Assembly (NCBI GenBank): GCA_020852815.1
Contig: JADZAN010000019.1
Coordinates: 248,001-312,000 of the forward strand
Length of the DNA: 64,000 nt
Reading direction: 5' to 3'
DNA from: Gemmatimonadaceae bacterium
Lineage (GTDB): Bacteria > Gemmatimonadota > Gemmatimonadetes > Gemmatimonadales > Gemmatimonadaceae
Part shown: positions 1 through 64,000 of the stretch, one piece after another
How the letters are laid out: the number at the start of each line of letters is the position of its first letter
Position numbering within the stretch: the first letter of the stretch is position 1
Notes under the pieces: model-generated
Database searches by the model: none
The model's input: the letters and a program-made list of their open reading frames with translations, nothing else
Told to the model about the DNA's origin: nothing
Program-made: the position numbers and the translations under genes

Positions 1-321
1 GGCGCCGAGGCGTCGCTCGCCACGGCCGACATTTTTCTGACCACGCCGGGGCTGGCCCCGCTCGTGGAGCTGATGCAGGGTGCTGAGCGCACGATGAGGG
101 TGATTCGGCGCAACATCGCTTTCTCGCTGGCGTACAACGTGGTGGGCGCCTGGCTTGCCATTGCCGGGTTGATCAACCCCGTGGCGGCAGCGATCATGAT
201 GCCGCTCAGTTCGCTCACCGTGGTGCTCGGCTCATGGTACGGCAGTACCTTCGAGCGCACGCCGATTTCCCCGAACGCGGCGGCACCAGCGACTGCGGCA
301 GCCGTTGCCAGCGCCAGCTAG
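1..321 (+). CDS. ccoI: Copper-transporting P-type ATPase, C-terminal part
   Basis: Only the last 106 codons are in the window. They show the end of the hinge region (GAEASLATADIFL), a conserved RRNIAFSLAYN segment, and a last membrane span followed by MMPLSS, which is the C-terminal signature of copper-type P1B ATPases. These pumps use ATP to export or deliver Cu(I) across the cytoplasmic membrane. The gene ends 26 nt before ccoS. In many bacteria the copper ATPase beside ccoS is CcoI, which supplies copper to cbb3 oxidase, so that assignment is inferred from context. A general CopA exporter remains possible. The tail after the last span is Ala-rich and unremarkable. Confidence 0.85.
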   Translation, partial: GAEASLATADIFLTTPGLAPLVELMQGAERTMRVIRRNIAFSLAYNVVGAWLAIAGLINPVAAAIMMPLSSLTVVLGSWYGSTFERTPISPNAAAPATAAAVASAS

Positions 322-347
322 CACGACATACCCACAGCCAAACCAGC

Positions 348-539
348 GTGAGCATCCTCTACCTCGTCCTTCCGCTCGCCCTCGTGATCGTGGGCGCAGC
401 GGTCGTCGCCTTCTCGTGGGCGGCGCGCCGGGGGCAGTTCGACGATCTGGAGACGCCGGCGCTGCGCATGCTGCACGACGACGACGACCGCGCCGGCACG
501 TCGCGCCCCGCGCCGCCCACCGGGGACTCGACGCCCTGA
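348..539 (+). CDS. ccoS: cbb3-type cytochrome oxidase maturation protein CcoS
   Basis: A 63-residue protein with one N-terminal membrane span (LYLVLPLALVIVGAAVVAFSW). It is followed by RRGQFDDLETPALRMLHDD, which matches the conserved GQFDDLExPA motif of CcoS. CcoS is needed for cofactor (heme and copper) insertion into cbb3 oxidase in the cytoplasmic membrane. The GTG start at 348 was chosen because the protein then begins MSILY, as in the family. An upstream ATG in the same frame would only add residues that overlap the ATPase gene. The oxidase genes themselves would lie to the left, outside the window. A strong terminator follows. Confidence 0.9.
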   Translation: MSILYLVLPLALVIVGAAVVAFSWAARRGQFDDLETPALRMLHDDDDRAGTSRPAPPTGDSTP

Positions 540-570
540 GTGCCGCTGCCGCCGGTTAGCGACGAAACGG

Positions 571-604
571 AGCGCCCCCCGCGCATCACGGCGCGGGGGG
601 CGCT
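571..604. terminator. Bidirectional terminator between ccoS and dipeptidase
   Basis: A perfect 14-bp inverted repeat (AGCGCCCCCCGCGC) with a six-base loop lies between the convergent ccoS and M19 dipeptidase genes. A T-containing tail follows on the plus side (GCTTGTT). The placement suits termination from both directions. Confidence 0.8.
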
Positions 605-655
605 TGTTCAAGGAGCGTCGGCGCCGTGCGGGAGGCCCCGACAGCTGCAACCTGC

Positions 656-2050
656 CTAACTCGTCGTGCGACCTGCCGTTCGCTGGAGTCCGGCCGCCAC
701 GCGTTGCACCTCGTCCAGGACGCGGAGCAGGTTGCCGCTCCAGAGCTTCCCGATCTGCTCCTCGGTGTAGCCGCGCCTCACGAGTTCGAGCGTCACGTTG
801 AACGTCTCGGTGGCATCGTTCCATCCATCCACACCGCCGCCGCCGTCGAAGTCGGAGCTGATCCCCACATGGTCGATCCCGATCAGCTTGACCGCGTAGT
901 CGACGTGATTGACGAAGTCCTTCACGGTGGCCTTTGGCGGCGCCGGGTACTTCTGGTTGAGCTCCGCGAGCCGGCGCTGGAACTCGCTGCGCTTGTCGGC
1001 TGGCAGCTGCTGCATCGCCCCCGGTCCAACGCCCCCCGCCCCGCCCGGCCCGCCGCCCGCGAGACCGAACTCGGCGCGCAACGCCTGGATCGCCTTCACC
1101 CGCTCCGGCGAGTCGGGGGGACGGATCTTCACGTAGCCGTCGAAGGCGACGAGCTGCGCCACGCCGCCGTTCTTCGCCAGCGCCTTGAGCTGTTCGTCGT
1201 CCAGGTTGCGGGAGTGGTCGGCAAGCGCACGCACGCCGGAGTGCGAGGCGATGATCGGGGCCTTGGAGAGAGCGAGCGTCCGCATCATCGACTGCTTGGA
1301 TGGATGCGAGATGTCGAGCATGATCCCCACCCGGTTGGCCTCGGCGATCACCTGTTCACCCAGTGGCGAGACCCCGTTCCACTGCCACTTGCCGTCCCGC
1401 TCTCCCGTGTTGGAGTCGGAGAGCTGCGAGTGCCCGTTGTGCGCCATCGACAGGTAGCGGGCGCCGAGGTCGTAGAACTGCTTCACGCGCGTGACGTCGG
1501 TCCCGATGGGATAGCCGTTCTCGACGCCGATCAGGATCGCCTTCTTCCCCTGTGCGCTGGCGCGCCGCACGTCGCTCCCGGTGAGGGCGAGCGCCGCCTG
1601 GTCGGGGGCGATGGAGTCGACGAGGCGATGGATGGCGCGGAACTTCTCCATCGCCTGGGCATAGGCGCGGTCGTACGCCTCGGGGGTGAACTGCGGCGAC
1701 TGTCCCACGTAGACGATGAGGAAAGCGGCGTCGAGCCCTCCCTCGCGCATCTTGGGCAGGTTGACCTGCGTGTTGAGGCGGTCCTTGTAGTTGGGGGCGT
1801 CGAGCCGGAAGTTGGCCGGGTTGATGTCGACGTGCGTATCGAGCGTGATGACGCGCTCGTGGATGCCGCGCGCCTTGGCCACGAGGTCGCCCTCGCTGAG
1901 AGGCGCCGGCGTCTGCGCCGTGGCGCAGCCTAACGCGGCGAGGGCCAGCGCCGCGGCCGCGGCGGGTGGCAGGGAGGCGCGGCGCAGGCGCCGCGAGCGG
2001 GGGGCCCCCCCCAACAACAACATCACGCGCCGCATCGCAATCGTCCTCAT
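656..2050 (-). CDS. Membrane dipeptidase (peptidase family M19), secreted
   Basis: A 464-residue zinc dipeptidase of the renal dipeptidase family, which hydrolyses dipeptides. The family's metal ligands are visible: LDTHVD near the N-terminus, the bridging glutamate in LIGVENG, histidines in MAHNGHSQLSDS and LDISHPS, and the aspartate in ISSDFDGG. The N-terminus has a basic stretch, an Ala/Leu hydrophobic core and LAALGC, so it is exported and perhaps a lipoprotein, although the lipobox is imperfect. The start at 2050 is favoured because GAGAGGA sits just upstream. An in-frame ATG 48 nt earlier lacks this. The gene lies 53 nt downstream of the M24 aminopeptidase, so the pair is probably co-transcribed for peptide degradation. 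Confidence 0.9.
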   Translation of the reverse strand: MRTIAMRRVMLLLGGAPRSRRLRRASLPPAAAAALALAALGCATAQTPAPLSEGDLVAKARGIHERVITLDTHVDINPANFRLDAPNYKDRLNTQVNLPKMREGGLDAAFLIVYVGQSPQFTPEAYDRAYAQAMEKFRAIHRLVDSIAPDQAALALTGSDVRRASAQGKKAILIGVENGYPIGTDVTRVKQFYDLGARYLSMAHNGHSQLSDSNTGERDGKWQWNGVSPLGEQVIAEANRVGIMLDISHPSKQSMMRTLALSKAPIIASHSGVRALADHSRNLDDEQLKALAKNGGVAQLVAFDGYVKIRPPDSPERVKAIQALRAEFGLAGGGPGGAGGVGPGAMQQLPADKRSEFQRRLAELNQKYPAPPKATVKDFVNHVDYAVKLIGIDHVGISSDFDGGGGVDGWNDATETFNVTLELVRRGYTEEQIGKLWSGNLLRVLDEVQRVAAGLQRTAGRTTS

Positions 2051-2103
2051 CGTTTCCTCTCGCCTTGGATCATTTCCTTCCCTCGCGTCGTCACTCATCG
2101 CAC

Positions 2104-3429
2104 TCAGCTCGGCATCCCGGTCCCGAACGGATCCTCGAGCGAGGGCGACTGCGGCGTGAACATCTCGCCCCCCGTCTCGGTGACGACCCAGTCGTCCTCC
2201 AGGCGAACCCCGAACTCACCGGGGATGTAGATCCCGGGCTCGTCGGAGAAGGTCATCCCCGGCTGCAACGGGAGCGTGTTCCCCTTCACCAAATACGGCC
2301 ATTCGTGCCCGTCCATGCCGAGCCCGTGCCCCACCCGGTGCGTGAAGTACTTGTAGCCCGGACCGTAGCCGCCGTCGGTGATGACCTTGCGCGCCGCCGC
2401 ATCGATGTCGCCGCAGGCCACGCCGGGGCGCGCCGCCTTGAGCGCCGCCGTCTGCGCCGCATGCTCGATCTCGAACACCTTCTTCATCTTGTCGGTCGCC
2501 TTGCCAAGCACGAATGTGCGCGACAGGTCCGATGAGTACCCCTCCACCTTGCACCCGCCATCGATGAGGAGGATCGATCCCTCCTTCACGACCTGCGGCG
2601 TGATGGATCCGTGCGGGAGGGCGGAGAACTCCCCGACCTGCACGCCCGCACCGCCGGAGAAGCCCAGGCGCTCGTGCGCCTGCGAGACCAGGCGCGCGAA
2701 GTCACCTTGCGTCATTCCCTCCTTGAGCGACTTCCACGCCGCCTCGTAGGCCATGAGCGTGACCTTGGAGGCGAGCTTCATGAGCTCGAGTTCGTGCGCG
2801 TCCTTCGTCATGCGGCAGCCGGCGGCGATCGGCGTCCCACTCGTCAGTTGCAACTGCGGCGCGGCGTGCGCCACGTTGTCGCTGAAGACGAACTTCACCG
2901 TCTCCTCGATCCCGATCTTGCCCGACGCAATGCCGCGCGCGCGCAGCCCGTCGGCGACGAGCTTTGACGGAGACTCGTCCTCCTCCCACGTCATCACGTT
3001 CGTCCCGCTCCCCAGGGGGCCGAGCCTCACCTGCTCGTTCGTGCGCTCCTCCTCGAACTTCGGCGTCACCACGAACGGCGTCCCCTTCACCGGGACGATG
3101 ACCGCCGTCAGCCGCTCGCTGTTTCCCCAGTTCATCCCCGTGAAGTAGACCAGCGAAGTGCCGCCGGTGAGCATCAGCGCGTCGATCTTCTGCTCGGTCA
3201 TCAGGCGACGCGCCTTCTCCAGGCGGGCGCGACGCTCCTCGACCGTGATCGGCTTGGCCTCGCCCTTGAGCGACTTGAGCGCCGCGATCGCTGGCGGGAG
3301 CTGGCTCCCCCCCGCACTCCCGCCGCCATGCTCGTCATCCTGAGCGGCAGCTTCCTTCCCTCCCGCCGCGCAGGCAGTGCCCGCGATGGCCAGTCCGGAC
3401 GCGGTGAGGAATCGACGGCGCGAGAACAT
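2104..3429 (-). CDS. Xaa-Pro aminopeptidase-like M24 metallopeptidase, Tat-exported
   Basis: A 441-residue M24 'pita-bread' peptidase expected to remove N-terminal residues next to proline using two metal ions. The metal ligands are recognisable: LIDGGCKVEGYSSDLSRT (two Asp), HRVGHGLGMDGHEWP (His), SDEPGIY (Glu) and FGVRLEDDW (Glu). An N-terminal creatinase-like domain occupies about residues 50-190. The N-terminus SRRRFLTASGLAIAG is a twin-arginine signal, so the enzyme is exported folded. The start at 3429 has GGAGA at good spacing. A far longer open frame upstream is only antisense to the hydrolase gene. The upstream 258 bp hold divergent promoters and a 13-bp tandem repeat. Confidence 0.9.
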   Translation of the reverse strand: MFSRRRFLTASGLAIAGTACAAGGKEAAAQDDEHGGGSAGGSQLPPAIAALKSLKGEAKPITVEERRARLEKARRLMTEQKIDALMLTGGTSLVYFTGMNWGNSERLTAVIVPVKGTPFVVTPKFEEERTNEQVRLGPLGSGTNVMTWEEDESPSKLVADGLRARGIASGKIGIEETVKFVFSDNVAHAAPQLQLTSGTPIAAGCRMTKDAHELELMKLASKVTLMAYEAAWKSLKEGMTQGDFARLVSQAHERLGFSGGAGVQVGEFSALPHGSITPQVVKEGSILLIDGGCKVEGYSSDLSRTFVLGKATDKMKKVFEIEHAAQTAALKAARPGVACGDIDAAARKVITDGGYGPGYKYFTHRVGHGLGMDGHEWPYLVKGNTLPLQPGMTFSDEPGIYIPGEFGVRLEDDWVVTETGGEMFTPQSPSLEDPFGTGMPS

Positions 3430-3610
3430 CGGGAAAGTCTCCATCGTTAGGGCACCCGGGAGCCCGGGCTGCGTGAGGGGGCGGTTTGGCGGGACGTTCG
3501 CGGTGCCTGAGAAGGTGCCCCCGCGGGCACGGGACGTCGAGGGGCGACAGCGATGCGACGACTCGTCCGGGAGAACGCACGCTTGCCACCGGGCGTTGGC
3601 GCGCGACAGC

Positions 3611-3656
3611 TTGGCGCGACCGCTTGGCGCGACCGCTTGGCGCGACCGCTTGGCGC
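3611..3656. repeat. Tandem 13-bp repeat
   Basis: Three perfect copies of TTGGCGCGACCGC plus a partial fourth lie between the divergent aminopeptidase and hydrolase genes. The period is not a multiple of three. That, together with the low-complexity translation, argues that this stretch is noncoding and that the hydrolase starts after it. Confidence 0.85.
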
Positions 3657-3687
3657 AGTCGCCCATTCCCTCGAGCTCCCCTTCCTC

Positions 3688-5310
3688 GTGCGTCTCCTCG
3701 AGATCGTCTTCCTCGCCTCGCTCGTTCTCACGGGGTTGGCGCTGTTCTTCCCGCCGCCCCGCCGAGCGTCGTTGCTCCGCTACTGGGCAGCCGTCCCCGT
3801 CGCGCTTGCGCTCGTCCACCTCCTCATTGACCACGGGCGCTGGCAACTGTTCGCCGCCTACGCCCTGGCCGGACTCATCGCGATTGCAGCGATCGTTGCT
3901 GCGAACATGGCCGCCGGCGCTTCCGCGAGCGCTTCCGCGAGCGCTGCCGCGAGTGGAACCGCGAACGCAGCCCGACGCGACGGCCAGATCGTCGCGCGTG
4001 GCCGCCGTCTCGTCCGCTGGCTCGGCGGGCTGGTGATCCTGGCGGTGAGCGGGCTCTCGATCGCCGCCGCATCGCTCGTTCCGTTCTTCGAACTTCCCGC
4101 GCCAACCGGGAGCTACAAGATCGGGAACCGCTGGCTCTACCTGGTCGACTCCTCGCGCACGGAAACGCTGGCACCCTCGCCCGGCGGCCCGCGCGCGCTC
4201 GTGGTTCGCGTCTGGTATCCAGCCGACTCGGTCGCCGGTAGTGCCGATCGCTACATCTCCCGACAGGTGGCCCAGGCAATCGCTCACTCGATCAAGCTCC
4301 CCACCTTCGCCTTCACGCACCTCACCAACGTCACGACGCACGCCTATCCGCTCGCGTGGATCCCTTCCACCCCGCAGCGCCTTCCACTCCTCCTCTTCTC
4401 TCACGGATACGCCGCCGGCACCGAGTCGCAGAACACGGTGCAGATGGAGGAACTCGCCTCGCACGGCTTCGTGGTCGCCAGCATCGATCACCCGTACGAG
4501 GCAGGGGGCGTCATCGTCCCGCCGGATTCGACGCTCATCCCGGCAAACCCGCCTTTCCAACCGTTCGACACGACGGAGATGAAGGCGATGATGGCGACGA
4601 TGGACCGCATCAAGGGAGCGCGTGACACGGCGCAGGTGGTGGGGCCAATCCGGGAGATCCTGGCGCAGGGCGCGGTGCTCGACACGGCGGCCGACCGCTG
4701 GCTCGCCGACACGCGCTTCGTGCTCGACCGGCTCACGACGATGTCCTCGCCGCACGCCGGGTCGGACACGCTCCTCGTGGGGCGGTTGGCGACGGACGCC
4801 GTGGGGATTTTCGGCATGTCGTTCGGCGGCGCGACGGCGGCCAACTTCTGCACCGTCGACCCGCGCTGCGTGGCGGGGATGAACCTCGACGGGTTGCACT
4901 ACGGCGTCGCCTCGCGGTCACCGCTCCCCCGCCCCTTCTTCATTGCTTCGAGTCAGGGGAATCCCAACGTGCACCGCCTGTTCTACGAGCGGGCGCAGGC
5001 CCCGGCGTGGCTGATGGTGACCTCGGGGGCGGAGCACATGGACTACACCGACTTCGGATGGTTTGCCCCCTGGCTCGGCGCCAAGGGCGGAATGCTGGGC
5101 GGCATCGCCGCGCCGCGCATGCACGCGCTCATGAACGCGATCGTGGTCCCCTGGTTCGACGCAGCGCTACGCGGCGGCCCGCCCCTCGACGCACGGGCAC
5201 TGGCCGCGCGCTTTCCCGAGATCACGATCGAGTACCGTGACGGGACGCCGCCGGTTGCACCGGCAGCTGCCATGGCGGCCCCGGCGGCTCTCCGCCCCGC
5301 GAGGCGTTAG
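3688..5310 (+). CDS. Membrane-anchored alpha/beta hydrolase (PAF-acetylhydrolase-like)
   Basis: About 540 residues. The N-terminal third is membrane-embedded with several hydrophobic spans. The rest is an alpha/beta hydrolase domain with the oxyanion-side motif LLLFSHGYAAG, the nucleophile elbow GIFGMSFGGATA (catalytic Ser) and a late GAEHMDYTDF segment supplying the likely catalytic His. The layout resembles platelet-activating-factor acetylhydrolase/carboxylesterase families; the substrate is unknown. The GTG at 3688 was chosen because relatives begin MR-LEI followed directly by a membrane span. An in-frame ATG at 3553 would put a 13-bp repeat array into the protein. The start is therefore uncertain; the domain call is firm. 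Confidence 0.75.
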   Translation: MRLLEIVFLASLVLTGLALFFPPPRRASLLRYWAAVPVALALVHLLIDHGRWQLFAAYALAGLIAIAAIVAANMAAGASASASASAAASGTANAARRDGQIVARGRRLVRWLGGLVILAVSGLSIAAASLVPFFELPAPTGSYKIGNRWLYLVDSSRTETLAPSPGGPRALVVRVWYPADSVAGSADRYISRQVAQAIAHSIKLPTFAFTHLTNVTTHAYPLAWIPSTPQRLPLLLFSHGYAAGTESQNTVQMEELASHGFVVASIDHPYEAGGVIVPPDSTLIPANPPFQPFDTTEMKAMMATMDRIKGARDTAQVVGPIREILAQGAVLDTAADRWLADTRFVLDRLTTMSSPHAGSDTLLVGRLATDAVGIFGMSFGGATAANFCTVDPRCVAGMNLDGLHYGVASRSPLPRPFFIASSQGNPNVHRLFYERAQAPAWLMVTSGAEHMDYTDFGWFAPWLGAKGGMLGGIAAPRMHALMNAIVVPWFDAALRGGPPLDARALAARFPEITIEYRDGTPPVAPAAAMAAPAALRPARR

Positions 5311-5346
5311 GCGCGCCAGGCGTTAGGCGCGCCGAGCGTTAGGTGT
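5305..5346. repeat. Short GTTAGG-containing tandem repeat
   Basis: Three spaced copies of (G)CGTTAGGCGCGCC-like sequence occupy the junction between two convergent genes, overlapping both 3' ends. They contain the CGTTAGG heptamer that recurs across the window. Confidence 0.7.
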
Positions 5347-6646
5347 GCCCGGCGGCTTCGGTCGCGCCCGCGGCATCGAGAGCTCGCGGTACGCGCAACG
5401 TGCGATCGACGCCTTCCAGCACCGGCAGCTCGGTCGAGGGCGCCACGCCGAGTTCGCGAAAGCGACGCGCCTGCGGCAGGACGCTCTGCTCCAGCGACCC
5501 CACGCCGCGGTTGTAGGCATCGACCGCCTTCTCCAGCGCGCGGCGCATGTCGTCCAGGTGCGTGGAAAAGGTGCGCAGCCGGTCGTACAGTTCGCGCCCC
5601 AGCGCGCGCACCGTCTCGGCCCCCTGCGACACCTGCTCCTGCTGCCAGCCGTACGACACCGCGCGCAGCAGCGCGATCAGCGTGGTGGGCGACGCGGGGA
5701 TCACCCGCCGCTCCACGCCATACTCGATGAGCGTGGCATCCAGCTGCAACGCCGTGCTGAAGAACGTCTCGCCCGGCAGGAACATCACCACGAACTCCGG
5801 CGCCTGCGGAAACTGCTCCCAGTATCCCTTGGACGAGAGGCGCGTGATGTGGTCGCGCACCTGGCGTGCGTGCTGTCGCATGAGCGCGTCCCGCGCGGCA
5901 TCGTCGGGCGCCTCCAGCGCATCGAGATATGCCTGCAACGGCGCTTTGGCGTCGACGATGACGACCTTTCCCCCCGGGAGGCGCACCTGCAGGTCGGGGC
6001 GCAGCGCGCCGTCCTTCCCCTCGATCCCCTCCTGCTCCACGAAGTCGACATGCGCCTGCATCTGCGCCATCTCGCACACGCGGCGCAGCTGCACCTCGCC
6101 CCAGCGGCCGCGCACCACCGGCGACTTGAGCGCATCCACCAGCGTGCGCGTACGCCCGCTCAACTCGCGATGCACCTCGGCCAGCGACGTCACTTGCGTG
6201 AGTAGCGACTCGTAGGCGCCGGCGCGCGACACCTCGACCTGTCGCAGGTTGCCGTCGACGCGCTCCAGCGCGTCGCGAAGCGGCGTCAGCATCTCGGCAA
6301 TGGCGCGCTGCCGCCCCTCGAGGTCGAGCGTGGACGCGGTGCGCGCCTCGTCCAGCGTCCCGCGCGCCACCTGCAGGAAGGCCTCGGCGTTCTCTCGCAA
6401 GGCATCGGAGGACAGCGATCGGAACGCCTCCTTGAGCTGCGACTCGGACTGGCGAACCAGCGCCTCACGCTCGCCGGCGTGCCGACGCTCGGCCTCGAGC
6501 AACGCCGTCAGCCGCGCAATCTCCCCGGCCGTGCGCGCCGCCTCGCCGGCACCCCGGCCGCGCGCCACGATCCAGGCGATCGCGGCGCCCATCACGCACC
6601 CAACGATCGCCGCCATCACAAGTGGTGACCAACTGACGGTTGCCAT
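5339..6646 (-). CDS. rmuC: DNA recombination protein RmuC
   Basis: A 435-residue protein with one N-terminal membrane span (VMAAIVGCVMGAAIAWIV), a long coiled-coil region to about residue 190, and the RmuC nuclease-like domain. Visible motifs are RGRWGEVQLRRVCEMA, LPGGKVVIVDAKAP (DAK core of the PD-(D/E)XK-like fold) and MFLPGETFF. RmuC limits recombination at inverted repeats in E. coli. The start has GGGAGG just upstream and is divergent from the CoA-transferase gene. It converges on the hydrolase gene across about 28 bp made of GCGTTAGGCGCGCC-like repeats. Confidence 0.93.
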   Translation of the reverse strand: MATVSWSPLVMAAIVGCVMGAAIAWIVARGRGAGEAARTAGEIARLTALLEAERRHAGEREALVRQSESQLKEAFRSLSSDALRENAEAFLQVARGTLDEARTASTLDLEGRQRAIAEMLTPLRDALERVDGNLRQVEVSRAGAYESLLTQVTSLAEVHRELSGRTRTLVDALKSPVVRGRWGEVQLRRVCEMAQMQAHVDFVEQEGIEGKDGALRPDLQVRLPGGKVVIVDAKAPLQAYLDALEAPDDAARDALMRQHARQVRDHITRLSSKGYWEQFPQAPEFVVMFLPGETFFSTALQLDATLIEYGVERRVIPASPTTLIALLRAVSYGWQQEQVSQGAETVRALGRELYDRLRTFSTHLDDMRRALEKAVDAYNRGVGSLEQSVLPQARRFRELGVAPSTELPVLEGVDRTLRVPRALDAAGATEAAGHT

Positions 6647-6680
6647 CCATCCTCCCGACAGGGCTCCAGTTATCCGATGT

Positions 6681-6686
6681 TATACT
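6681..6686 (+). promoter_or_regulatory. Candidate extended -10 promoter of CoA-transferase gene
   Basis: TATACT preceded by TGT stands out in this GC-rich sequence and lies 24 bp before the ATG at 6710. No good -35 is visible, which fits an extended -10 promoter. It also argues against the more upstream ATG at 6677, which would overlap the -10. Confidence 0.5.
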
Positions 6687-6709
6687 ATGCCGACCTGCTG
6701 ACAATTCAC

Positions 6710-7996
6710 ATGCCCCCTGTCGATTGGACTTCTCGCGGCGTCTCCGCCGCCGATGCCGTCTCGCTCATCACGAGCGGGATGCGCGTTTTCTGCCACGGAG
6801 CGGCCGCCACGCCGCAGCCACTGCTCGCCGCCCTCGCCGAGCGCGGCGACGTCGACGGCGTGCGCCTCTATCACATGCACACCGAGGGCGCCGCTCCGTG
6901 GACCGCCCCGGGCATCGCCGAGCGTATCCGCTCCGTCGCGTTGTTCTGCGGCCCATCGTTGCGCGAACCGGTCGCCGACGGGCGCGCCGATTTCGTCCCC
7001 GTCTTCCTCTCCGACATCCCGTCGCTCTTCGCCAACGGCATCATCCCGCTCGACGTGGCCATCGTGCAGCTCTCGCCGCCGGATGGCCACGGCTATTGCT
7101 CGTTAGGGACATCGGTGGATTGCGCGCGCGCCGCCGTCGACTCGGCGCGATTCGTCATCGCCGAGATCAACGAACAGATGCCGCGCACGCATGGCAACAC
7201 CGCCATCCCGTTCGAGCGCATCGATGCCTTCCTCTACTCCAATCGCCCCCTCCCGGGGCACGCACCCACCGGCGAGGGCGACGTGGAGGCGCGCATCGGT
7301 GAGATCGTGGCCGGACTCGTCGAGCACCGGGCGACGCTGCAAATGGGGATCGGCGCCATTCCCGATGCCGTGCTCGCCCGCCTGCATGACAAGAAGGACC
7401 TCGGGATCCACACGGAGATGTTCTCCGACCGCGTCGTCGAGCTGTTCGACTCCGGCGCCATCACCAATCGATTCAAGCAGGTGCACCCCGGGCGCATCGT
7501 GACGTCGTTCGTGAACGGGAGCCAGAAGGTGTACGACTTCGTGCACGACAACCCGCTGGTCGAGTTCCATCCTTGCGACCGGACCAACGACACGGCACTG
7601 ATTTCGCGCAACCCGAAGGTCACGGCGATCAACTCGGCGATCCAGGTCGACATCACGGGACAGGTGTGCGCCGACTCGATCGGTCCGCGCATCTACTCCG
7701 GCATCGGCGGACAGATGGACTTCGTGCGCGGCGCGGCCCGCTCGCGCGGCGGCAAGCCGATCATCGCCCTGCCATCGACGGCAGCTGGCGGGACCGTCTC
7801 GCGCATCGTCGCCGAGCTGGCGCACGGCGCCGGCGTGGTCACCACGCGCGGACACGTGCACTGGGTGGTGACGGAGTACGGCGCGGTGAACCTGCACGCC
7901 CTGTCGCTGCGCGAGCGCGCCGACGCCCTGATCTCGATCGCCCACCCCGACTTCCGCAGCGAGCTGCGCCGCGACGCGCAGCAGCTCAGAAAATAG
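6710..7996 (+). CDS. Acetyl-CoA hydrolase/4-hydroxybutyrate CoA-transferase family protein
   Basis: A 428-residue protein of the class I CoA-transferase family that moves CoA between acyl-CoA and a carboxylic acid, such as acetyl-CoA with 4-hydroxybutyrate, butyrate or succinate. The N-terminal half carries PPDGHGYCSLGTSVD. The central GIHTEMFSD holds the glutamate expected to form the CoA thioester. The C-terminal domain has GQMDFVRGA and HWVVTEYGAVNL, both typical of the family. The start at 6710 was picked because the upstream alternative overlaps a likely promoter. The exact acyl substrate cannot be read from sequence. It is monocistronic and ends in a long repeat-derived hairpin shared with the convergent amidohydrolase. 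Confidence 0.88.
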   Translation: MPPVDWTSRGVSAADAVSLITSGMRVFCHGAAATPQPLLAALAERGDVDGVRLYHMHTEGAAPWTAPGIAERIRSVALFCGPSLREPVADGRADFVPVFLSDIPSLFANGIIPLDVAIVQLSPPDGHGYCSLGTSVDCARAAVDSARFVIAEINEQMPRTHGNTAIPFERIDAFLYSNRPLPGHAPTGEGDVEARIGEIVAGLVEHRATLQMGIGAIPDAVLARLHDKKDLGIHTEMFSDRVVELFDSGAITNRFKQVHPGRIVTSFVNGSQKVYDFVHDNPLVEFHPCDRTNDTALISRNPKVTAINSAIQVDITGQVCADSIGPRIYSGIGGQMDFVRGAARSRGGKPIIALPSTAAGGTVSRIVAELAHGAGVVTTRGHVHWVVTEYGAVNLHALSLRERADALISIAHPDFRSELRRDAQQLRK

Positions 7997-8025
7997 CGTA
8001 GCGAGAACTCGCGCAGGCGATTCTC

Positions 8026-8138
8026 GAGAAGACGAGAAGACGAGAAGACGAGAAGACGAGAAGCCTGCCCCAGCGAAAGCTGGGGACGAGACTCCTCGCA
8101 CCCTCTCGTCCTCTCGTCTTCTCGTCTTCTCGTCTTCT
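8026..8138. repeat. Long inverted repeat built of GAGAAGAC octamers with REP-like core
   Basis: About 4.75 copies of GAGAAGAC (8026-8063) face an inverted array of CTCGTCTT units (8104-8138). They could fold into a stem of over 25 bp. Inside the loop is the palindrome CCCCAGC-GAAA-GCTGGGG (8068-8085), a copy of the dispersed repeat also seen near 16.77, 17.67 and 18.55 kb. It separates convergent genes and may also stop transcription. Confidence 0.8.
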
Positions 8139-8142
8139 ACAC

Positions 8143-9765
8143 CTAAGGCATCGACACGACCGGCAGCTTGGAGATGCCGCGCTCCTTCTTCTGCTTGTCG
8201 ACCATCTTGGCCACGTCGTCGAGGAGCTTCTTGGCGTCGAAGACAATGCCGTCCTTGATGGTGTACTTGACGCCGCCCACGCGCTCCATCTTCCCCGTCT
8301 TGTCGTTGAGGCGCAGGTGGCCGGTGCCGTACAGCACCTTGAAGTTGGCGATCGGGTTCTCGCCGACGATCGCGAGGTCCGCGAGCATCCCCGGGCGCAC
8401 GACGCCGATCTCGATCGGCTTGCCGCTCGCCTTGTTCAGCTCCTGCGAGGCGTGCAGCGTCGCGCCGCGAATCACCTCCAGCGGGTGGAAGCCCGCCTCC
8501 TGGAAGTTCTCCAACTCCTCGATGTAGCTGAAGCCGTAGGTGTTGTAGATGAAGCCGGCGTCGGTGGACGGCGTCACGCGCCCACCCATGTTCTTGTAGT
8601 CGTTGATGAACTCCATCCACACGTTGTAGAAACGGCGCCAGGCCACCTCGTCCCACGTGGTCCAGTCGTAGAAGTACGCGCCGTGGTTCTCGCGATTGGG
8701 CGTGTAGAAGTCCCACAGCGTGGGCAACGTGTACTTCTCGTGCCACTCCGCGCCGCGGCGATACATGAGGTTCCGCCCCGACATGTACGTCGTCATCGTC
8801 GGGTCGAGTGTGGCGTCGTACTTCTTGAGCGTGTCGAGGAAGGCCCACCACTTCTCGCTCTTGGGCTTCACCAGCGACCACTGGCGCGCCACCTGGCCAA
8901 AGCGCCACTGCTCATCCGAGTAGTTGTAGTCCGCCGGATACGGCTGGATCGCTGTCCCTTCGTACATCGACTCGAAGATCCCGTAATAGTGCGTCACGGC
9001 GCCGAGTCCGAGCCGCACCGCCTGCATCGCGTTCATGTTGGGGACGCCCGTCTGCTGCAAGTGGGCGGTCGATCCCATCCCGAGCTTCTTCGCCTCGTCG
9101 AGCACGGCCGCCATGATGTCGGGCTCGTGCGCGCCGAGCTTGAGCCCCTCGACCCCCTGCGTCTTGGCCCAGCGCACCCACTCACGTGCCTTCTCAGGCG
9201 TCGTGATCGCCCCCCCCGTCCACCCCTTCCCCAGCCCGATGCGCTGGTAGTTCACCAGGCGCGGCGCGGTGATCTCGTTGGCCGCCGAACGCTTTGCCTC
9301 CGACGCCGACCACTCGAAGCCGCCTAACGGGACACCGCGCACCGTCGTGATCCCATGCGCCAGCCACAGCTTGTAGCAGTACTCGGCATCCGGCGCCTTG
9401 GGCTTGCCGCAGGTGTGCACGTGCAGGTCGATGAGCCCCGGCATGACGTACATTCCCGTCGCGTCCAGCTCGCGCGCCGGCCCCTTGGGGCGGCGCGACT
9501 CATTGATCGGCAAGCCGGGATACCCCACTTCCACGACCTGCGTGATGCGGTTCTTCTCGATCACGATGTCGACCGGGCCGCGCGGCGGTCCGCCCTGCCC
9601 GTCGATCAGTGTCGCCCCGCGCACGATCAGCTTGTCGAACGGGCCATCGCCCTCGGCACGCCTGGGCGCGGGATCGGCGTCCTGCGCTACCAGCGGCGCA
9701 CTCCACGCGAGGATGGTCGCCGCTCCAACCAGCGCCGCCAGTACACGAGTCACACGGAAGGTCAT
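8143..9765 (-). CDS. Secreted metal-dependent amidohydrolase
   Basis: A 540-residue amidohydrolase of the imidazolonepropionase/dipeptidase-like group. A cleavable signal peptide (residues 1-27, ending LVAQ) is followed by an N-terminal composite beta domain (IVRGATLIDGQGG) and the metal-site motif PGLIDLHVH. Further family features are HGITTVRG, STAHLQQTG, TPSTDAG (metal/catalytic Asp) and the closing GVVRPGMLADLAIVGENP. Such enzymes hydrolyse C-N bonds in peptides or cyclic amides; the substrate is unknown. The ATG at 9765 has GGAG seven bases upstream. A longer in-frame start lacks this and would mask the signal peptide. Confidence 0.88.
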   Translation of the reverse strand: MTFRVTRVLAALVGAATILAWSAPLVAQDADPAPRRAEGDGPFDKLIVRGATLIDGQGGPPRGPVDIVIEKNRITQVVEVGYPGLPINESRRPKGPARELDATGMYVMPGLIDLHVHTCGKPKAPDAEYCYKLWLAHGITTVRGVPLGGFEWSASEAKRSAANEITAPRLVNYQRIGLGKGWTGGAITTPEKAREWVRWAKTQGVEGLKLGAHEPDIMAAVLDEAKKLGMGSTAHLQQTGVPNMNAMQAVRLGLGAVTHYYGIFESMYEGTAIQPYPADYNYSDEQWRFGQVARQWSLVKPKSEKWWAFLDTLKKYDATLDPTMTTYMSGRNLMYRRGAEWHEKYTLPTLWDFYTPNRENHGAYFYDWTTWDEVAWRRFYNVWMEFINDYKNMGGRVTPSTDAGFIYNTYGFSYIEELENFQEAGFHPLEVIRGATLHASQELNKASGKPIEIGVVRPGMLADLAIVGENPIANFKVLYGTGHLRLNDKTGKMERVGGVKYTIKDGIVFDAKKLLDDVAKMVDKQKKERGISKLPVVSMP

Positions 9766-9935
9766 GTCGTATCTCCGGGTTGATGATGCCACGATCCCAC
9801 ACCACACCGTCGTCGGTACCGCCGTGAGTAACGCCTGCCGCCTCATCGGCGTTGTGGCACGGGCGATGGGCTCCGGGGTAGGATCGACGCGCACGAACTT
9901 AGGGGCGGGAGATCGCCCCCGTTAGATTCCGTCAC

Positions 9936-10493
9936 ATGTCCAACGCTCCCCCTTTGACCTCTCCCCTTCCGACTCGCATGCGACGCTCACGCTCTATCGC
10001 CGGCGCCATGGCCGCGCTCTGCGCCATCGCCTTCGCCGTCCCCGCCGCCGCGCAGCACCAGCACGGGACAAAACCCGACTCGTCCAAGCAGGAAAAGCCC
10101 GCCATGAAGCACGACATGGCCGGCATGAAGCACGACATGGAAGGGATGAACCACATGTCCAGCGGGTGGAAGGAGATGGATGCCTTCCATGCCGTCCTGG
10201 GCGGCACCTTCCATCCGGCGGCGGACAAGGGCGACTTCGCCCCGCTCAAGGCCAACGCGCAGGTGCTGGCCGACAAGGCCAAGACGTGGCTCGCCTCGAC
10301 CGCTCCCGCCAGCTGCGCCAAACCCGAGCAGAAGCAGACCATCACCACGATTGCTACGCTCACCAGCGAGTTGGCGAAGAAGGTGAAGGGCGACACGCCT
10401 GACGCCGACCTCAAGGCCGCCATCACCGCCATTCACGACAACTTCGAGAAGGTCGAGACGGCGTGTGGCGAAATGAAAGGGATGAAGCACTAG
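9936..10493 (+). CDS. Met/His-rich secreted protein of unknown function
   Basis: A 185-residue exported protein. A hydrophobic signal (AGAMAALCAIAFAVPAAAQ) is followed by a Met/His-rich stretch with repeated MKHDMAGMKHDME-like units, then a helical domain with two cysteines (SCAKPEQ, TACGEM). Met/His clusters suggest binding of copper or another soft metal in the periplasm, but this is inferred from composition only. TAGATT lies just before the ATG, so the message could be nearly leaderless; an internal ATG at 9978 is an alternative start. It is divergent from the amidohydrolase and followed by a strong terminator. Confidence 0.7.
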   Translation: MSNAPPLTSPLPTRMRRSRSIAGAMAALCAIAFAVPAAAQHQHGTKPDSSKQEKPAMKHDMAGMKHDMEGMNHMSSGWKEMDAFHAVLGGTFHPAADKGDFAPLKANAQVLADKAKTWLASTAPASCAKPEQKQTITTIATLTSELAKKVKGDTPDADLKAAITAIHDNFEKVETACGEMKGMKH

Positions 10494-10553
10494 CCGAAGG
10501 CGCGGCACCTGCCGGCACCTGCCGGCACCTGCCGGAGCCAGCCGGCAACACGA

Positions 10554-10582
10554 ACGGGGCGGCGCGCGATGCGCCGCCCCGT
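10554..10582. terminator. Bidirectional terminator
   Basis: A perfect 12-bp stem ACGGGGCGGCGC with a five-base loop lies between the convergent Met/His-rich protein and GNAT genes. A short 10-bp tandem repeat (CACCTGCCGG) lies just before it at about 10505-10535. Confidence 0.8.
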
Positions 10583-10607
10583 CTGTCGTTTCATCGTGAC
10601 GCTTGCC

Positions 10608-11084
10608 CTACGCTTCGCCCACCGACAACGACATCGCGAAGCAGTGCTTGTGCCCGATCGTCCACTCGTCCACGGAGACGCGGTCGTAGCGCCGCTTCTT
10701 CTCGGGATAGCGTTCGATGTCCTGGAAGTGGAAGCCGCACCGCTGGAAGAGCGAGTCGCTGAACGAGACGGCGAAGATCTCCGGATAACCGCGCTTGGCC
10801 GCCAGCTGCACCGCCGCCTTGATGAGCTGCGCTCCCAGCCCCTTCCCCTGCTGCGACGCTTCGACGGCCAGCGACACCAGCTCCACCAGTGACGGCGAAT
10901 ACTCGTCGATGCACACGCACCCCACCACGTGCCCGTCGTCGTCGCGAATCACGCGATAGTCGTCGAGGTGCGACTCGACAAACGATTCGGAGCGGGGCAG
11001 GGTCAGCCCGTCGGGTGCAAAGCGGTTGTTCAGCTCCGCGAGGACGGGAACGTCATACTCGCGGGGAGGGGCGATGGGACGCAT
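10608..11084 (-). CDS. GNAT-family N-acetyltransferase
   Basis: A 158-residue single-domain acetyltransferase. The acetyl-CoA binding motif is LVSLAVEASQQGKGLGAQLI (Q/R-x-x-G-x-G/A), followed by AAKRGYPEIFAVSFSDSLFQRCGF, a pattern typical of GNAT enzymes related to the acetyltransferase domain of N-acetylglutamate synthase. It might therefore act in arginine synthesis, but no arg genes are adjacent and the substrate is open. The start at 11084 matches the usual N-terminus (MRPIAPPREYD). It lies downstream of the FAD oxidase on the same strand with a 60-nt gap. Confidence 0.85.
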   Translation of the reverse strand: MRPIAPPREYDVPVLAELNNRFAPDGLTLPRSESFVESHLDDYRVIRDDDGHVVGCVCIDEYSPSLVELVSLAVEASQQGKGLGAQLIKAAVQLAAKRGYPEIFAVSFSDSLFQRCGFHFQDIERYPEKKRRYDRVSVDEWTIGHKHCFAMSLSVGEA

Positions 11085-11144
11085 GGAGGGATGTTACGAA
11101 ATGGCCGCCGACCGGCGCAACGGGACCATGTGCACGCGCCGCCG

Positions 11145-12704
11145 TCACGGGTCGATCAGCACCCCGCGATTGAATCGCCACCGCGGATCGACCCACCGCT
11201 TCACCGAGCGAAAGCGCGCCAGCACCTCGGGCGAATACTGCACCGCGAGAAACGGCTTCTTGATGCGCCCAATCCCATGCTCAGCGGCCACGCACCCCCC
11301 GCGCGCCACGATCTCGCGCGCCAGCACGAGGTAACACTCCTTCGCCAGCGCCAGCTCCCCCTCGTCCCGCGGCAGGATGTTCACGTGGAAGTGGTTGTTC
11401 CCCACGTGCCCGAACGCGGCAAAGTCGAGCCCGGCCCCACCCAGCACCTCCTGGTATCGCGCGAAGACCCACTGCAACTGGTCGTCTGGCACCGCCATGT
11501 CGGTCGCGATCTTGTGGAGCCCAGGATGCCTTTCTCGCCGCTGGGCGATTATAGCGTTTATGCGCTCCGGAACGGCGTGACGGAACGCGCGGATGTCCCG
11601 AAGTTCGCTCTCCGTCGCCCCAGCCAGCGAGTAGCTCGGATCCGCGCCGCACGCCACGATCTCGTCAGATAGCGTATCGGCTATTGTTTCTAGCTCGCCG
11701 TCGCCCTCGAAGCCGACCTCCACAAAAACCGAGCACTCCGCTGCTCCGCTCCCCTCCAGCACCCGCGCAACCGCCGGCTTCCCGCTCTCGGCCGCCAGCG
11801 CGTGCGAACGCCGATCGAGAAACTCCAGCGCCGTGGTCCGCATCGACCGGTCTCCCCTTACCAGGACCACAAACCGAAACGCCGCCGCCACATCGCCGAA
11901 AAACTGCAGGTAGCCCAGCCGCTGCTCGCTCGACCGCTGCAGTCGCACGGTGACGCTGGAAACGGCGCCCAGCGTCCCCTCCGCGCCAATCCAGAGGTCG
12001 ATCGCGTCGCCCGAGGAAAAGTAGCCGTAGCCGATCGCGTTCTTCGTCGCCGGCTTCGGGATCGGGGCGAGTTCCAGGCGGCGAATCTCGCCCCCGTCGT
12101 CCAGGAGCAGCGCCCCTTCACCACCATCGCCCGCGCCGCGCCGCAGTGTGAGCGTGCGCGCACTCGGCAGCTCCACCGTGATCGCCTCCACCCACTCGCG
12201 CATCGCGCCGAACCGGAAGGTGCGCGCACCGCCGGCGTTGGTCGCGACCATCCCGCCAATCGACGCCGACGTCTCGGTGGGATCGACCGGGAACGTGAGC
12301 GCGGGGTGGTTGGCTGCCAGGTAGCCAGTGAGTTCGCTGAGGCAGGTCCCGGCCAGAACGGTGGCGGTCGGCGGTTCGCCCGCCTCGTCGACCGAGAGCA
12401 CACCGCGCAGCGCCGAGAGCGCGACCAGATGCGCGTCAGGCTCGGGGACGGCCCCTCCGACAACCCCCGTGCGCGACCCCGAGATGGCCACCGCGTGTCC
12501 GTTGGCGGCATGCCACGCCAGCACCTGCCGCAGCTCCTCCACCGTTTCGGGGACGGCGAGCGACCCTGCCCCGCGCGACGTGAGCTTGGATTCATCGTGC
12601 AGGTAGTCGGCAATCGCGTCGTCGGCCGGCGACAGGCGCACGCACGCCGGTGGCGCAGTCACCACCCCGACCAGGTCGCGCGCAACCAGGGGGACGGCGC
12701 CCAT
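11145..12704 (-). CDS. FAD-linked oxidase (glycolate/D-lactate dehydrogenase-like)
   Basis: A 519-residue flavoprotein of the GlcD/D-lactate dehydrogenase (vanillyl-alcohol oxidase) family. The FAD-binding N-terminal domain shows SGSRTGVVGGAVP, FPVDPTETSASIGGMVATNAGG and the later IGAEGTLG. The C-terminal substrate-cap domain shows FGHVGNNHFHVNILP and CVAAEHGIGRIKK, where the histidines are expected to hold the 2-hydroxyacid. The likely reaction is oxidation of a D-2-hydroxy acid such as glycolate, D-lactate or 2-hydroxyglutarate. It starts two bases after serA. That pairing suggests recycling of 2-hydroxyglutarate, which SerA enzymes can produce, but this is inference. No iron-sulfur domain is present. 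Confidence 0.88.
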   Translation of the reverse strand: MGAVPLVARDLVGVVTAPPACVRLSPADDAIADYLHDESKLTSRGAGSLAVPETVEELRQVLAWHAANGHAVAISGSRTGVVGGAVPEPDAHLVALSALRGVLSVDEAGEPPTATVLAGTCLSELTGYLAANHPALTFPVDPTETSASIGGMVATNAGGARTFRFGAMREWVEAITVELPSARTLTLRRGAGDGGEGALLLDDGGEIRRLELAPIPKPATKNAIGYGYFSSGDAIDLWIGAEGTLGAVSSVTVRLQRSSEQRLGYLQFFGDVAAAFRFVVLVRGDRSMRTTALEFLDRRSHALAAESGKPAVARVLEGSGAAECSVFVEVGFEGDGELETIADTLSDEIVACGADPSYSLAGATESELRDIRAFRHAVPERINAIIAQRRERHPGLHKIATDMAVPDDQLQWVFARYQEVLGGAGLDFAAFGHVGNNHFHVNILPRDEGELALAKECYLVLAREIVARGGCVAAEHGIGRIKKPFLAVQYSPEVLARFRSVKRWVDPRWRFNRGVLIDP

Positions 12705-12706
12705 CG

Positions 12707-13936
12707 TCAGTACAGGATGCGCGTGCGAACGCTCATGGGAAGCTGCGCGATGCGCGCGTGCACCTCATCCGACAGTTCGCGGTTCACGTCCATCACCAGG
12801 TAGCCGATCTCGCGCGACGTGGCGAGTTGTTGCGCCTCGATGTTCGCCCCGACCTCCGAGACGATGCGGTTCACCTCGGCCAGGGCGCCGGGAGCGTTGC
12901 GATGGATGTTGAGGATGCGATGCGTCTCGGGGATGGGGGGGAGGTTCACGTGCGGGAAGTTGACCGCCCCCTCGGTCGAGCCGCGCTCGAGGAATCCAAT
13001 GAAGGAGTGCGCCACCTCGATCCCGATGTCGCGCTGCGCCTCCTCGGTGTTGCCGCCCACGTGCGGCGTGAGGATGACGTTAGGCGCGTCGCGGAAGCCG
13101 ACGTCGAAGGTGGTGTTGGTGGGCGCCGGTTCGGAGGGAAAGACGTCGAGCGCCGCCCCCGCGAGCTGCCCGCTGTGCAGCGCATCGCGCAGCGCGGCGA
13201 CGTCGACCACCCCGCCGCGCGCGAGGTTGATGACGTAGCTCCCCTTGCGCAGGCGGTGCATCTCCGCCGCCCCGATCATCCCGCGCGTACGCGGCGTGTC
13301 GGGGACGTGCAGCGAGAGGAAGTCCGCCTGCTCCAGCAGCGCCTCGAGCGACGACACGGGGCGCGCCAGGCCTAACGGGAGCTTCTTCTGGATGTCGTGG
13401 AACAGGACGCGCATCCCGAACGCCTCGGCCAGGATCCCCACCTGCTGGCCGATGTGGCCATAGCCCACGATCCCTAACGAGCGGCCGCGCACCTCGTGCG
13501 CCCCCGCCAGGCTCTTGTCCCACTCTCCGCGATGCAGCTTCGAGTTCTTGTCGCCGATGCGCCGGGCCAGGGCGATGATGTTCCCCATCGCCAGCTCGGC
13601 CACGCTGCGCGTCGACGCGTGCGGGGCGTTGAAGACGGGGACGCCCTTGAGCGCCGCGTCATGGATCGCTACCTGGTCGGTCCCCACCGAGAAGCATCCA
13701 ATGGCGAGCAGCCGCCCCGCGTGCTCCAGCTGCGCCGCGCGAACCTTGGTGCGCGAGCGAACGCCGAGCAGGTGTGAGGCAGCCACCACCTCATTGAGCT
13801 CGTCGTCGTCGAGCGCCCGGGGAATGAACTCGACGCTGTACCCCGCGTCGACCAGCGTCTCGCGCGCCGCCGGATGAATGTTCTCGAGGAGCGTGATGCG
13901 GATGCGTTCGCGCGGAAACGACGTCGGGGTGGTCAT
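12707..13936 (-). CDS. serA: D-3-phosphoglycerate dehydrogenase with ACT domain
   Basis: A 409-residue NAD-dependent dehydrogenase that starts the phosphorylated serine pathway (3-phosphoglycerate to 3-phosphohydroxypyruvate). The Rossmann motif is GIVGYGHIGQQVG. Catalytic elements are NLARGGVVD (Arg), the Glu in DVFPSEPAP and the His in LTPHVGGNTEEAQ. The C-terminal ~75 residues form an ACT domain (ILNIHRNAPGALAEVN), the usual serine feedback site. The length matches the E. coli-type enzyme. The ATG at 13936 was chosen over a longer frame because it aligns with the family start. The gene is co-transcribed with the FAD-linked oxidase. Confidence 0.93.
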   Translation of the reverse strand: MTTPTSFPRERIRITLLENIHPAARETLVDAGYSVEFIPRALDDDELNEVVAASHLLGVRSRTKVRAAQLEHAGRLLAIGCFSVGTDQVAIHDAALKGVPVFNAPHASTRSVAELAMGNIIALARRIGDKNSKLHRGEWDKSLAGAHEVRGRSLGIVGYGHIGQQVGILAEAFGMRVLFHDIQKKLPLGLARPVSSLEALLEQADFLSLHVPDTPRTRGMIGAAEMHRLRKGSYVINLARGGVVDVAALRDALHSGQLAGAALDVFPSEPAPTNTTFDVGFRDAPNVILTPHVGGNTEEAQRDIGIEVAHSFIGFLERGSTEGAVNFPHVNLPPIPETHRILNIHRNAPGALAEVNRIVSEVGANIEAQQLATSREIGYLVMDVNRELSDEVHARIAQLPMSVRTRILY

Positions 13937-14043
13937 GCGGTGACAATCGGCGCTCGTGGATGCCGGCGGTCGCACGTCACGACTGGAATGCGTGCGCCGC
14001 GCCGTTGGCGAGCGGTGGGGAGTCCCCCGCCGCCCGTGGCAAG

Positions 14044-15648
14044 TTAATGCGCGACGCTCGCCCCTCGTGCGGCTGTCTCGCCGGCGTCACCCGCCGCCTC
14101 GATGGTGTGTCGCCCCCCGCCAACGCTCGCCGCCAGCGGCTGCAGCGGCTGCAGCGCCGACGCCTGCCGTTCGAGCGCCGAAGGGAGGCGCACCCGCACC
14201 TGCGTCCCCGTTCCCGGGTTGCTCTCGACGTCGACCACGCCACCGTGCTGCTCGAAGACGCCGCGCGCCAGGAAGAGCCCGAACCCGATTCCTTCCGCCC
14301 CGCCACGCGTCGAGAAGTACGGCTGCATCAACCGGCGCAGCTCCTCGCGCGAGATGCCTGCCCCGTTGTCGGCCACCGTGAGCGCGGCGCGCCCCTCGCG
14401 ATCGGTCGCCACTTGCACCCGGATGCGCGGAGCCGCCTGCGATTCGTCGGCGTTGGTCCAGCGCTGGCGCACCGACTGCGACGCATTCAGGAGCAGGTTC
14501 ACCATCGCCTGCACCAGGCGGGGTTCGTCACCCAGCACTGTCGGTGCGTCCGACAGATCGACATCGATCGCGACGCCGCGCAGTTGGTGCGCTGCAACGC
14601 GCAACGCCGATTGCGTCACCTCTTCCAGCGATACGGGTGAGAAGACCCCTGCCCCCGGCCTCGTCGAGGCTCGCAGCGCGTCGACGACACGTCGAATACG
14701 GTCGGCACCGTCGAGCGCACTTTCCACCGATTCCAACAGCTCTGTGGGGGCGGCATGGTCGCGCCCCCACTCGCCCATCAGCTCGAGGTTGAGGCGCAGG
14801 TAGGCGAGCGGGTTGTTGATCTCGTGCCCGACGCCGGCCGCCAGTCGCCCAAGCGAGGCCTGCCGCTCCGCCTCGATCCAGGCATGGTGGGCTTCGTCGC
14901 GCTCCTGCGTGCGGAGCTCGACCTCCATCGTGAGTTGCGTGGAGAGCGACGAGAGCCGCCGCGCGTCGGCGATGAAGCGGCGAACCGTCGCCGCCGCCAT
15001 CGGGATCACCACGGCCAGGAAGCCGACGTCTGCCACGAAGAAGAAGCGGAGGACGCCGTTGGTGATGAGGACCTCGACCGCGGTCGCGAGGAAGAAGATC
15101 GAGAAACCCACGCGGTACTCCCACGTGCGCTCCCCGGCTGGGCGCGGCCGCCAGAGGTCCATGCAGACACAAACGACGACGAACAGGTAGACATACGTGA
15201 TCGCCGAGCCGAGGGGGTTGGGGGCCGGGAAGCGGTAGTGCAGCGTGGCCCAGTCCACCGTGATATCGACCCACGTGTCGCTCGACAGCTGCAACGTGGT
15301 GATCGAGATCGCGGCGCCACCCAGCGACGCCAGCGCCAGCGCGCGCGCCCAGCGCGGCATCTCGCGCACGCGCCCGTCGCTCCCGCCAAATGCAAACACC
15401 AGCCAACCCGCCGCGAAGATCCCCGCGGCGACATAACTGACGGTGGCCAGCACTCGGCGAATCGGGTCGGCCATCGGGTGCCAGCTGGCACCGATGTTCC
15501 CCGCGCTGTAGGCCGCCGCGCTGGTGGCGATCAGGGCAAAGGTGCGCGCCTGCCGCCACCCCGGCGCGCGCGCCACGGCGATGAACAGGACCGCCATCGC
15601 GAGCTGCAGGATGGCGACACAAGCGGAGAGGAGAACGGCGGCATTCAT
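14044..15648 (-). CDS. Membrane-bound sensor histidine kinase (orphan)
   Basis: A 534-residue kinase. The first ~220 residues contain about six or seven hydrophobic spans with short loops and no large sensory domain. A coiled linker leads to the dimerisation/phosphorylation motif LAAGVGHEINNPLAYLRLN (phospho-acceptor His). The ATPase domain has the N box QAMVNLLLNASQS, the G1 box VADNGAGI and the G2 box GIGFGLFLARGVFEQHGG. No response regulator is adjacent, so the partner is unknown. The start at 15648 gives an immediately hydrophobic N-terminus (MNAAVLLSACVAILQLAMAV). It follows the racemase gene by 47 nt on the same strand. Confidence 0.88.
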   Translation of the reverse strand: MNAAVLLSACVAILQLAMAVLFIAVARAPGWRQARTFALIATSAAAYSAGNIGASWHPMADPIRRVLATVSYVAAGIFAAGWLVFAFGGSDGRVREMPRWARALALASLGGAAISITTLQLSSDTWVDITVDWATLHYRFPAPNPLGSAITYVYLFVVVCVCMDLWRPRPAGERTWEYRVGFSIFFLATAVEVLITNGVLRFFFVADVGFLAVVIPMAAATVRRFIADARRLSSLSTQLTMEVELRTQERDEAHHAWIEAERQASLGRLAAGVGHEINNPLAYLRLNLELMGEWGRDHAAPTELLESVESALDGADRIRRVVDALRASTRPGAGVFSPVSLEEVTQSALRVAAHQLRGVAIDVDLSDAPTVLGDEPRLVQAMVNLLLNASQSVRQRWTNADESQAAPRIRVQVATDREGRAALTVADNGAGISREELRRLMQPYFSTRGGAEGIGFGLFLARGVFEQHGGVVDVESNPGTGTQVRVRLPSALERQASALQPLQPLAASVGGGRHTIEAAGDAGETAARGASVAH

Positions 15649-15695
15649 GCTCGACAACCGTAAGTGTCGGCCGTCGCCCCTCCCACCTGTCGCTT

Positions 15696-16748
15696 CTACC
15701 AGATGTCGCCGACGGTGAACCCCTCGGGGAACGGGTCGGTCGGGTCCAGGACGTACGTCGCCATCCCCGTAATCCACGCCTGTCCGGCGATCGTCGGTAC
15801 TACCGCCCGGTAGGGACCGACGGTGACCTCCTCGACGAGCCGACCGGTGAAGACCGTTCCCAGGACACCGCTGTGCCGGAAGTCCTGATGCAGCCCAAGG
15901 CGCCCCCGCGCGTGAAGCGTCGCCATCTTGGCCGAGGTCCCCGTCCCGCACGGCGAGCGGTCGAGCGCCCCGGTCCAGGTGGAGGGACGATCCCAGTCGA
16001 GCTGCCCCGTGGACACGACGACCGCGTTCTGCCAGTCCGCAGAGTCCTTGAGGGGCGGCCCGGAGAGCTGGGCGATGGTGACTCCGTCGAAGTCCGGCTG
16101 GTCGGGATGCACCACCGGGAGCTGTTCGCGCGTCGCGGCCTTGATCATCTCGCCGATGCGGACGATGTCGCCCCCTTCGTCGGGGGTGAGGCGGAGCCCG
16201 AACTGCGTGGCGTCGGCAATGACATAGAACATCCCGCCGTAGGCCACGTCCACGCGCACCGTGCCTAACGTCGGCACCTCGACCGGAGCGTCGAGGTGCG
16301 TGGCAAAGGCGGGGACGTTGCGGAACGTGACGCGCGTGACCTTCCCGTTGGCGCAGTCGGCGCGGACGCGGATCACCCCGGCCGGCGTCTCCAGCGTCAG
16401 CTCGGTCACCGGCTCGTGCATCGGGAGCATCCCCGTCTCGAGCAGGACCGTCACGGTGCACATCGTGTTCGTCCCCGACATCCCCGGATACTCCACGTGC
16501 TCCATGATCACGAAGCCGGCGTCCGCCTCGGGATGGTTGGAGGGGAGGATGAGGTTGCAGTTGGCGGCCGGGTAGCCGCGCGGCTCGCGCAGCATGCGCA
16601 GGCGCAACGCGTCGCCGTGCGTGCGCAGCCAGACCATCTTGTCGAACATGGTCTGGCCGGGGACGTTCGGCACCCCCCCGACGATGACGCGTCCGTGCTC
16701 GCCGCCCGCGTGGGCGTCGACGGCGTGAATGAGGTTGGAGACTCTCAC
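15696..16748 (-). CDS. Proline racemase family protein (4-hydroxyproline epimerase-like)
   Basis: A 350-residue member of the proline racemase superfamily, which inverts or dehydrates proline and hydroxyprolines using two active-site thiol/hydroxyl residues. The second site is intact (DRSPCGTGTSA, Cys). The first site reads PGMSGTNTMC, with Ser at the catalytic position and Thr where most members have His. In this superfamily a Ser/Cys pair is associated mainly with 4-hydroxyproline 2-epimerases, so that is the likeliest role, unproven. The GTG start at 16748 has AGGA upstream and begins MRVSNLIHAVDAHAGGEHGR, the standard N-terminus. It lies downstream of lactate permease with a REP-like repeat between. 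Confidence 0.85.
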   Translation of the reverse strand: MRVSNLIHAVDAHAGGEHGRVIVGGVPNVPGQTMFDKMVWLRTHGDALRLRMLREPRGYPAANCNLILPSNHPEADAGFVIMEHVEYPGMSGTNTMCTVTVLLETGMLPMHEPVTELTLETPAGVIRVRADCANGKVTRVTFRNVPAFATHLDAPVEVPTLGTVRVDVAYGGMFYVIADATQFGLRLTPDEGGDIVRIGEMIKAATREQLPVVHPDQPDFDGVTIAQLSGPPLKDSADWQNAVVVSTGQLDWDRPSTWTGALDRSPCGTGTSAKMATLHARGRLGLHQDFRHSGVLGTVFTGRLVEEVTVGPYRAVVPTIAGQAWITGMATYVLDPTDPFPEGFTVGDIW

Positions 16749-16759
16749 GGCAATCCTAT

Positions 16760-16797
16760 GAGACGGGAAGACTATCCCAGCGACGGCTGGGGACGAG
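16760..16797. repeat. REP-like palindromic element
   Basis: GAGACGGGAAG followed by the imperfect palindrome CCCAGCGACGGCTGGG and GGACGAGG lies between the permease and racemase genes. It is one of five related copies in the window. Confidence 0.7.
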
Positions 16798-16809
16798 GAA
16801 CGCCTGGCG

Positions 16810-18522
16810 TCAGGGCGCGACCACCATGCGGGTGAATGGCGGGACGTATGCCTGGAGGAGAACCAGCAGCCCCACGAGAGCGGCCAGGGCCAGCGAGTGC
16901 CAGAAGACAAAGCGGAGAATGCGCCCTTCCTGCCCGTACCAGCGCGTGGCAGTGCTGGCCACGACGATGCTCTGGGCGTCGATCATCTTCCCCATCACGC
17001 CGCCCGTCGAGTTCGCGGCCGCCATCAGCGTCGGGCTCACGCCGACCTGTTGCGCGGTGAGTGTCTGCAGGGAGCCGAACAGGACGTTCGACGAGGTGTC
17101 GGAGCCGGTGAGCGCGACCCCCAGCCATCCCAGCAGCGCGCCGAAGAACGGGTAGAGCACCCCCGTCTGCGCGAAGGCGAGCCCCAGGATGGCATCCATT
17201 CCCGCATAGCGCGACACGTACCCTAACGAGAGCATCGCGGCGATGGTGAGCAGCGACGTCCGCGTGACCTTGAGCGTCGCCACGTACTCGCGCGCCAGCG
17301 CCGCGGGGCGGTACCCCATGAGGAGCCCGCCGATCATCGCCGCCAGGCAAATCGCACTCCCCGTGGCCGACAGCCAGTTGAGCGTGAACACCGCCCCTTC
17401 TGCCGTCGGCTGCGCCACCACGGGTGGCATCCGCTGCACCAGCAGGTGCAACCCCGGCACCGGGAAGGCCGGCGCCGAGAGGCCGTTCAGGAACCCCTTC
17501 ACCTGCGGCAATCCCCACAGGAAGACCAGCACCGAGAGCACGATCCACGGCACCCACGCCCGCACCGGCGAAATGACGGGACTCGCCCGCTGCGCGCCGT
17601 TAGGCAACCCGGGGCCGCGGTCGGACGGCGGCTCCTCCGCCGGCGCAGCCGGCACTCCCGTCTCCCCCGAGCCTTCGCTGGGGCCAGCTTCCCCGTCTCC
17701 CGTCCAGCGCGTCTTCGGCTTCCACACCTTCAGGAACGCCACCAGCGCCCCCATCGAGCACACGCTCGCCCCCACGTCCACCAACCACGGCCCGTGCAGG
17801 TTCGAGATCGCCCACTGCGGAACGGCGAATGCCACCCCCGCCACCAGCAGCGCCGGCCATACCGCCATGGTGGCACCGAACCCCACATAGGCCATCATGA
17901 GCCAGAAGGGGACGATGATCGAGAAGACGGGGAGCTGCCGCCCCACCATCGCGCTCAGTTGCAACAGGTCGAGCCCAGTGACGCCCTGCAGGGCGATGAT
18001 CGGCGTCCCCAGCGCGCCATAGGCCACGGGCGCGGTGTTGGCGATGAGCGACAGCCCGCTCGCCTGCAGCGGCGTGAACCCCAACCCGATGAGGAGCGCT
18101 CCCGTCACGGCCACGGGGGTCCCGAACCCCGCCGCCCCCTCGAAGAAGGCGCCGAACGAGAAGGCGATCAGCACCAGTTGCAGCCGACGGTCGTCGGTGA
18201 CGCGCGTGATGCTCCCCTGCAGCGCCGCGAAGTACCCCGACTCACTCGTCAGGCGATACAGGAAGATCACGTTCACCACGATCCACCCGATCGGGAACAG
18301 CCCGTACAACGCCCCGTACGCCGCCGTGGCCAGCGCCATTGGCGCCGGCATCCCCAGCGCCACGATCGCCACCAGCACCGCCGACGTCAGCCCCGCCACC
18401 GCCGCCCAGTGCGCCCGCACCTCGTGCCGCGCCAACAGCCCGAGCAGGACCACCAGCGGTACCGCGGCGACGAGGGTCGAGAGGACCGGAGAGTGGAGCG
18501 GGTCGTACGTTTGGGGCCACAT
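16810..18522 (-). CDS. lctP: L-lactate permease
   Basis: A 570-residue transporter of the LctP/LldP family with about 12-14 membrane spans, moving lactate (or glycolate) with protons. Diagnostic stretches are FFEGAAGFGTPVAVTGALL, NTAPVAYGALGTPI and GWLGVALTGSDTSSNVLFG. The ATG at 18522 matches the family N-terminus (WPQTYDPLHS). A hydrophilic insertion of roughly 50 residues after KVWKPKTRW, rich in Gly, Glu and Pro, is partly encoded by an in-frame copy of the REP-like repeat (17654-17703). Relatives usually have a shorter loop there. Two more copies lie 10 bp upstream of the start codon and could affect translation. Confidence 0.92.
   Translation of the reverse strand: MWPQTYDPLHSPVLSTLVAAVPLVVLLGLLARHEVRAHWAAVAGLTSAVLVAIVALGMPAPMALATAAYGALYGLFPIGWIVVNVIFLYRLTSESGYFAALQGSITRVTDDRRLQLVLIAFSFGAFFEGAAGFGTPVAVTGALLIGLGFTPLQASGLSLIANTAPVAYGALGTPIIALQGVTGLDLLQLSAMVGRQLPVFSIIVPFWLMMAYVGFGATMAVWPALLVAGVAFAVPQWAISNLHGPWLVDVGASVCSMGALVAFLKVWKPKTRWTGDGEAGPSEGSGETGVPAAPAEEPPSDRGPGLPNGAQRASPVISPVRAWVPWIVLSVLVFLWGLPQVKGFLNGLSAPAFPVPGLHLLVQRMPPVVAQPTAEGAVFTLNWLSATGSAICLAAMIGGLLMGYRPAALAREYVATLKVTRTSLLTIAAMLSLGYVSRYAGMDAILGLAFAQTGVLYPFFGALLGWLGVALTGSDTSSNVLFGSLQTLTAQQVGVSPTLMAAANSTGGVMGKMIDAQSIVVASTATRWYGQEGRILRFVFWHSLALAALVGLLVLLQAYVPPFTRMVVAP
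17654..17703 (-). repeat. REP-like element inside lctP coding sequence
   Basis: Read on the gene strand: GAGACGGGGAAGCTGG, then CCCCAGCGAAGGCTCGGGG, then GAGACGGGAG. This is the same repeat as at 18.53-18.61 kb, here translated as part of a cytoplasmic loop of the permease (GDGEAGPSEGSGETG). Confidence 0.75.
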
Positions 18523-18531
18523 GGGGGCGGA

Positions 18532-18610
18532 CGGGAGACGGAAAAGCGTGCCCCAGCGAAGGCTGGGGGGAGACGGGAAAGCTTGCCCCAGCCAAGGCTG
18601 GTGGGAGACG
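18532..18610. repeat. Two tandem REP-like elements upstream of lctP
   Basis: Two consecutive units of GAGACGGRAAAGCKTG plus the palindrome CCCCAGCSAAGGCTGG, bounded by a third GAGACG, end about 10 bp before the lctP start codon. They would form hairpins in the 5' leader. Confidence 0.8.
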
Positions 18611-18764
18611 CGAGATCCGGCTGCGCCGGGGGGCTCGCCCGCGCGCACGCCCACGCATGTTCGCGCGCACGTCCGCCCAAACCACCCCCACCCGCCCCGG
18701 CCCCGCTCCAGGAACCCGCCCCCCCGTGCGGCGGCGAACTTGTCGCCTGTCGCGGAAAAAGACG

Positions 18765-18795
18765 AGGCCCCCGCGGACAACGCCGGCGGGGGCCT
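18765..18795 (-). terminator. Intrinsic terminator of HNH nuclease gene
   Basis: A ten-bp stem AGGCCCCCGC/GCGGGGGCCT is followed on the minus strand by CGTCTTTTTCC. It lies 66 bp after the HNH gene. Four tandem CGCTCACG octamers (18843-18874) overlap the end of that gene. Confidence 0.8.
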
Positions 18796-18861
18796 GATTC
18801 TGATGGCGCGCTGCGCGCCGGTCGAACGATGTCAGCTGCGTGCGCTCACGCGCTCACGCGC

Positions 18862-19371
18862 TCACGCGCTCACGCGATACGGCGACTCGGAGTAGGGAGA
18901 TTCGTCCTCGACTTCACCCCCGTATACCACGCGCGGACGCATCTCCAATCGCGGCGGGAGCGGGGCAATGTCGCCCGCCAGCGGCCGCACGATGTCGAGA
19001 ATCCCGTCGCTCAGGTGCTGCCCGTACCGCGCCAGGTTGATGGCGCGCACGCGCTGCGCGAGGAGGTACATCAGGAAGGGCTTGTCGGCCTTGGCGCTGT
19101 TGCAGCGCTTGCAGGCCAGGACCAGGTTGTCGCGCCGATCGTACGCCGTCTGCCCCTTTCGAGGCGTGACGTGATCGAGCGTGATGTTCCGCGGGTTCGA
19201 CTCGACTCCGCAATAGGCGCAGGTGGGTCCGTGCTGCGCCAGGAGCCAGCGGCGGGTCTCGGCGTACGCTTCCCGGCTGGTCGAAACGGAGGAGTGCTGT
19301 GGAATGTGCGCGTCCGGTCTGCCACGCCGCGGTCGGCGGCTCCGGCGCTTTGCTGGATTTGTCATGTGCAC
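18862..19371 (-). CDS. HNH endonuclease
   Basis: A 169-residue protein with a single HNH nuclease domain: CAYCG and CKRCN zinc-binding pairs around ITLDHVTPRKGQ, where the DH pair is the catalytic core, and NLVLACKRCNSAK. The N-terminus is Arg/Lys-rich. Stand-alone HNH proteins of this type occur widely as DNA nickases or repair-type nucleases, and nothing here ties it to a phage or intein. The C-terminal residues and stop codon fall in an octamer repeat array, so the tail may vary between strains. The start is 19371, or 19365 at the second Met. Confidence 0.85.
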   Translation of the reverse strand: MHMTNPAKRRSRRPRRGRPDAHIPQHSSVSTSREAYAETRRWLLAQHGPTCAYCGVESNPRNITLDHVTPRKGQTAYDRRDNLVLACKRCNSAKADKPFLMYLLAQRVRAINLARYGQHLSDGILDIVRPLAGDIAPLPPRLEMRPRVVYGGEVEDESPYSESPYRVSA

Positions 19372-19464
19372 GTGAATGATACCTGACTTACCGCATTCGC
19401 GGCAGTCATCACGTATTGGACGATCGGGAGTGCCGGGCGTCAGCGGGCCGGGCCGTCACGACGG

Positions 19465-20346
19465 TCAGCGGCGTACCGAATCGGCGGCGAAGTACCGTGC
19501 GTCGGCCCACCCCTCGAACCCCACTGCCCGCACGCGACGCCACCCCGCCTTCACGTCGCCCAGCAGGACGCGCGTGTTCGGCGTCACCACCCCCACCACT
19601 GCCGCCTCGCGCGCGGGAGTCCCGCGAACGTTCACCCACTCCAGGGCTACGGCTCGCGACCAAGGGCCGGCGTAGCGATCGGCCGCACTCGGCCCGGTCG
19701 GAATCGCCTGCGGCGGGACCGGGGGCGCCGAGGTCGCGGGCTGGGTCGCTGACGCAGAGGGTGGCGCCGCGGCGCCCCCAGGGCGCATGGCGGCCGCCGC
19801 GGCTTGCGACGAGGGGGCCGGCGTCGCCTGGCCAGGGGGCGCAGTCACCGGGGGAAGCGGTGCCGGTTCGTGGAGCGCCGGCTGCGCGGTCGGCGCGGTC
19901 GAAACCGCAGTCTGGAGCAGGGAATCCGGGCGCGTGCTGTCGGTCGCGGCTAACGGCGTTCCCACCGCCGGTGGAGCGACCGCCCCGGGCTGTTCCGGCG
20001 CCACACTGGCGGGCGCCTTCGCCGCGACCACCGCCTCCCCACCCCGGCTCTCGCTCCCCCCGCGCCGAGCGAAGAATTGCCAGGTTCCGATTCCGAGGAG
20101 CGCGACCACGGCGACCACGCCACCGATGGCCGCGAGCGAGACATTCACGACCGGCGGCGCCGTGGTTCCGCACCACTTGCAGCCGCCGCGCGAACGCGGA
20201 TAGTACGTGTCGCACGAGCGGCAATGCGCGAGCGGCACCGGCTCTCCCCGCGAGTCGCGGAGGTTGAGCGGATGGGTGCAGCGCGGGCACTGGGATGCTG
20301 CCATCAGCGCCTTGGCGCCACAATCTTCGCAGCGCACGAAACGCAT
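19465..20346 (-). CDS. Zinc-ribbon membrane protein with C-terminal SH3 domain
   Basis: About 293 residues. The N-terminus carries several CxxC pairs (CEDCGAK, CPRCTHP, CRSCDTYY, CKWCG) forming double zinc ribbons. A single membrane span (VVAVVALLGIGTWQFFA) follows, then a long Pro/Ala/Ser-rich linker of about 120 residues, and a C-terminal bacterial SH3-like domain (EWVNVRGTPAREAAVVGVV...GWRRVRAVGFEGWADARYF). The topology is probably zinc ribbons in the cytoplasm and SH3 domain in the periplasm, where it could touch the cell wall. The function is unknown. The ATG at 20346 was taken; a GTG nine bases earlier is possible, and neither has a clear Shine-Dalgarno. Confidence 0.75.
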   Translation of the reverse strand: MRFVRCEDCGAKALMAASQCPRCTHPLNLRDSRGEPVPLAHCRSCDTYYPRSRGGCKWCGTTAPPVVNVSLAAIGGVVAVVALLGIGTWQFFARRGGSESRGGEAVVAAKAPASVAPEQPGAVAPPAVGTPLAATDSTRPDSLLQTAVSTAPTAQPALHEPAPLPPVTAPPGQATPAPSSQAAAAAMRPGGAAAPPSASATQPATSAPPVPPQAIPTGPSAADRYAGPWSRAVALEWVNVRGTPAREAAVVGVVTPNTRVLLGDVKAGWRRVRAVGFEGWADARYFAADSVRR

Positions 20347-20522
20347 ACGCGGCACGACACGGCTAGGTTTGAATCCTGAGTCACCGAGGAACCGCGTGGT
20401 ACACCCGGTGGCGTGTGGAACTCTCGTGAAACTGCTGCGTGCGTCACAGACACGAAAGGGGAGCTTCCCCTGAGACTGACCGCACCTGCCCGGTCACGCT
20501 TCTCGATAGGCACACTCGTCGC

Positions 20523-22640
20523 ATGCCACCCACTTCCGATGCTCCAATCGCGCACCTGACGCCCCGCATCGCCACGTTGTCCGGGGCGTCGCCCGCCCGC
20601 GTCATCCTCGCGCTCGCCCTCACGACGGCGCTGGCACTGGCGTCGGCAATCGCCTCTCCCCTCGTCGCGCAGCGTCCAAACGGCCCCACCTTCGCGGCGC
20701 AGCCCCATCTCACCGATCGCCGCGTCGTCGCGCGTCAGGTGCAACCCTTCCTCGGCGCCCGCGGCGTCCCGATCCTCGAACGTGACGGACTGCGCTTCAA
20801 GGACCTCGACCGCAACGGTGAAGTGGACCGGTACGAGGACTGGCGCCTCACCGCCGCGGCCCGCGCCCGCGATCTCGTCGCACGCATGTCGCTCGGCGAC
20901 AAGGCCGGGGCGATGATGCATGGCAACCTGCGAAGCGTTGGCCCCATGGGCGCGGTCGGCGTGGGGACCGAGGTCGACCTCGACGCCATGCGCGCCGTGA
21001 TTCGCGATGTGGGAATCACGCACGTGATCATGCGACTGGGCGGCGCTCCCGCCGACCTGGCGCGGCAGACCAACGCGGTGCAGGAACTGGCGGAGGGGAG
21101 CCGGCTCGGCATCCCGGTCACGATCAGCACCGACCCGCGCCATCACTTCCAGTACGTCGTGGGCGCCAGTGTGCAGACGGGGCAGTTTTCGCAGTGGCCG
21201 GAACCGTTAGGCCTGGCCGCACTGCGCGACCCCGCGATCACGAAGCGTTTCGCCGACATCGCGCGGCAGGAGTATCGCGCGGTGGGGATCCACATGACGC
21301 TCTCGCCGCAGGCCGACCTTGCCACCGAGCCGCGTTGGAGCCGCATCAACGGAACGTTTGGTGAAGATCCCGACCTCGCGCTTCGCCTGACGAGGGCCTA
21401 TGTCGAAGGCTTCCAGCACGGCGCGCGCGGCGTCGATTCCAGTGGCGTGGCCGCGGTGGTGAAGCATTGGGTCGGCTATGGCGCCGCACGGCTTGGCTAC
21501 GACTCGCACAACGTTTTTGGGCGCTACGCCGACATCGACGGCGCCGCGCTCGCCGTCCATGTCCGGCCGTTCCTCGGCGCCTTCGCCGCGGGAGTGGCCG
21601 GCGTCATGCCCACGTACTCCATCCTCGAAGGCGCCACGATCAACGGGCAGAGGGTGGAAGCGGTCGGCGCCGGCTTCAGCAAGCAGCTCGTCAACGACCT
21701 GTTGCGCCGGACGCACGGCTACCGGGGGATCGTTCTCTCCGACTGGGCGATTACCAGCGATTGCACCGAGCGGTGTCGCAACGGCGCCCCCGCCGGCGAG
21801 CGTCCGTCGTGGAGCGATGTGGGGATGCCGTGGGGCGTGGAGGACCTTCCCAAGGTCGACCGCTTCGTCAAGGCCGTGCGCGCCGGCATCGACCAGTTTG
21901 GGGGGACCGAGGAGGCGCCCCAACTGGTGGAAGCAGTGCGTAGCGGCAAGCTCACCGAGGCGCAGCTCGACGCCTCGGTCGTGCGTCTCATGGTGCAGAA
22001 GTTCCAGCTCGGCCTCTTCGAGAATCCGTACGTCGACGTCGAACGCGCACGGCGCGTGGTGGGGAGCAACGCCTTTCGCGGCGCCGGCCTCGACGCGCAG
22101 CGCAAGGCGCTCGTGGTGCTGGAGAACAAGGGAGCGCTCCTCCCGTTAGGGCGCACGGTCCGGCGCGTGTACTTGCACAACGTCGACCCCATGCTCGCCG
22201 CCAGCTACGGGTGGCGTGTGGTCAGCGATCCGGCACAGGCCGACGTGGCCATCATGCGCCTCGACGCCCCGTTCGAGACGTTGCACCCGGGGTGGGTCTT
22301 TGGCGCCATGCAGCACGAAGGCAATCTCGGCTTCAGGGACGGAGACGCCGACTACGGGCGCTTCAAGGCGGTGAGCGCTGTTGTCCCCACCATCGTCACC
22401 GTGTACCTCGACCGCCCGGCGATCCTGACCCCGCTCAAGGAGCGGGCACGTGTGCTGATTGGCAACTTCGGTGTGAGCGATGCGGCGCTGCTCGATGTGG
22501 TGGCCGGCAAGGCGCGGGCTCAGGGGAAGCTCCCCTTTGCCTTGCCGTCGTCCATGGCGAGCGTGGAGGCGCAACGCGGCGACACGCCGCACGACCTGAA
22601 ACGACCGCTGTACTCGTTTGGCGCGGGAATCGTGCGCTAG
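20523..22640 (+). CDS. Secreted glycoside hydrolase family 3 protein
   Basis: A 705-residue beta-glycosidase of family GH3. After a signal region (VILALALTTALALASAIASPLVAQ), a calcium-like DLDRNGEVDRYEDWR stretch precedes the TIM-barrel domain. Family marks are the ISTDPRHHF segment, AVVKHWVGYG and RGIVLSDWAITSD, in which Asp407 is the expected nucleophile. A C-terminal alpha/beta sandwich domain (KALVVLENKGALLPL) completes it. Likely substrates are beta-glucosides, unresolved. The start at 20523 was chosen over a longer frame because it directly precedes the signal peptide. It converges on the VOC gene. Confidence 0.9.
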   Translation: MPPTSDAPIAHLTPRIATLSGASPARVILALALTTALALASAIASPLVAQRPNGPTFAAQPHLTDRRVVARQVQPFLGARGVPILERDGLRFKDLDRNGEVDRYEDWRLTAAARARDLVARMSLGDKAGAMMHGNLRSVGPMGAVGVGTEVDLDAMRAVIRDVGITHVIMRLGGAPADLARQTNAVQELAEGSRLGIPVTISTDPRHHFQYVVGASVQTGQFSQWPEPLGLAALRDPAITKRFADIARQEYRAVGIHMTLSPQADLATEPRWSRINGTFGEDPDLALRLTRAYVEGFQHGARGVDSSGVAAVVKHWVGYGAARLGYDSHNVFGRYADIDGAALAVHVRPFLGAFAAGVAGVMPTYSILEGATINGQRVEAVGAGFSKQLVNDLLRRTHGYRGIVLSDWAITSDCTERCRNGAPAGERPSWSDVGMPWGVEDLPKVDRFVKAVRAGIDQFGGTEEAPQLVEAVRSGKLTEAQLDASVVRLMVQKFQLGLFENPYVDVERARRVVGSNAFRGAGLDAQRKALVVLENKGALLPLGRTVRRVYLHNVDPMLAASYGWRVVSDPAQADVAIMRLDAPFETLHPGWVFGAMQHEGNLGFRDGDADYGRFKAVSAVVPTIVTVYLDRPAILTPLKERARVLIGNFGVSDAALLDVVAGKARAQGKLPFALPSSMASVEAQRGDTPHDLKRPLYSFGAGIVR

Positions 22641-22682
22641 CTACGACGAGCGGAGTCGGTGGCGCGTTGCCGGGTCCTTTCC

Positions 22683-23714
22683 TCAGCGCGCCGCCGCCCT
22701 CAGCCGCAACGCCGTCCCCCACGGATCGCGTAGCTGCACCACCCCGGGCGCAACGTCGATCGCCGTGACGCCGCCACGCACCAGGCTCGCCTGCGCCGCG
22801 GCGACGTCGGCAGCGGTGGGGAGTTCGATGGTCCAGTGCAGGAGCTGTGCGTCGTCGTCCGCGGGCGCTCGCGCCCCCGCCCCGGCCCACGTGTTTGTCC
22901 CCAGGTGATGATGGTAGCCGCCCGCCCCGAGAAAGAGCGCCCCCGGGTAGCTCCACGCCATCACGTCGAACCCTAACGCGTCGGAGTAGAAGGCGCGAGC
23001 GATGGTCAGGTCGCCCACGTGAAGGTGCACGTGCCCGATCACCGTGCCGGCGGGGATCCCGCGCCACCGTTCGTCGCCAGCGGCCAGGAGCAATCCGTCG
23101 ACGTCGACGGGATCGGTCGCCAGCCGCAACTCGTGCCCGTTGCGGCGCCAGCTGTCGCGCGGGCGATCGGCGTACACCTCGATCCCGATGCCGTCCGGAT
23201 CGGAGAGGTAGAACGCCTCGCTCACCAGGTGGTCTCCCGCACCGGCCGGGACGCGCATGTCGGCCAGGTGGCGCACGAATCGCCCCAGCGCGGCGCGATC
23301 GGGGAGCAGGATCGCGAAATGGTAGATCCCCAGCAACCCGTGCCGTCCCGCAGCGCGCGTTCCAGCGCGCGCCGACAGCTCCACCAGTACGCGATCGTCA
23401 TCCAGCGGCGCCAGCGCCGCCGTGTCCCCCTCGCGCCCTAACACGCGAAAGCCTATCACAGACGTGTAGAATGCAAGGGCGCGATCGAGGTCGCTCACCT
23501 GCAGCCGCACCGCGCCCAGCCGGGTGGCGTCGGGCAGGCGGAACCCGGGCGGTGCCACCCCGTAGCCCGGGTCGAGCCCCGGCCGCGCGGCGCTCGCGGT
23601 GCCTGGGGGCGTGCCTGACGTCGTGCCTGACGTCGTGCCTGACGTCGTGCCTGACGTGGTGCCTGACGTGGTGCCTGACGTGGTGCCGGTGCGATCGTTC
23701 GGGGTCTCGTCCAT
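22683..23714 (-). CDS. VOC (glyoxalase/dioxygenase-fold) protein, CatE-like
   Basis: A 343-residue protein with two vicinal-oxygen-chelate modules, the arrangement of extradiol dioxygenases of the CatE type. Module one runs from RLGAVRLQVSDLDRALAFY through IYHFAILLPDRAALGRF to FYLSDPDGIGIEVYADRP. Module two runs from GHVHLHVGDLTIARAFY through GYHHHLGTNTW to LRDPWGTALRL. Metal-ligand His and Glu positions are present, so a metal-dependent dioxygenase or lyase is plausible. The N-terminus has an odd TTSG tetrapeptide repeated about six times, encoded by a 12-bp tandem repeat. The start has GGAG eight bases upstream. Confidence 0.85.
   Translation of the reverse strand: MDETPNDRTGTTSGTTSGTTSGTTSGTTSGTTSGTPPGTASAARPGLDPGYGVAPPGFRLPDATRLGAVRLQVSDLDRALAFYTSVIGFRVLGREGDTAALAPLDDDRVLVELSARAGTRAAGRHGLLGIYHFAILLPDRAALGRFVRHLADMRVPAGAGDHLVSEAFYLSDPDGIGIEVYADRPRDSWRRNGHELRLATDPVDVDGLLLAAGDERWRGIPAGTVIGHVHLHVGDLTIARAFYSDALGFDVMAWSYPGALFLGAGGYHHHLGTNTWAGAGARAPADDDAQLLHWTIELPTAADVAAAQASLVRGGVTAIDVAPGVVQLRDPWGTALRLRAAAR
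23611..23682. repeat. 12-bp tandem repeat in the VOC gene
   Basis: Six in-register copies of GTGCCTGACGTS lie inside the 5' end of the VOC protein gene and encode a TTSG repeat. Changes in copy number would keep the reading frame. Confidence 0.9.
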
Positions 23715-23813
23715 GGGGGATCTCCGGGAGAACGAGTGATGACCGCGCAGTTGGCGACGACAAGGGTTGTCCAGCGGCGCGACCGGCCATGGCAGCCACG
23801 ACGCTCGGGACCG

Positions 23814-24152
23814 CTAGGCGCTCAGCTTCCCCTCGAGAAACTGCAGCTCGCGGGAGGCGGCGCGGTCGAGCGCCTCCTCGATCCGCCGGTAGCGCGCCAC
23901 CACGTCGCGGCCAAAGGAGGTCAGCATCGCTCCCCCTCCCTTGGCCCCGCCGTGCGCGGTCTCCACCACCGCCGGTTCGAACATCGCATTCACCTCCTCG
24001 ATCAGGAGCCACGCGCGCCGGTACGACATCCCCAGCGACTTGGCGGCCGCGGTGATGCTCCCGTGCAGCGCCACCGCCTCCAGCAGCGCGATCTTGCCCG
24101 GCCCCAACCGCGCCCCCTCGCGGAAGTCGATGCGAACCGTGAGTCGTGCCAT
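23814..24152 (-). CDS. ModE-like winged-helix DNA-binding protein
   Basis: A 112-residue protein resembling the N-terminal DNA-binding domain of the molybdate regulator ModE. It shows GPGKIALLEAVALHGSITAAAKSLGMSYRRAWLLIEE, a LysR-like helix-turn-helix, and the HGGAKGGGAMLTSFG wing typical of ModE-N proteins. No molybdate-binding (MOP) domain follows, and no mod or molybdopterin genes are nearby, so the effector and targets are unknown. It sits downstream of the serine hydrolase gene and upstream of the VOC gene on the same strand. Confidence 0.85.
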   Translation of the reverse strand: MARLTVRIDFREGARLGPGKIALLEAVALHGSITAAAKSLGMSYRRAWLLIEEVNAMFEPAVVETAHGGAKGGGAMLTSFGRDVVARYRRIEEALDRAASRELQFLEGKLSA

Positions 24153-24219
24153 CTCACCCCCCGTGCGTCGCGTTCCCGACGCTATTCGATGTTGTCGTGC
24201 GCACCGACCCGCGGGGTCG

Positions 24220-26187
24220 CTACATCCGCCACCCCAGCAGGTTCCACGTATTGAGTGACCAGAAGAAAAGCAGCGCGATGGCCACCGCCCCGCTGTGCCG
24301 CAGGCGCATCCAGATCGTCCCGTCGCCGTTGCGCCACTGCTGGATCATGAGCCACGCCCCCCAGAGCACCAGCACCAGCGCAAGGACCGGGAAGGCGAGA
24401 CCAACCATCAAACCCTTCGGCGACCCGCCGAGGAGTTGCTCGGGATCCGAAACGAGCTTGGCGAGGATCGCCATGAAGACGGCGAGGAGAAGCCCGGCGA
24501 ACACCAGCGCCCGACGGCCGTTGACGATGGACGGCTCGAGTCGCGGCCTCCCCGGCGTGTTGCGGATGAAGAAGCGCACCAGCGCCGTGATGATGATCGC
24601 GAGGAACATCACCAGCCCGCCTCCCAGGATGAACAGGTGTACCTTGGGCTGCGACATTCCTTCGTACTTGTCCAGCACCATCATCGGCGCCGCGTCATAG
24701 AAGGCGTGCGTGATCTTCCCCGACGGCTCGGCGCGGAAGGCGATGCGCGTCTCGCTGTTGAGGTCGCGGAAGAGGAGCGAGTCCACCTGCGCCATCCGCA
24801 TCACCCCGAACGGCGTCTTGACCATCAGCGTCCCGTCGGGCATCGGCGTCACGGGGACGGAACCGGCCAGCGCCGCCACCTTCACGAAGGTGGTGAAGTT
24901 CATCCGGTTGAAGACGTACTCGCCGGCGAAGCGTTGCAGCTGCGGCGCATCGGCCGCCTTGGGCGTCAGCGCCGGCAGCTCGTGCGGATAGTAGTGATCG
25001 AGGAAGGCGTTGAGGAACGGGAGGAAGGAGATCTCGCTCCCGGTGTTGGTGTTCGTGGACATGAAGACGCCCACGTTCTCGCTCGGGATGAGCGACAGGT
25101 CCGAGTGGAACCACTGCGTGTCGCCGCCATGCCCGATCATGCGCAGCCCGTGCGATGACTGCTCGTAGAACCCGTGCGCGAAGCCCGGGATGCGCGGGTC
25201 GTGGCCATGGACGCGCGTGTGCATCAGTTCCGTCTCGCCCTCGCCAAGGATGCGCGCGTCGCCTAACGCCCCCTTGTTGAGGTGCGCGATCATGAACTTC
25301 GCCATGTCGGTCGCCGAGGCGCTGATCGACCCGGCCGGTGCAGCGCCGGTCACGATCTCGAACTTGTGCGGGACGTACTCGCCGTTCTTGTACTCGTAGC
25401 CAATCGACATGTCGCCTCGCAGCGACGCCGGGAGCGGCTGCCGCGTGCTGGTCTGCGTCATCCCCAGCGGCTTCAGGATGCGGTTCTCGATGTAGTCGTC
25501 CCACGTCTTCTCGCCACCCTGCCGTTCCAGGATGTAGCCGGCCACGCCCGTTGCCCAGTTGGAGTACGACGCGAAGGTCGCCGGCGGACGCACGCGCGCC
25601 GGCATGTGCGCGGGGAGCCACTTGGACATCGGCGTGATGTGCGCCGAGTCCTCGGTGAAGAGGTCGCGGGGATCTTCCTCCAGCCCCGGCGTGTGCGTGA
25701 GGATATCGGTGAGGGTGATCGGCTGCGGATAGGTTGCCGGAATCTGGAAGTCGAGATACGCGTTGACGTCCTTCTTCAGGTCCAGCTTCCCCTGCTCGTG
25801 CAGCTGCATCACCCCCGTCCAGGTGAAGAGCTTCGAGACGGACCCGATGCGAAAGAGCGTGCGCTCGGCGTCGACGGGGGTGCGCTTGGCAACATCGGCG
25901 TAGCCGTACCCCTTGGCAAAGAGGATCTTGCCGTCGCGCACCACCGAGACCGTCACGCCGGCGATGTGCTTCTCTCGCATCCACACGGTGAGCAGGCCAT
26001 CGATGAATGTCTCCACCTCGGCGGGATCGCGTGGGCCGCGCACCGCGGGTGCCCCGGCCAACGCGGGGGTTGGCGCGGCGGGTGAAGCGGTGGGGAGTTG
26101 CGAGGCCGGCCCCTTTGCCTGCGCAGCAGCCAGACTGAGAGGCGAGACGGCGGCGAGGGCGCAGGCAGCGAGTCGGGAGAGGCGCAC
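24220..26187 (-). CDS. Beta-lactamase-fold serine hydrolase with C-terminal membrane spans
   Basis: A 655-residue exported class C beta-lactamase/D-aminopeptidase-like protein. After a signal peptide (MRLSRLAACALAAVSPLSLAAAQ), the catalytic domain has SxxK as FRIGSVSKLF, the YxN motif as YSNWA and a late HGGDTQWF. An unknown extracytoplasmic domain follows. The last ~190 residues carry four hydrophobic spans (starting LFILGGGLVMFLAIIITAL), so the enzyme is tethered in the cytoplasmic membrane. The substrate may be a peptide or ester; true beta-lactamase activity is not implied. The GTG at 26187 was chosen because a -10-like element lies about 27 bp upstream. Confidence 0.85.
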   Translation of the reverse strand: MRLSRLAACALAAVSPLSLAAAQAKGPASQLPTASPAAPTPALAGAPAVRGPRDPAEVETFIDGLLTVWMREKHIAGVTVSVVRDGKILFAKGYGYADVAKRTPVDAERTLFRIGSVSKLFTWTGVMQLHEQGKLDLKKDVNAYLDFQIPATYPQPITLTDILTHTPGLEEDPRDLFTEDSAHITPMSKWLPAHMPARVRPPATFASYSNWATGVAGYILERQGGEKTWDDYIENRILKPLGMTQTSTRQPLPASLRGDMSIGYEYKNGEYVPHKFEIVTGAAPAGSISASATDMAKFMIAHLNKGALGDARILGEGETELMHTRVHGHDPRIPGFAHGFYEQSSHGLRMIGHGGDTQWFHSDLSLIPSENVGVFMSTNTNTGSEISFLPFLNAFLDHYYPHELPALTPKAADAPQLQRFAGEYVFNRMNFTTFVKVAALAGSVPVTPMPDGTLMVKTPFGVMRMAQVDSLLFRDLNSETRIAFRAEPSGKITHAFYDAAPMMVLDKYEGMSQPKVHLFILGGGLVMFLAIIITALVRFFIRNTPGRPRLEPSIVNGRRALVFAGLLLAVFMAILAKLVSDPEQLLGGSPKGLMVGLAFPVLALVLVLWGAWLMIQQWRNGDGTIWMRLRHSGAVAIALLFFWSLNTWNLLGWRM

Positions 26188-26213
26188 GAGAGGTCCCCTG
26201 TGGTGGACAGAAT

Positions 26214-26219
26214 TGTATA
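26214..26219 (-). promoter_or_regulatory. Candidate -10 element of the serine hydrolase gene
   Basis: On the minus strand TTGTATACAATTCTG contains a TATACA hexamer that is conspicuously AT-rich for this region and 27 bp from the GTG start. No clear -35 is seen. Confidence 0.45.
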
Positions 26220-26300
26220 CAAACTTCCCGTGGCCAGAACTTGCACCGCCACCCCTGCCCACCGCAACATCCCAGCCCACCGCGAGCTCCCGAAAACGAC

Positions 26301-26335
26301 TCGGCGGCGGGGAGCCCCGGGGCCCCCGCCGCCGA
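26301..26335 (-). terminator. Intrinsic terminator
   Basis: A perfect 12-bp stem TCGGCGGCGGGG is followed on the minus strand by GTCGTTTTCG. It lies 33 bp after the stop of the repeat-rich secreted protein gene. Confidence 0.85.
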
Positions 26336-26367
26336 CTTCGTCGCCTGTGCGAACGTTCCCGGCGCTC

Positions 26368-27798
26368 CTACGGCGTCGCGATCGTGCGGCGCGCCTGCTC
26401 CAGACGCACCCCCGCCCCATCGCGCACCCCCATGTACACCACGCCCCCCTTGCCGAAACCGGCAATGACACGCCCCGCGGGAACGGCCACGCGCTCCACC
26501 AGCGTCCCGTTGGCGTCGATGACGTCGTAGATCGGGCCGCCGTTCACGACGATCGACGTGCGCACCCACAAGTTGCCGTCCTGGTCGGCGCGCGCGGCGC
26601 CGGTGGTGAATGGCGGGGCGTAGTCGGGCAGCTCGTTAGGCTCGACGAAGGTGAGCGGCGGGAGCGTGAAGTTGCGGGGCGGTCCCCCCGTCTCGTCGCG
26701 CGCCCGCGCGTTGTCGCTCTGGCGCGGCGGCCCCCCCGGCGGCCCCCCTTCGAAGCGCATCACCATCACCGGCGCCCCGCCCCCCATCGCCCCGTCCATC
26801 CCCGGGATCTGCGGCATGCGCCCGGGGTTCTCCTTCATCTGCGCCATGAAATTGGCACGCACCTTCTCCATGGCCACGCGGGTGGAATCGAGGAAGGCGG
26901 CCTTGGCCGAGTCGTTGAGGTGGCGCCAGTCGAACGGAAGGCGTTCCGACGATGCCCGCGCGTCGTCGCCCTTGATCCAGTCGACGTGGTAGTCCATCCC
27001 GCGCACGATGGCCACGGCACCATTCGAGAGAACGGCCCAGTCATCGACCTTGGGGAGCGGATCGATGATCGGCGTCATCATCATCCGCCCCGACGTGTCG
27101 GTCCCCTGCTTCATCCTGATCTTCTGCGTCTTGATGAAGGCCACGGTGTCGAGCTTGCGCGTGGCGAGTTCGACGCGAACGATCGCCGCCGAGTCGGGGA
27201 TGTCGGGCATGCGGAACGCGGGGGCCCCCTGCCCGGGCGTTCCCCCCTGCCCGCCCTGTCCTCCCCGTCCTGCCGCCGCTCCGGGGCCTCCCGGGCCGCC
27301 GGGGCCAAAGCGCAACTGGAACGGCGCGCGATAGACGAGCCGCCCCTGCGCGTCGAAGCCGGGAATCCCGTTCTGGCCGGCGACGAGCGCTTGCGCGTCG
27401 TTAGGGCGCGGCACGCTCATCACCCGTCCGATCTTGCCCGACGGGTCGATGACGAGCATCGACATGGCCTGCGGGTCGACGAAGAGCGACGTGTCGCCCT
27501 TGTAAGTCAACAACCCGCCAAAGCGTCCCGAGTACGCATTTCCGGTGGCCGCCGTGGTGTCGGCAACGACGGTGTAGGTGGCAAGCGTCTTGTCGAACAG
27601 GAGGACGCGGCGCCCGATGGCGTCATTGATGAGGACGCGCCCATCGGAGAGCGCGCGGGCGGTCGACACCGCGCCGAGCAGTTCCGCGGACTTGGCCTCG
27701 ATGGCACCGAGTGCGCGCGGCGCGGGGGGCTTCGCCGGCGCCTGCGCGAAGGCCAGGCCCGGGGAGAGGAGGCAGAGGGCGGTAAGGACGCGAGGCAT
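26368..27798 (-). CDS. Secreted protein, probable beta-propeller, unknown function
   Basis: A 476-residue exported protein (signal LTALCLLSPGLAFAQ). Successive segments such as ARALSDGRVLINDAIGRRVLLFD, SLFVDPQAMSMLVIDPSG, DDWAVLSNGAVAIVRG, GNLWVRTS and GPIYDVIDANGTLVERV look like blades of an NHL/six-bladed beta-propeller. A Gly/Pro-rich low-complexity insert (FGPGGPGGPG region) interrupts the middle, and a second lies near GGPPGGPP. No catalytic motif is recognisable. Homologous segments without defined roles are common in bacteria with many secreted proteins, and a binding or scaffold role is inferred. The start at 27798 is the first Met before the signal peptide. Confidence 0.7.
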   Translation of the reverse strand: MPRVLTALCLLSPGLAFAQAPAKPPAPRALGAIEAKSAELLGAVSTARALSDGRVLINDAIGRRVLLFDKTLATYTVVADTTAATGNAYSGRFGGLLTYKGDTSLFVDPQAMSMLVIDPSGKIGRVMSVPRPNDAQALVAGQNGIPGFDAQGRLVYRAPFQLRFGPGGPGGPGAAAGRGGQGGQGGTPGQGAPAFRMPDIPDSAAIVRVELATRKLDTVAFIKTQKIRMKQGTDTSGRMMMTPIIDPLPKVDDWAVLSNGAVAIVRGMDYHVDWIKGDDARASSERLPFDWRHLNDSAKAAFLDSTRVAMEKVRANFMAQMKENPGRMPQIPGMDGAMGGGAPVMVMRFEGGPPGGPPRQSDNARARDETGGPPRNFTLPPLTFVEPNELPDYAPPFTTGAARADQDGNLWVRTSIVVNGGPIYDVIDANGTLVERVAVPAGRVIAGFGKGGVVYMGVRDGAGVRLEQARRTIATP

Positions 27799-27802
27799 GG
27801 GG

Positions 27803-27863
27803 AGCGGGACGGGAGACGGGGTACGGGAGACGGGAGACGGGAGACGGGAGACGGGAGACGGGA
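27803..27863. repeat. GGGAGAC heptamer microsatellite
   Basis: Roughly eight copies of GGGAGAC, two of them imperfect, lie upstream of the propeller-like gene. The same unit flanks the REP-like elements and reappears near 63.70-63.73 kb. Confidence 0.8.
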
Positions 27864-27943
27864 GTGCCGACGTCGCGGGGCGACGTCGGCGGGGCGTTAG
27901 GCGATACGCCAGGTGCAAGGGAGCAATGACTGTGCACGCGCGG

Positions 27944-30900
27944 TCAGCGAACGATCTGGATGGATTGGCCGCCACCACCGCCGCCCATCAGCATTGGGCC
28001 GCCGGCAAAGCCGGCGCCACCGCCGGAGCCCGCCGTCCCCGACCGAATTGACGCGAGATAGCGCGGATCGAGGTACGAGGCCACGAGCGTGGGGAGCTTG
28101 CGGCGTTGCTCGGCGCTGAGCAAGCCGCGCACGTCCCGGGCCACGCGCTGGAGCAGGTCGACGGTGGCGCGGCGCCCCTGGCGGTACATCCCGTACGCCT
28201 TGTCGCTGTCGTAGTGGTCGGGGAGCGACGCCAGTTGCTTGCTGATCGGCGTCCAGATGGAATCGGCGCGGATGAGGTACCAGCGGTTGAGCGTGGCCAG
28301 CGAGTCGGCCTGCGGCACCGTAAGCTGCAACGTGTCGGTCTGGCGCAGGATGTTGGCCAGCGGGTTGATAAAGCCGCCGCTCCCGTAGATCGCCTTGATG
28401 ATCTGCTCGTTCAGCTTCTGCCCGTCCTGCCGCCGCCCGAGGTTGAGCTGCTGCGTGAGCGTCTGGCGTTCGCGCGTGGGACCGATGTCGAAGCGGAGCA
28501 TCGCCGTCACGGTGACCGGGGTGCGGAAGGCGCTGAACTGCGGGTTGGTTGCGCCAAAGCGCCGGTTGACGTCGTACACGTAGCGCCCCGACGCCCGGTC
28601 GAAGCCGCGCACCGCGAGGAGCGTGGCATCGGGGAACGCGTTCTGCCCCCACCCCCGCAGGTTGTCATCCGAGTGCAGGAGGAGGTCGGCCGCGCCTAAC
28701 GGGTTGGAGACGTTGAACGAGAGCGTGGCGCGCTGCGGCATGCGCACCTTGATCGGGTTGAATGCGATGGAAAAGTTGGCCGAGTGGGTCCAGGGTCCCT
28801 GGCACGAGTTGCGCCCGGCCACCTGCCCGAGCTGCCCCGACAGGCAATCGCGCACGCGCGACGACGCGGTGGACAGCAGCGTCTGCATCGAGGCCGCCAG
28901 GTTTGCATCGGCGGCCGTGCGCGGGTCGTAGATGAAGGCGCGGTCGTTCGAGTAGCCGTCGCCGTTGATGTCACCCGCCACCAGCGGGGTGAACGGCGTC
29001 CCCGACCGCACGTTGCCGAACCAGCTGATGCGCACGAGATCGGCCGCGTTCCAGTACAGCGAGTATTGCACCTGGTGGCGCGAGTCGAAGTTGCTACGCG
29101 CCCACTCGACGCTGCGCGGGTCGCCCGCCGTGTTGTTGCCAAAGCCGCGCACCCGCTCCCGCACGTTGGAGAACACATACGACAGCGACCAGTTGTAGCG
29201 GGAGTTGTACGACAGCGGCGAGAACGACGCCCGCAGTTGCCGCGATTCGGAACGCAGGTCGGAGCGCTGCTCGGTCACACGGTTGAACAGCGTCGACACG
29301 CGCGCGTCACGCGCGGCAATCGCACCAGTCGCCGGGTCGATGCTGGTGGGAAGGACGTAGACCGGGCGCCCCGCCTCGTCCCCTAACGAGAAGCGCTGCG
29401 TGGCGAGGAAGTTGAGATCGACGAACCCCTGCTGGTTGAGGTTGAGCGAGTACGTCCCCTCGAGGTTCGCGTTGAAGCGGTTGCCAAGCACCGGGCCGCT
29501 CCACTGCAGGTTGCTGCGCACGGAGCGCGGCGCGTGGAAGTCCTCCCTGAACAGCGAGACGTTCGGCGCCGAGCTCGCGAAGACGGTCCCCGTCGTCCCG
29601 TCGGCGCACTCGGCGGGAATGGCCCCCTGCCCGGCGAGGTACTGCGCCCACTGCGCGTTGGGAACGGCGAGTCCGGAGCAGTTCACCAGCTGCACGCCGC
29701 TGGCAAGCCCGGTGTTGTCGAGCGCCGAGCCGATGAGCTGCGCGCCGGGCGTCCCCTGGAAGATCCCCACGCCGCCGCGCACCGTGGCGCGCGGGCCGCG
29801 GAACGCCCCCTCGAAGGCGCCCACCTGCGCCGCCTGCCCATAGCTCCACGAGAAGCCGATGCGCGGCGAGACGTACACCCCGTTGGGGACCTCGTCGTTG
29901 CGCACGCCGAACGTCGCCTCGACCGCGTCGTTCTCCCGCGGGCGCGTCCCGAAGGCGTTGCCGTCCACGCGCACCCCGTACTGCAGCTGCAGGCGCGGCG
30001 TGGCGCGGTACGAGTCGCCTAACGCCATCGCCGCCGTGACCTGGTTGCCCGACCGGATGCGCCGTCCCAGCTGGCGCGAGAACGACAGGGCGCGCCCCGC
30101 CTCGAGGTCGGCCAGCGAGTTGTAGCTGAATGACCCCAGCAGGTTGTTGCTCTGGTCGACGTCGAAGTCGTCGCGGCGCAATTCGGTCGAGAGCTTCACC
30201 CGATGCTTGTTGTCGTTGCTGAACCAGGAGATCTGGTTGGAGAGGTTGATTCCCGTCGTCGTCGACGTGTTGTTGAGGAAAGTGCTCCCCCCGAACTGCA
30301 CCGACTTCACCGCGGTCGTCCCGTCGTCCAGCACCGACGTGATGCGCACGCTCCCGCTGGGCACCGACAGGAAGGGGGACGACACATTGCGCGTGCGGTT
30401 GATGCCAAGCGCAGTCTCGCTCAGCGCCCCGAACGAGAAGTAGGTGGAATGCCGCGCCTGCACGCCGCCGTTGAAGCTGGTGCGCGTCCCCGAGTGCGCG
30501 GGAAACTCGGTCACCTGACCGCTCACCGGATCGAGGCGGTTCCACGACAGGTTGCTGCTGAACGAGAACGCCGAGCCGGCCCGTGACGACGGTGGCGAGA
30601 GGTCGATGCCGCCGAACAGCACCCCCTGGTCACTCAGCCGGCTGGAGGGAATTCCCCCCGCCGTGGAGGGAATCGACTGCGTCGAGAGAATCGAGAGGAG
30701 GCGCGTGACCGAGTCGGGCGAGATCCCCGACGCCTCGAGCCCGATGGGCGAGGTGTTCAGCAGCGTCTGCAGGTCGTTCGAGCGACGCCCCAGCTGGTAG
30801 GCCAGGTTGTAGAACGCGGCGTTGTACTTGAGCGGCCCCGAAACGAGTCCGCCCAGCGAGGCGTTGGAGTACTGCTGCCCCAGCGCGCTCGCCGCGGGGT

Positions 30901-31735
30901 CCGTCCACTGCAGCGCGGGCGAATCCAGGTTGAGCGAGTTGGTGCGCAGGATGAAGTTGGTCCCCGAGCGCGTGCGCAGGTTCAGGTTCCCGCCGCTGAA
31001 GCCACCGCGCGACACGTCATAGGGCGACGAGTTGAGCGCCGCCGACACCATCGCGTCGCGCGGCAGGTCGGAGCCGGAGAAGTTGAGGCCATTGAGCGTG
31101 GTGCTGTTCTGGTCGGCGCCGAGCCCCAACACGGAAAAGCCGGACGGATCACCATCCTGTCCCGGGACGTAGAGCACCCCCGGCGTGTTGGCTGCCATCG
31201 CCGCCAGATCGCCCTGCTGCGTGGGATCCAGGTTGTTGGGATTCACCACGCGCTCGGTTCCCGCCACGTCTTGCGCCTGGTCGTTGCGGGTCACGCGATT
31301 CCGGTTCGCCGTGACGCGCACCTCGTCGAGCGTCGTCGTGGTGCGCGAGAGCTGCGCGTCGGCCACCAGGATGTCCTCGTCGGCCACCCGCTTGATCTCG
31401 AACCGGCGCGGGGCGAAGCCGATCGAACGGAAGGCGACGAAATAGTCGCCATCGCCCCCCGGAAAGGTCACCATGAAACGCCCGTTGCGATCGGTCAGCG
31501 CATTGCGACTGACGGCGCCCGAGAGCGTCGTCACCGTCACCTGCACGCCCGGCAGCGGCTCGCGATCGGGGCCGGTCACGCGCCCGCGGATGATGTCGAC
31601 CGTCTGCGCCGCAGCGGCCAGCAGCGGCAGGGAGCACAGCACGATCGCCAACGTCACGACGCGACAGAACGCGCCAACGAGGCTCCCGGCGCGCGAGATT
31701 CGGGGGGACACGCGGTATGGACGCAGGTGAGGCAT
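27944..31735 (-). CDS. TonB-dependent receptor with N-terminal regulatory and C-terminal helical domains
   Basis: A 1263-residue outer-membrane receptor. A signal peptide (VVTLAIVLCSLPLLAAAAQ) is followed by a carboxypeptidase-regulatory-like domain (IIRGRVTGPDREPLPGVQVTV). The plug region contains DEVRVTANR and GADQNSTTLNGLNFSGSDLPRD, then a long beta-barrel follows, as in Oar/SusC-like receptors. The barrel seems to end near TVTAMLRFDIGPTRER. About 170 further residues are predicted helical, with two LTxxQ-like motifs (LTVPQ, LSAEQ), reminiscent of Spy/CpxP periplasmic proteins, and a Gly-rich tail. Imported substrates are unknown; the GH97 gene upstream suggests glycans. The start at 31735 has GGAG very close. 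Confidence 0.88.
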   Translation of the reverse strand: MPHLRPYRVSPRISRAGSLVGAFCRVVTLAIVLCSLPLLAAAAQTVDIIRGRVTGPDREPLPGVQVTVTTLSGAVSRNALTDRNGRFMVTFPGGDGDYFVAFRSIGFAPRRFEIKRVADEDILVADAQLSRTTTTLDEVRVTANRNRVTRNDQAQDVAGTERVVNPNNLDPTQQGDLAAMAANTPGVLYVPGQDGDPSGFSVLGLGADQNSTTLNGLNFSGSDLPRDAMVSAALNSSPYDVSRGGFSGGNLNLRTRSGTNFILRTNSLNLDSPALQWTDPAASALGQQYSNASLGGLVSGPLKYNAAFYNLAYQLGRRSNDLQTLLNTSPIGLEASGISPDSVTRLLSILSTQSIPSTAGGIPSSRLSDQGVLFGGIDLSPPSSRAGSAFSFSSNLSWNRLDPVSGQVTEFPAHSGTRTSFNGGVQARHSTYFSFGALSETALGINRTRNVSSPFLSVPSGSVRITSVLDDGTTAVKSVQFGGSTFLNNTSTTTGINLSNQISWFSNDNKHRVKLSTELRRDDFDVDQSNNLLGSFSYNSLADLEAGRALSFSRQLGRRIRSGNQVTAAMALGDSYRATPRLQLQYGVRVDGNAFGTRPRENDAVEATFGVRNDEVPNGVYVSPRIGFSWSYGQAAQVGAFEGAFRGPRATVRGGVGIFQGTPGAQLIGSALDNTGLASGVQLVNCSGLAVPNAQWAQYLAGQGAIPAECADGTTGTVFASSAPNVSLFREDFHAPRSVRSNLQWSGPVLGNRFNANLEGTYSLNLNQQGFVDLNFLATQRFSLGDEAGRPVYVLPTSIDPATGAIAARDARVSTLFNRVTEQRSDLRSESRQLRASFSPLSYNSRYNWSLSYVFSNVRERVRGFGNNTAGDPRSVEWARSNFDSRHQVQYSLYWNAADLVRISWFGNVRSGTPFTPLVAGDINGDGYSNDRAFIYDPRTAADANLAASMQTLLSTASSRVRDCLSGQLGQVAGRNSCQGPWTHSANFSIAFNPIKVRMPQRATLSFNVSNPLGAADLLLHSDDNLRGWGQNAFPDATLLAVRGFDRASGRYVYDVNRRFGATNPQFSAFRTPVTVTAMLRFDIGPTRERQTLTQQLNLGRRQDGQKLNEQIIKAIYGSGGFINPLANILRQTDTLQLTVPQADSLATLNRWYLIRADSIWTPISKQLASLPDHYDSDKAYGMYRQGRRATVDLLQRVARDVRGLLSAEQRRKLPTLVASYLDPRYLASIRSGTAGSGGGAGFAGGPMLMGGGGGGQSIQIVR

Positions 31736-32011
31736 GAGCTCCAGATAGGGCGGGGACACTCTCTTACGCGCCAGCGCCTCCAGACATTGCGCGGCCGCAC
31801 CTCGGGGACACGCGCACGGCCATGCCCCCACGACGCCAGTTAGACTCCGACGCGCGTCGGAAGGATTCTCGTCCGTGACGATCCGGACTGGCATCGGGGA
31901 ACCAACCGGAGTCAGGTCTGCTCGACGCCGCGGAAAGCTCGCGCGCGGCCGCGAGCTGCCGCGGGCGGTCGCACGAGGGCGTGCGAGGTTTGCACTCCCT
32001 TCACACCCTCG

Positions 32012-34081
32012 CTATCTCGGGCGAATGCGGACGGCGGCGCCTCCGCCGGGGGCAAGGACGAGGTGCAACCGGTCCCCCGCCCCCACCTCACGCGACGAGA
32101 TCACAACCGGGAGCGGGTTGGTGAGCCAGTGTGCTCCCGGGCCGTCGGTATACGACTCGGCGACGTACGCCTTCCCGGGGGTGAGGAAGTCGAGCTCGAT
32201 GTCGACGACGCGCGCGTGTTCGTCGGTGATTGCCCCCACGAACCACTCGTCGCGCCCCCGGGCCTTGCGCGCAACCACGACCGAGTCGCCGATCGCGCCG
32301 CCCAGGACGCGCGTCACCTCCCAGTCGGTCGCCAGGTCGCGAATGAACTGGAAGGCCGGCTGATTGGCGTAGCTCTCGATGATGTCGGCGGCCATGTGCA
32401 CCGGCGAGTAGAGCACGACATAGTCCGCCAGCTGCTTGGCCAGCGTGGTGCGCACGCGCGGCTGGTCCGGGGTGCGCGCCGTGCCTGACGAGCCGGCAAG
32501 GAGGATGTCGAACACACCCGGCGTGTAGTCCATCGGCCCCGCCAGGAGGCGCGTGAAGAAGAGGATCGTCTCGTGTTCCGGCGGGTTGCCGCCGTCGGGC
32601 CCCCCGGCGTTGTACTCCTGTCCGCGCCCCCCCTCGCGGGAGAGCATGTTGGGCCAGGTGCGCCGCTCGCCGGTGTCCATGATCGGCTCGTGCGCGTTGA
32701 CGGTGATGCCGTACTTTGCCGCCGTCTCGATCACCTTGCGGTGGTGTCGCACCATGAACTGCCCCGTGTGCGCATGCCCCTCGGCGGTGCGGTCGTTCAC
32801 GTAGCCCGTCTTGATGGCGCGGATACCGAGGGAGCGATATAGCGCAAACGCCGAGTCGAGCTGCCGTTCGTAGTTGGCGATTCCCATCGCCGTCTCGTTA
32901 TGCACGATGAGCGAGACGCCCTTGGACTTCGCGTACCGGGCAACTGCGGACAAATCGTAGTCGGGATAGCCGCGGGTAAACGAGAAGTGCCGCCCGAAGC
33001 TCCCGATCCAGTCACCATCCCACCCCACGTTCCACCCTTCCACCAGCGTCCCGCCCAGGTGGTTCGCCGCCGCAAAGTCGATGTAGCGCCTGGCGTTCTC
33101 CGTGGTCGCGCCGTGCGTGGGCCCCGAATGCCAGCTGTACTTCCCGGCGTGCATCCCCCACCAGATCCCGTTGTACGTCATGGGGGTGATCCAGCGCGTG
33201 TCGGCAATGCGTGACGGCGCATTGAGGTTGAGCCCCAGCACCGACGGGACGAGCGCCGCCGGTGTGTCCGCCAGCTGCACCGTGCGCCACGGCGTCACGA
33301 ACGGGGTGCGCCCGCGCACCTTCACACCGTCGCTCCACGGCGCCAGCGCGGGGCGAAGCGTCCGCTCCCCTACCCGCGCCAGGTCCATCGCCGCGTAGTC
33401 CTCGAGCGCTGCCTCGTGCAGCACCACCACCGGGCCCCCCTGCATCTCCATCGTGAGCGGCGTGCGCACCGAGTCCAGCATGCTGAGCGGCGACGACGCA
33501 TACAGGAACTCGTAGCGGTCCATCGCCTTGCGGTTGGACGGAATCCACCACGCCTTCGCGTTGTCGGCCATCGCGAACTCGGTCAGCTCGTCGGCGATGC
33601 GGAACGCGCCAAGGTTGGGTTGCTTGGGGAGTTCATAGCGGAAGGCGACGCCGTCATCGAAGGCGCGGAAGGCAACCACGAAGCTTCGCGCGAGCGGGCG
33701 CCGCTCGGCGACTCGCACGCGCAACTCGTTATGGTGATCGCGGACCTGCATCACCTCGCCCCACGGCTGCGCCCACGTGGTGTCGACCGAAGCGCGCGCC
33801 GAATCGACGAGCCGCAGGTTGCCGCCCAGCGCCGGTGCACCGCGAAAGGCGAAGCCAAGTCGCGAGGGGAGGATCACTTGGCGAGCGTCGCGGGCAACGG
33901 CGTAGGTGATGCGCCCGCCCTGGAGTTCGACCGTGACAACGTTGCGGCCGTCGGGAGAGGCGAGGCGAATCGGAGCCTGCGCGTGCACCGCTGGTCCTGT
34001 CAGCAGGCACGTGATGGCGACGAGTGATGCGAGGGCACGACGCCCACCGCGATCGGGCTGCAACTCGCGGCCACCGCTCAT
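32012..34081 (-). CDS. Secreted glycoside hydrolase family 97 protein (SusB-like)
   Basis: A 689-residue GH97 enzyme with a signal peptide (ALASLVAITCLLTGPAVHAQ), an N-terminal beta-sandwich domain (PDGRNVVTVELQGGRITYAV), the TIM barrel and a C-terminal sheet domain. The catalytic region shows GIRAIKTGYVNDR and ITVNAHEPIMDTGERRTWPN. The KTGY stretch, with no Asp at the retaining-nucleophile position, resembles the inverting alpha-glucosidase branch typified by SusB. It therefore probably cleaves alpha-glucosides; this is inferred. Its ATG overlaps the stop of a cytochrome-like fragment (ATGA). The TonB receptor gene follows 276 bp downstream on the same strand, a pairing reminiscent of starch-utilisation loci but without SusD. 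Confidence 0.9.
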   Translation of the reverse strand: MSGGRELQPDRGGRRALASLVAITCLLTGPAVHAQAPIRLASPDGRNVVTVELQGGRITYAVARDARQVILPSRLGFAFRGAPALGGNLRLVDSARASVDTTWAQPWGEVMQVRDHHNELRVRVAERRPLARSFVVAFRAFDDGVAFRYELPKQPNLGAFRIADELTEFAMADNAKAWWIPSNRKAMDRYEFLYASSPLSMLDSVRTPLTMEMQGGPVVVLHEAALEDYAAMDLARVGERTLRPALAPWSDGVKVRGRTPFVTPWRTVQLADTPAALVPSVLGLNLNAPSRIADTRWITPMTYNGIWWGMHAGKYSWHSGPTHGATTENARRYIDFAAANHLGGTLVEGWNVGWDGDWIGSFGRHFSFTRGYPDYDLSAVARYAKSKGVSLIVHNETAMGIANYERQLDSAFALYRSLGIRAIKTGYVNDRTAEGHAHTGQFMVRHHRKVIETAAKYGITVNAHEPIMDTGERRTWPNMLSREGGRGQEYNAGGPDGGNPPEHETILFFTRLLAGPMDYTPGVFDILLAGSSGTARTPDQPRVRTTLAKQLADYVVLYSPVHMAADIIESYANQPAFQFIRDLATDWEVTRVLGGAIGDSVVVARKARGRDEWFVGAITDEHARVVDIELDFLTPGKAYVAESYTDGPGAHWLTNPLPVVISSREVGAGDRLHLVLAPGGGAAVRIRPR

Positions 34082-34212
34082 CGGCGTCGCCAGGGATCAG
34101 CGAATCGGCGATCCCGCAGGATGGTGCTGTCGGTAAGCGCCTGGAGAAAGGCGATCACATCGCGCTTGTCCTGATCCGTCATGACGAAGCCGTCGACGTT
34201 GCGCGCGCGGAC
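34078..34212 (-). pseudogene. Remnant of a c-type cytochrome/peroxidase C-terminus
   Basis: The frame reads VMTDQDKRDVIAFLQALTDS, then TILRDRRFADPWRRR before the stop. This is the usual C-terminal helix of MauG/cytochrome-c-peroxidase-type proteins (E/DKxDLVAFLxxLTD...DPRFxxPW). No heme motif or upstream domain exists: the frame runs back into the end of a small membrane-protein gene on the same strand. It looks like the 3' scrap of a deleted gene. Its TGA still overlaps the GH97 ATG, as if the two genes had once been translationally coupled. The boundary at 34212 is approximate. Confidence 0.55.
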
Positions 34213-34258
34213 CACTCGCAATGGTACCTCCTCCGGCCGCGTAGTGATCGAGCCCTTC

Positions 34259-34540
34259 CTACGTTCCGTCGCGTCGCTGCCGTACCGCAAGCGTGATGGC
34301 CGCGAGCAGGAAGAGCACGAATCCGATCGTGCTCACGTTCTCCAGCGCAGGACCTCTCGACGAGCGTGGCTCGAGGAACTTCAGGGCCCACAGCATCACA
34401 CCCGTGCTCATGGCAACCGTGGTGAATTCCGTCAGGAACGGCCCCTGTCTTCGCCGAACGATGCGCGCCAACGACCACACGACCGCAATGGCGGCGAGGA
34501 GCATGCCGGTGACAGCAAACCAGAACTGCAGCGTCTGCAA
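34259..34540 (-). CDS. Small membrane protein of unknown function
   Basis: A 93-residue protein with three hydrophobic spans (WFAVTGMLLAAIAVVWSLA, TVAMSTGVMLWALKFL, IGFVLFLLAAITLAV). It starts at TTG with GGGAG seven bases upstream, a good ribosome site that supports a real gene. No recognisable family. It lies between the cytochrome remnant and a gene-free stretch beside tRNA-Pro, in DNA of somewhat lower GC than the surroundings. Confidence 0.55.
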   Translation of the reverse strand: MQTLQFWFAVTGMLLAAIAVVWSLARIVRRRQGPFLTEFTTVAMSTGVMLWALKFLEPRSSRGPALENVSTIGFVLFLLAAITLAVRQRRDGT

Positions 34541-34981
34541 TTGCGCGCTCCCATCGTTCGTCTGGGGACTCCCGGATTCACTGTGCGAGCAACCGTCGTC
34601 AGGTGACGGCCATTGGGAGCATGCTCATACCGCTCTGACAATCGCCGACATCCACATCGCCCAGCGTGCGAGCCAAACTGCCGCGTGTAGACTCGAGTCG
34701 ATGAGATGTGCGCGCGGTGTACGAGACCTCGATAGATGTAAAGAAGGTCCGCCGCACGCTCGGCGAAGCTTGTCCGGTCAGGCGCGCCCCGTTGGCACAT
34801 CGGGAAGAATGGCGCCCGCGCCCCATGTGGTGAAGCGGCCCAATGGCGGGATTCCTCGTGCAGGGCTAGCCCGGCGATGAGCGCAGCCGCCGAGTACGTC
34901 CACTGACCACAGCCAGCCCCCAGAAGCAGAAACGCCGGCCACACCCACGTAAGGTGTTGTCGGCGCCTCAGTTACGTGCAA
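34541..34981. other. Gene-free stretch next to tRNA-Pro
   Basis: About 440 bp with no convincing gene on either strand and visibly lower GC than the flanks. Overlapping open frames here lack ribosome sites and family signatures. Together with the cytochrome remnant it may be the leftover of an insertion or deletion at the tRNA gene. No direct repeat of the tRNA 3' end was found by eye. Confidence 0.5.
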
Positions 34982-35055
34982 TCGGGACGGCGGGATTTGA
35001 ACCCGCGACCCCCTGAACCCCATTCAGGTGCGCTACCGGACTGCGCTACGTCCCG
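34982..35055 (-). tRNA. tRNA-Pro (GGG)
   Basis: A full cloverleaf on the minus strand: acceptor CGGGACG/CGTCCCG, T-arm GGTTCAAATCC, and anticodon stem CCTGA/TCAGG with loop ATGGGGT giving anticodon GGG. CCA is not encoded. Confidence 0.95.
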
Positions 35056-35222
35056 TCTACGAAAGCGCGACACCACGACAGCGGCGCGCCCGCAGAGGTC
35101 CCCCAACCTAACCGCCCTTCCACCACCATTCAACCGCAACCTCGGCCGGCAATTCACCCCGCGCGCCGCCGCCTGGGCGCATTCGCTAGCACGCAGCGGC
35201 AGCGCTCGCGCATCCCACACGG

Positions 35223-35558
35223 CTAGAAGCTCGCGCTCGCGTCGCGCTCGCGCTTCTTCTCGACCAGCCAGGCGATGAACCAGACGGGGATGGCGATGAT
35301 GAGCGCCACCTTCAGGATTGCCACCCCCAATCCCACCACCGCGCCCAGCAAACCGAAGACTACCCCCACGATCGCCATCGCGATCACGAAGAGGATGAAG
35401 AGCGGGAGCCCCACGGCGAGCAGGAGGAGCACCACCGGGACCGCCACCACGCCCAGCACCGCGATGATCGGCAGCCCGACCAGCGCCACGACTCCGGCCA
35501 GGGGGAGGACAACGAACAGCGTCAGCAAGGTGAAGACGGCGAGCTTGGAGAGTGACAC
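35223..35558 (-). CDS. Small hydrophobic membrane protein
   Basis: A 111-residue, almost entirely hydrophobic protein with three or four spans rich in Val, Leu, Ile and Gly (LAVFTLLTLFVVLPLAGVVAL, PVVLLLLAVGLPLFILFVIAMAIVG, IAIPVWFIAWLV) and a charged C-terminal tail (EKKRERDA). The GTG start is supported by AAGGAG seven bases upstream. No family function is recognised. It stands alone between tRNA-Pro and the chemoreceptor terminator. Confidence 0.75.
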   Translation of the reverse strand: MSLSKLAVFTLLTLFVVLPLAGVVALVGLPIIAVLGVVAVPVVLLLLAVGLPLFILFVIAMAIVGVVFGLLGAVVGLGVAILKVALIIAIPVWFIAWLVEKKRERDASASF

Positions 35559-35603
35559 GTCGCAGCTCCTTCAGGAGTTCACGTTGGACACTGACCATAC
35601 GAC

Positions 35604-35635
35604 AGCGCCCGGAGCGTTGTTTCTCCCCGGGCGCT
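35604..35635 (-). terminator. Hairpin after chemoreceptor gene
   Basis: A nine-bp stem AGCGCCCGG/CCGGGCGCT with a 14-base loop, about 25 bp past the stop of the chemoreceptor gene. A weak T tract follows. Confidence 0.5.
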
Positions 35636-35660
35636 CCGTGCACCATCGCTGAGATGGCGC

Positions 35661-37961
35661 CTAGAAGCTCTGCATCGAGTTCCAGTCGTCGTCGTCGAGC
35701 GGAATCGAGATCTCCGGTAGCTCGCGCGCGGCTGCTTTCGGAGGGGCACCCTTGGACGGCGGCGGCTTCACGCGGAACGCCTTGCTCGCGGCTGATGTCG
35801 GACTGGAGCTGGCAGGGACGGCGTGCGCGACGGCAGGCTTGTCAGGCACCGCTCGCGCCGCTGGCGCCTTGTTAGGCACCGCTCGCGCCGCTGGCGCCTT
35901 GTTAGGCGTAAGGCGTGCGGCCGCGGGCCTTTCAGGCACGACGCGCGCGGTCGGGGCTTTGTCAGGCGCAACGTGAGGGGCAGCGACCTTCTCCGTCACA
36001 GCATGCGTGGCCGCCGCCCTGGTCGGCGCCGCGCGGCGCGCCAGCCTGAACTCACCCACCAAGGCACGCAGCGCCTCGCTCGTCTCGCCCAGGTTGCGTG
36101 ACGCTTCCTCGCTCTCATCGGCGGCCGCCGCCACCGCCTGGGTGCGCCGCGACATCTCCTCCAGCGCACGATCGATCAGTTCCACCCCCTTCGACTGCTC
36201 GTCGCTCGCCACGGCAATCTCCCCCACCACCTGCCCCACGCGGTTCACGCGGTCGTCGATCTCACTCAACTGCTGCAGCACCTGCGCGTTGAGGGCGACA
36301 CCCTGCTCGGTGGCGCGCACGGACTGCTCGATGAGCTCGGCCGTGCTCCGTGCCGCCTCGGCCGAGCGCATGGCGAGCGTGCGCACCTCGTCGGCGACGA
36401 CGGCGAACCCTTTCCCACTGTCACCAGCGCGCGCCGCCTCCACCGCGGCGTTCAGCGCCAGCAGGTTGGTCTGGAACGCGATCTCGTCGATGGTCCGGAC
36501 GATCCTCGCCGTCGACACGGCGCTCTGCTGGATCTGGACGATGGCGTCGGCCAGGCGTCGCACCTCGAGTACCCCTGCGGAGGTGCTGGCGCGCGCCCCC
36601 TCGCTCAGCGAGCGCCCTTCGGCGGCGCTGGCCGCGTTGCGCCTGGTCATCGCCGCCAGCTCACGCGCGCTCGCCGACACTTCCTCCAGCGAGGCCGCCT
36701 GGTCGCTGGCGCCGCGCGCCAGCTCCTTGCTCCCGGCGTCGATCTGCTGTGCAGAACTGGCCACCCCCTGGGCCGTGTCGGTCACCGCCCCCATCGCTTC
36801 GGACAGTTTGTCGAGCGCGCTGTTCAGCGACTGCTGGATGCGCGCATGGTCGCCGCGGTAGTTCCCTTCCACGCGTGAGGTGAGGTCGCGCTGCGCCAAC
36901 CGCTCCAGCGTCTCCGTGGCGGCGTTGACCGGCGCGATGACGAGGTCGAGCGTGTGGTTGATCCCTTCGACGAGCGCGCGGAACGAACCGTCGAAGGCCG
37001 CCGCGTCGCCCCGTTGCGACAGCTCCCCTTCCCTGGCCGCGCGCGACAGGGCGTTGGACTCCTCGATGAGGGCGCGCACGATGCGGCGCGCCTCCTCGAA
37101 CGACGCCACCGTTGCCTGCGTCTGCGCGATGATGTCGTTCACGTTCGTGGTCAGGACGCCGATCTCGTCGGTCGAGGTCACTGGGAGGAGCTGCGTGCGC
37201 GGCGCAATGGCCGCGGCGAGGTCGCCACGCGTCATGGCGTCGAGCGCCGCGCGCAGCTCGGCGATGCAGGCGCCACGCAGCGTCTGCACGCGCTCCACCA
37301 CCGCGCTCAGCGACGTCGTGATCCCCCGCTCGATGAGGAAGCCCAGGGCGAGCGCGATCAGGATCAGGAGGACGGACGACAGCATCACGATCAGCTTGGC
37401 GCGCGCGACGGCGCTGGCGCTCGCCGCGCTCAGCCTCGCCGTGTGGACCTCGATCTCCTTGCCCAGCGCGCCCAGCTCCCGTTCCAGCGTGGCAAACGCT
37501 TCCTCGAAGCGCTCGACTGCCGGCGCCAACGCGGCCTTGTCTCCCGATGCAGCCGCCAGCTGCACCGCGCGCGCCCTTGTTTCCAATGCCTCGATATCGG
37601 GGCGCAGCGACTGCGCGCGCTTCACGATGTCGGGGTGACGGCTCTCGCCCGCGACGCTCGCCATCGCCTCCTTCAGCACCTTCGCGTCCCCCAGCAGGTC
37701 GTGCTCGGCGCGGACGCGGCGCGTCTCGTTCGCCATCTGCGCGGCCAGTATCGCCGAGTAGACGTCGGATCGCATTGCGACATGCGCCAAGTCGCCCTGC
37801 ATCCGGGCGCGCTGCGCGGCGGCGCTGGTGGAGAGTCCTTCGACGGTGGCGACGCTGGTGCCAAGCGTCAGGTAGCCGATCCCGCCAACGACGATGGTGC
37901 CGGTAACGCCGAGGAATGCGAGCAGGAAAAGCTTCGCACGCAACGAAAGGGTCGAGAGCAT
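35661..37961 (-). CDS. Methyl-accepting chemotaxis protein with repetitive C-terminal tail
   Basis: A 766-residue chemoreceptor. TM1 ([22 protein letters not shown]), a four-helix-type periplasmic sensor of about 150 residues, TM2 ([20 protein letters not shown]), HAMP-like and linker helices, then the signalling hairpin tip ([20 protein letters not shown]). It would signal to CheA/CheW, but no che genes are in the window. After the receptor core a ~110-residue Ala/Pro-rich tail contains repeats of [10 protein letters not shown] encoded by 30-bp DNA repeats, ending [11 protein letters not shown]. The acidic/aromatic end could be a docking peptide, which is speculative. The start at 37961 gives the expected short cytoplasmic N-terminus. 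Confidence 0.9.
35851..35910. repeat. 30-bp direct repeat in chemoreceptor tail
   Basis: Two nearly identical 30-bp units (GCTCGCGCCGCTGGCGCCTT and the following ten bases), with degenerate copies alongside, encode the [10 protein letters not shown] repeats. Confidence 0.85.
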
Positions 37962-38123
37962 GTGCGCAAGTCGGAAACCGAGAGGGCCGTCGGCGTCGCC
38001 GAGCGACCGCGAGGGAGGCCATCGCTGGCGCTCACCCCGCTGCTCCAAGTATCGACCGCGTTCAAGAGTCGCTGAAGACTCGCGCCCCGCGTGCGCTGAC
38101 CGCGGTGCCTGACGAGCTTCGCG

Positions 38124-38567
38124 TCACACTCTCGGGTCGAATGTCGACAGGACAGCCTCGAGTCGCGACAGCTCGAATGGCTTCTCGAGCACTGGACAAC
38201 CGCACTGCTGCAGGAACTCGGCCGCCTCGGGTTCCTGCACGTCGCCGCTGGCAAAAACGAGCCGTTGCGCGAGGTCGGGGCGGTGGCACCTGGCCCACGC
38301 ATGCAGCTCCGGTCCGCTCAGCGACGGCATCCGCAGGTCGCAGATGATCAGGTCGAAGTCGCGCGCCTTCGCCGGCTCGCCCCCGTCGCGCAGTTGTGCC
38401 AGCGCCACTTGGCCGTCGGGTGCCTCGGCCACTTCCCAGCCGCGACGCTTGAGCCAGCGGCGCAGCACGCTGCGCACCGCACCTTCGTCGTCGATGACCA
38501 GGGCGCGCCTCACCGGCGACCGGTCGAGCAGCGTGCGTCGAGCGGTGTGCAGATCGGCGGACGGCAT
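38124..38567 (-). CDS. Single-domain response regulator (CheY-like)
   Basis: A 147-residue receiver domain: ALVIDDEGAVRSVLRRWL (acidic pair), FDLIICDLRMPSLSG (phospho-acceptor Asp), RLVFASGD and VLEKPFELSRL (conserved Lys). There is no output domain, so it acts by protein contact. It sits 160 bp upstream of the chemoreceptor gene on the same strand, making a chemotaxis or phosphorelay link plausible, and is separate from the LytTR regulator. The start at 38567 is the Met nearest the domain; an in-frame alternative 54 bp upstream would add a Pro-rich leader. Confidence 0.85.
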   Translation of the reverse strand: MPSADLHTARRTLLDRSPVRRALVIDDEGAVRSVLRRWLKRRGWEVAEAPDGQVALAQLRDGGEPAKARDFDLIICDLRMPSLSGPELHAWARCHRPDLAQRLVFASGDVQEPEAAEFLQQCGCPVLEKPFELSRLEAVLSTFDPRV

Positions 38568-38684
38568 GCGGGGGGGGCGAGGCAGGGTCGGCAGCAAGGC
38601 CCCGGCGAGAGCCGGAGACATCTATTGGTATCGGCGTATGTCACGAAATGCTTGAGCCCTTCCCCGACCCGTCGCCCGTGGCGA

Positions 38685-39521
38685 CTAGGCAAAACGGTGC
38701 ATGCGCGACTGCAAGTGTTCGCGATAGGTACGGCTGAGCTTGAGCTGACGCCCATCGCGCAGGATCACCACGTAGTCGCCGGCAAACCACGGCTGGAGCT
38801 CCTTGATCCGATCGATGTTGACGATCACGGCGCGGTGGATGCGCACGAACATCGAGGGGTCGAGCTGCGCCTCCACGTGGTGCATGGTCTCGCGGATGAG
38901 GTGCGAGACTTTCCCTGTGTGGACGCGCACATAGTTCCCCGACGCCTCGAACCAGTCCACGTCGCTGACCTTGACGAAGAAGACGCGGCCGTCGTGCTTC
39001 ACCATCAGGCGGTCGAGGAACCGCGTGCGCGGCATCGTGCCCGGCGCGCCGGACGGTTGCGCCGGCCGATCGGCGAGTGCCGCCGTCGCGCGGTCCTCGC
39101 CCAGCACCTGCTCCAGCAATGCGCGGATCTTCCGCCCCTGCTCCGCCGAGCTCTCCCGTTCGATGTGCGACCGCGCCCGCTGGAAGGCGGCGCGAAAGCG
39201 CTCCGGGTCGTAGGGCTTGAGGAGGTAGTCGATCGCGTTCACGTCGAACGCACGCACCGCGTATTCATTGAACGCAGTGACGAAGATCGTCGGCGGCATC
39301 TGCTCGGCTCCCAGTGCCCCTACCACGCCAAAGCCGTCCACGTCCGGCATCTGCACGTCGAGCAGGACCAGGTCCGGGGGGTCCTTCCGGATGGCATCGA
39401 TAGCCTCGCCACCGCTCCCCGCCTCGTCGATGACGTCGACGTCCGGTTCGAGGCGCAGGAGCCGTCGCACGCGACGACGGGCGATCGGTTCGTCGTCCAC
39501 CACCAATACGCGAATCGGCAT
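38685..39521 (-). CDS. LytTR-family response regulator
   Basis: A 278-residue transcription regulator with a receiver domain (VLVVDDEPIARRR, LVLLDVQMPDVDGFG, FVTAFNEYAVRAFDVNAIDYLLKPY) and a C-terminal LytTR DNA-binding domain (VSDVDWFEASGNYVRVHTG, MFVRIHRAVIVNIDRIKEL, LKLSRTYREHLQSRM). LytTR proteins bind direct repeats upstream of target promoters. The ATG at 39521 has GGGAG seven bases upstream. It begins 20 nt after the tandem LytS kinase gene on the same strand, so the two form a two-component operon. Confidence 0.93.
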   Translation of the reverse strand: MPIRVLVVDDEPIARRRVRRLLRLEPDVDVIDEAGSGGEAIDAIRKDPPDLVLLDVQMPDVDGFGVVGALGAEQMPPTIFVTAFNEYAVRAFDVNAIDYLLKPYDPERFRAAFQRARSHIERESSAEQGRKIRALLEQVLGEDRATAALADRPAQPSGAPGTMPRTRFLDRLMVKHDGRVFFVKVSDVDWFEASGNYVRVHTGKVSHLIRETMHHVEAQLDPSMFVRIHRAVIVNIDRIKELQPWFAGDYVVILRDGRQLKLSRTYREHLQSRMHRFA

Positions 39522-39541
39522 CGTCAATCTCCCTTCCTTGT

Positions 39542-42133
39542 TTAGGCAACGGCCGCCGCCCACTCGGCGGAGACCGCGGTGGCAATCTCTGGGGCATCGG
39601 CAATGAGGAGCACCGCCGACGCACGGTCGGGAAAGGTCACGCTCACCAGCGCACCCGCGTCGGCCACCGCCGCCTCGGCGACGCTCTTGGTGCGCCACCA
39701 GGCGTGCGACCCGCTCCCGCCGGGCCCGGCGCCCGCGGGCGACGCATTGCGAGCGCGCCAGTCGGCCTCGCCGCGCAGCCGCACGCGCGTCACGTCGGCC
39801 GCGCGATCCACCTCCAGCCGTACGGTGAGCGACTCGGCGGGATTCAATGAATCGGCGACGAGGAGGTCGTCGACCATCGTGCAGACCAGGCGACTGGGAA
39901 TGCGCAGCGATAGCGCGTCGGGTGGAACGTTGGTCACCAGCCGCACCCCGGGGCGAATCCCATCGCGGTGGGTGTCGACGCAGGCAACGAGCAGTTCGAG
40001 TTCCTGTCGAACCGAACTGGTTGCCTCTCGCCCGAGTTCGAGCGTGAGGCGCAGCGTGTCGGCCAGGCGTGTGATCAAGCGTTCCGTACGCGGCACGTCG
40101 CGGTGCACCAGCTCGGCGAGCAGGTCGAGCGTGGCAAGGAGGAACTGCGGGCGGAGCTGCACGCGGAGCGCCTGGAAGCGGGAGCCGGCGATGCGCGCCG
40201 ACAGGCGCGCCCCCTCCAGTTCCCGCGCGCGATACCAGTTCACGAAGTCGCGCGCGTGCGACCACGCCAGCAGCCCGAAGTAGACGAAGAAGTCGCCGGT
40301 GAGGGGATTCATGTTCCCCGGCGACAGCACTGGCATCTGGCTCAATCCCGTGGCCTGCATGACCCCCGTATGCACCAGCCCTGCGCATACCCCAAAGGCC
40401 GCGTGCAGGGGCAACCGGCGCATCCAGTTCCCGGAGTCGATGCGGAACCTGCGCGCCAGTGCGACGACCACTGGTGACAGACCGAGCCAGATGATCGAGG
40501 TCGCCACCTGCAAGCGCGCCAGCTCCAGCCATGAATAGCCGTCGCTTGGCCGCATGGAGTTGGAGTACAAGACCATCTGGTTGGTCCACACCACGGCCAT
40601 CGCGAACCAGAGCAGTCCGATACCGCCCCACGCCTTCCAGGACAACCCCGGGGTGGAGCCTCGCGGCTCGGCGGACGGGGGGGGCGCCGGCACCGGTCGC
40701 TCCGCCGCGCGGAAGCTCCCGCTCGGTTGCCACTGCGGCGCGGGCGTCGACTCCACGATTGCCTCGACCGGCGGAGCCTCTGGCTTGCTCTCCTCCAACT
40801 CGGGAAAGACGGTGGAGAACTCGCCCGTGCGCCATGTGGACGGGTCGTCGAGCGTGGTCGACGCCATCGCGTCGGCCAGGCTCACGTGCTGCGGCGTGGG
40901 GTGTGCCTGGGCGGTCCCGTCGCGATACGGCAGTTCCAGCTCCACGACCACCCCGCCCTGCTCCCCCTCGCGCAGCTCGAAGCGATGGGTGCTGCCGTAC
41001 AACTGGCGCAGGCGCTCGCTGGCATTGCGCAACCCGATCCCCTCGCGCCGGTTGGGGTCGCGCGTGCTTTGCGCCTGACGGAGACCGACCCCGTCGTCCT
41101 CCACCCGCAGCAGCAGGCGATCGCCCACGCGCCGCGCCGCGACGTGCACGCGACCGGGCCCCTGCCGCACCGAGAGCCCGTGCCGGATCGCGTTCTCCAC
41201 CAGCGGCTGCAGGATGAGGTGCGGCACCAGCGCGCGACGCCACTCCAGCGCCACGTCGACCTCCACCTGCAACCAGTCCGAGAAACGCGTGCGCTGGATG
41301 TCGAGATACGGCTCGAGCGCCGCAAGCTCCTCGTCCAGCGTCACCTCATCCCGCCCCGAGCGCTCGAGCGAGATGGCCAGCAGCGTGTGAAGTCGCCGCA
41401 GCATACGCTCCGCCGCATCCGGCGACTCGTGCGCCAGCTCCGAGATGGCATTGAGCGCGTTGAACAGGAAGTGCGGCTGCAGCTGCAGCTCGAGGTACTG
41501 CAGCTGCGCGCGCGCCAGTTGCGCCTCCAGCAGGTGGGCGCGCACCGTTCGGTCCACGTAACGCCGGCGCACCGTGAGTGCATGCGCGACAACCACCAGC
41601 GCGACATACACGAAGAGCCACACGTCGAACCAGTAGAAGAGCATCGGGACGTACGGCTCCGGGCTCCACGTCGCGAAGAACGCCATCGACGTGCGCAGGA
41701 GCGCGGTGAGCACCATGGCGCAGGCCATCGCCGACACGCTGTGTGTCAGTAGGCTCACTCCCCACCCCACGCGCGAGGGGGCCACCCGTCGCGTGAGGCG
41801 AAACAACCATGGCGTGAGCAGCGCCCACATCGCCGCCACCGCCAGCGCGGTCGGCATCGTCCAACGCATCGCCCGCGACGGGTCGCGCGCCGCCGCCGTC
41901 CACACCACGCCGTACATCACCCCGAAGAACAACCACGTCCCGGCCACGACGGCCCAGAACGGGGGAGCGGCGACGCGAGGCGAAGACGTCGTGGAGGCGA
42001 CCATTCTCGGAGGAAGACGCACGCCAGCCCCCACCGACGCTGAGGTCGGGGTGGCGAGCGCCGGTTCATCCAAGGAAGCGGTCGAACGAGGGGGGGCCAA
42101 GTCGCTGGGGACGAAGGGACCGGGAGACGGCAT
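39542..42133 (-). CDS. Tandem LytS-type histidine kinase with degenerate second kinase module
   Basis: An 863-residue protein made of two similar halves. Half one: four membrane spans, then the LytS phosphorylation motif QLQPHFLFNALNAISELAHE and an ATPase domain (LQPLVENAIRHGL, VEDDGVGL, GIGLRNASERL). Half two repeats the plan: membrane spans (AWGGIGLLWFAMAVVWTNQMV onward), then QLRPQFLLATLDLLAELVH, in which the phospho-acceptor His is Gln. The N box is changed to CTMVDDLLVADSL and the glycine boxes are not recognisable. So an active kinase appears fused to a pseudokinase. It is upstream of and co-transcribed with the LytTR regulator. The ATG at 42133 was chosen; an upstream GTG (42169) lies in a short repeat. 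Confidence 0.88.
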   Translation of the reverse strand: MPSPGPFVPSDLAPPRSTASLDEPALATPTSASVGAGVRLPPRMVASTTSSPRVAAPPFWAVVAGTWLFFGVMYGVVWTAAARDPSRAMRWTMPTALAVAAMWALLTPWLFRLTRRVAPSRVGWGVSLLTHSVSAMACAMVLTALLRTSMAFFATWSPEPYVPMLFYWFDVWLFVYVALVVVAHALTVRRRYVDRTVRAHLLEAQLARAQLQYLELQLQPHFLFNALNAISELAHESPDAAERMLRRLHTLLAISLERSGRDEVTLDEELAALEPYLDIQRTRFSDWLQVEVDVALEWRRALVPHLILQPLVENAIRHGLSVRQGPGRVHVAARRVGDRLLLRVEDDGVGLRQAQSTRDPNRREGIGLRNASERLRQLYGSTHRFELREGEQGGVVVELELPYRDGTAQAHPTPQHVSLADAMASTTLDDPSTWRTGEFSTVFPELEESKPEAPPVEAIVESTPAPQWQPSGSFRAAERPVPAPPPSAEPRGSTPGLSWKAWGGIGLLWFAMAVVWTNQMVLYSNSMRPSDGYSWLELARLQVATSIIWLGLSPVVVALARRFRIDSGNWMRRLPLHAAFGVCAGLVHTGVMQATGLSQMPVLSPGNMNPLTGDFFVYFGLLAWSHARDFVNWYRARELEGARLSARIAGSRFQALRVQLRPQFLLATLDLLAELVHRDVPRTERLITRLADTLRLTLELGREATSSVRQELELLVACVDTHRDGIRPGVRLVTNVPPDALSLRIPSRLVCTMVDDLLVADSLNPAESLTVRLEVDRAADVTRVRLRGEADWRARNASPAGAGPGGSGSHAWWRTKSVAEAAVADAGALVSVTFPDRASAVLLIADAPEIATAVSAEWAAAVA

Positions 42134-42281
42134 GAGCCGAGCATCGGCGACCAGCCGAGCATCGGCCACCAGCCAGGCAACGGCGGCCAGCCGACCCGGT
42201 CGGCAAACCCCGATCAGTCGACTGGCCGCCGCCCTTCACACCACGCGATTGGATACGGCATGTGGGGTGAAAGGTTTCTTG

Positions 42282-42614
42282 TCACCCCGTATGGCCGAGC
42301 GTGGTCGCCACAAACAGCGCGACCCGAAGGGCCTCGGCGCCGGTGGTTCCACCGTCGCGCCCGGCCTCGCGAATGCGCGACACGGCCTCCGCCCCCTGCT
42401 GCCCCACGAGGGTGACGACCAGCCGCAGCTGTTCGTGCGCCAGTTCGCGACGGCGAGTGGCCGGTGCGGGGATCGCCGTCGCGTTCAGCGCGCGCTCCAA
42501 TCGGGCCCACGCCTCGGCCGAGGCGGGGCGCGCGCCTAACGAGCGGGACGAGTGTCCCAGGGGATGCGCGAGTCGCCGGAGGCGAGTCGCGAGTGTGCGA
42601 GAAAGGCGAAGCAT
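42282..42614 (-). CDS. Small protein of unknown function
   Basis: A 110-residue basic, Ala/Arg-rich protein predicted mostly helical (EAWARLERALNATAI, RRRELAHEQLRLVVTLVGQQGAEAVSRI). No signal peptide or membrane span. The start has AGGAGA seven bases upstream, which favours a real gene. It lies 112 bp upstream of the tandem kinase gene on the same strand, so co-transcription is possible. No family recognised. Confidence 0.6.
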   Translation of the reverse strand: MLRLSRTLATRLRRLAHPLGHSSRSLGARPASAEAWARLERALNATAIPAPATRRRELAHEQLRLVVTLVGQQGAEAVSRIREAGRDGGTTGAEALRVALFVATTLGHTG

Positions 42615-43131
42615 GGCTCGTCTCCTGTGGTGATGTCGGTGGGAGGGTGATGGCGCGTGTGCATCACGTGCCGCAGGGGCCGCAGGGGCGCGTGCGAGTC
42701 GCCGTGAAACAGGACGCCCCGCCGGCGCAAGCGCGGGCGGGGCGTCGATGTCATGTCGACTGGCGGCGAATGCGTGTCACGCACTCGCTTGCCCTGCCCT
42801 CGGCCTCGCGTCCACTCCAACGCTCCGGAACAGCCCGCCGTCAACGCGAGCCGGTCGAGGCATGGAATGCCCCGCGGTGGTCCACGGCTGGATGATGGTG
42901 AGTTGGCTTGGACGCGACATCGAGACGCCTGCGGTTGAGTGATCGAGGACGCCGCGCACCATCGCGCGCGAGTCCAGCGGTGTACCGGGAAGACCCTCCC
43001 GCTCCGGAATGCGTCACACCAACGCGTATCGCGACAATTTGCGCCTGTCCAGCGCGCTCCCCCCTTGGATCGCGCCCCCGGTCCGTGCACTATTCCCCGC
43101 CCCACTGACGCAACGCGCGACGCCGAACTGC
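42615..43131. other. Long intergenic region
   Basis: About 520 bp between divergent genes with no credible coding region. It holds one strong hairpin (42713-42746) and presumably the promoters of both flanking genes. No operator-like palindromes were noticed apart from the hairpin. Confidence 0.5.
42713..42746. terminator. GC-rich hairpin
   Basis: An 11-bp stem GACGCCCCGCC/GGCGGGGCGTC with a further short inner pairing, in the intergenic region between divergent genes. No T tract follows on either strand, so it could be an attenuator or structural element rather than a simple terminator. Confidence 0.45.
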
Positions 43132-43791
43132 ATGAGCGACTGGACTCCCGATTCCGACGACAACGCCGCCGACAACTCAGGCGAGCACAACCACGACGGC
43201 AGCGCCTCCTTCGGTGAAGGGGCGCCGGCCATCGCGCGCGTGATGACGCTCGCCCCCGTGGCGTTGCGCCTGGTGGCCATCGAGCACCCGCGCACGCCAC
43301 CCGGTCACACCGTCTTTCACGCGCTGGCCGCCGTGGAAGGTGAAGTGTCCGAGGCGTCGCCCACGCTCGCGCAGGGTTCTCTCCCAACGGCAACGTTCGA
43401 TGCGGTCTCGACCGTGGGGCTGTTCGACGAACCGGCCCCGATCCTCCTCACCGCGCGGGAGAACGACGGCGGGATTCGTGGCGTCCTGGCGGCGGTCGTC
43501 CCGCAGCGCCTCGTGGAGCGGCTGGAGCGCGCCGCCCGTGCCGCGGAGGAGCCGTGGCTTGCCAGCGTCGAGGACGGAGGCGAGGCGCCGGGCTTCGAGT
43601 CGGAGACAAACGAGGAAGAGGGGATCCCGCACGTCCCGTTCGCGCTCGGCATCATCCTGCGCTTTCCCGAGGATCGGAAGCATCCCGACTCGCTCGACGA
43701 GGAAGCGATCGACCTGCTGGCCACGCTCCTCTCAGGCCAGGCAATGGACGCCGACAAGAAGCGAGTCGAGAACCTGCTCAAGTCGCTCTAA
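43132..43791 (+). CDS. Cytoplasmic protein of unknown function
   Basis: A 219-residue acidic protein with no signal or membrane span. The N-terminus is Asp/Asn/Gly-rich (SDWTPDSDDNAADNSGEHNH), followed by alternating beta/alpha-looking segments (VALRLVAIEHPRTPPGHTVFHALAAVE, PAPILLTARENDGGIRGVLAAVVP). The C-terminal helix is DEEAIDLLATLLSGQAMDADKKRV. The ATG at 43132 was chosen because residues before it are low in coding character. It converges on the cytochrome operon, only 25 bp from the 14-heme gene. No family recognised. Confidence 0.65.
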   Translation: MSDWTPDSDDNAADNSGEHNHDGSASFGEGAPAIARVMTLAPVALRLVAIEHPRTPPGHTVFHALAAVEGEVSEASPTLAQGSLPTATFDAVSTVGLFDEPAPILLTARENDGGIRGVLAAVVPQRLVERLERAARAAEEPWLASVEDGGEAPGFESETNEEEGIPHVPFALGIILRFPEDRKHPDSLDEEAIDLLATLLSGQAMDADKKRVENLLKSL

Positions 43792-43816
43792 CGACTGAAA
43801 GCGGTCGTGCCCAGCG

Positions 43817-45430
43817 CTACCTCTTGCCCGGCGGCGTTACCGGTGCGGCCAGGATGCGGCGCCTCACCTCGGTCGGCGACTGGCGCAGGTGGCACGGGGC
43901 GCATTCGCGTCCGGGCTCGTGCGTCACCTGCTTCACGTGGCAGCTCAGGCAGAAGGCGCGGTCGGGGAGCAGGCGCGCCACCGTCTCGCGCACATGGCAA
44001 CTCACGCACTTGTAGTGCGTGTCCATCTTGTGATCCGCGAGCATCGTGTTGCCGTGGCACTGCGCGCATCCGCTCGCCTTTTCCTTGTGGTGATCGGCGT
44101 GGCACGACGCGCAACTCGACACCTCCTTCACCGCGCCGGGCGTCGTGTGACACTGGGCGCACGTCGTCTTCTCGTGCTGCGAATGCTGGAACGCCACCGC
44201 GCGCGACCGCGGGGCCTTCTCTGGCTGCAGCGTCAGCGCCATCGTGACCCGGATGGGCTGCTTGAGGCGTGCATCGGTCGCGTGGCACGCGGTGCACTCG
44301 ACCTTCGTGGTGGGGGCGTGGTGGCAGCTCTCGCACGACGCCTTGGTCAGCGTCGTCTTCCCATGTCGCGCATCGACATCGCGATCCACCGAGGGTGACG
44401 AGGTTCCGCCACCGGCGAAGTAGTTGTAGTTGCTGTGGCACTCCTTGCACGCCACCGCCGATCGCACCAGGTGCGTGGCGTGGTCGAACGACTCGTCGAA
44501 GACGGTCTTCCGCGCCGTCTCCACACCGTAGTGGCAACTGACGCAGCCGTTGGTGGCCGGGCTCGGACCCAGTGCCGGGCGGGCCGGTGCGGCAACTCCC
44601 GCGCGTGCATACGCCGAGGCCGTGCTGTCCAGTGCCGCACGAAACAGTTGGTCGGCACCTCGCACGTTGTGCACCGGTCCCGCGAGCTGCAACAGGTCCA
44701 CCGCCTGCCGCGCCCCGCGCACGCGCGAACGCGCCGCATCGCCGGCCAGTCGGGCGTCGCCGGCCGCTTGCGAGACATAGCCCGCCACCGCGCGCGAACG
44801 CCACTCGACGCCGGTGCGCCAGCGCGCCAGCATCCCGCTGAACCGGCGTCCGTGACAGCTCGTACACATGCGGTCCATCGCGGCCAGACGCTGCGGGCCA
44901 TGCGGCGCCGCGAACGTCGAGTCGTTGTGGCACCCGGCGCACGACACGCGCGTGACGAACATCGTGTCGGGATGGATGCGCGCCCCCCGCACCAGCCCCG
45001 CATAGAACGACTGTTCCACCTGGTGAGACGTGTCGTGGCACCCGAGGCAGGTCAGCGACACCTCGGGGGCGCGCCCCAGCGGCGCCTTGTGCACGCCCTC
45101 ATGGCAGGCAGCGCATTCCGACCGAAGCGTTGCCTCGCCGCCAAGGCCGCGTGCCGTGCCGATGAGCGAGTCGCCACCCACCGGTGTGACTAACGATGTG
45201 GTGTCGACCTCCACCTCCTTCGTGGACTGGCGCCGGTTCTCGACGTCCTGTGCCGCTCGCCGACGCGTCTCGAGATTCGACGACTCGCGCTGGCAACCGG
45301 CCACGAGCAGGGCAAGCATTCCAACGACGGCGAGGACTGACGCGCGGACGCCACGTGCCGCGCCGCGCATCGCTCGCGCCGCGCGCCACCACGCTCCCTG
45401 CGTTGCCCATCCCCGCCGGGCGCTTGTCAT
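43817..45430 (-). CDS. 14-heme c-type cytochrome, lipoprotein
   Basis: A 537-residue cytochrome with 14 CXXCH motifs and a lipoprotein signal (VLAVVGMLALLVAGCQRE, lipobox VAGC). The first four hemes form one group (CAACH, CLGCH, CAGCH, CTSCH). A heme-free helical stretch of about 120 residues follows, then ten more hemes. Its N-terminal lipid anchor would hold it to a membrane, most likely the outer one since the residue after Cys is Gln, though sorting rules in this phylum are not established. It is the last gene of a five-gene operon: its ATG overlaps the TGA of the cytochrome b gene. Likely role: terminal or surface electron carrier of the conduit. Confidence 0.9.
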   Translation of the reverse strand: MTSARRGWATQGAWWRAARAMRGAARGVRASVLAVVGMLALLVAGCQRESSNLETRRRAAQDVENRRQSTKEVEVDTTSLVTPVGGDSLIGTARGLGGEATLRSECAACHEGVHKAPLGRAPEVSLTCLGCHDTSHQVEQSFYAGLVRGARIHPDTMFVTRVSCAGCHNDSTFAAPHGPQRLAAMDRMCTSCHGRRFSGMLARWRTGVEWRSRAVAGYVSQAAGDARLAGDAARSRVRGARQAVDLLQLAGPVHNVRGADQLFRAALDSTASAYARAGVAAPARPALGPSPATNGCVSCHYGVETARKTVFDESFDHATHLVRSAVACKECHSNYNYFAGGGTSSPSVDRDVDARHGKTTLTKASCESCHHAPTTKVECTACHATDARLKQPIRVTMALTLQPEKAPRSRAVAFQHSQHEKTTCAQCHTTPGAVKEVSSCASCHADHHKEKASGCAQCHGNTMLADHKMDTHYKCVSCHVRETVARLLPDRAFCLSCHVKQVTHEPGRECAPCHLRQSPTEVRRRILAAPVTPPGKR

Positions 45431-46317
45431 TGCAGCACCGCGTACAGGACGAGTCCCGTCAGCGTCAACCCGGTCAGGATCGCCAGCAGCCCAAGCACCA
45501 CCGCAATGCGATACGCGGTCTCGGACGGCGGGGCGACCTGCAGCGACTCGAGACGCCCTTCCTGCAACTCGCGCTCGTACTCCAGCGGGTGCTCCTCCTG
45601 CATGTACTCGGCGCGCGCCCGACCCGTGAACATCACGACATCGATGGGGAACTTCTCGGGGCGCAGGTTCGAGTTGAAGAAATGGATCGTGAAGATGAAG
45701 CCCATCGCCAGCAGCGCCTCGTCACCATGGACGATGGTGGCAACGTTGAAGATCCACCCTGGCAGCACCTTCGAGAAGAAGGTCGGGAACCAGAGGAGGA
45801 GCCCGGAGCCGCCGATGATCGCGATACCCCAGAACACCGCCCAGTAGTCGAACTTCTCCATGTAGGAGTAGCGATCGAACTTCGGGCGCGGCCCCGCTCC
45901 CACGAACCACTTGAACATCCCCACGACATCCTCGAAGTCCTTCATCCTCGGCACCATCGTGCGGGGCCCGGTGAAGAACGCCTTCTTGTCCTCCGCCTTG
46001 AGGAAGCGCGACACCAGCATCCCGATGTGCAGGAAGAAGTAGGCGAAGGTGACGATGCCGCAGAATCGGTGAATGAGCCCCGCGGAGCGCACGCCCCCCA
46101 GGAAGCCGATCAACGTCGAGGCCCAGGCGGCTTGCGAGAAATGCAGCGGGAGTCCGGTGATGATGAGGCCGAAGAACGACGTCAGCATCATCGCGTGCGT
46201 GACGCGTTCCAGCGGCGAGAAGCGCCGCAGGTACGGCCCCTCCCCTCGATCGGACGAGGCGAGCGGCGTCTCGTCAGGCAGCGCGGCCACGGCCCTTCCC
46301 ATCGTTGGATCGCTCAT
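45427..46317 (-). CDS. Cytochrome b (b561/formate-dehydrogenase-gamma type)
   Basis: A 296-residue membrane protein with about five spans, similar to the di-heme b subunits of formate dehydrogenase and thiosulfate reductase. Heme-ligand histidines are expected in PLERVTHAMMLTSFFGLIITG, AGLIHRFCGIVTFAYFFLHIG and IVHGDEALLAMGFIFTIHFF. It would pass electrons between the quinone pool and the multiheme partners. The ATG overlaps the stop of the 11-heme gene, and its own stop overlaps the start of the 14-heme gene, indicating coupled translation. A longer open frame upstream is a shadow of the 11-heme gene. Confidence 0.9.
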   Translation of the reverse strand: MSDPTMGRAVAALPDETPLASSDRGEGPYLRRFSPLERVTHAMMLTSFFGLIITGLPLHFSQAAWASTLIGFLGGVRSAGLIHRFCGIVTFAYFFLHIGMLVSRFLKAEDKKAFFTGPRTMVPRMKDFEDVVGMFKWFVGAGPRPKFDRYSYMEKFDYWAVFWGIAIIGGSGLLLWFPTFFSKVLPGWIFNVATIVHGDEALLAMGFIFTIHFFNSNLRPEKFPIDVVMFTGRARAEYMQEEHPLEYERELQEGRLESLQVAPPSETAYRIAVVLGLLAILTGLTLTGLVLYAVLQ

Positions 46318-48143
46318 GACGTCTTCCCTCCTTCGGGCGAGCCGGTCTCTCCACCATCCACGGGACTGGGCCCCGGCGTGGCGTCGCCGGGCGCGTCGGG
46401 CTGCACGGCCGGCGGCTCGCCCGCGGGGTCGGCCGACGTGTCGTCGCGGGATGGCGCGCCCGATGTTGCGGCTGGCGGCGCGGCCACGGGCGGCGACGCC
46501 AGGGGCGGATCGGACGCCGGTGCCGTTGCGGCTGGCGGGTCCGCCCGGGTGGGAGGCGCCGTGCCCGCCACCGTCGCGACCGCCGCCTTGTACCCCGCAC
46601 CATGCCCCGCCGCGCGCTCCTTGCGCACGCTCAACAGGCGCAGGAACCAGAGCAGCGAGTGAATGCCGAAGAACGAGAATACGCCGACCAGGAGCGAGGT
46701 CATGAAGAGCCACACCCAGTACAGCTCGGGGTTCTTCTCCTTGTCCCGTGGATCGCCGTGCGGCTTGTACGCCACGAAGTTGCGGTTGGCCCCCTGGTGG
46801 CAGGCCCCGCACGTCTCGACGAGGTTCTCCTTGTGCACCGACGACTGCGGGTCCTTCGCCTCGAGCATCGCGTGCGCCGTATGGCAGTCGCTGCACTTGG
46901 CCGCTATGCCGTAGCCTAACGTGCTCGCCTTGCCGTGATACGTCTCGAAGTACGTCTCGAGCAGGCGCTTGTGGCACGTGCCGCATTCCTGCACGACGCC
47001 GGCAAACCAGGCGGGATCGTCGGCCTCGACCACCTTGTGCCCGCCGTGGCACTCCACGCAGACCGGTGCCTTGTTCCCCGTCTCCGTCGTGTCGCCCTTG
47101 GCCAGCGCCTGCCCGTGCGCCGAGGAGTCGTAGGTCGCGAGCATCCCGGCATGGCACGCGCCACACGTGTTCTTGACGTTGCGCCTGTTGAGCGTCGACC
47201 CCGACGAATCGGCAGGGAGGACGCGATGGGCATCGTGGCAGTCGCTGCACGTGGCGGAGACGGTGAGCCCCGCCTTGGACATCGCGAGTCCGTGCGCCGA
47301 CTTGCGGAAATCCTTCACCGCGGTGCGCGCGGTACTGTCGGCTGGCTTGTCGAAGTACGCGTCGAGGATCTTCTTCTTGTTGTGACAGCTCCCGCACAGC
47401 TGCGCCACGTTGAGCGGATACGTGGGCGAGCGCGGGTCGTCGGCGCCCAGCACGCGGTGCGCACTATGACAGCTGGCGCACGTCGGCGCATCGCCTTCCT
47501 TCTTGAAGTTGGGGGCGTGGATCGAGCGGTCGTACGCCGCCCCCTGGTCGTCGTGACAGTGCGCGCACGTCAGCGCCACCTGCGGCACCTTGGTGTGCGG
47601 ATAGCCGTCGTTGTAGCCAGCGTGACAGTCGGCGCAGACCAGCGTTTGGTGTCGCGAGTCGCGCAGCAGCGTGTCGGGGACGAAGAGCACCGAGTCCCCC
47701 TTGGCTCCCTTCGCCTTCCCCGCCAGGAACTGCCGGTCGGCGTGACACTTCTCGCACTGCACCGGGCCGCGCCCACCCGTCACGCGCGTCCCCTGCTTCG
47801 TGGCCACCATGCGCGTGTCGACACTGCGCGAACGCCCGCTGCGCAGCGCATTCAGCACCACCGTCCCCGATGTGTCCTGCGCGATGGCGGCGGCGCGGGC
47901 ACTGTCACGCCGTGTCGCCTGCCCCAGCAGCGTCGCCGGCGCCAGGAGACACACAGTGAGCGCACGCACCATCGCGCGCGGGACTCCACGGGCGCTCGCG
48001 CAGCCATCGCGACTCGCGTCGCGTGGCCCGGCGCTCGCTCGTGCTCGCATCACGATTCGAGTCACGGTTTCGTCTCCACGAAGAGGGGGCGCAACTTGGG
48101 GCGCATGAGGGGATCGGGCACTGGCACTCGGTCTGTCGGTCAT
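46314..48143 (-). CDS. 11-heme c-type cytochrome with C-terminal membrane anchor
   Basis: A 609-residue cytochrome with a hydrophobic N-terminal signal (MVRALTVCLLAPATLLGQ) and 11 CXXCH motifs spaced through about residues 125-440 (CEKCH to CGACH). There is one C-terminal membrane span (LFMTSLLVGVFSFFGIHSLLWFL) and a cytoplasmic Pro/Ala-rich tail of about 110 residues. The arrangement places the hemes in the periplasm next to the cytochrome b encoded by the next gene, so it probably takes electrons directly from it (or delivers them). The start at 48143 gives a TGATG overlap with the 16-heme gene; a longer frame is possible but unlikely. Confidence 0.9.
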   Translation of the reverse strand: MTDRPSASARSPHAPQVAPPLRGDETVTRIVMRARASAGPRDASRDGCASARGVPRAMVRALTVCLLAPATLLGQATRRDSARAAAIAQDTSGTVVLNALRSGRSRSVDTRMVATKQGTRVTGGRGPVQCEKCHADRQFLAGKAKGAKGDSVLFVPDTLLRDSRHQTLVCADCHAGYNDGYPHTKVPQVALTCAHCHDDQGAAYDRSIHAPNFKKEGDAPTCASCHSAHRVLGADDPRSPTYPLNVAQLCGSCHNKKKILDAYFDKPADSTARTAVKDFRKSAHGLAMSKAGLTVSATCSDCHDAHRVLPADSSGSTLNRRNVKNTCGACHAGMLATYDSSAHGQALAKGDTTETGNKAPVCVECHGGHKVVEADDPAWFAGVVQECGTCHKRLLETYFETYHGKASTLGYGIAAKCSDCHTAHAMLEAKDPQSSVHKENLVETCGACHQGANRNFVAYKPHGDPRDKEKNPELYWVWLFMTSLLVGVFSFFGIHSLLWFLRLLSVRKERAAGHGAGYKAAVATVAGTAPPTRADPPAATAPASDPPLASPPVAAPPAATSGAPSRDDTSADPAGEPPAVQPDAPGDATPGPSPVDGGETGSPEGGKTS

Positions 48144-49813
48144 CACGGCGAGCGGCGCAACGGGTCGGAGATGTGACACATCAGGCACATCTGGCGATTC
48201 CGCTTCGCCATGCGCTCGGCGTCAAAGCCCGGGCCATGCGGGTTCACCCGCAGCCCGATGTTGGAGTGGCACTGCATGCAGTCGCGCTGCTGGTGACAGG
48301 TGGCGCAGGTCTGCATTTCCTGCCGCGCCGCCTGCCCGTGCTGCTGCAGCCAGAGCGGCTGCCGGTCGTGATAGGCCACGCTGCGCGTCCCGCGCGCCTC
48401 CATCCCCTGTCCACGATGGCACTCGCGACAGAAGGTCTCGGTGGTGTGGCACGAGGCACAATCGCGCTCGCGCCCGACCGCGCTCGCGGCGTGACGGCTC
48501 ACGAAGTTGAAGGCGTGGAAGCGCCGGCGGCTCCCCCCGTTGTGACAGCTCGTGCAGGTGCGTTCCTCATGGCACCCCTGGCAGTTCAACCGTCCGCTGG
48601 CCGCCGTTGGACCGTGCTTCTCCACGAAGTCAGGCGGATGCACGCGCACCTGACGCACCACGGTGTCGGGAACGACGAGGAGCGGGTTCCCCGCCACCTG
48701 CCGCGCCACGTGCGGAATCGCCAGCGGCGCCGCCTCGGCGGCGTTAGGCGCCATCGCGCTGCGCGGCGTGTGCGGGAAGGCCATGGCACCACTCGCCGCC
48801 GCTCCCGGTTCCAGCGGCACCACTTGCAGCCGCACACCCGCCGCGCCGTCGGCGTCGGGGCCCGCCAGGCGCGCCAGGACCTTCGCCGCCGAGCGCGCCG
48901 TGTGACACGTGCGGCAGCTCGGCTGCGCATGACAGTTCGCGCAGCTCGCGGGCAGTTGGCTGGCCGAATCGCCGTGCGACAGGAGGTAGTCACCCGCCTC
49001 GTGCGACCTGGGCTTGAAGTACCTGGGCGCTCGCCCGCGCAGCACGCGCGCCACGCGCGCATCACTCTCCAGCGACGCCACCTGCGCCGTCTCCTTCGCG
49101 TTCGGATGGCAGCGTGCACAACTCTGGCGCGCGTGACACGTCGCGCACCGCTGCCCATCCTCGGGCGACCGCGGTGCGTGCTGCGCCAGGAAGTCGGCGC
49201 GGTTGTGCCCCTCCGGTATCGGAATCGCCGCCACAGCCGAGTCGGACAGGCGAGTGGCGCGGGTGAGCGGCGCGTGACAGCGCGCGCAGGGCGCGTCGTC
49301 GGCCAGGTGGCCCGATGCCTTGTGCGAATGACAACCGATGCACAGCTCCGGCGTGGCGCGCGCCACCGCCATGAAGGTGTCACCGCCGCTGATGCCGTGA
49401 CACGTGCGGCACTCGAGTACCGGCGTCTCCTTCTCCGCCGCACGCGCGTGATTCGGATGCGAGAAGTTCAGGTTCGACGGCGCCACGGCGGGCCCGTTCC
49501 AGTCCACGCGCTTCTGTCGTGTGCCGTCATGACAGTCCTCGCACGACACCGCCGTCGGAAAGCGCGTCGCCGAGTCGCCCGTCGTCACGCCTTCGTGACA
49601 GGTTTCGCACTCGGGGAAGAGGCGCGCATGCTTGGCGTGCGGGAAGCGCTTCTCCTCCACGTCGCGCGCGCCCCCCAGTGCCCACCCGGCACTCGTCACC
49701 ACGAAGATCGCGAGCGCCGCCACCACGGCCAGCGACGCAAGTCCCGTGATGCCGGCGCGTCGCGACAGGGTGAGTCGCAGGCGCGCACCAACGACGCGAA
49801 GCAGGGCTCTCAT
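48143..49813 (-). CDS. 16-heme c-type cytochrome, N-terminally anchored
   Basis: A 556-residue cytochrome with one N-terminal membrane span (TGLASLAVVAALAIFVVTSAGWAL), possibly uncleaved, and 16 CXXCH motifs. Many are closely paired (CATCH/CARCH, CANCH/CRTCH, CQGCH/CTSCH, CASCH/CRECH, CATCH/CMQCH), as in cytochromes that work as molecular wires. Many additional His residues (FPHAKHARLF, FSHPNHAR) could be distal ligands. It is the second gene of the operon. The ATG overlaps the stop of the beta-barrel gene (ATGA). Likely role: periplasmic wire between the inner-membrane module and the outer-membrane barrel. Confidence 0.9.
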   Translation of the reverse strand: MRALLRVVGARLRLTLSRRAGITGLASLAVVAALAIFVVTSAGWALGGARDVEEKRFPHAKHARLFPECETCHEGVTTGDSATRFPTAVSCEDCHDGTRQKRVDWNGPAVAPSNLNFSHPNHARAAEKETPVLECRTCHGISGGDTFMAVARATPELCIGCHSHKASGHLADDAPCARCHAPLTRATRLSDSAVAAIPIPEGHNRADFLAQHAPRSPEDGQRCATCHARQSCARCHPNAKETAQVASLESDARVARVLRGRAPRYFKPRSHEAGDYLLSHGDSASQLPASCANCHAQPSCRTCHTARSAAKVLARLAGPDADGAAGVRLQVVPLEPGAAASGAMAFPHTPRSAMAPNAAEAAPLAIPHVARQVAGNPLLVVPDTVVRQVRVHPPDFVEKHGPTAASGRLNCQGCHEERTCTSCHNGGSRRRFHAFNFVSRHAASAVGRERDCASCHTTETFCRECHRGQGMEARGTRSVAYHDRQPLWLQQHGQAARQEMQTCATCHQQRDCMQCHSNIGLRVNPHGPGFDAERMAKRNRQMCLMCHISDPLRRSP

Positions 49814-51366
49814 CGCTTCGCCTCCCGCGCGCTCGCCCCCGGGTCACTGCCCACGTTCCACTCCAGGCGGATCATCGCGCGCTGCTGGTTCCACGGCCCT
49901 TCCGCCGCACGCCCGTTCTCGCGCTGCCGGTACAGCATCGCGTCGGCCACGAGATTGAGGTCGGGACGCAAGGCGAACGACACGTCGCCCCCGCCCCCCA
50001 CCACCCGCCCACTCCCGATGCGCCACTCCGAGATCGTCTCGAAAGCGGTCCCGCGAGCTGCAACCGACCAGCGGTCGCCCCGCCGCCAGCGCAGCGACAC
50101 GTCGCCGTCCGAACGCGAGGCCACCGTTCCCACGTCGATCCCGTAGGTGCCGGCCACCACCCACGAGGGCCCGAGCCGCGCCGTCGCCGAACCGCCCAGG
50201 CGCCAACCATCGGTGCGCAGCGCCAGCGAGGCCACGCCGGCGTCGGTCTCACGGTACTGGCGATACGCCCCCCGCCCCGTGAGCATCACGCGCGCGCCGG
50301 CCAGCGAGAGCCTCGCATCCAGGCGCGCCTCGTCGAAGCCAACCGGCGAGAACGCCCCCCAAATCGTCCACAGCGGGAAGAAGGGCGTCGAGTGACGCCC
50401 CTCGACCGCCAACTCCAGGCCACGGGTGATCCCGCGCGCCACGTTGAGCCGCGCCTCGTTGAACTCGCCCGTGGCGAAGTCGTAGATCACCTCGCCCGCC
50501 AGATTGGTCCCGGCAATGCGCAGGTCACCGGCGGCCGACGCACGCTCGGCGTACAGCGCGCCGCGATCGGAGCGAATCTCCCGCTCGTACTGCGCGCGGA
50601 ACGCCCCGCGGCGATTCCCGGGGCGCCAGCGAATCGAGCCCCCCACCAGCACCCCGCGTGCATCTGGCGGCAACTCCTCCACCGCCGCCAGCGCGTCGCT
50701 CGTGAGCCCGCGCGCCAATCCCTGCAACAGGCTCCATCCGGCATACCCCTCGACCTTGAGGCCGCCACTCGACGAGAGCGGCGTGGCCTCGACGAAGGCG
50801 CCATCGAAGTTGCGAAAGCCCAGGTCGGACGAGTACCACTGCCGCCCCAGCCGTGCATGCACGCGCTCGCGCTCCATGTCGGCGTAGAGCGCCAGCACAT
50901 CCATGTGCTGGCGCCCCTGCGGCCACAGCTCGCGCCCGTCGCCCATCGCCTCGCGGAAGCGCAATTCGGCGCGCGCGCTCATCCCGCGCCCAAAACCCCA
51001 CGCGGTGGCGTCGACATCCTGCATCAGCGCCATGACCGACGTGACGGAGGCGGCGCGCAGGAAGCGGCAGAAGCCGTCGTCCAGGCAGCGCGCCAGCGTC
51101 CCATCCGCCAGGAGGCGGTCGAGACCAGTGGAATCGACCGCCTCCGACACAGGAACGCTATCAGCCACGAGCGCTCGCAACTGGACATAGCGCGCCGTGC
51201 TCGCGCCGCTGATCCGGACCCCCTGCGCGGCCACGGGGGCGGCATACAACGCCAGCGCGCCGAGCACCGAAAACGATACCAGCGCACGACGACAACGCCC
51301 CCCCAACCTCTCCCGGCCGCCGGGCCTGATGCGCCGTCCGACGTCGGGGCCCTGCAAAACGTGCAT
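49810..51366 (-). CDS. Outer-membrane beta-barrel protein of the cytochrome operon
   Basis: About 518 residues: an N-terminal signal (LVSFSVLGALALYAAPVAAQG), a short helical region with two cysteines (ARCLDDGFCRFL), then many alternating strands with aromatic girdles (LGRQWYSSDLGFRNFDGAFVE, GGSIRWRPGNRRGAFRAQYER, AMIRLEWNV at the end). That pattern is typical of a 16-26-strand porin. No family can be named from sequence alone. Being first in an operon with three multiheme cytochromes and a cytochrome b, it fits the sleeve of a porin-cytochrome conduit (MtrB/PioB-like in role). The start is uncertain: an ATG at 51414 is in frame. Confidence 0.8.
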   Translation of the reverse strand: MHVLQGPDVGRRIRPGGRERLGGRCRRALVSFSVLGALALYAAPVAAQGVRISGASTARYVQLRALVADSVPVSEAVDSTGLDRLLADGTLARCLDDGFCRFLRAASVTSVMALMQDVDATAWGFGRGMSARAELRFREAMGDGRELWPQGRQHMDVLALYADMERERVHARLGRQWYSSDLGFRNFDGAFVEATPLSSSGGLKVEGYAGWSLLQGLARGLTSDALAAVEELPPDARGVLVGGSIRWRPGNRRGAFRAQYEREIRSDRGALYAERASAAGDLRIAGTNLAGEVIYDFATGEFNEARLNVARGITRGLELAVEGRHSTPFFPLWTIWGAFSPVGFDEARLDARLSLAGARVMLTGRGAYRQYRETDAGVASLALRTDGWRLGGSATARLGPSWVVAGTYGIDVGTVASRSDGDVSLRWRRGDRWSVAARGTAFETISEWRIGSGRVVGGGGDVSFALRPDLNLVADAMLYRQRENGRAAEGPWNQQRAMIRLEWNVGSDPGASAREAKR

Positions 51367-51455
51367 GAGCTGCTCTCGGTATCTCACGGGACCGCCAAAT
51401 CCTTCATCGGGCATTCTGTTGAGGGACGAACTCCCGTGCAGTCCGGCGAACGCCT

Positions 51456-51484
51456 ACACAAGGGGCGGAACTTCATGTCGTCAA
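51456..51484 (-). promoter_or_regulatory. Candidate promoter of the cytochrome operon
   Basis: On the minus strand TTGACG (51484-51479) is followed after 17 bp by TTGTGT (51461-51456). The -35 match is good and the -10 weak. It lies 40-90 bp before the possible starts of the beta-barrel gene. Confidence 0.4.
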
Positions 51485-51530
51485 TAGAACCGTGCGGTAC
51501 AATCGATTAGGACACCGACACCTAACGAAA

Positions 51531-51561
51531 ACCCCGCCCGCAACACGTCGCGGACGGGGCT
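51531..51561 (-). terminator. Intrinsic terminator of the ABC exporter genes
   Basis: On the minus strand GCCCCGTCCGC pairs with GCGGGCGGGGT, with a nine-base loop, followed by TTTTCGTT. It lies 70 bp after the permease stop. Confidence 0.8.
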
Positions 51562-51631
51562 TTGTCTGACAGGGGTCTGCACGCGCAGCGCCACTGCGCC
51601 CGGCTATGGTCGCGTTCGGTGCGGGACATTG

Positions 51632-52453
51632 CTACACGCGCGCCGTGTCCCGCCGAAAGAGGAGCGCCGCGCCCAGCGCGAAGACCAGCGTCCACACCAC
51701 CACCCCCAGCACCGCCCCACCGGTATCGCCCCCCACCAACGGCGCGCGCGCCAGCACCCCCACTCCATATACCGGCGTGAACCGGGCCACCGTCTGCATG
51801 GTAGGCGGCATGGTGGCGATGGGAATGAAGATCCCGCCGAACATCGCCATGAGCGCCAGCACCGGCCCCACGAACTGCATCACGTTCTCGGACGGGAGCA
51901 GGAACCCCATGAAGAGGCCGAACGCCGCGAACACCAGCGAGCACCCCCATGCCGCCAGCCCCGACAGGATCCAGACGCGCGGCTCCATCTGCACACCGCT
52001 CAGCAACCCCACCGCAAAGGCGGAGATGATCGCCAGCCCACCCAGCGACATCGCGGTGAGCACCTTCATCGCCACGTAGGCGGTCGGGCGCAGCGGCGTG
52101 AGGCGCAGCTGGCGGCTCCACCCCAGGCTGCGCTCGAGGGCGACCGCCGCGCCGCCAGACGTCGTCCCCACCATGGCACCGTACACCGCCATGCTGATGA
52201 GGAGGTACGCCATCATCGACGCCGACGGCGAGCCGCCGCCAGCCGCCGCCGCGCGGCTCGACGACTGCCGGAAGATGAAGAAGAAGATGCTCGGGAAGGC
52301 GACGATGAACCACAGCGTGCGCTTGTTGCGCAGCACGCGGCGAATCTCCAGCGACAGCGCCACGAGGTTGAAGCCGCCCAGGGACGGCACCTGCCGCTCG
52401 TGCTCGACGGCTCCCGCATCGCGCGGCTCGGCCAGTGTCGTGTTGCGGCTCAT
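51632..52453 (-). CDS. ABC-2 type transporter permease
   Basis: A 273-residue membrane subunit with six spans. The N-terminal cytoplasmic stretch LEIRRVLRNKRTLWFIVAFPSIFFFIF and the ABC-2 signature near FGLFMGFLLPSENVMQFVGP and GGIFIPIATMPPTMQTVARFTPVYG are diagnostic of drug/lipid-type exporters. Its ATG overlaps the ATPase stop (TGATG), so the two are translated together. The substrate is unknown; a related operon type is often induced by a TetR repressor or a two-component system, neither of which is adjacent. Confidence 0.9.
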   Translation of the reverse strand: MSRNTTLAEPRDAGAVEHERQVPSLGGFNLVALSLEIRRVLRNKRTLWFIVAFPSIFFFIFRQSSSRAAAAGGGSPSASMMAYLLISMAVYGAMVGTTSGGAAVALERSLGWSRQLRLTPLRPTAYVAMKVLTAMSLGGLAIISAFAVGLLSGVQMEPRVWILSGLAAWGCSLVFAAFGLFMGFLLPSENVMQFVGPVLALMAMFGGIFIPIATMPPTMQTVARFTPVYGVGVLARAPLVGGDTGGAVLGVVVWTLVFALGAALLFRRDTARV

Positions 52454-53355
52454 CACCCCCCTCCCGTCGGCCTGCCGCGATCGTCCGCGGTGAGCGCCAC
52501 GAAGGCTTCCTCGAGATTCTTCGACGAGATCTCCAGGTCGCGCGCCGCGGTCTGCGTCAGGAGGTAGCGCGCCACCACGTCCGAGTCGCTGCACTGCACC
52601 AGGACGCGATCGCCGCGCTGCTCGACGCTATTCACCCCAACGAGCGCTTGCAGCGCCGTGATCTCGGCGCCGGGAAGCGCGGCCCGCACCACCCGCCCCG
52701 ACGCCAGGTTCTTGATCTCCGCCGTCGAGCCGTCAGCCACAATGCGCCCCTGACGGATCAGCACGATGCGGTCGGCGTAGGCGTCGGCTTCATCCAGGTA
52801 GTGCGTGGCGAAGAGGACCGTGCGCCCGCGCGATGCATCATCGCGAATCGACCGCCAGAAGTCGCGCCGCCCCTCCACATCCATCCCCGTCGTCGGCTCG
52901 TCGAGCACCAGGAGGCGCGGATCGGACAGGAGCGCCATCGCGAACCGAAGCCGCTGCTGCTCGCCCCCCGAACACTTCCCCACCAACCGCTCGGCCACCC
53001 CTTCGATCCCCGCGCGCTCCAGCACCTCGTCCACGGAACGCGCGTGGGCGTGCAACGAGGCGGAGTAGCGCACCGTCTCTCGCACCGTGAAGTCCTTGAG
53101 CAGCCCGCCCGACTGCATCACCGCCGACACCTCGCCCCGCGCCACCGCTTCCTCCGGCGAACGCCCATACACTCGCACCGTCCCCGCGTCAGGGCGGGCC
53201 AGGCCAAGCAGCATGTCGATCGTCGTCGTCTTCCCCGCCCCGTTCGGCCCCAGAAAGGCCACGATCTCCCCCGAATCGACGCCGAGCGAGAGGTCGTCCA
53301 CCGCGGTGACGGCGCCGTACCGTTTGGTGAGTCCTGCCAAGTCGATCGCGAGCAC
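52453..53355 (-). CDS. ABC transporter ATP-binding protein (DrrA-like)
   Basis: A 300-residue ATPase with Walker A GPNGAGKTTT, signature CSGGEQQRLRFAMAL (one base change from LSGG: Cys for Leu), Walker B LLVLDEPTTGMD and switch His in LFATHYLDEAD. The C-terminal extra domain (LEISSKNLEEAFVALT) is typical of DrrA/NodI-type exporters. The GTG at 53355 was chosen because the protein then begins LAIDLAGLTKRYG. Longer frames would read through a palindromic operator at 53370-53393. Confidence 0.9.
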   Translation of the reverse strand: MLAIDLAGLTKRYGAVTAVDDLSLGVDSGEIVAFLGPNGAGKTTTIDMLLGLARPDAGTVRVYGRSPEEAVARGEVSAVMQSGGLLKDFTVRETVRYSASLHAHARSVDEVLERAGIEGVAERLVGKCSGGEQQRLRFAMALLSDPRLLVLDEPTTGMDVEGRRDFWRSIRDDASRGRTVLFATHYLDEADAYADRIVLIRQGRIVADGSTAEIKNLASGRVVRAALPGAEITALQALVGVNSVEQRGDRVLVQCSDSDVVARYLLTQTAARDLEISSKNLEEAFVALTADDRGRPTGGG

Positions 53356-53369
53356 GTGGGATCGGATGA

Positions 53370-53393
53370 GGTTGGGTGACTGGTCACTCAACC
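53370..53393. promoter_or_regulatory. Palindromic operator upstream of the ABC exporter
   Basis: GGTTGGGTGAC, a two-base spacer, and GTCACTCAACC form an 11-bp inverted repeat with one mismatch, 14 bp before the ATPase start. The TGAC...GTCA core resembles operators of TetR-type repressors. The binding protein is not encoded nearby. Confidence 0.55.
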
Positions 53394-53456
53394 TACGCAG
53401 CACCCTCCTCGCCGTTTCCTCGCGCGCACTAAGGAATGGCGAGGGTTCGCCCCAGC

Positions 53457-53987
53457 TCAACCAGCGTTCACTCGCACCTCAATCTCCTCGAGCGACTCGA
53501 GAATATCTGCGAAAGCCGGCGGGGTGCCGAAGATCATCGCTGACATCAGGTCGTAGTCGCGCCGCAACGCGTCGATCATCCCAGCGTGTGGCGCGATCGC
53601 GAACGATCCCTGCCGGGCGGACGCGAGATCGAAGTCTGGGCGGTCGAAGAACAGTCGGGCGTGACGCACACAGTCCTCCCCGAGTGCCCGGTCCGCCAGC
53701 GTTCCGGGACCGATCTCGGAGTGCAGGAGGCAGCGAAGGTCATAGTAATGCCGCGACACGCGATGGCCCTCCTGCCGGAGATTGCCGCGGCGCTCGTGCC
53801 AGCGTCGCAAACCGTGCGCGATCACGATCTTGTCCCACAGCGTGCGCTTGGGCTCGATCGCGGTCACGCCGGCAACGTCGAAATCCTCGTTAGGTACCTC
53901 GTCGGCGATATACGGGCGAACTGATCGCTGCTCGTGTGGGTCGAGCGCGGACTTCGCGCCCGCCTCGAGTCGGACCACCGGGCGCAC
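53457..53987 (-). pseudogene. AbiEii-type toxin, C-terminal part after in-frame TGA
   Basis: This 176-codon frame continues exactly in phase after the TGA that ends the N-terminal part. It begins VRPVVRLEAGAKSALDPHEQ, the normal continuation of AbiEii proteins. It contains the family's C-terminal motifs TLWDKIVIAHGLRRWHERRG and RHYYDLRCLL. A GTG codon directly follows the TGA, so a second polypeptide could be made by reinitiation. Otherwise the gene is broken by one nonsense codon. It cannot be told from sequence whether the locus is dead, split but working, or read through. Confidence 0.75.
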
Positions 53988-54497
53988 TCATGGGTCCGTC
54001 GACCCCTCCACGGTCGGATACCACAGCAGAAGGCTCTGTCCGTTCGGATCTGCTGCGTCGACGTCGACGCGCCCTTTTCCGCGCGTGGCATCACCAATGC
54101 GAACCGTCAGTACCTCCTTCAGCGGTCCCGAGACGTATGCGCGGCACGCGTCGCGGATCGCGTCCAGCTTGGCCTGACGTCGCTTGCCCGTCATCGCCCC
54201 GAGCGCTTCCACGGTCGCCGACTGACCGAGGTCATCGCGAAAGACGGTGACGTCGATGTCCTCGGAGAATCGCTGAATCAACCCGTACGCCTTGGAGAGC
54301 GACGTGCCGCCCTTGAAGAGCAGACGCGGACTCTCGGCTGGCATGTCGTGATACAGCTCGCCGAGCGTCCAGCAAACCCAGAAGTCCTTCTCGATATTCC
54401 CAACCGGCGTCCCGAGCCGCTGAGCGGTGGCGAGAAACAGGTCGCGGCGGTCACGCGACGATGCCGCTATCACCCGGCGGTACGACTCGGCGCTCAC
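53988..54497 (-). CDS. abiEii: AbiEii-type nucleotidyltransferase toxin, N-terminal part
   Basis: 169 residues covering the nucleotidyltransferase half of an AbiEii toxin (DUF1814 family). EKDFWVCWTLGELY is followed by the catalytic LLFKGGTSLSKAYGLIQRFSEDIDV (GGTS and the DxD-like SEDID). AbiE toxins modify nucleic acid or tRNA substrates using nucleotides and cause growth arrest. The normal protein is about 300-340 residues; here it stops after STDP. Its GTG start overlaps the stop of the antitoxin gene (GTGA), the standard AbiE gene order. The last residues before the stop look native, so the TGA is likely a point change. Confidence 0.8.
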   Translation of the reverse strand: MSAESYRRVIAASSRDRRDLFLATAQRLGTPVGNIEKDFWVCWTLGELYHDMPAESPRLLFKGGTSLSKAYGLIQRFSEDIDVTVFRDDLGQSATVEALGAMTGKRRQAKLDAIRDACRAYVSGPLKEVLTVRIGDATRGKGRVDVDAADPNGQSLLLWYPTVEGSTDP

Positions 54498-55201
54498 GGT
54501 CGCTGCCGCCGCGGTGCACGCCCGCGAGTCGCGTTAGGTGCGCGCGCGCGCTTTGGCGGGGCCGAGGCGAGGAGACTGCGAATGAACTCCTGCATCCAGA
54601 TAGGGAGCGCGGACATCCCAACTCTGAGGTCCTCGCGCATCGCCTCGCCGTGATCGGGGTCATCGAGAATTTCCCGGAGCCGATCGATAACGCGGGTACG
54701 CTGGTCGGGATCGCCTAACGTGTCCTGGAGCCAGTGGAGCGCCTGGACGATCCGCATGGCCGGACGGCCCGCCCAGTAGAGCCGACTTGGGGCAGCGGCT
54801 TTGAAGCGTATCTCCTGTGTCCCGAGTTTGATCGGCTTGAGTCTCGCGTCGACTAGCACCACGACTCGAGCTGGCACTGCCGTCGTGAGGCCGAGATCGT
54901 TCGCGGCAGTCATTCCATCGATCAGGAGGCGCACCTGGTCGCGGCGCGCGATCGCGCCGATGACAGCCCGGTAGTCGGGCACGGCAGGCCGGCGGGTCAG
55001 AGCGCTCTGCCGTGGCTGGTCGTAGAGGCCCCAGTTTATGCGGCGAAGCTCGCCCGATGCGGCGAGTCGTTGAAGCGTCTTGTCGACGGCCGCCCGCGAG
55101 GCCAGATCCGCGAAATCGGCGGCAGTGAAGACCGACTCGGGTCGCGTCTGGAATCGCTCGAGAAATAGGTCCCGGAGGCGGGCTTTCGTGGAGGCAGGCA
55201 T
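54494..55201 (-). CDS. abiEi: AbiEi-type antitoxin/transcriptional repressor
   Basis: A 235-residue antitoxin. The N-terminal winged-helix domain (RLRDLFLERFQTRPESVFTAADFADLA...RLAASGELRRINWGLYDQP) resembles AbiEi_4-type regulators. The C-terminal domain (DYRAVIGAIARRDQVRLLIDGMTAANDLGL, IRFKAAAPSRLYWAG) is the usual antitoxin part. AbiEi proteins repress their own operon and neutralise AbiEii without direct tight binding (type IV). The ATG at 55201 sits at the edge of a perfect inverted repeat that is its probable operator. Upstream in-frame starts would lie inside that repeat. Confidence 0.85.
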   Translation of the reverse strand: MPASTKARLRDLFLERFQTRPESVFTAADFADLASRAAVDKTLQRLAASGELRRINWGLYDQPRQSALTRRPAVPDYRAVIGAIARRDQVRLLIDGMTAANDLGLTTAVPARVVVLVDARLKPIKLGTQEIRFKAAAPSRLYWAGRPAMRIVQALHWLQDTLGDPDQRTRVIDRLREILDDPDHGEAMREDLRVGMSALPIWMQEFIRSLLASAPPKRARAPNATRGRAPRRQRP

Positions 55202-55229
55202 GTCCGAAATATGATGCATATTTCGGACA
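55201..55229. promoter_or_regulatory. Perfect inverted repeat operator at the abiE start
   Basis: TGTCCGAAATATG and CATATTTCGGACA are exact inverse complements (13 bp) around ATG. The repeat begins at the antitoxin start codon and contains AT-rich hexamers that could serve as -10. It is the likely AbiEi binding site. Confidence 0.75.
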
Positions 55230-55338
55230 GTGGAAGCGTCCGAACTACCGTGGCGGGGCGCGCTCAATAAAACACGCGTCTGGCCACCGTTGGCGACCAG
55301 ACGCTCGTAACGTTCTCATCTCGAATGACTTCGAGTAG

Positions 55339-55411
<73 letters not shown>

Positions 55412-55599
55412 GAAGGGAGGCGAATTCTAAGTGCCGACTCACCCGGAAAGCAAGCGATCAACCCAATTCCCCGACGCGCGCGTCAGGGAGAATCCGGAAA
55501 GTGGATTAGACTTCACCGATATTCCGCGTCCCGGATGGGGTGGGGCCGACACTGAGCGGCACGACAGGATGTCGTCCTCCCTCCCAAGTGGTGACCCGT

Positions 55600-57627
55600 A
55601 TGACCTGGTTCCACGACCTCCGCATTCGTGCCAAGCTCCTGTTGGGCTTCGGCTCCGTTCTCACCCTCCTCCTCATTGTCGGTGTCGTCGCCTCGTTCGG
55701 CATGCGCAAGCTCCGCATTGCCGACGAGGAACTCTACGACCGAATGACGGTCCCGCTCGCCCAGTCTGGCGATGCGATCAACTATCTGCAGCGCGTTCGC
55801 GTGAACCTCCGCGAAGCGGTCTACGCCGAGTCGCCGCGCGCCGCGGCCCCCTTCCTCGAGAAAGTGGCCGCGTACCCCATCCTCGTCGATTCGCTCCTCA
55901 AGGAGTACGAGAAGTCGATTACCACCGACGCGGGGCGCCAGGCGTTCGCTGCCTTCGCCGCCGACCTCCGCACCTTCCGCGGCAAGCGCGACCAGCTCGT
56001 GAAGCTGATCAACGCCGGGAACACCGCGGCGGCGATCGCCTATCTCGGGAGCGACGTGCGCGAGACGGAGGAAAAGCTCCTCGTCTCGATGAAGGCAATG
56101 CAGGACCAGAAAATTGCCCGTGCCGCCGAAGTGAAGGCCGGCAACGAGGTGCTCAGCAAACGCATGTCGTGGATCATCGACCTCAGCGTTGCCTTCGGGA
56201 TCGCCCTCGGACTCGCGATCGCGCTCTACATCGCCGCCAACATCGGCAAGGTGCTTGCCCTCATGGTGGAGCGCGCCAATCGCCTGCAGAGCGTTTGCAT
56301 CTCGAACCTGGGACAGGCCCTCGACGCCCTCGCCGCCGGCAAGCTGGACGTGAAACCCGAGTACGGGACGTCGCCGCTCAACATCACGTCGAAGGACGAA
56401 CTGGGTGAACTCGCGCGCAGCGTCGACGGGATCATCGCCACGAGCGTCGACTCGATCCGATCGTACGAGAAGGCCGCCGACACGATGCAGGGGCTCATCG
56501 CCGAGACCAACCAGCTCGTCGCGGCCGCGCAGGCAGGGCAGCTCTCCCGCCGCGCCGCCGGCGAGAAGTACCAAGGCGGCTATCGCCAGTTAGTCGATGG
56601 CGTAAACGGGATGCTCGACGCCATCACCGCCCCCATCGCCGAGTCGTCGGCGGTGCTTGGGCGCATCGCCGAACGAGACCTCACCGCGCAGATGACGGGT
56701 CACTACAGCGGCGACTTCGATCGCATCCGCAGCGCCGTGAACCTCGCCGTCACCAACCTGCAGCGCGCCCTGGGCGATGTCTCCGCCTCGGCCACGCAGG
56801 TCTCCAGCGCCAGCGAGGAAATCTCGGCGGCGGCGCAGTCGCTGGCGGAAGGAGCCAGCGAGCAGGCGTCGTCGCTCGAGGAGGTCGCCGCCTCGCTCCA
56901 CGAAGTGTCCGCAACGGCGAAGAACAGCGCCGAGCGCGCGCAGTCGGCCCGCTCGGTCACCGAGGAAGCGCGCCAGCAGGCCGCCGAAGGGTTGCAGGAG
57001 ATGAAACAGCTCGAGGCCGCGGTGAATCGCATCAAGTCCTCGGCGCACGAGAGCGCGAAGATCATCAAGACGATCGACGAGATCGCCTTCCAGACCAACC
57101 TCCTCGCGCTCAACGCCGCCGTCGAGGCCGCGCGCGCCGGCGACGCCGGGCGTGGCTTTGCGGTGGTGGCCGAGGAAGTGCGCAACCTGGCCATGCGCGC
57201 CGCCGAAGCCGCGCGCAACACCACCGACCTCATCGCCGAATCGGTGCGCAACGCCGACGATGGCGTGGCGCTCAATGCCCGCGCACTCAAGCAGTTCTCC
57301 ACCATCGCCCAACACGTGGAAAGCGCCGGCGAGGCGATGAGCGAGATTGCCGCCGGGAGCGACCAGCAGGCGCTCGGCATCGACCAGATCAGCACGGCAG
57401 TCGAGCAGATCAACATCGTGACGCAGCGGGCGGCGGCCAACGCGGAGGAGTCGTCGGCCACGTCGATCGAGCTCGCCGGTCAGTCGACGCACCTGCAGGA
57501 GCTGGTGGGACAGTTCAAGCTCGACGCCAACGCCCGATACGAAACGCGGGCCGCGGATCCGGGCGCCGGCGCGCTCGACATGCCGGGGCGTCGCCCCATG
57601 GGACGCCGGCAGCTGGCCGGTGTGTAG
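55600..57627 (+). CDS. Methyl-accepting chemotaxis protein
   Basis: A 675-residue chemoreceptor: TM1 ([22 protein letters not shown]), a four-helix-bundle sensor with the MCP-like segment of about residues 35-185, TM2 ([23 protein letters not shown]), HAMP-like linker repeats ([37 protein letters not shown]), and the signalling domain with tip [21 protein letters not shown]. It shares layout and linker motifs with the receptor at 36-38 kb but lacks its repetitive tail. The start at 55600 was chosen because [16 protein letters not shown] is the standard N-terminus. A ligand cannot be inferred. No che genes are nearby. Confidence 0.92.
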
Positions 57628-57693
57628 GTGACACCGGACGGCGCCGTCCCCGGCGCCGTCCACCAGGACGACATCCGCAGGAAGGGAGGGAGG

Positions 57694-57729
57694 CGCATGG
57701 CGCATCGGCAGTTTGCGATGCGCCATGCG
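57694..57729 (+). terminator. Hairpin terminator after chemoreceptor gene
   Basis: A 14-bp perfect stem CGCATGGCGCATCG with an eight-base loop, followed by TTGTTA. A second stem, GGACGGCGCC/GGCGCCGTCC, lies just upstream at 57636-57661. Confidence 0.65.
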
Positions 57730-57810
57730 TTGTTACCGGCCGTGACGATGGAGGAGTGCCCAGTGCCCCGGGGGGACCGTGTGACTTCCGGTTGCGCCGG
57801 TCGTCGTGTC

Positions 57811-57834
57811 AGTGTATTAGTACACCAATACACT
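57811..57834. promoter_or_regulatory. Palindromic operator of the GntR-ABC operon
   Basis: AGTGTATT and AATACACT flank AGTACACC, and a second overlapping palindrome GTGTA-TTAG-TACAC is contained in it. This AT-rich block lies 14 bp before the GntR gene and probably overlaps its promoter, consistent with autoregulation. Confidence 0.65.
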
Positions 57835-57847
57835 TTCCCCGGCCGGC

Positions 57848-58240
57848 ATGTTCGATCGCATCGACCCACGCTCTCCCATCCCGCTCTACGCGCAGATTGC
57901 CGGCCGCCTGCGCGTTGCCGTGGCATCGGGGGAGTTGCGCCCGGGCGATGCCCTCCCCTCCGTGCGCGCGTTGGCCGCGCAGCTACGCATCAACCCCGCC
58001 ACCGTCGCGCAGGCATACCGCGAGCTGGAGCAGGACGGCACGGTGGAGATGCGGCAGGGGGCGGGGACCTTCGTCTCGGCCATTCCCACCGAACGCAAGC
58101 GCCGTGAGCGCGCCGTGGCGGCGCGCTCGCTGGTGCGTGACATGATCTCGGACGCATTTCGACTCGGCATTAACGCCGATGAACTCCGCCAGGCGTTCGA
58201 CGACGCCCTGGACGACGCAACGCTGGAGCCACGTGCATGA
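57848..58240 (+). CDS. GntR-family regulator, YtrA type
   Basis: A 130-residue regulator with an N-terminal winged helix (PLYAQIAGRLRVAVASGELRPGDALPSVRALAAQLRINPATVAQAYRELE pattern, quoted in part) and a short C-terminal helical tail. The short tail without an effector domain marks the YtrA subgroup, which usually controls adjacent ABC transporter genes and responds to cell-envelope stress. Here the ATPase gene overlaps it by four bases (ATGA), and a palindromic operator lies just upstream, so autorepression of the whole operon is expected. Confidence 0.9.
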   Translation: MFDRIDPRSPIPLYAQIAGRLRVAVASGELRPGDALPSVRALAAQLRINPATVAQAYRELEQDGTVEMRQGAGTFVSAIPTERKRRERAVAARSLVRDMISDAFRLGINADELRQAFDDALDDATLEPRA

Positions 58241-59169
58241 CCGACGCCATCTGCATTCGTTCGTTGGACTATCGCGCCGGGCGCGACTTTGCGTTGCGCG
58301 ACCTCGACCTTACCGTGCGCGCCGGCTCGGTCTACGGCTTCCTCGGGCCCAACGGCTCGGGCAAGACGACGACAATCAAGCTCCTCATGGGGATGCTCCC
58401 GCCCGAGGATGGGACCATCGATGTGCTGGGGCATCGTGTGCCACACGATATCGTGCCGGCGCTGGCGCGCATTGGCTACGTTCCGGAGCGCGTGCATCTG
58501 TACCCGATGCTCTCCGTCGATGAGACGATGCGGCATCACGCCGCCTTCTATCCGCGCTGGGATTCGCTCGAGGCGGAACGGCTGCGCCGGGCCTTCGCGC
58601 TGCGCGACGACGCACTCGTCGGCCGGCTCTCCAAGGGCGAAGCCGGGAAGCTGATGCTCCTGCTCGCCCTCGCCGTGCGTCCCGAGCTGCTCGTCCTCGA
58701 CGAACCGACCGACGGGCTCGACCCCGTCGTGCGGCGGGACGTCCTGGCCGCCGTGGTCGACTATGTCGCCAGCACACGGGCGACTGTTTTCATCTCCAGC
58801 CACCTCGTGCACGAGCAGGAGCGGATCTGCGACTGGGTGGGGGTGCTCGATGCGGGGCGGATGGTGGCGGAACTCCCGATGTCCGAGTTCCGCGCCGGGA
58901 TCAAGCGCCTGCGCGTGCGCGGGGTGGCTGCCGAGTTGCCGGTGTTGCCGTTTCGCGTCATGGCACGGCGCACCGTGTTGGGACAGGACGAGGAGTGGGT
59001 GGTGCGCGACTGGCGCGCCGACATGCACGGTGCCTTTGGCGCCCTGCTCCCCTCGGCGTCACTGCGCCATGTCGAGGATCTCGATCTGGAGGAATCGTTC
59101 GTGGAGTTGCTGAGTGCCTCGCGCGCCACGCCTGTCGTGAGCCGCAACGACGACGAGGAGGCGGCATGA
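58237..59169 (+). CDS. ABC transporter ATP-binding protein (YtrB-like)
   Basis: A 310-residue ATPase with Walker A GPNGSGKTTTI, a degenerate signature LSKGEAGKLMLLLAL instead of LSGGQ, Walker B LLVLDEPTDGLD and switch region FISSHLVHEQE. The LSKG form is usual in YtrB/BcrA-like ATPases controlled by GntR regulators. The C-terminal extension (from about residue 215) has LDLEESFVELL. It overlaps both its neighbours by ATGA, so regulator, ATPase and permease are translated in series. Confidence 0.92.
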   Translation: MTDAICIRSLDYRAGRDFALRDLDLTVRAGSVYGFLGPNGSGKTTTIKLLMGMLPPEDGTIDVLGHRVPHDIVPALARIGYVPERVHLYPMLSVDETMRHHAAFYPRWDSLEAERLRRAFALRDDALVGRLSKGEAGKLMLLLALAVRPELLVLDEPTDGLDPVVRRDVLAAVVDYVASTRATVFISSHLVHEQERICDWVGVLDAGRMVAELPMSEFRAGIKRLRVRGVAAELPVLPFRVMARRTVLGQDEEWVVRDWRADMHGAFGALLPSASLRHVEDLDLEESFVELLSASRATPVVSRNDDEEAA

Positions 59170-59831
59170 TGTTCCGGGCGATGTTGCGTGCGCAGTGGAT
59201 CTGGTCGCGCTCGATCATGTGGTTCTTCCTCGCGGCCGCGTTTTCGCTGCCCTTGTTGCTCGTCCCCATGACGACGGTGGGTTACGTTGAAGGCGCCGGC
59301 GCCGCCAGTTTCGTGCAGGGGGGCGAGACGCTCGGCATGCTGGTGGCCATTACCGTCGCGCTGGCCGCCATCGCCCTCACGCTGCAGGGCTGGTCGGCCG
59401 ACGATCGCGGACGACACGTCTACGCGCTCTCGCTCCCCGTGGAGCGGCACCACTACCTTGCCTACCGGCTTGGCGGTGGCTTTCTCATGTTAGGGGCGAT
59501 TGCCGGCGCCGTCTGGATCGGGGCGCTGCTGTCCGCCTCCCTCCTCGACCTCCCGGAGTCGCTCAGCGCCTATCCCACGGCGCTGGCCTCGCGCGCGCTG
59601 CTGGCCGCGTGGCTGGTGCACACCGTCAGCTTCCTCTTTCGATTCGGAGTCGGACCGCGGGCGCGCGCCGCCACGTTCTGGTTCGTCGTGGTGCTCGCCG
59701 TCCTCCTGCTCCTCCCTATTGGCTCGCTCCCGGGGCGCTTGCAGCTCATGCAAGCCGGGGCCCGGGCGCTCGTGCAGCCGCATGGCCCGCTGGGCATCCT
59801 GGTCAGCCGGTGGAGCTTCATCGATGTCTAG
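59166..59831 (+). CDS. ABC transporter membrane subunit, divergent
   Basis: A 221-residue membrane protein with about six spans (SIMWFFLAAAFSLPLLLVPM, LGMLVAITVALAAIALTLQGW, GGGFLMLGAIAGAVWIGALLS, ATFWFVVVLAVLLLLPIGSL). Position directly after the ATPase (ATGA overlap) makes it the permease partner, although no named permease family is evident from sequence alone. The conserved-looking loop RGRHVYALSLPVERHHYL lies between spans two and three, a pattern seen in ABC-2-like permeases. The next gene starts 8 bp before its stop. Confidence 0.75.
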   Translation: MMFRAMLRAQWIWSRSIMWFFLAAAFSLPLLLVPMTTVGYVEGAGAASFVQGGETLGMLVAITVALAAIALTLQGWSADDRGRHVYALSLPVERHHYLAYRLGGGFLMLGAIAGAVWIGALLSASLLDLPESLSAYPTALASRALLAAWLVHTVSFLFRFGVGPRARAATFWFVVVLAVLLLLPIGSLPGRLQLMQAGARALVQPHGPLGILVSRWSFIDV

Positions 59832-61050
59832 CGGCCGTCGCCGGCGCCGCGGGCGTTGCACGTGGACGCGGCACGCGCTCGTCCTGGGCGCGGCGGTGAT
59901 GGGTGCGCTCCCGGCGCGCGGCGTCGCGCAGCCACAGGTTGCGTCTGGCGGTACCGCATCGCGCCAGGTGCGGCCGGACTCGTCAGGCAACGTCCACCTC
60001 CGGCGGCTCGCCGTGCTCGAGCGCCAGCGACTCGCCGTCGATTCGGCGCGCGATGCACACTGGTTGGACCAGGCGCGGCGCCGCTTTCCCGACACCGTCT
60101 TCGTGGGGCTCTTCCGCATTGCCACCGACCGCAAGCTGTTTGCGGACGTGATGCCGGTCGTCGACCGGTACTCGCGCGAGGTGCTCCCCATGCTGGACAG
60201 CACCGCGCAGGATGCCGTGTACCGCTGGACCGTGCACGCCTGGCGCCCGAGTGCACAGGAACGACGCGACTTTCCCTTCACGCCGATCTTCATTTCGGTC
60301 AACCACAAGCAGCTCTCCGGGCCCATGCTGGGCGGTGCGCAGCCATTCCTCGTGGAGCCCTACCTGCGCCAGCAGCTCTCGTTCCTCGTGAGCACCTCCA
60401 CCTCGGCAACCTTCGACCAGGCGCTGCGCACCTGGTTCTTCAACTCCCCCATCACACCGCTTGCACCCGGCGGCGACGTCGAGGGGTCGGCGCGCCTCGA
60501 GCTGGCCACCGCCGATTCGCGCACGGCGCGGCGATGTGTCGCGGGGAACCTCACGGCGTGCGCGACGCTCCTCGCCCTGCACGGGCCTCCCGCGGATCCA
60601 CTCCGTAGTTGGTATGCGCCCGAGGACTACCCGGCCCTCGTGGCCAGGGTGCGCCTCGGGCCGTCCGATGGCGACGATGCCCCCGCATTGCAGCGCGCCT
60701 GCCTGGCCCGGCACGGCGCCGCCTGCACGCAGCTCGTTGACCGGCTCCCCGCCGTGCGCATTCCCCCACCCGTTCTCGACGGGCCGCGGCGCGTCTTCCT
60801 GCACGAGGCGCTACGCGACGGGGGGGCGGCGGCGCTGACACGCCTGCGCGATCCGCGCGGCGACATCGGCGCCCGCCTGGCGCGTGCCTCCGGCGTGACC
60901 GAAGAGGCACTGCTTGCCAGGTGGCGGCAACGAATGATTGCACCTCGCGGGACAAACGTTCGCCCGGCCGCCAGCGTGGCGCTGGCGTCGATCGGATGGA
61001 TCGCGCTGCTTGGGCTGCTCTCGATGCGGAGGGTGCGCCAATGCGCCTGA
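59824..61050 (+). CDS. Membrane-anchored exported protein of unknown function (ABC operon)
   Basis: A 408-residue protein: a basic N-terminus, signal-like ALVLGAAVMGALPARGVAQ, a large extracytoplasmic domain, and one C-terminal span (AASVALASIGWIALLGLL) with a short basic tail. Toward the C-terminus, FLHEALRDGGAAALTRLRDP followed by ARASGVTEEALLARWRQ resembles the closing helices of gluzincin-like (peptidase-MA) domains, but no HExxH zinc motif is present. Six cysteines could form disulfides. It overlaps the permease gene, so it belongs to the operon and may be an accessory of the transporter. Confidence 0.7.
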   Translation: MSSGRRRRRGRCTWTRHALVLGAAVMGALPARGVAQPQVASGGTASRQVRPDSSGNVHLRRLAVLERQRLAVDSARDAHWLDQARRRFPDTVFVGLFRIATDRKLFADVMPVVDRYSREVLPMLDSTAQDAVYRWTVHAWRPSAQERRDFPFTPIFISVNHKQLSGPMLGGAQPFLVEPYLRQQLSFLVSTSTSATFDQALRTWFFNSPITPLAPGGDVEGSARLELATADSRTARRCVAGNLTACATLLALHGPPADPLRSWYAPEDYPALVARVRLGPSDGDDAPALQRACLARHGAACTQLVDRLPAVRIPPPVLDGPRRVFLHEALRDGGAAALTRLRDPRGDIGARLARASGVTEEALLARWRQRMIAPRGTNVRPAASVALASIGWIALLGLLSMRRVRQCA

Positions 61051-62219
61051 CCACATGGCGCTGGCGCATGTCGCTGCTTGGGGTCTGTGCCCTCGCCTTG
61101 GCGCTCGCGCTCCGTGCTGGCGACACGTCGTACGAGGGATACGCCTTCGATCCAGTGAGTCGCGGCAACTTGCGACGAGTGATGGCGATCTCCGCGGCCA
61201 TGGACCGCGAGGCGACCGCCTACGTGCACGAGCAGCTGGCCGCGGCACTGGACAGTCTCGATCGCGTCGCGCGCGTTCCGCGCGATCTGTCACCTTCGAC
61301 CGAGCGCGGATCGGAAGCGCCCGGGGTGCAGGTGCTCTCCGTGGGTGCCGTCGGGCGCGGCGCGCAACACGCCGTGGATTCCCTCGCGAGGCGTGAAGCC
61401 GCCGCCCTCCCCGCGCATCGAGTCCCTGTTCGGATCGCCATAGTCGAGGCGCCGCGCGGCATCAGTCCCACCATGGCACGCACTGGTGTGGACGCGCCGG
61501 TCGGCCGCTACATCCGGCTCCCTCGTCGAGAGGGCGAACCATGCACGTTGCTCCTGACGGTGCGCGCTGTGGACTCCTTGTCGCTCGGTGCCGCGATCGC
61601 CTCGGGTAGCGGCGTCCTGGGCCCGTGCGCATTCGTCGCCGCCTTCGGGCTCCCCGGGGCCGCACTGCGCGTGCACCTCGACTCGGCGGGATGGCGCCCG
61701 GCGGCGTTCGCGCGGTGGGGCGACCGCACGACAAACGACGAGCCACGGCGGTGGATCTGGAGCGACCTCACCGTCGACGGCGTGCACTGCGCGCTGCGCG
61801 GCGATGCCGCGTGCGAGCGCGGCTGGCGCGACGTGCGGGACGATGACCTCCAGGCCAACCAATCCGCAGCAACACAGCCGGAGGGTGCCGTGCGCGACTT
61901 GCTCGGCCCGTTCCCGTGGTACCGCGTGCACGGGAGTGCGCTCGGGATTCGGCAGCGGCTCCTGCTGTCCGACCTCGCGCAGGAGCTGGGCCCCCAGCGC
62001 TTCGGCGAATGGTGGCGCAGCGGCGCCTCGGTCGACGAGGCGTACCGAGTGGCCGTTGGCACGGGCGAGACGGCGTGGCTGTCGCGGTGGCTCGTGCGGA
62101 GCTATGAGCCGTACGACCCCACGCCGATGCCGCGCCGCGCGGAGGTCGCCTGGTGGGCGCTCCTCGTCGGCGCGGGGACGACGCTCGTGTGGCGCGGACG
62201 GAGGCGCTGGATTGCCTGA
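61041..62219 (+). CDS. Second membrane-anchored protein of unknown function (ABC operon)
   Basis: A 392-residue protein with an N-terminal span (SLLGVCALALALALRAG), a large extracytoplasmic region and a C-terminal span (AWWALLVGAGTTLVWRG). Like its neighbour it ends with a helical motif (QRFGEWWRSGASVDEAYRVA, then GETAWLSRWLVRSYEP) resembling the C-terminus of gluzincin-like proteins without a catalytic motif. The two may be distant paralogues. The ATG at 61041 has GGAGGG nine bases upstream and overlaps the previous stop by ten bases. Function unknown. Confidence 0.7.
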   Translation: MRLTTWRWRMSLLGVCALALALALRAGDTSYEGYAFDPVSRGNLRRVMAISAAMDREATAYVHEQLAAALDSLDRVARVPRDLSPSTERGSEAPGVQVLSVGAVGRGAQHAVDSLARREAAALPAHRVPVRIAIVEAPRGISPTMARTGVDAPVGRYIRLPRREGEPCTLLLTVRAVDSLSLGAAIASGSGVLGPCAFVAAFGLPGAALRVHLDSAGWRPAAFARWGDRTTNDEPRRWIWSDLTVDGVHCALRGDAACERGWRDVRDDDLQANQSAATQPEGAVRDLLGPFPWYRVHGSALGIRQRLLLSDLAQELGPQRFGEWWRSGASVDEAYRVAVGTGETAWLSRWLVRSYEPYDPTPMPRRAEVAWWALLVGAGTTLVWRGRRRWIA

Positions 62220-62238
62220 CGAGCGCGCGTTCCCAGGG

Positions 62239-62652
62239 TCAGGGCACGACCTGCGCCTGCCCGATCGGGACGCGCGTGTCGGCCTGCCCGTGCGGGATGA
62301 GCGCCGGCGTCCTGGCATTCTTGATGTAGGTCATCGCCGACGCGCGCTCGAACTGCTGCCTCACGTCCCAGGGCTCGCCGCCGAAGTAGCCCTCGAGGAG
62401 CGTCTGCAGGTCGTTGGTGGAGTACATCGAGAACATGTTGGTGATCCCGGCGCCCACCATTACCGCCTTGAAGCGATTGGTTTGCGTGAGTGTCCACGCC
62501 CTCATGTAACCGCTGTAGCTCCACCCGGATTGCACCAGCTTGTCCGGGTCGGCGACGCGGCGCTTCACCAGCGCGTCGATCCCGCGCTGGATGTCGCGGT
62601 AGTCGCACTGCCGCCATGCGCCTGACGGACCGCCATGCCTGGGCAGCGGCAT
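62239..62652 (-). pseudogene. Fragment of an S9-family (prolyl oligopeptidase-type) peptidase
   Basis: The frame encodes the middle of an S9 peptidase catalytic domain: QCDYRDIQRGIDALVKRRVAD, the nucleophile elbow GWSYSGYM, and TPALIPHGQADTRVPIGQAQ. It then ends VVP-stop, before the region that should hold the catalytic His, and there is no propeller domain upstream. Full proteins are over 600 residues. The fragment lies directly beside a tRNA cluster and is best read as a decayed remnant truncated at both ends. Confidence 0.75.
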
Positions 62653-62822
62653 GTCGACCGAGGGTTGGTGGACTCGGCGAATGTGCGCCTTGCACGCCTC
62701 GCGGGCGAGACGTCCTGACGTGCACGAGGCACGGCCGATGCCTGGTGCGCGGAACGCCGCTCACACGCCTACAGATGCAAAGCGCCCGACGTCATGCGAC
62801 GTCGGGCGCGAGACCTTCTCAG

Positions 62823-62894
62823 AGCCAGCGGTCGGGATTGAACCGACGACCGCCCGATTACGAATCGGGTGCTCTACCACTGAGCTACGCTGGC
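62823..62894 (-). tRNA. tRNA-Thr (CGT)
   Basis: Acceptor GCCAGCG/CGCTGGC, anticodon stem CCCGA/TCGGG with loop TTCGTAA giving CGT, T-loop GGTTCAATCCC. Minus strand, last of the seven-tRNA cluster. Confidence 0.95.
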
Positions 62895-62943
62895 GAGTGT
62901 CCTACGGATGCATCTCGCCACCGATGCAGCGAGAGCGAAGCCA

Positions 62944-63025
62944 TGCCCAAGCGCGGACTCGAACCGCGACGCCTTTCGGCACCACCCCCTCAAGATGGCG
63001 TGTCTACCAATTTCACCACTTGGGC
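62944..63025 (-). tRNA. tRNA-Leu (GAG)
   Basis: A long-variable-arm tRNA: acceptor GCCCAAG/CTTGGGC, anticodon stem CCATC/GGTGG with loop TTGAGGG giving GAG, variable arm TGCCGAAAGGCGT, T-loop GGTTCGAGTCC. Confidence 0.93.
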
Positions 63026-63041
63026 CCTTCAGTTTTTCGAG

Positions 63042-63115
63042 CGGGGCTGACGGGGCTCGAACCCGCGACCTCCGGTGTGACAGACCGGCACTCTAACCAG
63101 CTGAGCTACAGCCCC
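63042..63115 (-). tRNA. tRNA-Asp (GTC)
   Basis: Acceptor GGGGCTG/CAGCCCC, anticodon stem CCGGT/ACCGG with loop CTGTCAC giving GTC, T-loop GGTTCGAGCCC, discriminator G. Confidence 0.95.
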
Positions 63116-63178
63116 CGACTCACACTTTCCCTTCGTCAACAGCACCCCAACATAGTCGGTGCGCCGCAGTTGCTGCAG

Positions 63179-63250
63179 TGGCCCCAACGGGAGTCGAACC
63201 CGTCTCTGCACCTTGAAAGAGTGCCGTCCTAACCGATAGACGATGGGGCC
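63179..63250 (-). tRNA. tRNA-Glu (TTC)
   Basis: Acceptor GGCCCCA/TGGGGCC, the typical Glu start ATCGTCTATCGGTTAGGAC, anticodon loop CTTTCAA giving TTC, T-loop GGTTCGACTCC. Confidence 0.95.
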
Positions 63251-63322
63251 GACTTCCGGCAGTTCCTCCAAACCCCGCTCGCGGATTACCTCCGTCGCAC
63301 GAGCAGGCCCTGCACCATACAT

Positions 63323-63393
63323 AGCGGTAACGGGATTCGAACCCGTGTTCCAGCCTTGAGAGGGCTGTGTCCTAGTCCCCTAGACGATACCGC
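63323..63393 (-). tRNA. tRNA-Glu (CTC)
   Basis: Acceptor GCGGTA/TACCGC, TCGTCTAGGGGACTAGGAC typical of Glu tRNAs, anticodon stem CAGCC/GGCTG with loop CTCTCAA giving CTC, T-loop GGTTCGAATCC. Confidence 0.95.
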
Positions 63394-63584
63394 CTCCGAA
63401 CTCGCCTCCGATCCCGCCTCCGACAAGATCGGAGGCGGTAACACCTTTCATTCTCCTGTCGCATTCGCGCTGCGAATGCTCCTCTTCCCGACGCCAAAGG
63501 CCGAGTCGAGCGACCTTCAAGCGTCGGCCCTGCAGTGGGACGACCACAGCATCGAACCAGCCACTTCCTTACCCTACGCTACAG

Positions 63585-63657
63585 CAGGCCAGGAGGGACT
63601 CGAACCCCCAACCGCCGGTTTTGGAGACCGGTGCTCTACCAATTGAGCTACTGACCT
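63585..63657 (-). tRNA. tRNA-Trp (CCA)
   Basis: Acceptor AGGTCAG/CTGGCCT with one G-U pair, anticodon stem CCGGT/ACCGG with loop CTCCAAA giving CCA, T-loop GGTTCGAGTCC, discriminator G. Confidence 0.95.
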
Positions 63658-63693
63658 AGATCTCTAGCTCAGCCAGTCGGCAGGAGCGGCGAG

Positions 63694-63725
63694 ACTCCCG
63701 TCTCACGTCTCCCGTCTCCCGTCTG
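63694..63725. repeat. CGTCTCC microsatellite
   Basis: Four to five imperfect copies of the heptamer (inverse of GGGAGAC) lie between tRNA-Trp and tRNA-His. This is the same unit that flanks the REP-like elements. Confidence 0.65.
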
Positions 63726-63735
63726 GTCTTGAAGG

Positions 63736-63810
63736 GGTGACCGAGGGGACTTGAACCCCCAACCCCCGGAGCCACAGTCCGGTGCTCTAACCAATTGAGC
63801 TACGGCCACC
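63736..63810 (-). tRNA. tRNA-His (GTG)
   Basis: Acceptor GTGGCCG/CGGTCAC with the extra 5' G and discriminator C specific to histidine tRNAs, anticodon stem CCGGA/TCCGG with loop CTGTGGC giving GTG, T-loop GGTTCAAGTCC. Confidence 0.95.
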
Positions 63811-63897
63811 ATACGGTGCGAGGGACCAACATTCTAAACCGGGCGCCCCCCCGAAACAACCGGGGAAGCCACGCCCAGCCGACGTGATCGGTCCTGT

Positions 63898-64000
63898 TCA
63901 GTCCTTCGCCCGATCGAGGTACTCGCCCGTGCTCGGGTTCACGCGCACGCGCTCCCCGGTCCCGATGAACTCCGGAACGTTGATCGTCACGCCGTTCTCC
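63898..64000 (-). CDS. efp: Elongation factor P, C-terminal end (partial)
   Basis: The last 33 or so codons of a minus-strand gene that runs off the window: ENGVTINVPEFIGTGERVRV then NPSTGEYLDRAKD and stop. This matches the C-terminal OB-domain of elongation factor P (VPxFIxxGExIxVxxxTGEYLxRA). EF-P binds the ribosome and relieves stalling at proline stretches. It lies 87 bp upstream of tRNA-His on the same strand. Only the tail is visible, so the Lys/Arg modification site cannot be checked. Confidence 0.85.
   Translation of the reverse strand, partial: ENGVTINVPEFIGTGERVRVNPSTGEYLDRAKD

Follow-up and report, generated by a model that had tools for sequence, protein, structure and literature searches.

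An Oar-type TonB-dependent receptor with a C-terminal LTXXQ-related tail in Gemmatimonadota

The gene described here encodes an Oar-type TonB-dependent transporter whose polypeptide continues, well past the barrel, into a helical tail. The fusion of receptor and tail is well supported as real, and the tail core is conserved to the same degree as the barrel. By profile-profile comparison, the tail is judged homologous to the LTXXQ (Spy/CpxP) superfamily. The gene lies in the window, that is, the whole stretch of 64,000 nucleotides that was analysed, and is followed by a gene for a propeller-like protein that accompanies it in almost all close relatives. In our leading, still tentative reading, the tail would be a periplasm-facing, receptor-tethered Spy-type clamp that works with the propeller-like protein, the fusion having arisen within Gemmatimonadota.

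Receptor, barrel and tail

The receptor gene runs along the minus strand from an ATG at 31735 to a stop that ends at 27944. Its features, and the neighbouring gene, are listed below.

27944..31735, minus strand: Oar-type TonB-dependent receptor with C-terminal LTXXQ-related tail (P0001), 1263 aa by translation
31349..31591, minus strand: CarboxypepD_reg domain, residues 49-129 (PF13620, 49.4 bits, cut-off 32.3)
31307..31330, minus strand: TonB-box-like stretch LDEVRVTA, residues 136-143, assigned by position and resemblance to the TonB box consensus
28487..28516, minus strand: last barrel strand, residues 1074-1083 (VTVTAMLRFD), strand 952-961 of the AlphaFold2 plug-barrel-tail model
28034..28369, minus strand: helical LTXXQ-related core of the tail, residues 1123-1234 (AlphaFold2; hhalign to LTXXQ proteins)
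28310..28324, minus strand: first LTxxQ motif, LTVPQ, residues 1138-1142
28106..28120, minus strand: second LTxxQ motif, LSAEQ, residues 1206-1210
27947..28033, minus strand: Gly/Met-rich disordered end with strand-like last peptide QSIQIVR, residues 1235-1263 (pLDDT <50)
26368..27798, minus strand: propeller-like protein, 476 aa, probably secreted; conserved neighbour and next gene downstream of the receptor

Both PF13620 and PF25183 exceed their Pfam cut-offs in the receptor, and Plug scores slightly under its own (23.2 bits, cut-off 23.9). The stretch LDEVRVTA resembles the TonB box consensus and is a putative TonB box. When the plug-barrel-tail model was compared with the PDB using Foldseek, TonB-dependent receptors were matched, including YddB (E 8.6e-19) and FusA (E 4.9e-18), and there were 165 matches at E ≤ 0.001.

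The original prediction proposed that about 170 residues follow the last strand; with the strand end taken from the AlphaFold2 model, the number is 180. Tail-less Oar-type receptors from the same genome and phylum stop at or near the last strand. Structure prediction of the post-barrel region, which had been suggested as a check, gives a core that is helical at high confidence, with pLDDT blocks that for the most part exceed 90 in the tail model and range from about 72 to 90 in the longer plug-barrel-tail model. Long helices are predicted at positions 106-135 and 143-171 of the tail model, and both LTxxQ motifs sit at the same end of the hairpin. The opposite outcome, extra barrel strands or pure disorder, was rejected, as the models give helices and confine disorder to the last ~29 residues, the only part to which that description applies. 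This segment is Gly/Met-rich, in agreement with the Gly-rich tail first noticed. A strand-like ending occurs in 48 of the 66 tails and an RGG-like ending in 14, by loose patterns that may overlap.

The motifs LTVPQ and LSAEQ, which had been pointed out at the start, begin at 1138 and 1206, and the glutamine of each is kept in 66/66 aligned, non-redundant tails. The first conforms to L[TS]xxQ in 64/66 and the second to [LIM][TS]xxQ in 62/66. When the tail was shuffled 20,000 times, two or more L[TS]xxQ motifs also appeared in 387 cases (1.9%); the motif pair alone is thus weak evidence and was not used as proof, and the tail is taken as real because it is conserved among relatives. Mean pairwise identity across 57 sequences is 0.58 in the tail core and 0.56 in the barrel, and 21 columns of the helical core are invariant in the alignment of 66 tails. 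The receptor frame runs on upstream of the tail, for at least 95 residues, in 79/79 loci (taken from named records, ten of them cut by a contig start).

Some further details were recorded. The invariant tail positions include Asn-Pro, Gln and Trp, and one Met column is found in 41/66 tails. At two loci (L084 and L090), a stop lies 535 and 633 residues upstream of the tail.

Kinship of the tail with LTXXQ proteins

The window tail has no PF07813 match above the Pfam gathering cut-off, and only 5 of the 66 tails (the window tail and 65 relatives) touch this family, weakly, with a best E of 0.015. The own-genome paralogue tail does pass PF07813 (37.7 bits, cut-off 24.3). When window-type tails were compared by hhalign with 15 paralogue-group tails, chosen from receptor-length frames with PF07813 matches over the cut-off, the probability was ~97 (97.3-97.4) and E was 1.5e-11; as controls, 100 column shuffles reached at most P 2.2 and the reversed profile P 2.8. 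As a lone query, the window tail found the own-genome paralogue tail only at E 0.047, and so the link between the two depends on profiles. A second comparison, against a profile of 22 LTXXQ proteins, of which 20 belong to the phylum and the other two are Spy and CpxP of E. coli, gave P 91.5 and a score of 43.6. Here, 100 column shuffles scored no higher than 20.5 (P ≤ 3.7), and the reversed profile scored 22.7 (P 7.5).

Neither Spy nor CpxP is among the best 50 of 59 Foldseek matches of the tail (best E 1.1) or among the 50 VIA matches listed; the matches listed by the two programs are common helical arrangements, with Z up to 7.4. Fold proof of Spy/CpxP kinship by this route was dropped, neither protein being among the matches listed. 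A sequence search of the PDB with the tail profile returned 0 matches. The original interpretation is partly supported: the predicted helices and the profile homology speak for the proposed Spy/CpxP-like helical domain, although the tail has no PF07813 match of its own and neither Spy nor CpxP is among the fold matches listed.

Distribution and the propeller-like neighbour

The phylum was surveyed for the same extension, as had also been suggested, and the tail was matched at E ≤ 0.01 in 46 of 150 Gemmatimonadota genomes. A separate genome scan relied on one peptide pattern of the window tail type. By hand count, these comprise 42 of the 53 genomes of the same family, own genome included (39/53 at E ≤ 5e-27), and 4 of the 97 outside it, all four weak. 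One genome of the same genus (G040) carries the paralogue type and gave no match to the window tail type. In the receptor tree, a branch with SH-aLRT 100 has 38 tailed receptors on one side and 17 tail-less receptors on the other; L239, L231 and L209 were left out of this tree, as were 14 further loci without a receptor match at E 1e-3. The fusion would have originated in an ancestor within Gemmatimonadota.

Between the receptor stop and the start of the propeller-like gene are 145 bases, in which no terminator-like site was found. The label 'propeller' is an assumed one, based on weak matches; a PDB sequence search with the neighbour's profile gave 0 matches. The gene lies downstream of the receptor in 77/79 loci of the window's subclade, within 400 bases in 76, and the two loci without it are contig ends. 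Among 52 genomes counted by hand, 32 have a strong tail and a strong propeller match, one has the tail only, 19 have neither, and none has the propeller only. Besides this gene, no neighbour cluster occurs in more than 14/79 loci, for frames of at least 120 aa in flanks of up to 6 kb, a size limit that shorter regulators would escape. A GH97-like gene upstream (32012-34081) was considered as a partner and rejected, since the flanks examined for the 79 relatives contain nothing homologous to it at E ≤ 1e-10.

In the flanks examined at other receptors, the propeller-like neighbour was found at 0/21 paralogue-type, 0/2 sister and 0/24 other loci. The 21 are distinct loci from a set of 22 entries that holds one locus twice (L169 = L202), and the 24 others ('tail-less') include six not inspected for a tail (L204, L205, L206, L217, L219 and L220). 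Since the other tailed receptors have no propeller-like gene in their examined flanks, the propeller-like protein cannot be the tail's general client.

Possible roles and known systems

According to the reading we favour, the helical LTXXQ-related domain at the receptor C-terminus would lie on the periplasmic side, because of the topology of outer-membrane proteins. The tethered hairpin may then serve, where the barrel opens to the periplasm, as a small clamp or holdase. Beside the TonB-driven plug, it could grip either the propeller-like protein itself or a substrate common to both, namely an unfolded protein or peptide. Passenger handling and transport, in whichever direction the latter presumably runs, would thereby be brought to one place. 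In the window's branch, the receptor would cooperate with the probably secreted propeller-like protein of the next gene.

A less likely account is that the tail is a tethered holdase for the transporter's passengers generally, be they imported peptides or exported protein, while the propeller-like protein would have its place of action elsewhere, perhaps as an enzyme of the surface or the periplasm. The tail is also present in paralogues whose examined flanks contain no propeller-like gene, and there is an Oar-type precedent for protein secretion, which counts towards the favoured reading as well: according to PMC6434023, Myxococcus needs Oar to secrete PopC, and co-expression with Oar in E. 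coli made PopC more soluble. However, this account must accommodate the only widely conserved neighbour in the window's branch, which is absent solely at two contig ends of 79 loci.

Still less probable is a two-gene, TonB-powered protein-handling machine, in which the receptor's own periplasmic Spy-type chaperone clamp would dock, through its strand-like C-terminal peptide, to a matching strand in the partner's Gly-rich loop, the partner being exported, displayed or a gate. In the 68 loci parsed (10/78 propeller-like proteins were unparsed in the loop analysis), 52 have both the receptor C-terminal strand motif and the loop strand motif, 11 have neither, and 4 and 1 are discordant. At a stricter loop threshold, 45 have both, 11 the C-terminal motif only, one the loop motif only, and 11 neither. 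This covariation is not significant, because the thresholds were set post hoc and no more than 3-4 pairs on the tree are independent, of which about 2 agree in direction and none is opposite.

Spy-type domains are periplasmic chaperones, and the E. coli record labels spy an ATP-independent periplasmic chaperone. It is conceivable, though improbable, that the tail is an intramolecular chaperone that aids its own large barrel in crossing the periplasm and folding; yet other Oar-type receptors, both in this genome and elsewhere in the phylum, lack the tail and manage without it, and the neighbouring gene would be left unexplained. More doubtful again is a sensor that signals envelope stress, as the original prediction had suggested, or metal to a regulator in the manner of CpxP or CnrX. 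Stand-alone LTXXQ relatives act so elsewhere, but in the 66 tails neither His nor Cys makes up half of any column, and CnrX/ZraP-type metal ligands thus do not appear to be conserved. The flanks of the 79 loci hold no other conserved neighbour of at least 120 aa, although shorter regulators would escape. On these grounds, both metal and stress sensing were rejected. That the tail is an inert extension or structural spacer with no binding role, as its disordered, variable last ~29 residues might suggest, is hardly credible given a helical core conserved like the barrel, invariant columns included.

If the clamp works as proposed, a chaperone would be built into an energised outer-membrane transporter. 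How TonB-dependent proteins deal with unfolded polypeptides in the periplasm, a matter that came up with the link of Oar to PopC secretion, could then be tested directly. An unstudied receptor group, from a phylum of which few members are in culture, would also gain a partner gene and a function that can be put to the test. A literature search found no description of a receptor-LTXXQ fusion, a weak absence, as most subscription papers and all preprints fell outside its scope.

Among known systems, Myxococcus xanthus Oar shares with the window receptor a CarboxypepD_reg (PF13620) N-terminal extension, a plug and a large barrel; the window receptor adds the C-terminal helical domain and the propeller-like neighbour gene, and no such extension is described for Oar in the available part of PMC6434023. 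As in Spy and CpxP (PF07813), two LTxxQ motifs bracket a helical hairpin. In contrast to these proteins, the window domain is fused behind an outer-membrane barrel and has extra conserved parts, NP-x-IL-x-x-DTL before and LDxRYLxSIRSGT after. CnrX and ZraP are metal-sensing LTXXQ-like proteins with a helical domain in the periplasm, where the window tail would also lie; unlike them, it has neither conserved His/Cys nor a regulator among its conserved neighbours. OmpA-type proteins likewise place a periplasmic C-terminal domain behind the barrel, as the window protein probably does. In OmpA, the barrel is small and the domain binds peptidoglycan, whereas the window protein joins a TonB-dependent barrel to an LTXXQ-like domain.

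The receptor and its C-terminal tail

The genes and intergenic features around the receptor locus are as follows.

20439-22640: GH3-like glycoside hydrolase gene, flanking the receptor locus
22683-23714: ORF opening with a (TTSG)n repeat; VOC/dioxygenase-like by its look
26368-27798, minus strand: propeller-like gene (476 aa), downstream of the receptor across a 145-base gap
27799-27943: gap between the receptor stop and the next start, with short tandem GTCTCCC-type repeats
27944-31735, minus strand: receptor gene, running from its ATG at 31735 to a stop codon that ends at 27944 and translated as 1263 residues
32012-34081: GH97-like glycoside hydrolase gene, flanking the receptor locus

The two glycoside hydrolase-like genes have no homologue at E<=1e-10 in the examined flanks of 79 relatives.

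Pfam places CarboxypepD_reg at residues 49-129 of the receptor and the barrel family PF25183 at residues 395-991, both over cut-off, and the Plug domain scores slightly below its own cut-off. A model of residues 123-1263, with 57 sequences as input, has TonB-dependent receptors (YddB, FusA, PfeA) as its Foldseek matches. In this model the last barrel strand spans residues 1074-1083, and beyond it there are no further strands, just helices and a disordered end. The claim that residues continue past the apparent last strand was therefore borne out, with 180 counted from the modelled strand end.

The last 229 residues, modelled separately with 66 sequences, contain two long helices, at model positions 106-135 and 143-171 (residues 1140-1169 and 1177-1205 of the protein). 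These are flanked on both sides by shorter helices, and pLDDT is mostly >90, falling below 50 in the final 28 residues. As anticipated, the tail is predicted to be helical, with disorder confined to the receptor end and no barrel strands past residue 1083. The first long helix begins at the first LTxxQ motif (LTVPQ), and the second motif (LSAEQ) comes directly after the second long helix; both glutamines are retained in 66/66 aligned tails. Mean pairwise identity is 0.58 in the tail core versus 0.56 in the barrel, and is lower in the Gly-rich end (0.40). Net charge over the first ~158 residues past the strand is positive in all 66 tails (range +1 to +11).

Kinship with Spy and CpxP

Formal membership of the window tail in PF07813, the LTXXQ family that includes Spy and CpxP, is not supported: the tail itself has no match, and 5 of the 66 tail sequences touch the family weakly (best E 0.015). 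A paralogous receptor in the same genome (G000:C22) has a tail over the PF07813 cut-off (37.7 bits vs 24.3). Window-type tails match a profile of 15 paralogue tails, chosen as PF07813 matches in receptor-length frames, with both motifs in register (P 97.4, E 1.5e-11). The tail core also matches an LTXXQ profile that combines E. coli Spy and CpxP with 20 PF07813-picked proteins of the phylum encoded by shorter frames (score 43.6, P 91.5); 100 column-shuffled profiles scored <=20.5 and a reversed profile 22.7. Because these profile scores stand above both controls, homology of the tail to LTXXQ proteins is supported. Spy and CpxP are absent among the fold matches listed for the tail. The original prediction is right as to the extra residues and, as judged by profile comparison, the Spy/CpxP kinship it proposed holds in the sense of homology, but not as a PF07813 match of the window tail.

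Distribution among relatives

A single-protein query gave tail matches at E<=0.01, some of them weak, in 46 of 150 Gemmatimonadota genomes, and a profile query matched in 146 of 395. Strong matches lie almost all within the window's own family, with few elsewhere (e.g. genomes G345 and G349). A total of 107 stretches were confirmed in genome contigs with one peptide pattern, and the best 80 (79 loci) were retained. The extension recurs in these relatives: the tail runs upstream into the receptor frame in 79/79 loci, 10 of which are truncated by the contig start. All are named as Gemmatimonadota (phylum or members) except L143, titled only "bacterium", and L125 and L137. The latter two are contigs of one bin, HRS-HS12-bin-7, which is labelled Candidatus Kuenenia stuttgartiensis and is perhaps mislabelled or mixed; their receptors are of Gemmatimonadota type.

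In a separate survey of PF25183 receptors from 15 genomes, six complete receptors from non-window genomes strongly resemble the window receptor (L212, L222, L225, L228, L229, L230), and all end in an LTXXQ-like tail when read by eye. Two further window-like receptors are incomplete, one leaving its contig and the other a fragment. Another 17, including one from the window's own genome, show weaker resemblance and stop at or near the last strand. In a tree of 55 receptors, 38 tailed and 17 tail-less sequences fall on opposite sides of one branch (SH-aLRT 100), the tree being quick, unrooted and without bootstrap, and most paralogue-type rows having been chosen for their tails. The simplest reading is one gain of the tail.

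The propeller-like neighbour and putative function

The downstream product is tentatively called propeller-like on the basis of a Hyd_WA match far under cut-off and an SGL match in one of 34 relatives; no Pfam family scores over cut-off and no PDB relative was found by sequence. By sequence pattern its start is signal-peptide-like: AxA within residues 16-75 occurs in 31/34 relatives, and a lipobox-like pattern in 1/34.

In 77 of the 79 loci the receptor is followed, on its own strand, by a homologue of the propeller-like gene, which starts <400 bases from the receptor stop in 76 and 1.8 kb away in L108. The contigs of the other two (L091, L135) end 149 and 78 bases past the receptor. Among frames of at least 120 aa, no other neighbour is widely conserved across the 79 loci; the next clusters comprise 14 loci, with every frame on the opposite strand and perhaps a shadow, and 7 loci. 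The propeller-like gene was not found at 21 distinct paralogue-type, 2 sister-type and 24 other receptor loci, mostly covered just ~1-2 kb past the receptor. In a hand count over the 52 genomes listed in both the tail and the propeller search (strong matches: tail E<1e-40, propeller E<1e-100), 32 have both, one the tail alone (G024, a short frame close to a contig start), none the propeller alone and 19 neither, several of these having weaker matches. One locus (L239, G143:C26:141000-153000) carries a window-type tailed receptor with five propeller-like genes in tandem behind it; this receptor has an RGG-like end, and its neighbours' three parsable loops likewise lack a clear strand motif.

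Extensions at the C-terminus of outer-membrane barrels point into the periplasm, so the tail would best be interpreted as a Spy-type clamp on the periplasmic side, attached to the TonB-dependent transporter. The propeller-like protein is most likely its partner or client in the window's branch, since this branch has the gene wherever it is visible.

The receptor usually terminates in a strand-like peptide flanked by Gly (QTIIIR type); in the propeller-like protein, a similar stretch (PQVVMRFE type) is often present in a Gly-rich loop. Beta-propensity window scores in 68 parsed loci among L068-L146, with thresholds chosen after the data were seen, are both high in 52, both low in 11 and discordant in 5 (Spearman 0.61). 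Just 3-4 independent pairs can be drawn from the tree, about 2 of them concordant and 0 opposite. A link between receptor end and propeller loop is possible; shared drift toward RGG-rich composition could also produce the covariation, given the post hoc thresholds and few independent pairs. A sensing role for the tail, proposed originally for envelope stress, is weak, since neither a regulator neighbour of at least 120 aa nor any His or Cys in the tail is conserved.

Beyond the original prediction, the new elements are the one-sided distribution in the receptor tree, the presence of a tailed paralogue in the same genome and the constancy of the propeller-like neighbour. A literature search, with few subscription papers within reach, returned no paper on a receptor-LTXXQ fusion.

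In PMC6434023, Oar provides a precedent for this receptor type serving protein secretion: co-expression with Oar in E. coli raised the solubility of PopC, and passage through the barrel was, as the paper itself states, not shown. Elsewhere in the window's own genome, a stand-alone small LTXXQ-like protein with an N-terminal membrane-like segment (L003, G000:C2:361429-361785) follows an ORF that has a membrane-like segment and, by eye, an anti-sigma-like look; together, the two resemble a CnrX-like arrangement.

Follow-up and report, generated by a model that had tools for sequence, protein, structure and literature searches.

A family-wide tandem sensor kinase of the Gemmatimonadaceae, with one live and one dead half that may share an active site

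The window, by which we mean the whole 64,000-nucleotide stretch of Gemmatimonadaceae DNA analysed here, carries on its minus strand a gene for a tandem sensor kinase, followed by the genes for a LytTR response regulator and a stand-alone receiver domain (Table 1). The kinase is read in one uninterrupted frame of 875 amino acids from a GTG at 42169; an alternative start, the ATG at 42133 that was used in an earlier note on this DNA, would yield 863 amino acids, and either may be the true one. A gap of 20 bp separates the kinase stop from the LytTR regulator, whose ATG is preceded by a ribosome-binding-like AAGGAAGGGAG, recognized by eye. The earlier note had described a continuous gene followed by its LytTR regulator, and this is the layout that we find.

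Table 1. Features of the tandem kinase locus in the window (residue numbers count from the GTG start)
Feature	Position	Strand	Basis
Tandem kinase-pseudokinase gene	39542..42169	-	ORF, translation, Pfam; matching architecture in relatives
N-half membrane domain, 4 predicted spans, aa 70-200	41570..41962	-	hydropathy; model helices
N-half DHp (PF06580), aa 221-298	41276..41509	-	Pfam; DHp alignment
Phosphoacceptor H233 of N-half DHp	41473-41471	-	
Ala265, N-half residue in the helix-2 Arg column	41377-41375	-	
N-half catalytic domain (HATPase_c) with N, G1 and G2 boxes, aa 317-416	40922..41221	-	Pfam, alignment
Linker, ~90 residues, predicted disordered, poorly conserved	40640..40915	-	pLDDT; identity within genus
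C-half membrane domain, aa 511-645	40235..40639	-	conservation, hydropathy, model
C-half DHp without His, aa 650-715	40025..40222	-	Pfam, DHp alignment
Q675 of C-half DHp	40147-40145	-	
Conserved D704 of C-half DHp	40060-40058	-	
Conserved R707 of C-half DHp	40051-40049	-	
C-half GHKL-fold remnant without N, G1 and G2 boxes, aa 718-845	39635..40018	-	alignment, model, fold comparison
LytTR response regulator (receiver + LytTR)	38685-39521	-	Pfam; tblastn in relatives; residues
Stand-alone receiver domain	38124..38621	-	Pfam; neighbour comparison; residues

In the Pfam search, PF06580 (His_kinase) matches the whole protein twice (111.7 bits), while the HATPase_c match is confined to the N half, in agreement with the earlier proposal of an active kinase fused to a degenerate duplicate. 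The C half taken alone still matches PF06580 with an E value of 1.2e-8 and 35.6 bits, above the curated cut-off of 25.2, so that the second half does not fail to align to the kinase family. The N half has its phosphoacceptor H233 in QLQPHFLF, an N box VENAIRHG (from 324), a G1 box DDGVGL (358) and a G2 box GIGLRN (377), and is by its sequence an intact PF06580 (LytS/AlgZ-type) histidine kinase, predicted to be active. In the C half, the motif reads QLRPQFLL and Q675 stands in the place of H233. The place of the N box reads VDDLLVADS (from 766), and neither G1 nor G2 has a counterpart in the C half. The exchange of His for Gln, the altered N box and the missing glycine boxes were thus correctly described before. 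Because the phosphoacceptor His is missing, the C half is a degenerate relative of PF06580 and not a kinase.

The boxes are gone from the C half, but the domain itself appears to be still there, because the structure model of this half (mean pLDDT 73.5) retains the full DHp and GHKL topology. Its best match among solved structures is the GanS kinase domain (6swk; VIA Z 12.9, rmsd 5.3, 167 residues), followed by ChpT (4fmt/4fpp, Z 11.7), and many kinase catalytic domains score Z values of ~10-11. The modelled C half thus has the GHKL/Bergerat fold. The orthologous dead halves share an invariant His-x-Trp-Trp motif, at residues ~821-829 of the window protein, about where the lid and the G2 box have been lost. 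The full-length model has a pTM of 0.45, and its placement of the domains relative to one another is therefore unreliable. The linker has a pLDDT of ~29 over residues 356-442 of that model, and an identity of 44-45% within the genus. Hydropathy indicates four spans in the N half, and three clear spans with one weak one in the C half. The description of these spans as LytS-like holds loosely: a Pfam scan up to E 10 gave no match to 5TMR_LYT or GAF domains anywhere in the protein, which is LytS-like by its kinase core only. Pfam also identified no receiver domain within the chain.

A LytTR regulator, with 46-88% identity in the relatives, adjoins the tandem kinase in all relatives with a searched flank except L052, where tblastn gave no match. 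The kinase and its adjacent receiver-LytTR protein are thus arranged as a LytS/LytTR two-component pair. The stand-alone receiver lies 64 bp downstream of the regulator, and a relative occupies the same place in L058, L060 and L062, which belong to another genus. Its acidic, Ser and Lys positions look intact, and we would guess that it serves the system as a second output, a second phosphate acceptor or a phosphate sink. Apart from this receiver, the neighbour comparison yielded no conserved target genes beside the kinase-regulator pair. The wider surroundings in the window, all on the minus strand, include a chemoreceptor-like protein with MCP signal and HAMP domains and an Ala/Pro-rich repetitive C-terminal tail (35661-38048), and a multihaem cytochrome c gene with Cytochrom_c3/C7 and MtrC/MtrF-like matches (43817-45430). 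Further CxxCH-rich and membrane ORFs continue beyond the latter to ~48188, and together with the cytochrome gene they look like an electron-transfer cluster.

The double architecture, for which a search in related genomes had been suggested, recurs in this family of soil bacteria. Of the 179 Gemmatimonadaceae genomes searched, at least 23 carry the tandem kinase, as a whole gene or in split pieces; they include both other genomes of the genus and genomes of other genera, and a second search with shorter relatives as queries brought additional tandem genes. This conservation supports the built-in pseudokinase proposed earlier. In G002 the gene is divided between two contigs that overlap at their ends, within the linker, and was read as two pieces. 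Across bacteria and archaea, a scan that took one genome for each species, with two short patterns that would miss distant relatives, gave eight loci, all titled Gemmatimonadetes/Gemmatimonadaceae or Roseisolibacter. Within the genus, the dN/dS of the C half is ~0.16-0.17 against ~0.30 for the N half, values that are rough because they come from a simple counting method in GC-rich DNA. The membrane domain of the C half is about 74-75% identical within the genus, compared with 58-60% for that of the N half; across genera the two halves are conserved about equally. On these comparative data, the dead half is kept by selection.

Shorter tandem kinases (L039, L040, L048, L051, L052, L054, L134-L136 and L138) have a C half without a catalytic domain, in which the spans, the DHp helices and the helix-2 Arg are retained, showing a stepwise reduction of the dead half. 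The lost boxes and these short versions, which lack the entire C-terminal catalytic domain, are what one would expect if the C half were a functionless duplicate in decay. However, independent genomes of many genera carry the tandem gene, the window ORF contains no stop codon, dN/dS is low and the helix residues are strictly kept. We consider it hardly credible that the C half is decaying without a function, or that it was attached by a sequencing or assembly join error, and both explanations were rejected on the independent genomes and the selection.

As to the origin of the tandem, an 84-row tree places 16 N halves in one group (support 100/100) and 16 C halves in another (100/99), with a broadly mirrored inner order. 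In a larger tree, the N halves again form one group (95), which counts a half from G187 labelled as a single kinase on a truncated contig, and 24 of the 26 C halves form one group (99); the C rows of L118 and L128 have long branches and fall outside this group. These trees fit a single old tandem event that would predate the radiation of the family. Grouping the N halves with the C halves was not rejected (p-AU 0.43), and the tandem may have arisen by one duplication or by a fusion. No intermediate with both His residues occurs among the 26 C halves. L128 (1613-3925, plus strand) and L129 (1861-4956, plus strand) are divergent tandem kinases with dead C halves and long branches, and may stem from the same old tandem or from a separate one; the frame of L129 continues into LytTR regulator sequence.

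We compared the DHp domains of 26 N halves, 26 C halves and 59 single kinases of the phylum. The phosphoacceptor His is present in all N halves and all single kinases, and in none of the C halves, where it is replaced by Glu (10), Pro (8), Gln (6) or Ala (2). The Asn that follows the His shows the same trend, being kept in 1/26 C halves. Helix 2 displays the reverse. Its Arg is present in 59/59 single kinases and 26/26 C halves, and in 11/26 N halves; parsimony assigns four changes in this column to the N halves, and none to the C halves or the single kinases. The acidic residue three positions before the Arg occurs in 45/59 single kinases and 24/26 C halves, as against 1/26 N halves. In the window protein, the dead half has R707 and D704 where the live half has A265 and T262. 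Among the DHp columns listed, the Arg and the acid are those strongly kept in the C halves and lost from the N halves, whereas nearly all departures in the other conserved columns run in the opposite direction, with the C halves losing and the N halves keeping. Given the lengths of the N and C trees, the chance that all four changes fall among the N halves is ~0.04, a figure that was computed after the pattern had been seen and is to be read as modest. The retention of the Arg in every one of the otherwise eroded C halves is the stronger part of the pattern.

Within the four-helix bundle of a DHp dimer, every helix 1 has two helices 2 as neighbours, its own and that of the partner. Counting from the His column, the Arg column comes 32 residues later and the hairpin roughly halfway, and on this DHp architecture the two residues would lie at a similar height of the bundle. 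The reading that we prefer, to which we assign a probability of roughly 55%, is that the two halves of one chain pair as an N:C pseudo-heterodimer in which helix 2 of the dead half completes the site of the live half. In a single ancient event, a PF06580-type sensor kinase would have been joined to another PF06580 kinase. The latter, now the second half, would have lost the phosphoacceptor His, and its full-length versions the ATP-binding boxes as well, while retaining its membrane domain and DHp helices. Both DHp domains of a chain would pack against each other in place of the usual homodimer. If helix 2 acts on the His of the partner, the residues on the live helix 2 would point to a dead site and could be lost freely, and the same residues on the dead helix 2, pointing to the live His, would be retained. 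Such a pairing leads to the expectation that the Arg is lost in N and kept in C, as seen, with the dead half supplying the Asp-x-x-Arg that the live helix 2 lost. It also predicts that the sole active catalytic domain phosphorylates the sole His, H233 on helix 1 of the N half, so that phosphorylation would stay within one half (in cis); trans phosphorylation would call for N:N pairing. Signals would enter through two non-identical four-span membrane domains, and the phosphate would pass to the adjacent LytTR regulator. The fixed pseudo-dimer that had been suggested for this protein gains support from the reciprocal Arg/acid pattern, and contact between the halves is the part of that suggestion that stays a prediction.

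A stricter version of this pairing may be put forward tentatively. The protein would be a single-chain, intrinsically asymmetric kinase with a split active site, to which the live half contributes helix 1 with the His and the dead half an essential Asp-x-x-Arg of helix 2, so that the dead half is obligate and one phosphoryl group is carried per chain. The 11 N halves that keep the Arg imply that sharing is not obligatory in every lineage.

The helix-2 Arg could instead serve C:C pairing or the docking of a regulator. Homodimers are the rule for histidine kinases, and a linker of ~90 residues permits many arrangements, so ordinary N:N and C:C homodimers are conceivable, with the dead half serving as an extra sensor in the membrane that influences the live half allosterically. 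The membrane domain of the C half, more conserved than that of the N half within the genus, suits such a sensor. That the dead half senses a second signal, as suggested earlier, is likewise conceivable. This arrangement alone leaves unexplained why live halves lost an Arg that all single kinases and all dead halves have, and we hold it to be rather unlikely. A lower probability still goes to a dead half whose chief task is to dock or retain the response regulator, or else the stand-alone receiver next to it, through the kept helix-2 residues. The regulator does adjoin the kinase in relatives, the stand-alone receiver is conserved beside the regulator in another genus, and a Corynebacterium pseudokinase is thought possibly to recruit its regulator (PMC9491836). 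However, the helix motif kept by the short versions without a C-terminal catalytic domain fits docking to the bundle and pairing of the halves alike.

The common ground with LytS-type kinases such as BtsS is a PF06580 core beside a LytTR regulator. In BtsS of E. coli, one kinase core is combined with 5TMR_LYT and GAF domains (PMC10653868), whereas the tandem kinase has two four-span membrane domains and two kinase-like cores, one of them dead, and matches neither accessory domain. With TodS and TmoS it shares two kinase-like transmitter modules per chain. TodS is a soluble protein that runs a His-Asp-His-Asp relay through two autokinase modules, a receiver and PAS domains (PMC4321377); the tandem kinase, in contrast, is membrane-bound with one module dead and no receiver in the chain, and does not belong to the TodS type. 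A relay of two active modules was rejected, given that none of the 26 C halves has the His. DivL and a ChrS variant are likewise inactive kinase-fold proteins working with an active kinase; they act in trans, and ChrS and HrrS form heterodimers (PMC9491836). Those partners are separate chains, in contrast to the fusion of dead and live partner in the tandem kinase. ChpT resembles the C half in combining a DHp with a degenerate catalytic domain, but the C half lacks the His. A phosphotransferase needs its His, and a ChpT-like phosphotransferase was rejected in spite of the similar fold, since none of the 26 C halves has one. Janus kinases join a kinase and a pseudokinase in one chain, but with the unrelated eukaryotic protein kinase fold. 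A search of open-licence papers gave none that describes a LytS-type kinase in tandem with a dead copy, and none that treats systems of this kind in the phylum.

Histidine kinases are usually symmetric homodimers, which makes it hard to assign a role to each half. A natural one-chain kinase with one live and one dead half, kept across the family, separates these roles. Taken at face value, the reciprocal pattern would show from evolution alone that, in the PF06580 DHp, the conserved Arg acts from one side of the dimer on the other. Provided that the pairing of the two halves is true, the tandem kinase of the Gemmatimonadaceae would be a ready system for tests of cis versus trans phosphorylation and of one-site signalling.
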